From: Lachnospiraceae bacterium
GTDB lineage: Bacteria > Bacillota > Clostridia > Lachnospirales > Lachnospiraceae
Reading direction: 5' to 3'
DNA length: 32,942 nucleotides
Assembly (NCBI GenBank): GCA_017463225.1
Contig: JAFTPO010000028.1
Coordinates: forward strand, 1 to 32,942
Position numbers and translations under genes: made by a program. A model generated the notes under the pieces. That model was not told the DNA's origin and did no database searches. It saw only the letters and a program-made list of their open reading frames with translations. Positions 1 through 32,942 of the stretch are shown here, in pieces. Numbering within the stretch: the first letter of the stretch is position 1; every line of letters begins with the position of its first letter.

Positions 1-294
1 GTTATTGTCATAATCTCAGAAATTATAATAGTTTCTCTGGCACCTATAGATAATCCGAATCTTAACCTGACAGAGGAGGAGATTATGAGTATGAAAAAAC
101 AGATTAAAAGATTAGTAGTACTTTTATCTGTAATACTTATACTTTTGATGCTTTGGGGGAAAGGCATAAGATTCATATCTCCGATTGTGGTGGGAATAGT
201 TTTGGATGCAATGTTTATAGTGGTTGCAAAAATTCATAAGAAAAGAGGTGAGAGAAGTGCAGAAGGAAAGAGGAAAAGGCTTGGAATTAATTGA
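1..294 (+). CDS. agrB: AgrB-like peptide-processing membrane protease, C-terminal part (5' truncated by window edge)
   Basis: The reading frame is open from base 1 with no stop until 294, so this is the tail of a larger gene and not a 69-residue protein starting at the internal ATG at 85. The visible 97 residues contain a segment reading APIDNPNLNLTEEE followed by a basic stretch, two hydrophobic helices (about LVVLLSVILILLMLW and SPIVVGIVLDAMFIVV) and a Lys/Arg-rich end. AgrB proteins typically have this layout: a Pro/Asn-containing loop before the last two membrane helices, then a short basic cytoplasmic tail. AgrB is a membrane cysteine protease that cleaves the AgrD propeptide and helps form its thiolactone. 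The catalytic His and Cys would lie upstream, outside the window. The 3' end overlaps the agrD-like gene by 38 bases, which is usual for agrBD pairs. The identification rests on this pattern and the adjacent AgrD-like peptide. Confidence 0.75.
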   Translation, partial: VIVIISEIIIVSLAPIDNPNLNLTEEEIMSMKKQIKRLVVLLSVILILLMLWGKGIRFISPIVVGIVLDAMFIVVAKIHKKRGERSAEGKRKRLGIN

Positions 295-409
295 AAAGCT
301 AATCAGAAAACAGTCCGGAGTGGATAATATGGATGATCCACCAGAGTGTTATGGCTGGTTCTATCAGCCAAAGAGACCGGTAGTTAAAGATTGTAAGGAA
401 GAAAGGTAA
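257..409 (+). CDS. agrD: AgrD-like autoinducing peptide precursor, 50 aa
   Basis: A GTG at 257 is preceded by AGAGGTGA at 244-251 and gives a 50-residue product. An ATG at 224 in the same frame is possible but has no good ribosome site. The product has an N-terminal amphipathic helix (GKGLELIEKLIRKQ), a central Cys31 in the segment ECYGWF, and a tail beginning YQPKRP. In clostridial AgrD precursors a Cys plus four residues forms the thiolactone ring, and the tail often starts with a (F/Y)(E/Q)P..P pattern, so the likely signal core is CYGWF with an upstream acidic, proline-containing exocyclic stretch. It overlaps the end of agrB. No AgrC kinase or AgrA regulator follows within the window. 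The family call is by pattern. The exact ring size and cleavage sites are inferred. Confidence 0.72.
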   Translation: MQKERGKGLELIEKLIRKQSGVDNMDDPPECYGWFYQPKRPVVKDCKEER

Positions 410-420
410 GGGTGATTGTT

Positions 421-909
421 ATGAAATCAATTAAGACAAGTAAGTTGGTGGTAATAATGTTAACCATGGTATTGATGGTGCCAGCGTTTGGTTCTATTGT
501 GACTAAGGCAGCGAATGATTTAGATAGAGCTTGGTCGTTTAGCTTGCAGGCTAATTCAGGTGTATATTCATTGTCAGATTTCCGTATTAAGGAAGATGAT
601 AGCTCTATATATGTAAAAACCGATGCTATGAGTGGAACTCTGTCATCAGTATATTTTAAGGCATATGGTGCAAGAGATATCTATGGTACAAATTATGCAG
701 ATTGTACTTATGGTGGTAGAAATTATTATGTAAGTTATTCTGGTACAAGATATGTTATGTGGAATACTGTATATGAAAGTAAAGATGCTAATGGTAATAG
801 ATTATATAATGCTGCTGCGCTTGCAGGAAGAAGTAAAGTAGGAACTGGAACTGCTTCTGGATATTGGAGTCCCGATACAACAGGAATCTATTCACATATG
901 CCATATTAA
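421..909 (+). CDS. Small secreted protein of unknown function, 162 aa
   Basis: The ATG at 421 follows the purine-rich AAAGGTAAGGG at about 402-411. A GTG at 412 is in frame but too close to that site. Residues 1 to about 32 form a classical signal peptide: KSIKTSK, a long hydrophobic core and a probable signal peptidase site near TKA-A. The mature part, about 130 residues, is rich in Tyr, Ser, Gly and Asn and lacks Cys, suggesting an extracellular beta-rich protein. The near-C-terminal segment ASGYWSPDT resembles, from memory, small Gram-positive DUF2712-type secreted proteins that often sit beside ABC transporters. This is not verified. It begins 11 bases after agrD and is followed 14 bases later by an ABC permease, so it could be the exported product or effector of this cassette. 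A bacteriocin-like role is possible but not shown. Confidence 0.8.
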   Translation: MKSIKTSKLVVIMLTMVLMVPAFGSIVTKAANDLDRAWSFSLQANSGVYSLSDFRIKEDDSSIYVKTDAMSGTLSSVYFKAYGARDIYGTNYADCTYGGRNYYVSYSGTRYVMWNTVYESKDANGNRLYNAAALAGRSKVGTGTASGYWSPDTTGIYSHMPY

Positions 910-923
910 TTTAGGGGGTTAAT

Positions 924-1760
924 ATGCTTCGTTTAGAAATTAAGAAAGTATTTGAAAGTAAATCATTTTTATTATCGTTAATTCTAGGTATGTTGATTGT
1001 GTTGCTTCAAGCATCTTGGGTGAAAAAATACTTGGAAGTTGCATATATGGACAGTGAATCTTTAGTATACTCAAGGATTGCAGATGTTTCATTTTTGCAG
1101 GGGTGGATAGGACAGGATCCTTTTTCTGCGTATGCGTATATGTTTTATCTTGTTCTGTTTCCAATGTTGGCTGCTATGCCGTATGGAGCAAATCATTTTA
1201 AAGAACACAAGTTAGGTTATGATAAAAATGTAATATGTAGAATTGGTAAAAGAAAATATTTTATTACGAAGTATATTGCTGCATTTTTTTCCGGAGGTAT
1301 GGTGGTTACCATACCTTCGGTAATATCTTTAATGTGGTCTATGACGTGGTTACCTTTAATTCCTATAGATTTGAGTATGGCATATACAGGTGTAAATGTT
1401 GATTCGCTTTGGGGAGAAATCTTTTTTGAACACCCCTTATTATATGCACTCCTATATATAGCGTTGGATTTTGTGATAGCTGGAGTATTTTCAACTTGTT
1501 CATTAGCTCTTACGTTTATAGTAAAAAGTGAATTTCAAATAATGATTTTTCCTATGTTAATAAATATTTTTTTGGTTGAATTATTAAATTATGCTCCAGG
1601 GGTGTTGGGAAAAGTTTGTAGGATGGTACCTTATTGTTATGTTTCTCCATATTCGTTAGTGGCTGTAAGTGGATGGGAAATAATACTCAGTTTAAGTATA
1701 CTAATGGTAGTAACACTTTTTACTTATTATTATGTTGGAAGGAAGGGAGATGTTTTATAA
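924..1760 (+). CDS. ABC-2-type transporter permease, 278 aa
   Basis: The ATG at 924 is preceded by AGGGGG. The protein has about six hydrophobic segments: near residues 15-33, 70-88, 112-135, 170-190, 195-220 and 250-270. It has short loops and no enzymatic motif, typical of ABC-2 permease subunits of around 250-280 residues. Its partner ATPase and a second permease lie downstream in the same direction, so it probably forms one half of a heterodimeric exporter with the permease at 3635-4444. The last base of its stop codon is the first base of the next gene's ATG, so translation is probably coupled. Substrate is unknown. The agrBD and secreted-protein neighbours suggest a peptide or a self-protection role. 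Confidence 0.8.
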   Translation: MLRLEIKKVFESKSFLLSLILGMLIVLLQASWVKKYLEVAYMDSESLVYSRIADVSFLQGWIGQDPFSAYAYMFYLVLFPMLAAMPYGANHFKEHKLGYDKNVICRIGKRKYFITKYIAAFFSGGMVVTIPSVISLMWSMTWLPLIPIDLSMAYTGVNVDSLWGEIFFEHPLLYALLYIALDFVIAGVFSTCSLALTFIVKSEFQIMIFPMLINIFLVELLNYAPGVLGKVCRMVPYCYVSPYSLVAVSGWEIILSLSILMVVTLFTYYYVGRKGDVL

Positions 1761-2980
1761 TGGCTAAAAAAACAAAAGTAATATTGTTATTCGCGATTGT
1801 TGCATTATTTATTGTGGTGTGGGGATGCATTGTAATAAATCAAAATAGAATTTATGATTTAAAAAATGATAATACCAAGGTTGGTATAGGACAAAAGGTA
1901 GAATTCGAAGATATAAGTTATACTATTACATCTGCAAAAATGTATGACATAGAGGCTTTTGTTAAAGAATATCCAGATTGCGCTTGGCTGCATTCACAGA
2001 GGTGGATATTGAATAAAATGCAAGAAGATAATGATGTTAGGATATTATGTTATAGCTTGTTTGTTGAAACAGGAGATAAAGAACAAAAAGAGATTCCTAT
2101 AATACTTGATGAACATAGACTGAGTAATGGGATGTGGAGAACTACTTATGATCTCCCTCTAATATATTGTCTTAATGAAGGAACTGATTTAGAGGTAAGC
2201 TTAAATAGTTCAACTACAATAGTTGTTCCGGTAGTTCTTGTAAAGGATGAAATACCAGAGAAAGATTGGAATAATCTCACGAAAAAAAATATAGGTATGG
2301 AAGTAGTTGTGTCTTTTCAACCAGAACTGAAATGTATTGAGTTTGATGATGTGGAATACATTAGTGCAAGTGAAACAGATGTTGAAGAATTTAACGTTCT
2401 AAAGAAACAGGCTGCTGAATTGGAGTCAAATGAAAGTTCGGAAATTACAATATTAGAAGATAATGTTAAAGAAGGCAAAGAAGGAAATATGGAAGGTCTT
2501 CATTTTAAAATAGAAAATTTTGATGAGGTGGATGTTAATACAATTCATCAACAGGAATATAATTGTAATTTTGATATTCAAAAGTTAATGGACGAAGGTA
2601 ATGAAGTAAGATTGTATGCTTGTAGTTATTCTGTTGCTAATAATAATGAAAAATTGGTTGAATTTGCGCCTGTTGATACGAGGATATATGTATTTATAGA
2701 TGGGACAATTATGGCGGGAATGGAGTATGCAGGAATAAAAAATGCTTCCAATGAAGGCACAAAATCAGAAGGTTACCTTGTGGTTGAGCCTGGAAAGTGC
2801 GTAACTGTTGATGTAGTGTATATTGCATTATGGTCTAATTCTAGTGAGTACGAAAGTATTAACGAACAAACAGAGTGGGCATTGGAACAGGAGGATAGTT
2901 TCTATTTTATGTACAATCCGTCTGGTAATTTTATTAATAGTCTTGAAGATAAAAGGGCGTTATTTATTAAATTACAGTGA
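1760..2980 (+). CDS. Membrane-anchored extracytoplasmic hypothetical protein, 406 aa
   Basis: The ATG at 1760 shares one base with the preceding stop codon and follows GGAAGGGAG. The frame is open further upstream, to 1634, but that part lies inside the permease gene. Residues 4-25 form a single hydrophobic helix with a positive N-terminus (signal anchor or uncleaved signal). The rest is hydrophilic, acidic and probably outside the cell. Two regions, about residues 40-225 and 255-400, each look like beta-rich immunoglobulin-type folds (alternating strands, phrases such as GQKVEFEDISYTITSA and VEPGKCVTVDVVY), separated by a Glu/Ser-rich linker. I do not recognise a named family. Some Lachnospiraceae DUF-type proteins beside ABC transporters have this shape. 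Placement between the first permease and the ATPase suggests an accessory, periplasm-side part of the transporter. Confidence 0.72.
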   Translation: MAKKTKVILLFAIVALFIVVWGCIVINQNRIYDLKNDNTKVGIGQKVEFEDISYTITSAKMYDIEAFVKEYPDCAWLHSQRWILNKMQEDNDVRILCYSLFVETGDKEQKEIPIILDEHRLSNGMWRTTYDLPLIYCLNEGTDLEVSLNSSTTIVVPVVLVKDEIPEKDWNNLTKKNIGMEVVVSFQPELKCIEFDDVEYISASETDVEEFNVLKKQAAELESNESSEITILEDNVKEGKEGNMEGLHFKIENFDEVDVNTIHQQEYNCNFDIQKLMDEGNEVRLYACSYSVANNNEKLVEFAPVDTRIYVFIDGTIMAGMEYAGIKNASNEGTKSEGYLVVEPGKCVTVDVVYIALWSNSSEYESINEQTEWALEQEDSFYFMYNPSGNFINSLEDKRALFIKLQ

Positions 2981-2996
2981 TTTTCGGAGGCAATAT

Positions 2997-3632
2997 ATGG
3001 AGATAGAATTTGATAATGTTTATAAATGTATAGCAGGGAAACCAATATTAAAAGATATTAATTATAAATTTTTCGGCGGAAAGATTTATGGATTAAGAGG
3101 AAAAAATGGATGTGGAAAAACAATGCTTATGAGAAGTATTGCTGGTCTTATGAAGCCAACTAACGGAAGAATATTAATTAATAAAAAAGAATTATATAAG
3201 GATATAGAAATACCTGATAGCATAGGAGTTTTGATCGAAAATCCTGCGTTTTTACCAGAGTATTCAGGGTTTAAAAATCTTAAATATTTGGCTGATATAA
3301 AAAATCAAATTACAGAGGAAGAGATAAGATGCGTTTTAAATAAAGTAGGACTTGATAGTAATGATAAAAGAATAGTAAGAAAATATTCGTTAGGTATGAA
3401 ACAAAAACTTGGAATTGCTGCAGCTATTATGGAAAAACCCAGTATAGTTTTATTGGATGAGCCAATAAATGCATTAGATGAAAGTGGGGTAGAAAAAGTA
3501 AAAAAATGTATTATGGATTTAAAAGAGGACAATAGAATTATTATTGTAGCTTGTCATGATAGAGATGAACTAAATTATTTATCCGATACGATTATATTAA
3601 TGTCAGAAGGAAAAATTATCGGGGAGGAATAG
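2997..3632 (+). CDS. ABC transporter ATP-binding protein, 211 aa
   Basis: The ATG at 2997 follows CGGAGG at 2985-2990. The frame extends upstream inside the previous gene but without a ribosome site. Walker A is GKNGCGKT near residue 36. A Q-loop-like segment lies near IENPAF, and the ABC signature is the degenerate YSLGMKQK. Walker B and the catalytic Glu are in IVLLDEP, and the switch His is in ACHDRDE. The length of about 210 residues is typical for compact ATPases that work with ABC-2 permeases in peptide or lantibiotic export and immunity systems. It sits between the membrane-anchored protein and the second permease, with only 2 bases before the latter, so it most likely powers both permeases of this cassette. 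Confidence 0.93.
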   Translation: MEIEFDNVYKCIAGKPILKDINYKFFGGKIYGLRGKNGCGKTMLMRSIAGLMKPTNGRILINKKELYKDIEIPDSIGVLIENPAFLPEYSGFKNLKYLADIKNQITEEEIRCVLNKVGLDSNDKRIVRKYSLGMKQKLGIAAAIMEKPSIVLLDEPINALDESGVEKVKKCIMDLKEDNRIIIVACHDRDELNYLSDTIILMSEGKIIGEE

Positions 3633-3634
3633 AT

Positions 3635-4444
3635 ATGCTTATTAATTTAATTGTGTCTGAAGTAAAACATGATATTCTTCGGCATAAGTGGCGTTATTTT
3701 AGCTTCTTTTTGTTTATGACAATTACAATACTAGGTAAATGCTTTTATATGTCAGAGGCTGGCATAGGTGATTTTGGAATTTTTGGATTGAATGCTAGTA
3801 ATATTTTGTTAGGAATTCCTAGATACGTTTTTTATGCAGATAACCAGATAGTTGTTCCTGCAGGATGGATAGTTATGCTACTTTTTATACCATTTATTGT
3901 TGGTGATTGGTGTGAGTATGAGCTTTGCGGGATAGGTGTATATAAAATATTGTTATCTGGTAGAAAAAACTGGTGGATTGCAAAATTTACTAGCGTTTTT
4001 GTAGGAGCAATCATATACATAGCAATATATTTTTTGAGCCAAATTCTGATAACGATTATTTTAAATGGTGATTTAATCGAAGCTTCAGACGATATATGGC
4101 TATATAATTCAGGGTACAGTAGAATGCTTTCTGAGATAACTACATTCTATTTGTACACAATTGCAATGCCGTGTGTAAGCTTTATTACATTTTTTGTTTG
4201 TTCATTTGTGTTAAGCTTAATATGCGGTTCAGTAAAAAGCTTTATGATGATAACGATATACATTGTTCTTGGTGTTTTTTATACAAGTCCATATTTTATC
4301 GGAAATCAGCTTATGTTACTGAGGAGTACTCATTTTGATTCGCAAGGTATTGATATTATAGATAGCATATTTATTGATTTGATACTAATAATTGGTGGTT
4401 ATGCTATTGGAAGAAGCTATATACACAACAAGGATTTGATATAA
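3635..4444 (+). CDS. ABC-2-type transporter permease, 269 aa
   Basis: It starts 2 bases after the ATPase stop and uses GGGGAGG at 3621-3627, inside the ATPase end, as ribosome site. About six membrane segments are visible: near residues 20-40, 70-95, 115-145, 170-200, 205-225 and 245-262. The loop around residues 140-165 is short. It shares the N-terminal layout of the first permease (short amphipathic start, then a helix) but is not an obvious recent duplicate. It is probably the second half of the exporter. The stop lies 11 bases from the stop of the convergent lysR gene, and no clear terminator is visible between them. Confidence 0.8.
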   Translation: MLINLIVSEVKHDILRHKWRYFSFFLFMTITILGKCFYMSEAGIGDFGIFGLNASNILLGIPRYVFYADNQIVVPAGWIVMLLFIPFIVGDWCEYELCGIGVYKILLSGRKNWWIAKFTSVFVGAIIYIAIYFLSQILITIILNGDLIEASDDIWLYNSGYSRMLSEITTFYLYTIAMPCVSFITFFVCSFVLSLICGSVKSFMMITIYIVLGVFYTSPYFIGNQLMLLRSTHFDSQGIDIIDSIFIDLILIIGGYAIGRSYIHNKDLI

Positions 4445-4455
4445 TGGAGCGAGTA

Positions 4456-5514
4456 TTAGTTGCAAAACTCCAAAAACTTATTTAGAACAGTAGACTTATT
4501 CTTATTACTAGAATATATAAATCCTACTGTTCTTTTTTCTATTTCTTTTTCTAAAGGTAATTCCACAATCTTACCAGCTTCAAGATAATCTAAGGCGAAT
4601 TCCCTAACTACGCTGGCTACACCCATACCGATAGAGGCGAAGTCTATGAGAAGGTCCATATTATTAACCTCTAGGACTTGGTTAGGATAGATACCTTCTG
4701 ATGCAAGGTATGAGTCAATGTGGGTTCTGGTTACATTGTTTTTCTCAAGGAGCATAAGGTTAGATTTTTCTAATATATCCTTGATAGACAGCTTGTTTTT
4801 TGTAGTGGTTCCGGAACCGGAACCATCTCTTACAGGGCTGTTTGAACCATCTGTTGCATTAGCTTCTGATTCATCTAATGCAGAAGCGTTGTCCTCACTG
4901 ATAAATGATGTAATATTTCCAGCAAACATCCATTGATATTCGTTCTCCTGAGGAACATGGTCAGTTTCTCTTAGGTGCAGGTTATCCAGATAACTATCTG
5001 ATGTAACAAATATATCATGAATAGTAGTAAGCTCCTTGTATGTAAAGCCTTTGGGTATATCTGTCTCGCAGATAAGCCCCAGGTCAATTTTGCCCTCGGC
5101 TAAGAGATTTAAAGTGTTCTTAGTAGAGTGACAACGAATAGTAACCTTAATATGAGGATTCTCATCGATGAAATCCTTAAGGTAATCTAATAATATATGC
5201 TTACAAAGGGAAGTACTAACACCTATCTTAAGCTGACCTATACCCAAATCGTGAATCTTCTTAATCTCATCCTCGGCCTGGTTAATGCTGTCAAATGCAT
5301 TGCCTATATGTTGGTATAATATCTCACCTTCCTCTGTTAATGATACACCCTTAGAGGTACGGGAGAAGAGGGTGACTCCTAAGCCTTTTTCTAAGTTGGA
5401 TATGGATTTACTAATAGCAGGCTGGCTGATAAACAATTTGTCTGCTGCCTTGCTAATGTTGCCAAGAGATGCAACAGTGTAAAATATTCTGTAATTATTC
5501 AAATTTTCGTACAT
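4456..5514 (-). CDS. LysR-family transcriptional regulator, 352 aa, divergent from leuC
   Basis: Read on the minus strand, the ATG at 5514 follows GGAGATAAAAA. Residues 1-60 are a typical LysR winged helix-turn-helix (phrases ISKAADKLFISQPAISKSI and LFSRTSKGVSLTEEG), followed by the linker helix and a substrate-binding-protein-like effector domain from about residue 92. The protein is about 50 residues longer than usual because residues 203-240 form a low-complexity Ser/Gly/Asp/Asn/Thr insert between the two effector half-domains. It diverges from leuC, with a perfect palindrome in the spacer. LysR regulators commonly control the divergent operon, so it is probably the activator of the leu-ilv cluster, perhaps sensing a pathway intermediate. 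The effector is unknown. Confidence 0.92.
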   Translation of the reverse strand: MYENLNNYRIFYTVASLGNISKAADKLFISQPAISKSISNLEKGLGVTLFSRTSKGVSLTEEGEILYQHIGNAFDSINQAEDEIKKIHDLGIGQLKIGVSTSLCKHILLDYLKDFIDENPHIKVTIRCHSTKNTLNLLAEGKIDLGLICETDIPKGFTYKELTTIHDIFVTSDSYLDNLHLRETDHVPQENEYQWMFAGNITSFISEDNASALDESEANATDGSNSPVRDGSGSGTTTKNKLSIKDILEKSNLMLLEKNNVTRTHIDSYLASEGIYPNQVLEVNNMDLLIDFASIGMGVASVVREFALDYLEAGKIVELPLEKEIEKRTVGFIYSSNKNKSTVLNKFLEFCN

Positions 5515-5557
5515 TTTTTATCTCCTTAAGCTATAAAACGAAATAATAACTATATGT

Positions 5558-5586
5558 AATATATCATCAATTAGCTATAACTTCAA
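5558..5586 (-). promoter_or_regulatory. Predicted lysR promoter, minus strand
   Basis: On the minus strand TTGAAG (plus 5581-5586) and TATATT (plus 5558-5563) are separated by 17 bases. The -35 lies in the centre of the 17-bp palindrome at 5576-5592, so protein bound there would block it. This is the classic layout for LysR negative autoregulation. Confidence 0.5.
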
Positions 5587-5592
5587 GTTATA
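5576..5592. promoter_or_regulatory. Perfect 17-bp palindrome, candidate LysR operator
   Basis: TATAACTT-C-AAGTTATA is a perfect inverted repeat centred on 5584 and contains the T-N11-A spacing typical of LysR sites. It overlaps the predicted lysR -35 and lies about 65 bp upstream of the predicted leuC transcription start, the usual recognition-site position for LysR activators. Confidence 0.6.
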
Positions 5593-5613
5593 TCAGATAT
5601 TCTTATTATATAT

Positions 5614-5642
5614 TTTAATTATATTTTTATATATGTTACAAT
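5614..5642 (+). promoter_or_regulatory. Predicted leuC promoter with extended -10
   Basis: TGT-TACAAT at 5634-5642 is an extended -10. The matching -35 (TTTAAT at 5614-5619, spacer 17) is poor, as expected for an activator-dependent promoter. It would start transcription near 5649, giving a leader of about 60 bases with no room for a T-box. A second option is TTACAA at 5636-5641 with a weak TACATA at 5659-5664. Confidence 0.4.
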
Positions 5643-5707
5643 GCACTGAATAATAGGATACATATAAATAAGTGTACAAATATTAATAATAAATGGAGGT
5701 AACCGAT

Positions 5708-6973
5708 ATGGGTATGACAATGACACAGAAAATACTTGCTAAGCATGCTGGTTTAGACTCAGTTGTAGCTGGTCAGTTAATCGAGGCAGACTTAGATTTA
5801 GTATTAGGTAATGACGTTACTACACCAGTAGCGATTCATGAGATGGAGAAGTTTAATAAGAAGGATGTCTTCGATAAGGAGAAGATTGCACTTGTTATGG
5901 ACCATTTCACACCTAATAAGGATATTAAGAGTGCTGAGCATTGTAAGTGTGTAAGAGAGTTCTCATGTGCTAATCAGATTAAGAATTACTTTGATGTAGG
6001 AGAGATGGGTATTGAGCATGCACTTCTTCCTGAGAAGGGACTTATCGTTGCAGGTGAGACTTGTATCGGTGCAGATTCACATACATGTACATATGGTGCG
6101 TTAGGTGCATTTTCAACAGGTGTTGGAAGTACTGATATGGCAGCAGGTATGGCAACTGGTAAGGCTTGGTTCAAGGTTCCATCAGCTATTAAGTTTAATA
6201 TAGTTGGCGAGAAGGCCCCTTGGATTAGTGGTAAGGATGTTATCCTTCACATCATCGGTATGATTGGTGTAGACGGAGCTTTATACAAGTCTATGGAGTT
6301 TGTAGGTGAGGGAATTAAGAACCTTACTATGGATGATAGATTTACTATTGCAAATATGGCTATTGAGGCTGGTGCTAAGAATGGTATCTTCCCAGTTGAT
6401 GAGCTTACTGAGGAGTATATGAAGGAGGCTTCTACTAAGACCTGGACTAAGTACGAGGCTGATGCTGACGCAGAGTATGATGAGGAGTACACTATTGACT
6501 TGTCAACACTTAAGCCAACAGTTGCATTTCCACATCTTCCAGAGAATACAAAGACTATCGATGAGGTAGGGGATATAAAGATTGACCAGGTTGTAATTGG
6601 TTCATGTACTAATGGACGTATCTCAGATATGAGAATTGCAGCTGAGATTATGAAGGATAAGAAGGTTGCAAAGGGACTTAGAGTTATCATTATTCCTGGT
6701 ACACAGAAGATATACCTTCAGATGATTAAGGAAGGCCTTGCAGAAATCTTTATCAATGCAGGAGCTATTGTCTCAACTCCAACCTGTGGACCATGTCTCG
6801 GTGGACATATGGGTGTTATGGCAGCAGGTGAGAAGTGTGTATCAACTACAAACCGTAACTTTGTTGGTCGTATGGGTCATGTTGATTCAGAGGTTTATCT
6901 TGCAAGCCCTGCTGTTGCAGCTGCATCAGCTATTACTGGTAAGATTAGCTGCCCATGTGAGATCATGAACTAG
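5708..6973 (+). CDS. leuC: 3-isopropylmalate dehydratase large subunit, 421 aa
   Basis: The ATG at 5708 follows GGAGG at 5695-5699. The in-frame ATG at 5693 overlaps that ribosome site and is unlikely. This is a member of the aconitase superfamily, the shorter bacterial/archaeal LeuC type of about 420 residues. The [4Fe-4S] cluster ligands are Cys300 in VIGSCTNGR and Cys360/Cys363 in [10 protein letters not shown]. The [14 protein letters not shown] segment is the family active-site signature. With LeuD it isomerises 2-isopropylmalate to 3-isopropylmalate in leucine synthesis in the cytoplasm. It is the first gene of the leuC-to-asd run and is probably activated by the divergent LysR. leuA, which makes the substrate, is not in this window. 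Confidence 0.96.
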
Positions 6974-6985
6974 GAGGTATATATA

Positions 6986-7471
6986 ATGAAAGCATTCGGA
7001 ACAGTACATAAATATGGTGACAATGTAGATACAGATGTAATTATTCCAGCTAGATATCTTAATTCATCAGACCCGGCAGAGCTTGCAAAAAGCTGTATGG
7101 AGGATATCGATAAGGATTTCGTAAACCGTGTAAAGCCAGGAGATATTATGGTGGCTAATAAGAACTTTGGATGTGGCTCATCCAGAGAGCATGCGCCTAT
7201 AGCTATAAAGGCTTCAGGTATTTCTTGTGTTATAGCAGAGACATTTGCAAGAATCTTCTATAGAAATGCTATTAACATAGGACTTCCTATTATAGAGTGT
7301 CCTGAGGCTGCACAGGGTATCGACGCAGGAGATCAGGTTGAAATCGACTTCGACAGCGGTATGATTTACAACAAGACTAAGGGAACTGAGTTTAAGGGTC
7401 AGGCATTCCCACCATTTATGCAGGAGATAATTAAGAACGAGGGACTTATAAATTATATTAATAATAAGTAG
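6986..7471 (+). CDS. leuD: 3-isopropylmalate dehydratase small subunit, 161 aa
   Basis: The ATG follows TAGGAGG that overlaps the leuC stop, with a 12-base gap. The sequence carries the family phrases [11 protein letters not shown] near the start and [12 protein letters not shown] around Cys63, the swivel-domain substrate-recognition loop, then [15 protein letters not shown]. The length of 161 residues is typical for the small-subunit type paired with a 420-residue LeuC. It completes isopropylmalate isomerase with LeuC. It is followed after 17 bases by leuB. Confidence 0.96.
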
Positions 7472-7488
7472 TTTTGGAGGATATAAAA

Positions 7489-8571
7489 ATGATTTGCAAT
7501 ATAGCAGTTATTAAGGGTGACGGTATCGGTCCCGAGGTAGTTTCTGAGGCTATGAAGGTACTTGATGCAGTTGCAGCTAAGTATGGACATACATTTAACT
7601 ATGAGCAGCTTCTTATGGGAGGATGTTCGATAGATGCTCACGGGGTGCCTCTTACAGACGAGGCGGTAGCAAGGGCAAAGGCAGCAGATGCTGTACTTCT
7701 TGGTTCTATAGGTGGTAATACTTCAACTTCACCATGGTATAAGCTTCCACCAAACTTAAGACCAGAGGCAGGACTCCTTAAGATTCGTAAGGAGCTTGGA
7801 CTTTTCGCAAACCTTAGACCAGCTCTTTTATACAAGGAGTTAAAGGGTGCATGTCCTCTTAAGGAGGAGATTGCTGATAAGGGCTTTGATATGATGATTA
7901 TGAGAGAGCTTACCGGTGGTCTTTACTTCGGTGATAGAGAGACTAAGGAAATTGATGGTGTAATGACTGCCATTGATACCCTTACATATAATGAGAATGA
8001 GATTAGAAGAATCGCGATTAAGGGCTTTGACATTGCTATGAAGCGTCGTAAGAAGGTTACAAGCGTTGATAAGGCAAATGTACTTGATTCTTCAAGACTT
8101 TGGAGAAAGGTAGTAGAAGAGGTGGCTAAGGATTATCCAGAGGTTACTTACGAGCATATGTTAGTTGATAACTGTGCTATGCAGCTTGTAAAGGATCCTG
8201 CTCAGTTCGATGTGGTTCTTACGGAGAATATGTTTGGTGATATCCTTTCAGATGAGGCTTCAATGATTACAGGCTCTATCGGAATGCTTGCATCAGCATC
8301 ACTTAATGAGACTAAGTTCGGTATGTATGAGCCAAGTGGTGGTTCAGCGCCGGATATAGCAGGACAGAACAAGGCTAACCCTATTGCAACTATTCTTTCT
8401 GCAGCTATGATGCTTAGATACACATTTGATATGGATAAGGAAGCTGATGCTATAGAGGCAGCAGTTCAGCAGGTACTTGTGGAGAATTACAGAACCTGTG
8501 ATATCGTATCAGAGGGTACACAGCTTGTAAGCTGTTCAGATATGGGTGACCTTATCGCAGCAAGAGTATAA
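7489..8571 (+). CDS. leuB: 3-isopropylmalate dehydrogenase, 360 aa
   Basis: The ATG at 7489 follows GGAGG at 7476-7480. An in-frame TTG at 7474 would overlap the ribosome site. The start reads [13 protein letters not shown], the beta-decarboxylating dehydrogenase nucleotide/substrate motif. The central [13 protein letters not shown] and the metal/substrate region [28 protein letters not shown] are diagnostic, and the C-terminal [22 protein letters not shown] is the LeuB form rather than isocitrate dehydrogenase. It oxidises and decarboxylates 3-isopropylmalate to 2-oxoisocaproate with NAD+. It is third in the leuCDB unit. A small hairpin and ilvD follow. Confidence 0.96.
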
Positions 8572-8585
8572 AATGTTGATTATAA

Positions 8586-8606
8586 CTATCAGGAGGTGCC
8601 TGATAG
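8586..8606 (+). promoter_or_regulatory. Intercistronic hairpin holding a decoy Shine-Dalgarno sequence
   Basis: CTATCAGG (8586-8593) and CCTGATAG (8599-8606) form a perfect 8-bp stem with loop AGGTG. The strong ribosome-site sequence AGGAGGTG lies within the stem and loop, and an out-of-use GTG at 8596 is part of it. No T-tract follows, so it is not a simple terminator. It may be an mRNA processing or stability element, or a translation control point between leuB and ilvD. Confidence 0.5.
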
Positions 8607-8628
8607 CAAAATAAAAGGAGACGATAAA

Positions 8629-10290
8629 ATGAAGAGTGATAACGTAAAAACAGGTATGCAGCAGGCTCCACACAGAAGCTTGTTTAACGCACTTGGAATG
8701 ACAGAGGAAGAGCTTTCTAAGCCATTAGTTGGTATCGTTTGCTCATACAATGAGATTGTTCCAGGTCACATGAACCTTGATAAGATAGCTCAGGCTGTTA
8801 AGCTTGGAGTTGCCGCAGCAGGCGGTACACCTATTATGTTCCCTGCTATCGCAGTATGTGATGGTATTGCTATGGGACATATCGGTATGAAGTATTCTCT
8901 TGTAACAAGAGATTTGATTGCAGATTCAACTGAGGCTATGGCATTAGCTCATCAGTTTGATGCCCTTGTTATGATTCCTAACTGTGATAAGAATGTTCCA
9001 GGACTTCTTATGGCAGCAGCAAGAGTAAATGTTCCAACTGTGTTTGTATCAGGTGGTCCAATGCTTGCAGGTCATGTTAAGGGTCATAAGACTTCCCTTT
9101 CATCTATGTTCGAGGCTGTTGGTTCATACGCAGCAGGAACAATGACTGAGGATGATGTTAAGGATTTTGAGTGTAATGCTTGTCCAACCTGTGGTTCATG
9201 CTCAGGTATGTACACAGCAAACTCTATGAACTGTCTTACTGAGGCACTTGGTATGGGACTTCCTGGTAATGGTACAATCCCAGCAGTATACTCAGAGAGA
9301 ATTAAGCTTGCTAAGCACGCTGGTATGGCAGTTATGGAGATGTATAGGAAGAATATCAGACCAAGAGATATTATCACTAAGGATGCAATCTTAAATGCAC
9401 TTACAGTAGATATGGCACTTGGATGTTCAACAAACTCTATGTTACATATTCCTGCAATTGCACATGAAATCGGATTTGATTTTGATATTGCTATGGCAAA
9501 TGAAATCAGTGCTAAGACACCTAACCTTTGTCATCTTGCTCCAGCAGGTCCTACATATATGGAAGACTTAAATGAGGCCGGTGGTGTGTATGCAGTTATG
9601 AATCAGCTTAAGGAGTTAGGACTTCTTAAGGAGGATTGTATGACTGTAACAGGTAAGACAATCGGTGAGGCTGTTGATGGAGTGAAGAATAGAAATCCAG
9701 AGGTTATAAGACCTCTTGATAATCCATATAGTAAGACAGGTGGTCTTGCAGTACTTAAGGGTAACCTTGCACCAGATGGATCTGTTGTTAAGCGTTCAGC
9801 AGTTGTTGCAGAGATGATGCAGCATGAGGGACCAGCAAGAGTATTCGAGTGTGAAGAGGATGCAATCGCTGCAATTAAGGGTGGTAAGATTGTAGCAGGA
9901 GATGTAGTAGTAATCAGATATGAGGGTCCTAAGGGTGGTCCTGGTATGAGAGAAATGCTTAACCCAACATCAGCTATCGCTGGTATGGGACTTGGCTCTA
10001 CAGTAGCTCTTATCACTGATGGACGTTTCTCAGGAGCAAGCCGTGGAGCTTCTATCGGACACGTTTCACCTGAGGCAGCTGTGGGCGGACCAATCGCTCT
10101 TATTGAAGAGGGAGATATCATTTCCATCGATATCGAGGCTTGTACATTAAATGTTAAGCTTTCAGATGAGGAATTAGCTGCTCGTAAGGCTAAATGGCAG
10201 CCAAGAGAGCCAAAGGTAACTACAGGATATCTTGCAAGATACGCTAAGATGGTAACTTCAGGTAACAGAGGAGCTGTACTTGAGTTCTAG
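8629..10290 (+). CDS. ilvD: Dihydroxy-acid dehydratase, 553 aa
   Basis: The ATG at 8629 follows AAAAGGAG at 8612-8619. The frame is open up to a GTG at 8596 that lies in a hairpin and is rejected. Family Fe-S cysteines are visible in [14 protein letters not shown], in PNCDKNVPG (Cys119) and in the cluster [11 protein letters not shown] (Cys185, 188, 191). The C-terminal region carries the GGPGMREML and [11 protein letters not shown] signatures. The length matches the IlvD/Edd family. It dehydrates 2,3-dihydroxy-isovalerate and 2,3-dihydroxy-3-methylvalerate to the keto acids for valine/leucine and isoleucine. The enzyme is oxygen-sensitive in most bacteria, fitting an anaerobe. It lies between leuB and ilvB in the same run. 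Confidence 0.96.
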
Positions 10291-10387
10291 TTGCAAGGAT
10301 ATATAATAAAGATGTGTTAATAAAAAGAAAACTATAAACTAAGAATTAAAGTCCAAGGACTTAAGTTAGATAAAAAGGAGAATGACC

Positions 10388-12070
10388 ATGAAACAATTAA
10401 CAGGCTCAGAAATTATTATTGAGTGCTTAAAAGAGCAGGGCGTTGACACGGTATTTGGTTATCCAGGTGGAACCATACTTAACGTATATGATGCACTTTA
10501 CAAGCACCAGGATGAAATCAATCACATTTTAACCTCTCATGAGCAGGGCGCAGCTCACGCAGCAGACGGTTATGCAAGAGCAACAGGTAAGGTTGGTGTA
10601 TGTATGGCTACATCAGGCCCTGGTGCTACAAACCTTGTAACAGGTATTGCAACAGCATATATGGATTCTATTCCTGTTGTAGCAATTACAGCTAACGTAG
10701 GTGTATCACTTCTTGGTAAGGACAGCTTCCAGGAGGTTGATATCGCAGGAGTGGTAATGCCTATTACAAAGCACAGCTTCATCGTTAAGAATGTACACGA
10801 GCTTGCAGATACAATTAGAAGAGCATTTAAGATTGCACAGACTGGTAGACCAGGCCCTGTACTTGTGGATGTAACTAAGGATGTTACAGCTAATGTTGCA
10901 GACTTCGAGCCTAAGGCACCAGAACCAATCGAGAGAAAGGTTACATCAATTAAGGCTGACAGTCTTGATGATGCAATCAGAATGATTGAGAAGGCTAAGA
11001 GACCATTTATCTTAGCAGGTGGTGGTGTTATTACAGCAGGTGCAACTGAGGAGTTAAAGAAGTTCGCTGAGAAGATTGACGCTCCAGTATGTGATACTCT
11101 TATGGGTAAGGGTGCATTTGACAATACAAGTGACAGATATACAGGAATGATTGGTATGCATGGTACAAAGGTATCAAACTTTGCTGTTAATAAGGCTGAC
11201 CTTGTAATCGTTGTTGGCGCAAGATTCTCAGACAGAGTTATCGGTAATGCAGATAAGTTTGCAGTAAATGCAAAGATTATCCATATAGATGTAGATCCAG
11301 CTGAGATTGATAAGAATATCTTAGTTGAGTGTAGCGTAATCGGAGATGCTAAGGAAGTTCTCAAGATGATTTCTTCAAGAGTTAAGTCAGCTGACCATAA
11401 GGATTGGATGGATCAGATAGCTGAGCTTAAAGAGAAGTTCCCATGTGTAGATGACTACAATGAGTTCTCAGGCCCTGGTATTATCAATAAGATTTACGAG
11501 GTAACAGAGGGTAAGGCTACAATTACTACAGATGTTGGACAGCACCAGATGTGGGCTGCACAGCACTACAAGTACACTCGTCCAAGACAGCTTCTTAGCT
11601 CAGGCGGACTTGGTACTATGGGATTCGGTCTTGGTGCTTGTATGGGTGCTAAGGTTGGTATGCCAGAGAATATTACAATCAATATCGCTGGTGATGGATG
11701 CTTCAGAATGAACATGCAGGAGGTTGCTACAGCAGCCAGATACAACATTCCAATAATCGAGGTTGTTATTAATAACCACGTACTTGGTATGGTTAGACAG
11801 TGGCAGACATTGTTCTATGACAAGAGATATTCTAATACAATACTTAATGATGGTGTTGATTTCGTTAAGGTTGCAGAGGCTCTTGGTGCTACAGGTATGA
11901 GAGCAACAAATCTTGCAGAGTTTGAGGATGCACTTAAGAAGGCTATAGAGATGAATAAGCCAGTTGTTATCGAGTGCTTAATTGACCAGGATGATAAGGT
12001 ATGGCCAATGGTTGCAGCAGGTGCAGCACTTGAGACTTGCTTCGATAAGAACGATTTAGAGAATAAGTAA
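10388..12070 (+). CDS. ilvB: Acetolactate synthase, large (catalytic) subunit, 560 aa
   Basis: The ATG at 10388 is 7 bases from GGAG at 10377-10380. The in-frame ATG at 10382 is too close to the ribosome site. Thiamine-diphosphate enzyme features are in order: catalytic Glu52 in SHEQGAAHAADGYAR, the central FAD/nucleotide domain, and the ThDP motif GDG at about 435-437 followed by NMQE and INNHVLGMVRQWQ. The RQWQ segment is typical of anabolic acetohydroxyacid synthases rather than catabolic AlsS. It condenses pyruvate with pyruvate or 2-ketobutyrate. No regulatory small subunit (ilvN/ilvH) or ilvC is adjacent, so these must be elsewhere if present. A 97-base gap from ilvD contains a short AAGTCC-AA-GGACTT inverted repeat. 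Confidence 0.95.
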   Translation: MKQLTGSEIIIECLKEQGVDTVFGYPGGTILNVYDALYKHQDEINHILTSHEQGAAHAADGYARATGKVGVCMATSGPGATNLVTGIATAYMDSIPVVAITANVGVSLLGKDSFQEVDIAGVVMPITKHSFIVKNVHELADTIRRAFKIAQTGRPGPVLVDVTKDVTANVADFEPKAPEPIERKVTSIKADSLDDAIRMIEKAKRPFILAGGGVITAGATEELKKFAEKIDAPVCDTLMGKGAFDNTSDRYTGMIGMHGTKVSNFAVNKADLVIVVGARFSDRVIGNADKFAVNAKIIHIDVDPAEIDKNILVECSVIGDAKEVLKMISSRVKSADHKDWMDQIAELKEKFPCVDDYNEFSGPGIINKIYEVTEGKATITTDVGQHQMWAAQHYKYTRPRQLLSSGGLGTMGFGLGACMGAKVGMPENITINIAGDGCFRMNMQEVATAARYNIPIIEVVINNHVLGMVRQWQTLFYDKRYSNTILNDGVDFVKVAEALGATGMRATNLAEFEDALKKAIEMNKPVVIECLIDQDDKVWPMVAAGAALETCFDKNDLENK

Positions 12071-12088
12071 TTAAGGGAGGATTTAAAA

Positions 12089-13171
12089 ATGGCAAGAGTA
12101 TTTAATTTTTCAGCAGGACCTTCAGTTTTACCTGAGGTAGTTTTAAAGCAGTGTGCAGAGGATATGATGGATTACAAGGGCTCAGGAATGAGTGTTATGG
12201 AGATGAGCCATCGTTCAAAGGTATACGATAACATCATCAAGGAAGCAGAGCAGGATTTAAGAGATCTCTTAGAGATTCCTGACAATTACAAGGTGCTTTT
12301 CCTTCAGGGTGGTGCTTCACAGCAGTTCGCAGCTGTACCACTTAACCTTATGAAGAATGGTGTTGCTGATTATATTATCACTGGACAGTGGGCTAAGAAG
12401 GCATATGAAGAGGCTCAGAAGTACGGTAAGGCAAATGCTATCGCTTCTTCAGCAGATAAGACCTTCTCATATATTCCAGATTGTTCAGACCTTCCTATAT
12501 CAGAGGATGCAGATTATGTACATATCTGCCACAACAATACAATCTACGGAACTACATTTAAGGAGCTTCCTAACACTAAGGGTAAGATTCTTGTAGCTGA
12601 TATGTCATCAGACATTCTTTCACAGCCTGTAAATGTATCAGATTACGGTATGATTTACTTTGGTGTTCAGAAGAACGTTGGACCAGCAGGTGTTGTTATT
12701 GCAATCATCAGAGAAGACTTAATCAGAGATGATGTAAATCCAGCAACTCCTACAATGCTTAAGTATAAGACTCAGGCTGACAACGATTCTCTTTACAATA
12801 CACCTCCATGCTACGGTATCTACGTATGTGGTCTTGTATTCAAGTGGGTTAAGGAGATGGGTGGCCTTGCTGCTATGAAGGTTCACAATGAGAAGAAGGC
12901 AGCTATCCTTTATGATTTCCTTGATTCTTCAAAGATGTTCAAGGGAACAGTTGAGAAGAAGGATCGTTCACTTATGAATGTACCATTCGTAACTGGTAAC
13001 GATGACCTTGACGCTAAGTTCGTTAAGGAAGCAACAGCAGCAGGCTTTGTAAACCTTAAGGGACACAGATCAGTAGGTGGTATGAGAGCATCTATCTACA
13101 ATGCTATGCCAATCGAGGGCGTAGAGAAGCTTGTACAGTTCATGAAGGACTTCGAAGCAGCAAATTCATAA
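12089..13171 (+). CDS. serC: Phosphoserine aminotransferase, 360 aa
   Basis: The ATG follows GGGAGG with an 18-base gap from ilvB. The start FNFSAGPSVLPEVVL and the phrase GSGMSVMEMSHRS are SerC signatures. The PLP Lys is Lys195 in YFGVQKNVGPAGV, and the C-terminal GHRSVGGMRASIYNAMP binds the substrate phosphate. It is a fold-type I aminotransferase converting 3-phosphohydroxypyruvate and glutamate to phosphoserine in the cytoplasm. It pairs with serA directly downstream. serB is not present here. Its position inside a branched-chain amino-acid run suggests coordinated amino-acid supply. Confidence 0.96.
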   Translation: MARVFNFSAGPSVLPEVVLKQCAEDMMDYKGSGMSVMEMSHRSKVYDNIIKEAEQDLRDLLEIPDNYKVLFLQGGASQQFAAVPLNLMKNGVADYIITGQWAKKAYEEAQKYGKANAIASSADKTFSYIPDCSDLPISEDADYVHICHNNTIYGTTFKELPNTKGKILVADMSSDILSQPVNVSDYGMIYFGVQKNVGPAGVVIAIIREDLIRDDVNPATPTMLKYKTQADNDSLYNTPPCYGIYVCGLVFKWVKEMGGLAAMKVHNEKKAAILYDFLDSSKMFKGTVEKKDRSLMNVPFVTGNDDLDAKFVKEATAAGFVNLKGHRSVGGMRASIYNAMPIEGVEKLVQFMKDFEAANS

Positions 13172-13192
13172 GAATTAAGGGAGAGAATAAAA

Positions 13193-14353
13193 ATGACAAA
13201 GATAAATTGCTTAAATCCTATAGCAGCTTGCGGTATGGATTTATTTACAGATAATTATGAGACAGTAGACAATTTTGCAGATGCTGAGGCAGTTTTAGTT
13301 AGAAGTGCTTCTATGCACGAGCTTGAGCTTTCAGACAACCTTCTTTCAGTAGCTAGAGCAGGTGCTGGTGTTAACAATATTCCACTTGATAAGTGCGCTG
13401 AGAAGGGTATCGTAGTATTCAACACTCCAGGTGCTAACGCTAATGGTGTTAAGGAGCTTGTTATCGCAGGTCTTATGCTTGCAAGCCGTGACCTTATGGG
13501 TGGATATAACTGGGTTAAGGAGAACGCTACAGTAGAGACACTTGCTAAGGATGTTGAGAAGCAGAAGGCTAAGTATGCTGGTAACGAGGTTATGGGTAAG
13601 AAGCTTGGTGTTATCGGTCTTGGTGCTATCGGTGCTAAGGTTGCAAATGCAGCTACTCATCTTGGTATGGATGTATATGGTTATGACCCATATGTTTCAG
13701 TTGATGCAGCTTGGATGCTTTCTAGAAACGTAAAGCACATTACTAATGTAGAAGATATCTATAGAGAGTGTGATTATATTACGCTTCACGTTCCAGCTCT
13801 TGATTCAACAAAGGGTATGATTAATGCTGATGCTATGGCTATGATGAAGGACGGAGTTAAGATTCTTAACTTCTCAAGAGATGCCCTTGTAAATGATGCA
13901 GATATGCTTGCTGCACTTGATTCAGGAAAGGTTGCAAGATATGTAACTGACTTCCCTAATGCAGTAATCGCAGGACATGATAAGGTTGTTACACTTCCAC
14001 ACCTTGGTGCTTCAACTGAGGAGTCAGAGGATAACTGTGCTATTATGGCTGTTAAGCAGACTAAGGACTTTATCGAGAATGGTAATATTAAGAACTCTGT
14101 AAACTACCCAGCATGTGACGCAGGTAAGTGTACAGCAGCTTCAAGACTTACAGTATGCCACAAGAATATTCCTAACATGCTTACTAGATTTACAGGTGCA
14201 TTCTCAGATAAGGGAATCAACGTATCAGATATGGTAAGTAAGTCAAGAGGAGATTGGGCATACACAATCCTTGATACAGCAGAGAAGGCTGATGCAGATA
14301 TGGTTAAGACTATCGAGGCTATCGACGGCGTTGTTAAGGTAAGAGTATTGTAA
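13193..14353 (+). CDS. serA: D-3-phosphoglycerate dehydrogenase, 386 aa, with C-terminal ACT-like domain
   Basis: The ATG follows AAGGGAGAG with a 21-base gap from serC. This is a D-2-hydroxyacid dehydrogenase: an N-terminal substrate domain, NAD-binding GVIGLGAIGAKV (residues 139-150), catalytic Arg229 in NFSRDALV and catalytic His270 in LPHLGASTEESEDNCA. Residues from about 315 form an ACT-like regulatory domain (NIPNMLTRFTGAFSDKGINV), which in this family can bind serine. It catalyses the first step of serine synthesis from 3-phosphoglycerate. Oddity: the loop FPNAVIAGHDK before the His lacks the Glu that normally belongs to the Arg-Glu-His triad. Related dehydrogenases usually have Glu there. 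The SerA assignment is helped by serC next door. Confidence 0.93.
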   Translation: MTKINCLNPIAACGMDLFTDNYETVDNFADAEAVLVRSASMHELELSDNLLSVARAGAGVNNIPLDKCAEKGIVVFNTPGANANGVKELVIAGLMLASRDLMGGYNWVKENATVETLAKDVEKQKAKYAGNEVMGKKLGVIGLGAIGAKVANAATHLGMDVYGYDPYVSVDAAWMLSRNVKHITNVEDIYRECDYITLHVPALDSTKGMINADAMAMMKDGVKILNFSRDALVNDADMLAALDSGKVARYVTDFPNAVIAGHDKVVTLPHLGASTEESEDNCAIMAVKQTKDFIENGNIKNSVNYPACDAGKCTAASRLTVCHKNIPNMLTRFTGAFSDKGINVSDMVSKSRGDWAYTILDTAEKADADMVKTIEAIDGVVKVRVL

Positions 14354-14369
14354 TGTGCGCGTAGCAATG

Positions 14370-14491
14370 AGCCATGCACAGATGAGCGTAATATGGCTGT
14401 TGTGAGCTTGTTCACAATCAGACATATTTAAGCGAAGATGTATACGGCGAATGCCGCGACAGTGAGCAAGCTTGCTTGCGAACCTGTCGGC
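14370..14491 (+). repeat. Palindrome-rich intergenic region between serA and asd
   Basis: Within 167 non-coding bases several inverted repeats are packed. AGCCAT/ATGGCT is at 14370-14375 and 14393-14398. TTGTGA/TCACAA is at 14400-14417. CGGC/GCCG is at 14445-14456. CGACAG/CTGTCG (14457-14462 and 14484-14489) encloses the 12-bp perfect palindrome AGCAAGCTTGCT at 14465-14476. The GC-richer composition differs from the flanking genes. It resembles an extragenic palindromic repeat. It could also be an mRNA processing or partial-termination region. No T-tract is present. Confidence 0.45.
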
Positions 14492-14520
14492 ATGGTATTA
14501 AATTTTGGAGGATTTATAAA

Positions 14521-15606
14521 ATGAGTGATAAGTTAAAGGTTGGTATCCTTGGTGGTACCGGTATGGTTGGACAGCGTTTTATCGCATTACTTGAGAATCA
14601 TCCTTGGTTTGAGGTAACTACAATTGCAGCAAGCCCAAGAAGTGCTGGTAAGACTTACGCAGAGGCAGTAGGCGACAGATGGAAGATGACTACTCCAATG
14701 CCAGAGGCTGTTAAGAACCTTGTAGTATACAATGTAAATGAGGTTGAGAAGGTTGCAGCTACAGTAGACTTCGTATTCTCAGCAGTAGATATGTCTAAGG
14801 ACGAGATTAAGGCTATTGAGGATGCATATGCTAAGACTGAGACTCCTGTAGTTTCTAATAACTCAGCACACAGATGGACACCAGATGTTCCTATGGTAGT
14901 GCCTGAGATTAACCCAGACCACATGAAGGTTATTGACTTCCAGAAGAAGAGACTTGGTACAACTAGAGGATTTGTTGCAGTTAAGCCTAACTGTTCAATT
15001 CAGTCATATGCACCAGTTCTTACTGCTTGGAAGGAGTTTGAGCCATATGAGGTAGTTGCTACAACATATCAGGCTATATCAGGTGCTGGTAAGACATTTA
15101 AGGATTGGCCAGAGATGGTTGAGAATATCATTCCATTCATCGGTGGTGAGGAAGAGAAGTCTGAGAAGGAGCCACTTAGAATCTGGGGTAAGATTGAGGA
15201 TGGCGTAATCGTTCCAGCGGATGATGTAAAGATTACATGTCAGTGTATCAGAGTTCCAGTTCTTAATGGACATACTGCAGCAGTATTTGTTAAGTTTAGA
15301 AAGCAGCCTACTAAGGAGCAGCTTATCCAGAAGTTAGTAGAGTTCAAGGGTGCACCTCAGGAGTTAGGACTTCCAAGTGCTCCAAAGCAGTTCATCCAGT
15401 ATATGGAGGAGGACAACAGACCACAGGTTACTCTTGATGTTGACTACGAGAACGGAATGGGTGTAAGCGTAGGACGTATCCGTGAGGATTCAATCTATGA
15501 TTGGAAGTTTGTTGGACTTTCACACAACACTGTAAGAGGAGCAGCAGGTGGCGCAGTTCTTTGCGCTGAGCTTCTTAAGGCACAGGGATATATTACTAAG
15601 AAATAA
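14521..15606 (+). CDS. asd: Aspartate-semialdehyde dehydrogenase, 361 aa
   Basis: The ATG at 14521 follows TTGGAGG. The frame is open upstream into the palindromic region but has no ribosome site there. The NADP-binding start GILGGTGMVGQRF, catalytic Cys158 in KPNCSIQSY and active-site His251 in LNGHTAAV are visible. The sequence is of the longer archaeal/fungal-like Asd type (about 350-360 residues). It reduces aspartyl phosphate to aspartate semialdehyde, feeding lysine, diaminopimelate, methionine, threonine and so isoleucine, which links it to the ilv genes upstream. It ends the eight-gene run. A strong terminator follows. Confidence 0.95.
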   Translation: MSDKLKVGILGGTGMVGQRFIALLENHPWFEVTTIAASPRSAGKTYAEAVGDRWKMTTPMPEAVKNLVVYNVNEVEKVAATVDFVFSAVDMSKDEIKAIEDAYAKTETPVVSNNSAHRWTPDVPMVVPEINPDHMKVIDFQKKRLGTTRGFVAVKPNCSIQSYAPVLTAWKEFEPYEVVATTYQAISGAGKTFKDWPEMVENIIPFIGGEEEKSEKEPLRIWGKIEDGVIVPADDVKITCQCIRVPVLNGHTAAVFVKFRKQPTKEQLIQKLVEFKGAPQELGLPSAPKQFIQYMEEDNRPQVTLDVDYENGMGVSVGRIREDSIYDWKFVGLSHNTVRGAAGGAVLCAELLKAQGYITKK

Positions 15607-15621
15607 TAAGGAAATTATATA

Positions 15622-15661
15622 AAAGAGATAAGCATTGTCGCGGTGCTTATCTCTTTGTTTT
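15622..15661 (+). terminator. Rho-independent terminator after asd
   Basis: A perfect 13-bp stem (AAAGAGATAAGCA at 15622-15634, TGCTTATCTCTTT at 15644-15656) with a 9-base loop is followed by TTTGTTTT. It is the first clear terminator after leuC and so marks the end of the amino-acid operon. Confidence 0.9.
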
Positions 15662-15759
15662 ATGTAAACTAGTTTTTTATTATATAAATTTTTAAAGAAA
15701 TTCTAAAAAACCCAACAATTATCATTTTTAATCTGTCTATATATATGTAAAAAAATAAA

Positions 15760-15788
15760 TTGCATAATATCGACACGTTTTGTATAAT
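15760..15788 (+). promoter_or_regulatory. Predicted sigma-A promoter for the lipoprotein-sigma factor operon
   Basis: TTGCAT (15760-15765), a 17-base spacer and a perfect TATAAT (15783-15788) lie 45 bases upstream of the lipoprotein start. No other promoter is seen before the sigma-factor gene. Confidence 0.65.
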
Positions 15789-15833
15789 TTCTGTGTCGTT
15801 ATAAATGCAAATTTAATGAAAAGGAGAATAAAG

Positions 15834-16823
15834 ATGAAGAAGAAAATTTTAGTATTAGCAATGTGTTTAAGTATTGTAGGTGCCATAACAGGCTGTGGGG
15901 ATGACAAGAAAAAGGAAAATGAGAAAGTAGATTCAAAGACTACTACAGAGGCAGTGGTTAATGATGATACTGCTGTAGCAGATACAACTACTGAGGCATC
16001 TTCTGAAAGCGTAGAAGAAGCAGAAGGAACAGGAACCTGTTGGATTATGGAGCAGGATTTATCACTGTCTACAATTGCCTCACCTACGGATGCATTAACC
16101 ATGTGTGTAACAGCACATGCTATAGATAGTGAAGATAATGTTGAGTTGCCTATAAAAGCAGATTATTTTAATAGATTCACCTATGTGGGAGTAGATGATG
16201 TACAATATGCTTCTGTGGAGGAAGCCCTTGCATCTGACTCATGTCAAAAAATGGTAAAGCCAGAAGACACAAGTGATAAAATAGGCTATGGTCCTACAAC
16301 AGAGTTTTATAATGATAAGTATATTCCTACATATGGTCATATTTCAGTTATGAATCCTACAGGTGAAGAGGTTACATACGCCGAGTGTGTAGAAAATGGC
16401 TGGTTTTATGTGGAGAATCCTTATGGGAGCTTTTTGAACCAGGGTAATACTGATGAAATAGGAGATTTCAATCAGGATGGAGACAATGATGATAAGGATA
16501 CATTAGATTATTATGTTAGTATATGGGGAGCTCCAACATATTTCAAAGCATATAATGTGGAGAGCCAAGAAGCCTATGATGCATCAAACACTGATGAAGG
16601 AACACAATGGTTTATTGATAATTATCGTGAGGGTGGAGTATTTATGACTGCAGTAGGTTGGGAGTTTGATGAATATGTAATATTATTTATGTTGACAGAT
16701 ACTTACTATTATGAATCATGGAATATGGAAATATCTAATTCTATTTACTACAGTAGAGTACTTTGGGATGAGTTAGGTTATTACAATGGCCTTTCATATC
16801 TTAAAGATAAATCAGGAAAGTAA
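15834..16823 (+). CDS. Lipoprotein with an EF-hand-like loop, 329 aa
   Basis: The ATG at 15834 follows AAAAGGAG. Residues 1-21 are a lipoprotein signal with lipobox ITGC and Cys21. A Lys/Glu then Thr/Glu/Ser-rich linker runs to about residue 66, and an unrecognised extracellular domain follows. Residues 211-222 (DFNQDGDNDDKD) match an EF-hand or dockerin-type calcium loop with acidic residues at positions 1, 3, 5, 9 and 12. Only one such loop is present, so it is not a dockerin. It lies 22 bases before the membrane-anchored sigma factor, which has a similar Thr/Glu/Ser linker on the outer side. It may be its partner or regulatory target. Function is unknown. Confidence 0.85.
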   Translation: MKKKILVLAMCLSIVGAITGCGDDKKKENEKVDSKTTTEAVVNDDTAVADTTTEASSESVEEAEGTGTCWIMEQDLSLSTIASPTDALTMCVTAHAIDSEDNVELPIKADYFNRFTYVGVDDVQYASVEEALASDSCQKMVKPEDTSDKIGYGPTTEFYNDKYIPTYGHISVMNPTGEEVTYAECVENGWFYVENPYGSFLNQGNTDEIGDFNQDGDNDDKDTLDYYVSIWGAPTYFKAYNVESQEAYDASNTDEGTQWFIDNYREGGVFMTAVGWEFDEYVILFMLTDTYYYESWNMEISNSIYYSRVLWDELGYYNGLSYLKDKSGK

Positions 16824-16845
16824 CATATTCAAAGGAGAGTAAACT

Positions 16846-19323
16846 ATGGATGAACAATATATAGCACAGCTGGTTTATAATTTACAGTGTGGCGACCAGC
16901 AGGCATTTGAAGAATTATATAATCAAACCAATAAAATGGTTTACTTTATATGCAAGAATCTCCTTAATAATGAGGAGGATGCAAAGGATGTAATGCAGGA
17001 TGTATACATTACTGCCTATTATAAGATTGGTCAGCTTACTGAACTGGGTAAATTTCAGGCATGGATTAATCAGATTGCAGTAAATAAGTGTAAGAATCAT
17101 CTGGCGAAGAACAAGCCTGTACTTATGGCTCCTGAAGAGTTTAATGATACATTACTAGAGGAGAACGAGCTTTTCTTGCCAGAGGAGTACATAATCGAGA
17201 AGGAAAAACGTAAAATCATAATGAATATTATGAGAAAAAGCCTTTCAGATATACAGTATAACACAGTAATATTATACTATTTTAATGGATTATCAGTTTA
17301 CGAGATAGCTGATATTATGGAGTGTCCGCCAGGAACTGTAACCTACAGACTTAGTGTTGCTAGGGCTAAGATTAAAGAGGGAGTATTGCTGTATGAGAAC
17401 AAGAGTGAGGACAAGCTTTATTCTGTTGCAGCTATACCTTTCCTTGTCAGTCTGTTTGCAGCGGAGGCAAGCGGCTTAATAGTACCAAATGTTTTGCCGG
17501 AAATAATGACAGCTTTAACCGGTACAGCAGGTACTGTTATAGCTGGTATGACAAATGTTACATTTGCAGAGAATGTAGCTGCAGATATGAGTCAAACTAT
17601 GATGCAATCAGGAACTGAGATGATGAGTCAGGTAGGTCAGGGTATGATGCAACCAGGACAGAATATGATGAATCAGGCAGGATACGGTTCATATGAGATG
17701 CCTGCAGGTCAGGGTCAGGGTATGACACAGCCTGGTTATGAAGCATATGGTATGACGGAAGCGAGTGGAGCTCCTGTGACTACAGGTGCTGCTACAAATA
17801 TGGCATCAAATGTACCAGTGGTAGCCAAAGCTACTTCAATGGCGCTTAAAACCAAAATAGCCATAGGAATAGCATCAGTAGCCCTTCTTTGTGGAGGAAT
17901 TGCATTGGTGCTAAACATAAACAAGGATGACAAGGATAAGAATAAGGACAATAAAACTGAGACAACTACTGAACAAAGTGTTGTTAATACCACAGAGGAG
18001 GCTGAGAGCGTAACTACAGAAGTTACATCAGAGGAATCTACAGAGGAACAGCTTATTTCATCCCATTCGGGTGTTGTATCCGTATTTGATATTGGATACA
18101 ATAAAACCAGTGATGCTCCATATCTTGACGATATGATGTCTCTTAGATTCACCATGGATGGAACAAGCTATAATTTCCCTATAGATTACAGTGATTTCTT
18201 CGTAGGTTGGAAGTATGTGGATGAGTCTATGGAGGATGAGATTCAGGAAGAGATAGAATATAAGGAAGCTTTGAAGTCTATAAGTCTTGAGTCAGCAGAG
18301 TCTTCAGGCTTTTGGGTAACAAATCCTAAATATGATGAGAAGCTTCAGGTTAGAATTAATGTATCTAACTATAATAAGGAACCAGTTAAGGCTATTGATG
18401 GAACTATTAATTCAATTTATGTAGGAATGGAAGGATGTGCTACCTATCCAGAGATGATTTTCCCTGGAAATATCACATTTGGTTCCTCTATGGATGCTGT
18501 TATAGATGCATATGGTACCGATTGTATTGTAGGTGTAACAGAATATACATATCATAATACATATTCTCTTTCCTACTCCAAGGATAGTGAAGATGTTAAG
18601 GAAGAGCACAATGGTTACTACGATTACTTTGAGAGGGGAGTTAATGTAGTCTTTTCCTTTAACAATGAGAAGGAGCTTATAGCAGTAGGCTTATATATGG
18701 ATCCTAGTAAGTTTTACACAGACAGAGTATTGCTTAATGAATTTATAGCAAGTGACAAGGATTATGGGACTATGTCTTACGAGGAAGCGTATGAATATCT
18801 TAACTCTTTGCCAGCAAATTACGAGAGAAAATTCCTTTCCTCAACTGATGGTATGCCTGAGGGTGAGTGTATGATTACAGGATACCTTAGAGATGATGAG
18901 GTTATCGTTATACCTGATACAATTAATGGTAATAAGGTAACTGCTATACATGATTATGCCTTTACTGATTTGGAAAATACGGTTGCTATCAGGGTGCCTG
19001 AGACAGTAACAGTAATCGGTGATGGAGCATTTATGGAGCTTAAAACAGTTTGTGTTATAACAGGACTGGAAAATGTTGTAAGTCTAGGTTCGGTTAGTAT
19101 GGCAATAGGTGGAGATGATAGCTCAGGAACTGAGATTAAGGCAAAGATTAGGATGAATTCCTATGAGTATGCCACTAAGAAGGGAGAAAGACTAGATGAT
19201 GATGGTACTCCTTTTGGCTTTGGAAAGCTTATAATATATGCTCCTGCCGGAAGTGATTCCTATAATAATTTATTACCACATGTAAGCTCAATTGGCGATG
19301 ATATAATAGTTGAGACATATTAA
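16846..19323 (+). CDS. ECF-type sigma factor fused to a transmembrane helix and extracellular region, 825 aa
   Basis: The ATG follows AAAGGAG. Residues about 10-88 are sigma region 2 (NNEEDAKDVMQDVYITAY, FQAWINQIAVNKCKNHL). Residues 128-180 are region 4 (LSDIQYNTVILYYFNGLSVYEIA, GTVTYRLSVARAKIKE). Residues 185-330 are a hydrophobic then Met/Gln/Gly-rich linker (repeats such as GMMQPGQNMMNQ). One membrane helix lies at about 337-357 (IAIGIASVALLCGGIALVL), flanked by Lys. The outside part has a Thr/Glu/Ser linker (370-403), an unrecognised domain (410-620) and a C-terminal segment (680-755) with BspA-like leucine-rich-repeat phrases (VTAIHDYAF, VTVIGDGAF). Usual ECF factors are about 180 residues with a separate anti-sigma factor. 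Here the sensor appears built in, and no anti-sigma gene is adjacent. The frame is intact with no frameshift sign. Release of the sigma part by proteolysis, or action from the membrane, is inferred. Confidence 0.88.
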   Translation: MDEQYIAQLVYNLQCGDQQAFEELYNQTNKMVYFICKNLLNNEEDAKDVMQDVYITAYYKIGQLTELGKFQAWINQIAVNKCKNHLAKNKPVLMAPEEFNDTLLEENELFLPEEYIIEKEKRKIIMNIMRKSLSDIQYNTVILYYFNGLSVYEIADIMECPPGTVTYRLSVARAKIKEGVLLYENKSEDKLYSVAAIPFLVSLFAAEASGLIVPNVLPEIMTALTGTAGTVIAGMTNVTFAENVAADMSQTMMQSGTEMMSQVGQGMMQPGQNMMNQAGYGSYEMPAGQGQGMTQPGYEAYGMTEASGAPVTTGAATNMASNVPVVAKATSMALKTKIAIGIASVALLCGGIALVLNINKDDKDKNKDNKTETTTEQSVVNTTEEAESVTTEVTSEESTEEQLISSHSGVVSVFDIGYNKTSDAPYLDDMMSLRFTMDGTSYNFPIDYSDFFVGWKYVDESMEDEIQEEIEYKEALKSISLESAESSGFWVTNPKYDEKLQVRINVSNYNKEPVKAIDGTINSIYVGMEGCATYPEMIFPGNITFGSSMDAVIDAYGTDCIVGVTEYTYHNTYSLSYSKDSEDVKEEHNGYYDYFERGVNVVFSFNNEKELIAVGLYMDPSKFYTDRVLLNEFIASDKDYGTMSYEEAYEYLNSLPANYERKFLSSTDGMPEGECMITGYLRDDEVIVIPDTINGNKVTAIHDYAFTDLENTVAIRVPETVTVIGDGAFMELKTVCVITGLENVVSLGSVSMAIGGDDSSGTEIKAKIRMNSYEYATKKGERLDDDGTPFGFGKLIIYAPAGSDSYNNLLPHVSSIGDDIIVETY

Positions 19324-19331
19324 AATAAACT

Positions 19332-19357
19332 GGAGGACTTGAATTATCAAGCCCTTC
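19332..19357 (+). terminator. Possible weak terminator or hairpin after the sigma-factor gene
   Basis: GGAGGACTTGA and TCAAGCCCTTC pair over 10 of 11 positions (one G-U pair, one A-C mismatch) around loop ATTA. Only GGTTTATAAT follows, so termination would be weak. The hairpin overlaps the -35 of the next promoter. Confidence 0.35.
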
Positions 19358-19367
19358 GGTTTATAAT
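19339..19367 (+). promoter_or_regulatory. Predicted promoter for the GNAT gene
   Basis: TTGAAT (19339-19344), a 17-base spacer and a perfect TATAAT (19362-19367) imply a start near 19374 and a leader of about 215 bases before the TTG start codon at 19591. Confidence 0.5.
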
Positions 19368-19373
19368 CTACAT

Positions 19374-19590
19374 TAGAAGCAAGCATACTATATTTTAGAC
19401 GATTAGAGGATGCTTATTTCAAATTATATAATAAGGAGACGAGTGTTTGAGAAACATTAATAAAAAGGAGATTGCAAGATAACCGGAAGGTTTTGCTTGC
19501 AACAATGAAACCTTCTGGAATTTCAACTATGTAATTAGAAGGCTAGATTAAGCCTATAAGATTTATTTTGAATTTTAGGAGGAAAAGAAA
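19374..19590 (+). ncRNA. Structured 5' leader, candidate pseudoknot or regulatory RNA
   Basis: Two complementary pairs interleave. TTGCAAG (19472-19478) pairs with CTTGCAA (19496-19502). CCGGAAGGTTT (19483-19493) pairs with AAACCTTCTGG (19508-19518) with one G-U. The order (first stem left, second stem left, first stem right, second stem right) is that of an H-type pseudoknot, or of two mutually exclusive hairpins. AAGCAT/ATGCTT (19381-19386 and 19410-19415) add another possible stem. Two short unused ribosome-site-plus-start pairs also occur (GTG at 19443, TTG at 19472). I recognise no known riboswitch class. A leader peptide cannot be excluded. Confidence 0.35.
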
Positions 19591-20241
19591 TTGAATAATA
19601 ATTATATTATCCGTATGGAGAAACCAGCAGACTACAGATTAGTTGAGGAGATGACTAAGAGAGCGTTTTGGAATGTATATGTTCCAGGATGTGACGAACA
19701 CTATCTAACACATGTTATGAGAGAATCGGTAGACTTCGTACCAGAGCTTAATCTTATCTTGGAGTTAGATGGTAAGATAATTGCCAGTGTGAAGTATCTT
19801 AAATCCCGTTTGAAGGATGAAGATGGCAATATGAAGGAGATAGTATCCTTTGGACCACTTTGTGTGGAGCCTGATTATCATAGAAGTGGCTACGGAAAGG
19901 TGCTTTTAGAGTATTCATTTGATGTGGCTAAAAATCTGGGCTATGAGGTAATAACCAATTTTGGGGATCCTGCAAACTATGTTGCCAGAGGCTTTAAGTC
20001 CTGTCATAAGTATAATGTTTGCTTGGATGGGGATGTATATCATTCATCCCTGCTGGTTAAGGAATTGGTACCAGGAGTCTTGGATGGCAGAAAGTGGTAC
20101 TTCTATGAAAGCCCAGTTGGAGAGCTGATGAGTGCAGAAGGCTTTGAAGAGTTTGATAAGACTTTCCCTGTTATGGAGAAGGCTTGGAGACCAAGTCAGG
20201 AGATTTTCTATATCCAGTGTCGTTCAACAATTGGTAACTAA
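19591..20241 (+). CDS. GNAT-family N-acetyltransferase, 216 aa, TTG start
   Basis: The start is a TTG at 19591 placed 6 bases after TAGGAGGAAAAGAAA. The next in-frame ATG would remove the first strand of the fold. Residues 85-115 hold GNAT motif A: VSFGPLCVEPDYHRSGYGKVLLEYSF, with acetyl-CoA pyrophosphate loop R98-S-G-Y-G-K103. The C-terminal half (KWYFYESPVG, FPVMEKAW) resembles the YhbS-like predicted acetyltransferases. The substrate is unknown. It stands alone between its own promoter and terminator. The long structured leader and weak start codon suggest control at the RNA or translation level. Confidence 0.9.
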   Translation: MNNNYIIRMEKPADYRLVEEMTKRAFWNVYVPGCDEHYLTHVMRESVDFVPELNLILELDGKIIASVKYLKSRLKDEDGNMKEIVSFGPLCVEPDYHRSGYGKVLLEYSFDVAKNLGYEVITNFGDPANYVARGFKSCHKYNVCLDGDVYHSSLLVKELVPGVLDGRKWYFYESPVGELMSAEGFEEFDKTFPVMEKAWRPSQEIFYIQCRSTIGN

Positions 20242-20254
20242 GGGATAATAGCTG

Positions 20255-20290
20255 GCTCGTAGGTTTTAGAACCTGCGGGCTTTTTTATTT
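20255..20290 (+). terminator. Rho-independent terminator after the GNAT gene
   Basis: GCTCGTAGGTT (20255-20265) pairs with AACCTGCGGGC (20270-20280), 11 bp including two G-U pairs, loop TTAG, then TTTTTTATTT. Its sequence closely resembles the terminator at 22202-22231. Confidence 0.9.
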
Positions 20291-20321
20291 AAAGGATAGT
20301 AATATTTTGGCAAGAATAGTA

Positions 20322-20351
20322 TTACATAGTAAGAATATAATGTGATATAAT
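20322..20351 (+). promoter_or_regulatory. Predicted promoter for the FecR-domain gene
   Basis: TTACAT (20322-20327), an 18-base spacer, then TGA-TATAAT (TATAAT at 20346-20351), an extended perfect -10. Confidence 0.6.
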
Positions 20352-20429
20352 TTATATGATGTTTGGAACTATTTGATATTAAAGAGTAGGAAAAATAAAA
20401 AACATAATTTTAAAAAGGAGGTACTGTAG

Positions 20430-21758
20430 ATGAAAAGTAAAAAAGGTTTAATTTCTATAATTGTTGGAATTGTAATTATGATAGTTGGAATTATTGTTAT
20501 ATTGTTAGCTACTGGAGTGATTGGAAATAAGAATGAAAAATACAGAGTAGTGTCCGTTGATTCTTATGAAGGCGATGTTAGTCTTTCGCGAGAAAACAAA
20601 GACAGTGATCTGTTTCAGGGTATGAATCTTAAATCAGGAGATAAGATTTCAACAGGTGGAATGTCAAATGTTCTTCTATTGGCTGATTCTGATAAGTCTT
20701 TGCTTGCAGGTGAGAATACCTGTTTTACTATAGAGGCAACAGGTAATGCAAAGAAAGGTAGAATATATATTAATTTAGAGTATGGAACTGCTCTTGTTAC
20801 TATAGACAACAAATTAGCAGAAGAGGACTCCTTTGAGATAGACACTCCTAATGCTGCTTTGAGTGTTAGAGGAACAGTATTTGAGGTGACTTATAATAAG
20901 GAAACAGATGAAACCTTGCTCACTGTTAAAGAAGGATGTGTTGAGGTTGTAAATGACGTTTTATCTAAGCTTATAAATGCAGGAGAAAGTGTAGTTATTA
21001 CTAATGATGAGATTGTGTATATTGATGAAGCTGAGGATGACATTGGTGCTACGGAGGACATAAATAATTCAGATGGTACGGATTCGCAGAATGGTGATGA
21101 AGAGTCTGATAATAATGGTGGTTCTTCAATAGATTCAAAAATTTTGACAGATGGTGTTGATGAGACAGAATGGCCACTTATTCTTAAGAATGAAGCAGAG
21201 ATTGCTTCCCTTGAGTATTGTCTTGGTATTATGACAAAATGTAAGATAGATGGTCATGAAAATTATGTGGCTGAAGCCCTTATTGATTTAGATACAAATA
21301 TATATTATAAAGAACCTTTTGAATTACTTGGTCATTTTCAAGAGGGGGATTATAATTATGAATGGTTCATGGTATACTACGTTTCTAAGTTGAATAAGGT
21401 GTATGGTCTTATGCCTAATGGAGCAATAAATGAATCTAATATTCCAGAAGACGCACATATAGTAGGGGATTATTTATACATAAATACAAATGTTCCAGAA
21501 GAGTATTGTATTGCTGAGGGGGTAGATATGGATGGGCTCACAAACTATGTAGTTGCTAATTATTACCTTCCTTGCCCTATGAGTGTATCTATTGATAATG
21601 TTGATGTATCTCAATTAAATAAAATTATTATAGAATACACATATGTTCTTGGCGATAAGGATGGAAATGTTTTATATGAGAAGAGTCCATTTGTTGCATA
21701 TTTAGAGCCAGATGAAAGTGGAAGATATGTAATCACGTCAGTAGAAAAAAATAACTAA
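20430..21758 (+). CDS. Membrane-anchored FecR-domain protein, 442 aa
   Basis: The ATG at 20430 follows AAAAAGGAGG. Residues 7-31 are one hydrophobic helix after a basic start, so the rest is outside the membrane. Residues about 40-195 match the FecR beta-helix-like domain (KSGDKISTGGMSNVLLL, then TPNAALSVRGTVFEVTYN and TVKEGCVEVV). An Asp/Asn/Ser/Gly-rich acidic linker spans about 200-235, and an unrecognised domain of about 200 residues follows. In Gram-negatives FecR proteins are anti-sigma and TonB-signalling partners, but in Firmicutes FecR domains are often part of surface proteins of unknown role. No sigma gene is directly adjacent. The membrane-anchored sigma factor lies 1.1 kb upstream as a separate transcription unit. 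A PaaI thioesterase follows after 23 bases. Confidence 0.82.
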   Translation: MKSKKGLISIIVGIVIMIVGIIVILLATGVIGNKNEKYRVVSVDSYEGDVSLSRENKDSDLFQGMNLKSGDKISTGGMSNVLLLADSDKSLLAGENTCFTIEATGNAKKGRIYINLEYGTALVTIDNKLAEEDSFEIDTPNAALSVRGTVFEVTYNKETDETLLTVKEGCVEVVNDVLSKLINAGESVVITNDEIVYIDEAEDDIGATEDINNSDGTDSQNGDEESDNNGGSSIDSKILTDGVDETEWPLILKNEAEIASLEYCLGIMTKCKIDGHENYVAEALIDLDTNIYYKEPFELLGHFQEGDYNYEWFMVYYVSKLNKVYGLMPNGAINESNIPEDAHIVGDYLYINTNVPEEYCIAEGVDMDGLTNYVVANYYLPCPMSVSIDNVDVSQLNKIIIEYTYVLGDKDGNVLYEKSPFVAYLEPDESGRYVITSVEKNN

Positions 21759-21781
21759 TTTTTATAAAAGGAGACAGCATT

Positions 21782-22180
21782 ATGAGTACATTTAATTCCC
21801 TTGAGGAAGCACAAGAGTTTTTCAAAAACGATACATTTGCCACTGTAAACGGTATGAAAATTGAAAGCCTTAATGAGGATGGCTGTGTATGTAGTATGGA
21901 TTTGAATGAGAACCACAGGAATGCTTACGGGGGCATTATGGGGGGTGTAATATTTACTTTGGGAGATTTTGCCTTTGCAGTTGCATCTAACAATGCACAC
22001 AAGCCAACAGTTGCCCTTAATGTAAATATTAATTTCCTTAGCTCATCTAAGGGGTCACACCTTACTGCTACAGCAAAATGTGTGAAGGACGGTAGAACTA
22101 CAGCAGTTTATAATGTGATGATTACCGATGAATTTGGCAAAGAGGTTGCCATGTTTATAGGGACAGGATATAAATTATAG
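21782..22180 (+). CDS. PaaI-type hotdog-fold thioesterase, 132 aa
   Basis: The ATG at 21782 follows AAAAGGAGA. The single-domain hotdog protein has the motif NHRNAYGGIMGGVIFTLGDFAFAVASN, in which Asn/His and the following Gly-rich helix with an acidic residue form the PaaI/4HBT active site. The segment VALNVNINFLSS and later strands complete the fold. It probably hydrolyses an acyl- or aryl-CoA thioester in the cytoplasm. The substrate cannot be read from the sequence. It may be cotranscribed with the FecR-domain gene 23 bases upstream although no functional link is evident. It ends at a strong terminator. Confidence 0.9.
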   Translation: MSTFNSLEEAQEFFKNDTFATVNGMKIESLNEDGCVCSMDLNENHRNAYGGIMGGVIFTLGDFAFAVASNNAHKPTVALNVNINFLSSSKGSHLTATAKCVKDGRTTAVYNVMITDEFGKEVAMFIGTGYKL

Positions 22181-22201
22181 TGTTGGAATATATAACATCA
22201 G

Positions 22202-22231
22202 GCCCGTAGATTTTAAAATCTATGGGCTTTT
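22202..22231 (+). terminator. Rho-independent terminator after the thioesterase gene
   Basis: GCCCGTAGATTTT and AAAATCTATGGGC (22202-22227) form a 13-bp stem with one G-U pair and almost no loop as drawn. The terminal A-T pairs would open to make one. TTTT follows. It is a near-copy of the hairpin at 20255. Confidence 0.88.
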
Positions 22232-22314
22232 ATGTTATGGTATATTAGCAAGAAACAGTGTACTAGTTTTATTCAACACATCTGTGTACAAAAACATTAG
22301 AAAAACACAATTAG

Positions 22315-22343
22315 TTCATAAATTAAACACATTTTGCTAATAT
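22315..22343 (+). promoter_or_regulatory. Possible promoter for the beta-helix lipoprotein gene
   Basis: TTCATA (22315-22320), a 17-base spacer and TGC-TAATAT (TAATAT at 22338-22343), an extended -10. The -35 is weak. Confidence 0.4.
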
Positions 22344-22378
22344 TATGTAAAAAAATACAAAAGAAGGAAGTGCTTGAT

Positions 22379-24106
22379 ATGAGGAAAAACAAACTACGAA
22401 AATCTATGCTTATAATGGGAATAGGCCTAACTATGTTAGGGCTTGGAGCATGTAATAAAGCATCGGAGGATACTACTACCGTAACGGAACTTGATTCTAC
22501 AATTGCTATAGACACTTCGCAGAATGGTGACGCAGATGCTAACACTGTTCAAGGAGAAGATGAAGTTGTGGAAATTGTTCTAAGTGATTCTGGGATTACT
22601 GTAGATGAAGTAGCTGTAAGCAGTGATACATCTGAGTCAGTATATGTGGCAAATGATATAATATATTATGAGACTGGCAAGGATTTTACCTATGGTGAAG
22701 GTACTGAAGCTGATGCTCACGACTCGGAGGAAGCATTAAACCATACAGTAGTTCATATTACAAAGCCAGGTACATATAATGTTAGCGGAAAGCTGTCCAA
22801 GGGACAAATAGCCGTTGATTTAGGAGAGGATGCAAAGGATAATCCTGAAGCAGTTGTAACTCTTATTATGGATAATGCTGATATAACCTGTGATGTTGCC
22901 CCGGCAGTTATATTCTACAGTGTGTATGAGTGTGGAAATGATGATGCTGACAGCGCCTCAAAGGATGTGGATACAACCGAGGCAGGTGCCAATGTAATTA
23001 TAGCAGATGATTCTACTAATACAGTAAATGGTTCTTATGTAGCAAAGATATATAAGCCAGACAGTGTGGTGTTAAGTGAAGATAAAGCAGAAGTGGTAGA
23101 TTCAAGCAAGCTTCATAAGTATGATGGTGCTTTCTATTCTAAAATGTCTATGAATATAGAAGGTGGCCAAAATAGTAATGGTGTTCTCAACATCAACGCG
23201 GAAAACGAGGGCTTAGACAGTGAACTTCATCTTACAATAAATGGTGGGATTATTAATATTAATTCTGGTAATGATGGAATTAACACCAATGAAGATGGTG
23301 TATCTGTTACAACTATCAATGGGGGTAGTGTAAATATATTGGTTAACGGAGATACAGGCGAAGGAGACGGCATAGATTCCAATGGATGGCTTGTTATAAA
23401 TGGCGGTAAGGTTACAGCCCAGGCCTGCTCTGACAGTGCAGATGCGGGAATAGACTCTGATATGGGTATACATATAACTGGTGGAACTGTAATGGCAACT
23501 GGTCATATGCTTGACAGAATAGAGGATGGTGGACAGACCTATGCTGTATTTAATTTCAATGGAAAGCAGACTCTGGAAGAGACAGTATATTTAAAGGATG
23601 AAAGTGATGCTATAGTTATGGAAGCATGCCCAGATAATGCATATTCTGTAATGATATATAGTAGTCCTGAGCTTGTCAGTGGCATATATACCTTATGGAG
23701 TGGCGATACACAGCTAGCTAATCAAGGAGGTACAATGGGAGGACCTGGCAATAACGGAATGAATCAGGATGGAATGACACCGCCAGAGGGAATGGAAATG
23801 CCAGAAGGAATGGAACCACCAGAGGGGATGGAAATGCCAGAAGGAATGGAACCACCGGAAGGAATGGAGAAACCAGAGGGTATGGAACCGCCTGAGGGAA
23901 TGGAGATGCCGGAAGGGATGGAACCACCACAGGGAATGGAGATGCCGGAAGGGATGGAACCACCACAGGATGGTGAAAGACCGGACAAACCGGAAGATAA
24001 TAATGGAGATTTTATGAATCCTAATAATCAGGGGAATTATACACAAGAAAAAACATATGAATTCCAGATTAATGAAGGAGCTAATATGTTTGGTGGGATA
24101 AGCTAA
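22379..24106 (+). CDS. Cthe_2159-type carbohydrate-binding beta-helix lipoprotein with hexapeptide repeat tail, 575 aa
   Basis: The ATG at 22379 follows AAGAAGGAAG. The frame is open upstream to 22334 without a ribosome site. A signal with lipobox LGAC is followed by a Thr/Asp-rich linker. From about residue 115 the sequence matches, by recall, the Cthe_2159 domain, a calcium-binding right-handed beta-helix that binds polygalacturonate: HITKPGTYNVSGKLSKGQI, then turns such as LNINAENEGLDSE, ININSGNDGINTNED, GEGDGIDSNGWLVINGG and DAGIDSDMGIHITGG. Residues about 468-530 are ten PEGME-type hexads, then a charged Asn-rich end. There is no sortase signal or membrane helix at the C-terminus. It is likely a surface glycan-binding or adhesive lipoprotein. 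No pectinase genes are adjacent. Its own terminator follows. Confidence 0.86.
   Translation: MRKNKLRKSMLIMGIGLTMLGLGACNKASEDTTTVTELDSTIAIDTSQNGDADANTVQGEDEVVEIVLSDSGITVDEVAVSSDTSESVYVANDIIYYETGKDFTYGEGTEADAHDSEEALNHTVVHITKPGTYNVSGKLSKGQIAVDLGEDAKDNPEAVVTLIMDNADITCDVAPAVIFYSVYECGNDDADSASKDVDTTEAGANVIIADDSTNTVNGSYVAKIYKPDSVVLSEDKAEVVDSSKLHKYDGAFYSKMSMNIEGGQNSNGVLNINAENEGLDSELHLTINGGIININSGNDGINTNEDGVSVTTINGGSVNILVNGDTGEGDGIDSNGWLVINGGKVTAQACSDSADAGIDSDMGIHITGGTVMATGHMLDRIEDGGQTYAVFNFNGKQTLEETVYLKDESDAIVMEACPDNAYSVMIYSSPELVSGIYTLWSGDTQLANQGGTMGGPGNNGMNQDGMTPPEGMEMPEGMEPPEGMEMPEGMEPPEGMEKPEGMEPPEGMEMPEGMEPPQGMEMPEGMEPPQDGERPDKPEDNNGDFMNPNNQGNYTQEKTYEFQINEGANMFGGIS
23780..23968 (+). repeat. In-frame 18-bp tandem repeat (10.5 units) encoding PPEGME/MPEGME
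   Basis: Ten hexapeptide units alternate PPEGME and MPEGME, with one KPEGME and one PPQGME, then a final PPQ. Together they make 63 codons. The 36-bp double unit is the better repeat period. Synonymous changes between units (CCAGAGGGA, CCAGAAGGA, CCGGAAGGG) show the array is not freshly expanded throughout, but two 3' double units are almost identical. Confidence 0.92.
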
Positions 24107-24113
24107 TATCTAA

Positions 24114-24147
24114 ACTGCTTGTAGTTGAGTAACTACAGGCAGTTTTT
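24114..24147 (+). terminator. Rho-independent terminator after the beta-helix lipoprotein
   Basis: ACTGCTTGTAGTT (24114-24126) and AACTACAGGCAGT (24131-24143) pair over 13 positions with one G-U, loop GAGT, followed by TTTTCTT. Confidence 0.9.
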
Positions 24148-24148
24148 C

Positions 24149-24177
24149 TTGTTGAATATAATATTTTAAAGTATAAT
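24149..24177 (+). promoter_or_regulatory. Predicted promoter for the DMT transporter operon
   Basis: TTGTTG (24149-24154), a 17-base spacer and a perfect TATAAT (24172-24177), directly after the preceding terminator. Confidence 0.5.
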
Positions 24178-24209
24178 GTCCTTAGTAATAATTTTGAGGG
24201 TTAAGAAAA

Positions 24210-25097
24210 ATGAAGAAAAACTACATTTTTGCCATTACAACAGTTTTTATGTGGTCAACTCTTGCCGCAGTGGTGAAGCTATTATTATCTGATATACCGA
24301 ATTTAGAAGCACTGGCTATAAGTAGCTATATATCTTCAGGGTTTTTGTTAATAGTTAATGTGTTTACAGGTAAGATAAAGATAATGAAGTCTCTGATATT
24401 TAAGGATATAGGAATTATAAGCGGATTAGGTTTTATAGGACTATTCGTGTATTCAGCCCTATATTACTATGGATTATCACAGCTTACCTCTCAGGAGGCA
24501 TGTATAGTGAATTATCTTTGGCCTATTATGCTGGTGATATTTTCCTGTATCATCTTAAAGGAGAAACTTACTGTAATGAAAGCAGTAGCTATGGTTTGTT
24601 CCTTTGTGGGAATTGTGGTGCTTTCTATGGGAAGTGGAATTGGCTCAGAGGGAAATGTAACCCTCGGCATAGTTAGCTGTATAATTGCAGCCGCCTGCTA
24701 TGGACTTTTTTCTGTACTTAATAAGAAATGTAATTATGACCAAAGTATCTCCATGATGATATTCTGGCTGGTGGCAACAGTTTGCTCAACCGTTTTAGGG
24801 CTAGTAACAGAGGATTGGGTTTCCTTGGACGGTAGACAGTGGTTAGGTATGTTGTGGCTTGGAATTGTGGTAGATGCCATAGCATATTTACTGTGGGCTA
24901 TAGCATTAAATGGAACTGGTAATACAGCCAAGATTGCTAATATAGCATATCTGACACCATTTCTATCCTTGGTGGTGTCGGCATTGTTATTAAAAGAGGA
25001 GATTACACTAAGAGCATTAATTGCGTTGGTGTTTATCATAGGTGGAATACTGCTTCAAAGCTTGTATGAGCAAAGACGAAAAGATAAGGTGAATTAA
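24210..25097 (+). CDS. EamA/DMT-superfamily transporter, 295 aa
   Basis: The ATG at 24210 follows GAGGGTTAAG. About ten hydrophobic helices arranged as two halves of five make a typical EamA drug/metabolite transporter: the first half starts YIFAITTVFMWSTLAAVVKLL, and the second starts near residue 150 (TLGIVSCIIAAACYGLFSVLNKK). The phrases YYGLSQLTSQEACIVNYLWPIMLVIFSCIILKE and ANIAYLTPFLSLVVSALLLKEEIT are the family's paired motifs. It probably exports a small molecule or amino acid across the cytoplasmic membrane. The AraC regulator begins 1 base after its stop, so the two are cotranscribed and the regulator may sense the transported compound. Confidence 0.92.
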   Translation: MKKNYIFAITTVFMWSTLAAVVKLLLSDIPNLEALAISSYISSGFLLIVNVFTGKIKIMKSLIFKDIGIISGLGFIGLFVYSALYYYGLSQLTSQEACIVNYLWPIMLVIFSCIILKEKLTVMKAVAMVCSFVGIVVLSMGSGIGSEGNVTLGIVSCIIAAACYGLFSVLNKKCNYDQSISMMIFWLVATVCSTVLGLVTEDWVSLDGRQWLGMLWLGIVVDAIAYLLWAIALNGTGNTAKIANIAYLTPFLSLVVSALLLKEEITLRALIALVFIIGGILLQSLYEQRRKDKVN

Positions 25098-25098
25098 T

Positions 25099-26019
25099 AT
25101 GTCAGATAATTATTCAGATGAATACATTTCTCGTATTCAAAAGGTGCAAGATTATATAGAGCAAAATTACGGTAAGAATATGACTGCGGAGGAGCTAGCA
25201 GAGGTTGCTGGCTTCTCCAAGTATCATTTTAATCGTATATTTAAGAGTGTGATGGATGAGTCTTTATTGCAGTATGTGAATAGAGTTCGTATGGAGAAGG
25301 CCTTGTTCATACTTGCACATAGACTAGACAGGAATATGACAGATGTGGCATATGAGCTAGGCTTTGGGGATTCAGCTATATTTTCTAGGGCATTTAAGAC
25401 TCATTATGGCTTAAGCCCATTGGCATATAGGAAGAAATATAGCACGAATTGCAAAGAAAACCTATTTTTATCTGAGTACAATAAGCCTGTAAAGAATAAA
25501 AAATGGGTTGAGGAACCATTTCCTAATACTGGACAGGTTAGAGTTGTAAACATGGAAGATGAAGAATTAGTTTACATAAGACATGTGGGTACATATAAGT
25601 CCTTGGGACGAACCTTTGCAAAATGGATGCAGGAATTATTCAGGCTTTCTCACAAGCAGGGATTGCTTAAGGATGGAAAGAATAAATTCCTAGTTATGTA
25701 TCACGATAATCCTGAATTTGGAGATGAAAAGCATTTTCGTACAAGCCTTTGCCTTACTGTACCTGAGGGTTGTGTGGCAAAGGAGGATGGTAAGCTTGGT
25801 GTGACAAAGCTTGAGGGTGGTCTTTTTGCGGTGGGACACTATGAGATTAGTCCAGGGCAGTTTGAGGATGCATGGGACCATATGTACCGTAACTGGCTTA
25901 TGATGAGTGGCTATGTACCAAGAAATGCTACTCCCTACGAGGTGTATCTCAATAATCCTAAGGAGGATAAGGATGGCCTGATTAAGGTGGATATATATGT
26001 TCCTATTGAACCCATTTAA
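25099..26019 (+). CDS. AraC-family regulator with GyrI-like effector-binding domain, 306 aa
   Basis: The ATG at 25099 is 1 base after the transporter stop. Residues about 8-110 hold two helix-turn-helix motifs of AraC type: MTAEELAEVAGFSKYHFNRIFK and NMTDVAYELGFGDSAIFSRAFKTHYGLSPLAYRKK. Residues about 145-306 match the GyrI-like (AraC effector-binding) small-molecule domain (VRVVNMEDEELVYIRHVGTY, LGVTKLEGGLFAVGHYEI). With the DNA-binding domain first and GyrI domain second, it resembles Rob/SbmC-type multidrug-responsive regulators. It likely controls this operon in response to a drug or lipophilic ligand. Confidence 0.94.
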   Translation: MSDNYSDEYISRIQKVQDYIEQNYGKNMTAEELAEVAGFSKYHFNRIFKSVMDESLLQYVNRVRMEKALFILAHRLDRNMTDVAYELGFGDSAIFSRAFKTHYGLSPLAYRKKYSTNCKENLFLSEYNKPVKNKKWVEEPFPNTGQVRVVNMEDEELVYIRHVGTYKSLGRTFAKWMQELFRLSHKQGLLKDGKNKFLVMYHDNPEFGDEKHFRTSLCLTVPEGCVAKEDGKLGVTKLEGGLFAVGHYEISPGQFEDAWDHMYRNWLMMSGYVPRNATPYEVYLNNPKEDKDGLIKVDIYVPIEPI

Positions 26020-26037
26020 GGAAATGGAGGATTTGTT

Positions 26038-27036
26038 GTGAATAAGGAACAGTTGGAAAGAATGCTTAGAGAAAAACATAGTAATACCGGGGCTATTGTG
26101 GTGTCTCGTGGTAACGAGATGGTGTATGAGTATTATCAACAGGGTTGCAATATTGATAGTCCCTTTCATATGTTTTCGGTTACAAAGAGTGTTGTATCCA
26201 TATTGATTGGTATAGCTATAGATAAGGGATATATAAAGAATGTAGATCAAAAGGTATTAGAATTTTTCCCAGATTATACCCCTAAGCGAGGTGAGAAAAC
26301 CATTCAGCAGATTACCCTTCGTGATTTGCTCACTATGACAGCACCATATAAGTATAAGTACGCTCCTTATACAAAGTATTTTACCAGTGGTGACTGGGTC
26401 AAGGCTTCACTTGACTTTCTCGGTGGCAAGGGAAAGATAGGAGAGTTTAGATATACACCTATAATAGGACCGGATATATTTGCAGGAATACTTTGTAATA
26501 CAACAGGTATGTCAATGCTTGAGTTTGCAAGGAAGTATCTGTTTGAGCCTTTAGAGATTAATATTCCCGGAGATATTATATTTACTAACAAGGAAGAACA
26601 GATGGCTTTTTACAAGAGTAAAACAGTTCACGGTTGGGTGAAAGGACCTACAGGTGTTCATACTGCAGGATTTGGACTTGCAATTACACCTGAAGATATG
26701 ATTAAGATAGGTAAACTATATCTTAACCAAGGTAACTGGAATGGAACACAGCTTGTGCCTAAGGAGTGGATTGCAGAATGTACCAAGGTTCAAAGTGTAT
26801 GGAAACCGGGTATAGGGGCTAAGCGAATTCTTAAGTATGGTTATCTGTGGTGGATTATAGATGAGACAGAAGGTTCATTTGCAGCCCTTGGTGATGGTGG
26901 AAATGTTATATATGTAAATCTTAAGGAAGAGCTGGTAGTGGCTGTGGGGGCATATTTTAAGCCTAGAGTGCCTGATGCTATGGAGCTTATTAAGGAGTAT
27001 ATTGAGCCTATGGTGCTTGGTGCTGATTTTGCTTGA
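26038..27036 (+). CDS. Beta-lactamase-fold serine hydrolase, 332 aa, GTG start
   Basis: The GTG at 26038 is 7 bases after GGAGG at 26026-26030. No ATG fits. The class C beta-lactamase/DD-peptidase-like fold shows nucleophile Ser47 and Lys50 in MFSVTKSV, a Tyr139 in FRYTP at the usual YxN place (without the Asn), HTAGFG at 208-213 in place of KTG, and the C-terminal GDGGNVIYVNLKEELVVAV. There is no signal peptide, so it is cytoplasmic, which argues against a secreted beta-lactamase and favours an esterase or amidase. It follows the AraC regulator by 18 bases. A role in modifying the compound sensed by the GyrI-like proteins is inferred. Confidence 0.9.
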   Translation: MNKEQLERMLREKHSNTGAIVVSRGNEMVYEYYQQGCNIDSPFHMFSVTKSVVSILIGIAIDKGYIKNVDQKVLEFFPDYTPKRGEKTIQQITLRDLLTMTAPYKYKYAPYTKYFTSGDWVKASLDFLGGKGKIGEFRYTPIIGPDIFAGILCNTTGMSMLEFARKYLFEPLEINIPGDIIFTNKEEQMAFYKSKTVHGWVKGPTGVHTAGFGLAITPEDMIKIGKLYLNQGNWNGTQLVPKEWIAECTKVQSVWKPGIGAKRILKYGYLWWIIDETEGSFAALGDGGNVIYVNLKEELVVAVGAYFKPRVPDAMELIKEYIEPMVLGADFA

Positions 27037-27106
27037 TGGATGAATTTATATTTGATATTAGTCTATTGTGTTGTATTAGAGTATAAAATATAGGAGATAA
27101 ATAGAA

Positions 27107-27739
27107 ATGGCGTTTGATTTTAAGAAAGAGTACAAAGAGTTTTATATGCCTAAGAACAAACCAGAGATAGTTACTGTTCCTAAGGCAAATTACATAGCTG
27201 TTCGAGGGGAGGGTAATCCTAACGAAGAAGATGGTGCTTATAAGAATGCAATTGGTGTGTTATATGCTGTGGCTTATACATTGAAGATGAGCTATAAGAC
27301 GGATTATAAGATTGAAGGCTTCTTCGAGTATGTTGTGCCGCCATTAGAAGGCTTTTGGTGGCAGGACGGTGTAGATGGTATAGATTATGGCAATAAAGAT
27401 ATATTTAAGTGGATATCAGTTATTCGCTTGCCTGATTTTATCACCAAGAAGGATTTTGATTGGGCGGTAGAAACTGCAACTAAAAAGAAAAAGCTTGATT
27501 GCTCTATAGCGGAATTTATGACCATAGATGAGGGGCTATGTGTTCAGATAATGCATAATGGCTCATATGATGATGAGCCGGCAAGTGTTGTTTTAATGGA
27601 TGAGTATCTTGAGGATAATGGATATGAGAATGATATAAATGATAAGCGACTTCATCACGAGATATATTTGTCTGATCCAAGAAAAACAGCACCTGAAAAG
27701 TTTAAGACAGTGATTAGACATCCGATTAGGAAGGTATGA
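27107..27739 (+). CDS. GyrI-like small-molecule-binding protein, 210 aa
   Basis: The ATG follows AGGAGATAAATAGAA. The stand-alone GyrI-like domain starts FDFKKEYKEFYMPKNKPEIVTVPKANYIAVRGEG, with later VVPPLEGFWWQDG, LCVQIMHNGSYDDEPASV and HHEIYLSDPRK, the pattern of the roughly 205-residue GyrI-like family that binds or hydrolyses small toxic molecules. A few members of this fold have been reported to hydrolyse cyclopropanoid compounds. Whether this one does is unknown. It is the second protein of this fold in the cluster, the first being the C-terminal half of the AraC regulator. It ends at a strong hairpin. Confidence 0.9.
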   Translation: MAFDFKKEYKEFYMPKNKPEIVTVPKANYIAVRGEGNPNEEDGAYKNAIGVLYAVAYTLKMSYKTDYKIEGFFEYVVPPLEGFWWQDGVDGIDYGNKDIFKWISVIRLPDFITKKDFDWAVETATKKKKLDCSIAEFMTIDEGLCVQIMHNGSYDDEPASVVLMDEYLEDNGYENDINDKRLHHEIYLSDPRKTAPEKFKTVIRHPIRKV

Positions 27740-27743
27740 CAAG

Positions 27744-27785
27744 AGAGATGTCTCATTGCTTAGTGAGACATCTCTGTTATTGTTT
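27744..27785 (+). terminator. Hairpin terminator after the GyrI-like gene
   Basis: AGAGATGTCTCA (27744-27755) and TGAGACATCTCT (27764-27775) form a perfect 12-bp stem with an 8-base loop, followed by GTTATTGTTT, an interrupted T-tract. Confidence 0.75.
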
Positions 27786-27797
27786 ATTAACATAGTA

Positions 27798-27826
27798 TTG
27801 AAATAAATGAGATTAAACTGTATAAT
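27798..27826 (+). promoter_or_regulatory. Predicted sigma-A promoter for the BECR-like orphan
   Basis: TTGAAA (27798-27803), a 17-base spacer and a perfect TATAAT (27821-27826). Transcription would start near 27833, leaving a leader of about 75 bases. Confidence 0.65.
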
Positions 27827-27908
27827 TCAACATATCTAATGAAAATATAATTTTCACGGCATATCGCCAACTATTCACAAATATTAATTCAATACTAAGG
27901 AGTGTTAA

Positions 27909-28394
27909 ATGGTAAAAATTAATAAGGAACATGAACTGTCCAGATTTAATCTAAGTCAGAAGTGGAATGATTTTATAGCAGTACAGAAAGAAGTAATATC
28001 TTCTTTGAAGCAGGAAGGATATTTTGATAATACAAATGTTATTAATAAGAAGACTGGAATGATAATAAGAGTAACAACAAAAGGAATTAAAGAAACATTA
28101 GGGGCGGGTAAAAGATTTCAGTCATTGCCTAAAATAATTAAAGAGAATAAAATAGCTACTATAAGAAGTTTGAAGTGGATTATTGAAGATGCAGAACTGA
28201 TTGCAGATGATGTTGAAAATATACATAATGAAAATGGATATAAGTTTGCGTACTTTTCAAGTCGTATATTAATAGATGAAGAATTATATTATGTTAGAAT
28301 TTCAGTTAAGAAAAAGATAGCATCTAATATATTTTGGATACATAACATTGACGAAAGAAAAAGTTCTGAATTACTCGACCCATCCCAAGGATAG
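27909..28394 (+). CDS. Orphan protein resembling phage-associated BECR-fold domains, 161 aa
   Basis: The ATG follows TAAGGAG. It is a soluble protein with no signal. The segment from about residue 48 to 153 (GMIIRVTTKGIKETLG, then KIATIRSLKWIIEDAELIAD, KFAYFSSRILIDEELYYVRISVKKK and FWIHNIDE) resembles, from memory, the PBECR/LPD3-type barnase-EndoU-ColicinE5-RelE-like domains found at the C-termini of phage MuF and conjugative polyvalent proteins. Here it is stand-alone with its own promoter. The gene is AT-rich and Lys codon AAA-rich compared with the amino-acid operon, as expected of transferred DNA. No antitoxin-like partner is adjacent. Nuclease activity is not shown, and the family match is tentative. 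Confidence 0.5.
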   Translation: MVKINKEHELSRFNLSQKWNDFIAVQKEVISSLKQEGYFDNTNVINKKTGMIIRVTTKGIKETLGAGKRFQSLPKIIKENKIATIRSLKWIIEDAELIADDVENIHNENGYKFAYFSSRILIDEELYYVRISVKKKIASNIFWIHNIDERKSSELLDPSQG

Positions 28395-28415
28395 AATTAA
28401 AAGAGATTCAGAACT
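28362..28415 (+). repeat. Perfect 10-bp inverted repeat across the end of the BECR-like gene
   Basis: AGTTCTGAAT (28362-28371) and ATTCAGAACT (28406-28415) are exact complements 34 bases apart. The left copy is coding and the right lies 11 bases past the stop. There is no T-tract, so a terminator is doubtful. It may be an RNA structure or a scar of DNA acquisition. Confidence 0.5.
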
Positions 28416-28436
28416 CTAATTAATTCATATCATAAT

Positions 28437-28465
28437 TTGTAGTGAATGTCAATCTGTGATAATAT
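28437..28465 (+). promoter_or_regulatory. Predicted promoter for the DUF5714-ArsC-like operon
   Basis: TTGTAG (28437-28442), a 17-base spacer and TGA-TAATAT (TAATAT at 28460-28465), an extended -10. Confidence 0.5.
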
Positions 28466-28574
28466 ATTTAAGAACTCAGCATATGTGGTAATGAAAATGG
28501 CAAATATATATAGAAGATAAGCAACATATTAATGAAATATTATGCTATGGAACAAATCTGAAAGGAAAAGAATT

Positions 28575-29537
28575 ATGAATTACACATTAGAAGAACAAGG
28601 GAAAAAGATAATAGAAGAATGCTTATCTATGACTAGCATTAATCCAATGGATATATTTAAAACCATAGCGTCGAAGGATTATATAAGAATTCATGGTCCA
28701 GAGCATCATGTTTTAGATGGTGCGGCTTTGCTTACTGCATATTATAATGCAGGTGGAAATATTGATTTGGCAGCAGCTTTAGATGAATTAATGAAGAGAG
28801 GACTTTCTATGCCGGGAGCAACCTGCGGTATGTGGGGAGTTTGCGGTGCAGTCACCTCTATGGGAGCAGCTCTTTGTATCATAGATGGTACAGGTCCACT
28901 ATCAACAGATGATACCTGGGGTAAGCATATGCATTTTACATCTAATGCGTTGTCAAAACTTGCTGATGTGGGTGGCCCTAGATGCTGTAAGAGAGATGCA
29001 TTTCTAAGTTTTCAGGAAGCTATAGAGTTTGTAAATGAGAATTATGATGTTACCTTAGATAGCAGTGATATTGTATGTGGTTATTATCATAAGAATCAGC
29101 AGTGTATAGGAGATAGATGCTCATTTTATAAATCTAATAAGAAAAAGGTGGCATTTATATGCGTACATAATTCCTGCAGAAGTCAGATAGCAGAGGCGTT
29201 GGGTAAGCATTTGGCAGCAGAGGTGTTCGAAAGCTATTCTGCTGGAACTGAAACTAAGCCTCAGATTAATCAGGATGCAGTTAGATTAATGAAAGAAATG
29301 TATGGTATAGATATGGAGGAAACTCAGTATTCTAAGTTGATTACCGACATACCTAAGCCTGATGTATCAATTTCTATGGGCTGTAATGTTGGATGCCCAT
29401 ATGTAGGAAGACCATTTGATGTTAACTGGGGATTAGAGGATCCAACAGGTAAGTCAGATAAGGAATTTATAATCGTAATCAAAGAGATAGAGAAAAAGAT
29501 TTTGCAATTAAAATCAGAACTTGAGGTTTTGTCCTAG
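28575..29537 (+). CDS. Fusion of a DUF5714-like domain and an LMW-phosphatase/arsenate-reductase-like domain, 320 aa
   Basis: The ATG at 28575 follows AAAGGAAAAG. The frame is open to 28542 but without a ribosome site. Residues 1 to about 185 are Cys/His-rich and match, by recall, DUF5714: RIHGPEHHVLDGAALLTAYYN, CGMWGVCGAVTSMGAAL, GGPRCCKRD and GYYHKNQQCIGDRC. Residues 190-312 are an ArsC/LMW-PTP domain: the P-loop C196-VHNSC-R202 (CX5R), the SAGTE strand, the resolving-type Cys pair C270/C274 in MGCNVGCP, and NWGLEDPTGKSD. That Cys pair is the pattern of thioredoxin-type arsenate reductases. The join is in one clean frame. Arsenate reduction is plausible but no arsenite pump or ArsR is adjacent, so another thiol or phosphate chemistry is possible. 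Confidence 0.85.
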   Translation: MNYTLEEQGKKIIEECLSMTSINPMDIFKTIASKDYIRIHGPEHHVLDGAALLTAYYNAGGNIDLAAALDELMKRGLSMPGATCGMWGVCGAVTSMGAALCIIDGTGPLSTDDTWGKHMHFTSNALSKLADVGGPRCCKRDAFLSFQEAIEFVNENYDVTLDSSDIVCGYYHKNQQCIGDRCSFYKSNKKKVAFICVHNSCRSQIAEALGKHLAAEVFESYSAGTETKPQINQDAVRLMKEMYGIDMEETQYSKLITDIPKPDVSISMGCNVGCPYVGRPFDVNWGLEDPTGKSDKEFIIVIKEIEKKILQLKSELEVLS

Positions 29538-29594
29538 GTTGGTAGAATCAGCCACAGATATTGTGGAAAAGATTATGAAGGAATAGGTGATTTA

Positions 29595-29945
29595 ATGGAT
29601 AAACAAGATATCATATTAATTAGCGGAATTATAGTTGCCTGTATATGGCTTGTGACATATATATTATTTGATGATGTCAAGATAAGAAGGGTTATTTTAG
29701 CCATAGGTTGTGTTATTGATATTATATTGTTTTTTATAGGTAAAAATGCTGATTTTCTGTTAGCGGGTATTATTGGAGGTGCTATAGTTTCATTTATTCC
29801 TGGAAGAACCATAAGACAACGTGAGAATGCAATTAAGGAATCAAAGGGATTTTCAAATTATATTCTAGTCTGTATAGTGTTCACTGTTATGATTCTTATG
29901 CTTGTACCAATAGCTTGTCCTGGAGTGGAAATAGTGCTGGAGTAA
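29595..29945 (+). CDS. Small integral membrane protein of unknown function, 116 aa
   Basis: The ATG at 29595 follows AATAGGTGA. Four hydrophobic segments are visible, near residues 6-25, 32-48, 52-68 and 88-108, with a basic loop RTIRQRENAIKESKG between the third and fourth. I recognise no family or motif. It lies 57 bases after the DUF5714-ArsC-like gene and 17 bases before the isochorismatase-like gene, so it is probably in the same transcript. Confidence 0.75.
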   Translation: MDKQDIILISGIIVACIWLVTYILFDDVKIRRVILAIGCVIDIILFFIGKNADFLLAGIIGGAIVSFIPGRTIRQRENAIKESKGFSNYILVCIVFTVMILMLVPIACPGVEIVLE

Positions 29946-29962
29946 GGTGTTAGGAGGTAAAT

Positions 29963-30487
29963 ATGGTTCTTTTAGTAGTAGATACACAACAAATGATTAC
30001 AAATAATAAACTCTACAATTTTGAGGTCTTTGAAGAAAGAGTAAAATGCTTGATAGAAGTTGCTCGGATAAACAATGTAGAGGTTATATATGTTAGACAT
30101 GATGATGGACCGGACTGTGAGCTGACTAAAGGCAAGGAAGGCTTTGAAATATACGATGGCTTTGCGCCTTTAGATGGAGAAAAAATATTTGATAAGACGG
30201 TAAATAGCTCATTTAAAGGAACAGGCTTATTAGAGTATCTTAAAGATAAAGGGGAGGATACTATAATTGTGGTTGGACTTCAGACGGACTATTGTATGGA
30301 TGCAACCATAAAGTGTGGCTTTGAGCATGGCTTTAATATGATAGTGCCGGAGTATACAAATTCTACATTTGATAATGATTTTATGTCTGGAGAGAAGACA
30401 TATAAATATTACAATCAATATATGTGGAATAAGAGATATGCTAAGTGTGTATCATTTGAAGATGCTATGGAGATGGTGGGTCTATAA
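29963..30487 (+). CDS. Isochorismatase-family cysteine hydrolase, 174 aa
   Basis: The ATG follows TTAGGAGG. The fold starts VLLVVDTQQMI with Asp7. Lys78 lies in IFDKTVNSSF and Cys111 in LQTDYCMDAT, giving the Asp-Lys-Cys triad of the cysteine hydrolases such as nicotinamidase-like and N-carbamoylsarcosine amidase-like enzymes. YVRHDDGPD and the C-terminal segment are typical. The substrate is not evident. The small size points to a general amide hydrolase. It is a cytoplasmic protein, third in the DUF5714-ArsC-like gene run. Confidence 0.93.
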   Translation: MVLLVVDTQQMITNNKLYNFEVFEERVKCLIEVARINNVEVIYVRHDDGPDCELTKGKEGFEIYDGFAPLDGEKIFDKTVNSSFKGTGLLEYLKDKGEDTIIVVGLQTDYCMDATIKCGFEHGFNMIVPEYTNSTFDNDFMSGEKTYKYYNQYMWNKRYAKCVSFEDAMEMVGL

Positions 30488-30508
30488 AGAAAAACAGGGG
30501 GGTATGTA

Positions 30509-31297
30509 ATGAGGAGATTATTAATATGTATTATGTTATGCAGTATATGCTTTTTAACAGCCTGCGATAAAGAAAAACCTATAGAAACATATAAGTATTC
30601 AAATGATGAGATATTGTCTGTAGCTATAACAAAGACAAGTGTATATTCTGACAGGATTGTTTTGCATTTTACAGAGGATTCTATATCATCAGTGGATAAT
30701 GTAGCTTGCTATTCTAGTGACTTTAACCTTTTGGAAAAGGATGTAGAGTTCAAATTAATGAATGATTCATTGGCAATATACAGTGAAAATGCACCCCAAA
30801 TCAGTGGATTAAGAATAGATGTAGATAGTAATTTGTATCTGGAAATTAGATATCTGGATTCCGACAGGTATGCCATGATTGTAAATTCATGGGCTGATGA
30901 TTTAGGATATGAAGAAAATGGCGATTTGGATACATATTATACAGATGATGAAAAAAAGAGACAGGAAGAGATTAAAGCTGAGCATGAAGCCTACCAAACG
31001 GAATGTTTTGCGTTGGTTGAAGGACTCTGGGAGGATGAAGATGGCACAGTTCGTGTAGAATTTTACTATGATGATGGTGAAAGAATGGTTTCTGTGTATG
31101 AAAATACAGGAGGAAATTGGACATTAACAAATAGTTTTTATGCGTGTAGTGTTTCTAAGGATGAAGAATCAGAACCAGTATCTGTGTACATTGAGGATGG
31201 TGTTGGATACAGTTGTAGATATAGCTTTTTGCTATATAATGATAACACAGAGATGGAAACTGACTTTACAGATAAAAGGTTGAAGAAGATCCAGTAA
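30509..31297 (+). CDS. Lipoprotein of unknown function, 262 aa
   Basis: The ATG follows AGGGGGG. Residues 1-19 are a lipoprotein signal (RRLLICIMLCSICFLTAC) with lipobox LTAC and Cys19. The mature protein is acidic and probably beta-rich in two parts: an N-terminal part with short strands (ILSVAITKTSVYSDRIVLHF) and a C-terminal part after a charged helical linker (DDEKKRQEEIKAEHEA, about residues 148-163) that reads FALVEGLWEDEDGTVRVEFYYDDGERMVSVYENT, resembling a lipocalin-like or DUF-type surface domain. No family is recognised. It is 21 bases after the hydrolase gene and probably last in that transcript. No clear terminator is seen. Confidence 0.8.
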   Translation: MRRLLICIMLCSICFLTACDKEKPIETYKYSNDEILSVAITKTSVYSDRIVLHFTEDSISSVDNVACYSSDFNLLEKDVEFKLMNDSLAIYSENAPQISGLRIDVDSNLYLEIRYLDSDRYAMIVNSWADDLGYEENGDLDTYYTDDEKKRQEEIKAEHEAYQTECFALVEGLWEDEDGTVRVEFYYDDGERMVSVYENTGGNWTLTNSFYACSVSKDEESEPVSVYIEDGVGYSCRYSFLLYNDNTEMETDFTDKRLKKIQ

Positions 31298-31358
31298 GCT
31301 AAAAATATATAAATTATGTTATATGGTTCTGTTAATCATAATTTGCTTAATATATCCC

Positions 31359-31387
31359 TTGTTGTATCTTGTCAAATATAGTATAAT
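31359..31387 (+). promoter_or_regulatory. Predicted promoter for the diguanylate cyclase gene
   Basis: TTGTTG (31359-31364), a 17-base spacer and a perfect TATAAT (31382-31387), giving a start near 31394 and a 42-base leader. Confidence 0.55.
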
Positions 31388-31435
31388 TTTAGGGAGTATT
31401 TTTAACTTTATTTCACATATTTAACGGGGGTAAAT

Positions 31436-32761
31436 ATGGAGAACAAAAGAAGCATTGAGGAATACAATTCAATAATTTTGTCCGCCTATAGAGCTTTGAT
31501 TAGAGGCACCAAGGATATGGTGTTTATAAAGGATATCAACCATATATATGTAGGAGCGTCAGATGCCTTTGTAAAGATGATGGGTAAGGAGACGGAAGCT
31601 CAGCTTATAGGACATACTGATATGGAAATTCTTGAGGATAAGAATCTTGCCAAGAGATATATGGATGATGATAAGAGAGTTTTAGCCAGTGGAGAAAATC
31701 TTGTGGATTATGTTGAGCCTATTACTGATGAAGATGGCCAAGCTAGATATGGCTCTACATGTAAGTATATTCTTAGGGATGAAAATGGTAAGGTTCTTGG
31801 CATCCTAGGTCTTACAAAGGACATTACAAGAGAGTATATGGCTCGTCAGCATTATCAGCAGGAGATAAAATTCCTGTTTGAGCTACCTAAGGAAGCATAT
31901 GCTGTATCGTACATAGATATAGATGATTGGAGAATAGTATCCCAGAGAAGAAAAGAGATTCAAGAGGGTACTGTAGAACCATGTAATACTGTGGAGGAAT
32001 TGGTCTTTGCTGCGGTTGATGCCATAATTGATAGAGACTCTAATGCATATTTGTTTTATAAGGACTTTACTCAGGATAAATTAAAAGAATTATATGAAAG
32101 TGGTAAGACTGAGGTTTCATTTAAGTATGAGAGAAGACTTACTAATGGATTGATAAGATGGGTTCATAATCGCGTCAGATTCTTAACAGACGTGGACAGT
32201 GGACACCTTTGTGCCTTGCTTACTGCAAAAGACATTGATGCGGAGAAGAAGGCAGAGCAGGAGCTGATTGTGTCTGCTAAAATGGATAAGATGACTATGG
32301 TGTTGAATCGTGAAACTACTATGAATTATATCCGTGAAATTCTTATCAGGCAACCTGACACAAATCATGTTCTTTTGATGCTGGATGTGGATAATTTTAA
32401 ATTGTTAAATGATACATATGGGCATCAGACGGGGGATGAGTTTTTGATTAAGCTGGCTACAGAGCTTAAGCATCATTTTAGAGATACCGATGTTGTGGGA
32501 AGAATAGGTGGAGATGAGTTTTTTGCACTTATGAAAAACGTTCCTGATTTATCTATTGTGCCTAGAAAGGCAGACCAGATATTAGATACTATAATTGCTA
32601 TTTGTGATAATTATGAGGGTATTAATTTATCAGGTAGCATAGGTATCAGTATGTATCCTGAAGATGGTGATACTGTAGAAAAGCTTTATGCAAAGGCTGA
32701 TGAGGCTTTGTATCAGGCAAAAAGAAGGGGTAAAAATCAATTTATTTTTGCAAGTAGTTAG
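31436..32761 (+). CDS. PAS-GGDEF diguanylate cyclase, 441 aa
   Basis: The ATG at 31436 follows ACGGGGG. Residues about 20-132 are a PAS sensor (MVFIKDINHIYVGASDAFVKMMGK, then GKVLGILGLTKDIT). Residues 145-268 look like a second, diverged PAS-like region ending RWVHNRVRFL and LLTAKDID. A short helix leads to the GGDEF domain (about 283-438). The active-site loop R356-I-GGDEF (358-362) is intact, the metal/substrate Asp and Asn are in LDVDNFKLLND, and the inhibitory I-site RxxD is present as R349-D352. It therefore should make cyclic di-GMP and be product-inhibited. There is no membrane helix, so it is cytoplasmic. No phosphodiesterase is adjacent. Confidence 0.94.
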   Translation: MENKRSIEEYNSIILSAYRALIRGTKDMVFIKDINHIYVGASDAFVKMMGKETEAQLIGHTDMEILEDKNLAKRYMDDDKRVLASGENLVDYVEPITDEDGQARYGSTCKYILRDENGKVLGILGLTKDITREYMARQHYQQEIKFLFELPKEAYAVSYIDIDDWRIVSQRRKEIQEGTVEPCNTVEELVFAAVDAIIDRDSNAYLFYKDFTQDKLKELYESGKTEVSFKYERRLTNGLIRWVHNRVRFLTDVDSGHLCALLTAKDIDAEKKAEQELIVSAKMDKMTMVLNRETTMNYIREILIRQPDTNHVLLMLDVDNFKLLNDTYGHQTGDEFLIKLATELKHHFRDTDVVGRIGGDEFFALMKNVPDLSIVPRKADQILDTIIAICDNYEGINLSGSIGISMYPEDGDTVEKLYAKADEALYQAKRRGKNQFIFASS

Positions 32762-32775
32762 ATACTTGTTTGTTT

Positions 32776-32798
32776 GCTGGTTTTATGATAAAATCAGC
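32776..32798 (+). other. Hairpin downstream of the diguanylate cyclase gene
   Basis: GCTGGTTTTA (32776-32785) and TAAAATCAGC (32789-32798) form a 10-bp stem with one G-U and loop TGA. No T-tract follows, so termination is uncertain. Confidence 0.4.
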
Positions 32799-32844
32799 CT
32801 AATTGGGTATAAAAAAGTAACTTTATTTAGGAGGCAAATTTAAT

Positions 32845-32942
32845 ATGAAGAAACTTATCTTAGTTACTTCACCACCAGCATGTGGTAAGACATTTATTTC
32901 AAAGAAGCTTGGAAAGGCACTTACAAACTGTGTGTATCTTGA
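32845..32942 (+). CDS. P-loop NTPase or kinase-like protein, N-terminal 32 residues (3' truncated by window edge)
   Basis: The ATG at 32845 follows TTAGGAGG at 32828-32834. The frame stays open to the window end. The visible start is MKKLILVTSPPACGKTFISK with a Walker A-like loop PPACGKT after one hydrophobic strand, followed by KKLGKAL. Such short strand-P-loop starts are common in small nucleoside-kinase or AAA-type ATPases. Nothing more specific can be said from 32 residues. Confidence 0.75.
   Translation, partial: MKKLILVTSPPACGKTFISKKLGKALTNCVYL

Follow-up and report, generated by a model that had tools for sequence, protein, structure and literature searches.

ECF signalling usually runs through a separate anti-sigma receptor. 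In a Lachnospiraceae bacterium we find a sigma factor, a membrane helix and a large outside domain in one reading frame. How would such a protein turn an outside signal into transcription, and which genes would it transcribe? We addressed this in the window, the whole 32,942-nucleotide stretch analysed (contig JAFTPO010000028.1, assembly GCA_017463225.1). The reading we favour, with a probability of roughly 0.6, is that the ECF sigma factor serves as its own membrane receptor: tethered and inactive at rest, it would be freed by cleavage and would transcribe its own lipoprotein–sigma operon. The relevant features are as follows.

15622..15656, + strand: terminator-like stem followed by a T-rich run, downstream of asd (four such sites in the window against 2.4 expected, not significant alone)
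15711..15747, + strand: ECF-type promoter CCCAAC-N18-GTCTATATATATG, putatively autoregulatory, of the lipoprotein–sigma operon (0.01 expected in the window)
15834..16823, + strand: lipoprotein of 329 aa if read from this ATG (by eye, with signal peptide and lipobox; homology to outside domains of sigma fusions in close relatives)
16846..19323, + strand: membrane-anchored ECF sigma factor with outside domain, 825 aa (ORF, Pfam, hydropathy, profile alignment)
16915..17115, + strand: sigma region 2, aa 24–90 (Pfam)
17239..17379, + strand: sigma region 4, aa 132–178 (Pfam)
17407..17496, + strand: conserved post-sigma hydrophobic segment, aa 188–217, with KLYSVAAIPFLVSLFAAEASGLIVP, a candidate internal anti-sigma helix
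17497..17850, + strand: Met/Gln/Gly/Ala-rich low-complexity cytoplasmic linker, about aa 218–335, including a short tandem repeat
17851..17919, + strand: membrane helix, aa 336–358, TKIAIGIASVALLCGGIALVLNI (hydropathy)
17920..18057, + strand: outside stalk, charged and Thr/Glu-rich, aa 359–404 (sequence reading)
18058..18840, + strand: outside domain 1, aa 405–665, matching no named family
18841..19320, + strand: outside domain 2, aa 666–825, BspA-type LRR-like

A complete sigma factor in a membrane protein

The evidence supports an intact sigma factor of the ECF type at the N terminus. The ORF begins with ATG and runs for 825 codons to a single terminal stop, with no internal stops. Pfam matches exceed their cut-offs for both Sigma70_r2 (46.3 bits against 24, aa 24–90) and Sigma70_r4_2 (33.7 bits against 25.7, aa 141–176). 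In a family profile of 41 rows, the sigma part can be aligned with the solved structures of SigW (5wuq; positions 5–182, E = 9.5e-36) and of E. coli sigma-E (1or7; positions 8–182, 3.2e-33), and the solved sigma chains aligned to the profile all end by position 184. Neither Pfam nor these structural alignments recognise a sigma region beyond 2 and 4, which together with the ECF-type promoter ahead of its own operon places the protein among the ECF (group 4) factors. Region 2 is likewise preserved in relatives: Sigma70_r2 is found in 71 of 72 members, and the full alignment with solved sigma factors gives no sign of the degradation that the preliminary description had named as a possible objection.

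Behind the sigma factor lie a linker, one helix and a long outside part. The linker (aa 219–336, 118 residues) contains 17 Ala, 16 Met, 16 Gly, 15 Thr and 10 Gln, and the best hydrophobic window of the whole protein is aa 338–356. About 467 residues follow outside, some 420 of them beyond the stalk. LRR_5 matches aa 696–734 at 20.7 bits, below the Pfam cut-off of 27.7; the relative L127 exceeds it at 28.2 bits. An outside-part search of the host's taxonomic family matched 47 of 150 genomes, one of them the host's own and one through outside domain 1 only, which leaves 45 of 149 other genomes where an open frame matches the LRR-like stretch. Frame, sigma regions, Met/Gln/Gly-rich linker and single span are all as the preliminary description had read them. 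Its outside part ending in leucine-rich-repeat-like strands holds for length and for an LRR-like end, with a weak LRR_5 match.

No recognisable anti-sigma domain accompanies the sigma factor. With matches up to E = 1 admitted, Pfam showed no anti-sigma, FecR or zinc-finger domain in the extension of the window protein. No anti-sigma or FecR domain appears in the 72 members among the 25 of 50 families listed. A paired C..C motif resembling a zinc ribbon occurs in seven of the 72 relatives, always N-terminal of the sigma factor.

The architecture recurs across clostridial genomes

The one-piece layout is shared by a family. The host genome encodes a paralogue of the same layout (60% identity over residues 3–226), and 107 non-duplicate proteins have the layout in common, 105 of them from other genomes and two from the host's own; after removal of duplicates the pool still holds one pair 99% alike. 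At least 400 residues are present in 105 of the 107, and 47 representatives remain at below 60% sigma identity. Counts over this family are not independent, because its members are related by descent. Long-frame relatives are numerous among 37 genomes of the host's genus, and all 43 sigma ORFs in the window and 40 fetched regions carry a hydrophobic segment fit to span the membrane within residues 218–393. Among the relatives with a name, Lachnospiraceae MAGs predominate, several of them with rumen, cecum or rectum in their labels; the set also includes Ruminococcus bromii 5AMG, Eubacterium sp. MSJ-21 and the chromosome of Ruminococcus sp. FMBCY1.

That an assembly error or read-through joined two genes has practically no probability and no supporting point, since independent genomes repeat the junction: it recurs in L219 (a record labelled complete genome), in G018 inside one contig, and in the 840-aa, 98% relative L044/L156. 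The preliminary description had named such a join as a refuting outcome, and its claim of sigma factor and sensor in one chain is borne out by these relatives.

Codon differences between the window gene and L044, whose sigma regions are 98% alike, fit the selection expected of a working protein. Synonymous and non-synonymous differences number 33 and four in the sigma region (180 codons), 18 and 17 in the linker (118 codons), and 47 and 28 in outside domain 1 (261 codons). The linker of L044 is also longer by a repeat-like stretch.

Outside domains are exchanged, and one stands upstream as a lipoprotein

Aligned relatives show outside domains swapped behind a conserved sigma chassis, with the exchange point at the sigma 4 boundary. 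The outside parts of 72 proteins, a few of them cut by contig or locus ends, form 35 clusters. Two proteins of one genome (L056 and L059 in G035) are 90% alike in sigma and share just a 42-residue stretch outside. Two adjacent copies at locus L063 are 97% alike in sigma; their outside parts, 142 and 254 aa long, have only 65 residues in common, at 38%. The reverse is seen between L217 and L219: their sigma parts are 54% alike, whereas the stretch that begins at the end of sigma 4 and includes the membrane helix is 98% alike, and the part after the helix 81%. For outside domain 1 of the window protein, a profile of just two near-identical sequences, which could miss a distant relation, found no homology either to outside domains of relatives or to the lipoprotein. 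Protein L003 of the host genome was considered as a carrier of this domain without a sigma part, and rejected. Its unmasked whole-protein match (E = 8.6e-16; phmmer E = 5e-11 with high bias) shrinks on masking to 24 residues (E = 0.002), so we do not claim homology.

The lipoprotein gene upstream appears to belong to the same unit. It is co-oriented with the sigma gene and ends 22 nt before it, consistent with one transcript for both. Its profile aligns with the outside-domain cluster of near relatives over 176 columns (hhalign probability 97.8, E = 9.8e-13), and a homologue flanks the sigma gene in five of 43 sigma ORFs, window included, four times upstream and once downstream. The same domain is thus either fused to a sigma factor or encoded beside one, which ties the lipoprotein to the same function; it may be part of the signal chain. 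L046 has a lipoprotein of a second type upstream of its sigma gene; in L044 the tail of this second type lies before the first. The preliminary description had seen no anti-sigma gene alongside. This is right as far as protein families show, with the qualification that the lipoprotein gene forms part of the unit; its term 'one-component' fits only loosely, because a same-operon lipoprotein related to neighbouring sensors may join the signal chain.

Promoter and autoregulation

The operon is headed by a promoter of the type its own sigma factor would be expected to read. ECF promoters typically have an AAC-containing −35 and a GTC-type −10 element. Comparison of upstream regions revealed CCCAAC-N18-GTCTATATATATG, or close forms of it, upstream of the sigma gene itself or of the gene that opens its operon. 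Neither this promoter nor the lipoprotein gene had been picked out in the preliminary description. In the window the site lies between the terminator-like stem and the lipoprotein gene, in line with the preliminary suggestion to look for target promoters at the protein's own operon. Across the 2.77-Mb assembly the exact sequence occurs at just two sites, heading the lipoprotein–sigma operons of the window and of the paralogue; allowing up to three mismatches adds a single site, with three.

Related genomes repeat this association. Among 37 genomes of the genus we found 18 sites with at most two mismatches, 15 of them upstream of a sigma gene or of the gene that opens its operon. Two others precede relics: G008 keeps promoter and lipoprotein gene with an internally deleted sigma gene, and in G007 the promoter is followed by just the end of an apparent LRR domain. 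The last (G005:C112) precedes a similar lipoprotein gene at a contig end. This count leaves out 13 sites with three mismatches, although one of them, G017:C51, is the promoter of a sigma gene. The reversed control yielded 25 sites, a total not split by mismatches.

Scoring upstream regions extends the promoter to the nearer relatives. When each clade was scored without its own training sites, 37 of 106 family genes came out above 12.1. Within 300 bp these comprise 16 of 24 at 60% or more sigma identity to the window, 18 of 44 at 40–60% and three of 38 below 40%. Upstream regions of other genes exceed 12 in six of 214 cases, the top five of which belong to genes just upstream of a family sigma gene (260 nt between in L048). 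The threshold of 12.1 was chosen after the controls were seen, and the two sets are not scored strictly alike, controls by a matrix of all 18 training sites and family genes by clade-reduced matrices. Against shuffled controls, 39 of 106 exceed the 99th percentile, 20 of these 39 among 87 non-training regions.

These results argue well for autoregulation, since the exact site occurs only twice in the assembly and 37 of 106 family genes have a similar site upstream. The window sigma factor seems to activate its own operon, and there is good sequence evidence that the sigmas of the nearer part of the family are active and self-regulating. The promoter class is not exclusive to the family. A family-wide pattern matched seven sites in six of 299 genomes, against four for the reversed control: one is the paralogue's own promoter, a second lies ahead of a soluble 1068-aa sigma fusion (L300/L307), and a third ahead of an ordinary ECF gene (L303) that is followed by a gene for a putative membrane partner; the remaining four are followed by no sigma gene. 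In most of the sigma-fusion family this pattern did not find the promoter class.

The promoter sites found give no evidence of targets beyond the protein's own operon and that of the paralogue. A loose pattern in the host genome matched 41 times, against 62 for the reversed control, and being rarer than its control carries no evidence of a regulon. Of 30 matches examined, 28 lie inside ORFs, one is the window promoter and one has no gene after it.

This scarcity lends some weight to another account, in which the surface protein and lipoprotein are what matters and the sigma factor amplifies their expression, with few or no other targets. The two exact sites, the concentration of genus sites before sigma operons, relics and a lipoprotein gene, and the intragenic loose matches all suit it. 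However, strict patterns would miss weaker or diverged target promoters, absent sites do not mean an absent regulon, and the assembly, at 97% completeness, is split into 95 contigs. We regard this account as possible, though on the unlikely side. It is compatible with release as well as with tethered action.

A broader and rather doubtful proposal is that these proteins form a clostridial surface-protein class carrying its own sigma factor, with a swappable domain, a Gly/Ala-rich linker and helix, and its own operon as main or only target. If so, each copy would be a self-amplifying switch deciding the display of its own surface domain and lipoprotein, and paralogues with one common promoter would be cross-wired.

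Membrane topology and the route to release

Hydropathy and charge support a topology with the sigma factor inside and the C terminus outside. The 15 residues before the helix average a net charge of +3.2 and those after it −0.5. The side before the helix is the more positive in 69 of 72 proteins and in 45 of 47 representatives, and modules above cut-off in relatives' outside parts include LRR_5 (L127) and SH3_3 (L115).

The membrane helix is unusually rich in glycine and alanine. These residues make up 40% of the helix across 107 members. In control helices from neighbouring genes the share is 11% (20 internal helices) and 14% (29 N-terminal ones), and Gly-Gly occurs in 67 of 107 members against one of 49 controls. 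This first comparison demanded a hydropathy of 1.9 of the controls only; with an equal cut-off the figures are 40% against 13%, and 60 of 98 against one of 49. Looser controls reach 16% Gly and Ala, with Gly-Gly in six of 66.

Such a helix would suit intramembrane proteolysis. Helix-destabilising residues favour cleavage by RseP. The host genome encodes an RseP-family protein above cut-off; the family is matched in 14 of 14 control genomes and is above cut-off in nine. Helix and protease together favour proteolytic release, RseP presence alone being a weak argument, and Gly-Gly could alternatively serve helix pairing rather than cleavage. The residues in question appear as a keyword of work on RseP substrate cleavage (PMC4597795).

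A sigma factor that works while membrane-bound is a rival mechanism, and an unlikely one. The model would be ToxR/CadC-type regulators, which combine a cytoplasmic N-terminal transcription domain, one span and an outside sensor; theirs is a winged-helix DNA-binding domain, in whose place the window protein has a sigma factor. A long, flexible linker would allow the tethered sigma factor to bind RNA polymerase without cleavage, and the outside domain would alter how available it is. The cytoplasmic linkers are indeed long (over 72 proteins, a median of 71.5 residues separates position 215 and the helix) and the sigma factor is complete. For plain tethering, however, a Gly/Ala-rich helix, often with Gly-Gly, would be superfluous, and the nearest studied fusion, IutY, is described as activated by proteolysis (PMC8999054).

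The post-sigma segment appears to go with the fusion, although some long fusions lack a match to it. In 299 genomes of the host's taxonomic family, 48 of the matches listed extend to model position 200 or further, and for 46 of them the frame is 435 aa or longer; these long-frame matches, at least 46, come from at least 36 genomes, the host's included. The other two lie in frames of 289 aa (with two stops) and 342 aa. Among the matches listed, ordinary ECFs of up to 250 aa end by model position 192, a class of 1060-aa fusions ends at 192, and five listed frames of 485–933 aa from G247 and one of 747 aa end at 180–183. Among 291 genomes of the class, eight outside the host's taxonomic family carry such matches, in frames of 396–796 aa.

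The segment is probably a conserved cytoplasmic helix and not a membrane span. Its hydrophobic stretch, aa 194–212, has a hydropathy of 1.91 in the window protein, a value equalled by L044 and surpassed by none of the 69 proteins compared, which gives some footing to a topology in which this stretch is a first span and the C-terminal domain is cytoplasmic. Only nine of the 69 proteins reach 1.6 there (median 1.24), though, and relatives' C-terminal parts hold typical outside modules and in some cases are homologous to a lipoprotein; both termini inside is therefore highly improbable. As a cytoplasmic helix the segment is a candidate built-in anti-sigma element, perhaps packing on the sigma factor.

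The favoured reading, release from the membrane, would then proceed as follows. The cytoplasmic sigma factor would be held at the membrane through the post-sigma segment, a flexible linker and the single Gly/Ala-rich helix, with the C-terminal 467 residues outside the cell. At rest it would be kept inactive by tethering, and perhaps also by the post-sigma segment packed as a built-in anti-sigma helix. The outside domain would sense a change, probably together with the lipoprotein of the same operon. The chain would then be cut, first outside and next within the membrane helix, by an RseP/RasP-type protease, freeing the sigma factor to transcribe from its promoter, foremost its own operon and that of the paralogue. 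Domain order, conservation, orientation, module exchange, lipoprotein homology and the common promoter come from the sequences themselves; inhibition, cleavage, signal, a wider regulon and a single transcript for the two genes are what we infer.

As a speculative part of the surface-protein proposal above, the linker might also limit degradation of the released fragment by ClpXP, with trimming that stops at the intact sigma factor. In work on ClpX, a glycine tract adjoining a folded domain promoted release from the enzyme and glycine-alanine repeats did not (PMC9531181).

Relation to known systems

Membrane-spanning sigma fusions are already on record in the ECF literature. IutY of Pseudomonas putida (ECF243), a sigma factor fused to a membrane-bound anti-sigma factor, is activated by Prc and RseP (PMC8999054). 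Like the window protein it has an N-terminal ECF sigma factor and a membrane-spanning extension in one chain, with the C terminus outside (predicted here). In IutY regulated intramembrane proteolysis (RIP) has been demonstrated experimentally, whereas here it is proposed (PMC8999054); its extension is the anti-sigma factor of a siderophore surface-signalling system, whereas ours has no anti-sigma or FecR domain. The hosts differ too, Pseudomonas putida against a clostridium, and in the window family the outside domains vary. The actinobacterial groups ECF48, ECF52 and ECF53 are described as fusions with anti-sigma parts and one or two membrane helices, and SCO4117 as having an outside carbohydrate-binding domain (PMC8999054). 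They share with our protein a C-terminal extension with a membrane helix; their extension carries a zinc-finger domain that the window protein lacks.

Clostridial comparisons are closer in host. The same source lists ECF262 (Ruminococcus albus) and ECF288 (Blautia) as clostridial model members with C-terminal extensions (PMC8999054, Table 2). ECF288 is described as cysteine-rich, which the window protein, by eye, is not; ECF262 may belong to the same family as the window fusions. The sigma-I/RsgI systems of Clostridium thermocellum, also clostridial, are reported to use several receptors for different substrates, with RseP cutting in the membrane helix (PMC12203970). In those systems the anti-sigma protein that acts as receptor is a chain of its own, whereas here sigma factor and receptor are one chain. 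In the openly readable literature we found no account of membrane-anchored sigma fusions of Lachnospiraceae. New here, as judged from sequence and if ECF262 is a different family, is a clostridial variant that has modular sensors and no recognisable anti-sigma domain.

The common promoter is a ready reporter, so that signal, cleavage and regulon are directly testable. Widespread Clostridia, many of them known from gut and rumen MAGs, appear to have merged sigma factor and receptor in one chain, whose receptor end then apparently diversified by domain exchange. The result would be a modular, single-gene way to couple outside signals to transcription.

Genes flanking the sigma operon

The genes on either side of the sigma operon were placed as follows (window coordinates).

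8596-15606, amino-acid biosynthesis run: ilvD, acetolactate synthase large subunit, serC, a phosphoglycerate-dehydrogenase-like gene and asd
20430-21758, FecR-domain protein (FecR match, 35 bits)
22334-24106, putative lipoprotein, recognized by eye, with a repeat at 23771-23969

The biosynthesis run sits upstream of the operon. On the other side, the sigma gene is followed by a GNAT gene and then the FecR-domain gene, an order shared with the close relative L044. The FecR-domain protein carries a single, N-terminal membrane helix, and it is unlikely to be an anti-sigma factor because, judged by eye, it has nearly no cytoplasmic part. The repeat in the putative lipoprotein gene comprises about 11 copies of an 18-bp unit coding for GMEPPEGMEMPE-like units. 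On visual inspection, two sigma-less proteins encoded elsewhere in the same genome (L003, 1201-2565; L008, 811-2229) appear to have a similar chassis, made up of a low-complexity linker, a single helix, a charged TTE stalk and an outside domain.

Divergence and decay of sigma-sensor genes

The two outside domains differ in their divergence from L044. Only 15 of 480 bases differ in the LRR part (18841-19320), against 93 of 783 in outside domain 1. That the LRR part is far closer to L044 than outside domain 1 may, from these base differences, reflect recent recombination.

Relics of sigma-sensor genes were found at two loci, L274 and L273. The relic in genome G008 has an internal deletion in the sigma-sensor gene and retains the promoter and a lipoprotein gene; in the G007 relic a promoter is followed by just the tail of an LRR-like domain.

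Sigma fusions elsewhere

Among 72 relatives, seven (L120, L122, L129, L134, L136, L137 and L141) bear a Cys motif resembling a zinc ribbon on the N-terminal side of the sigma part, and Pfam Zn_Ribbon_1 was found in six of these. A second, well-conserved kind of fusion (L307, L308 and L309; 1059-1077 aa) joins ECF sigma to about 880 residues without a membrane helix, the maximum 19-residue hydropathy being 1.2. The L307 copy of this soluble fusion is preceded by the same promoter class as the sigma operon. Genome G247 holds a row of sigma-like genes:

L310, 957-12870, five consecutive genes, sigma-like at the N-terminus and bearing long extensions (483-924 aa)

Four of the five matched the family profile, and the fifth was assigned by eye. 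Sigma fusions also occur in Poribacteria MAGs (L225, L226 and L227); they are 1007-1012 aa long, have a hydrophobic segment that falls within residues 223 to 273, and are perhaps an independent case.
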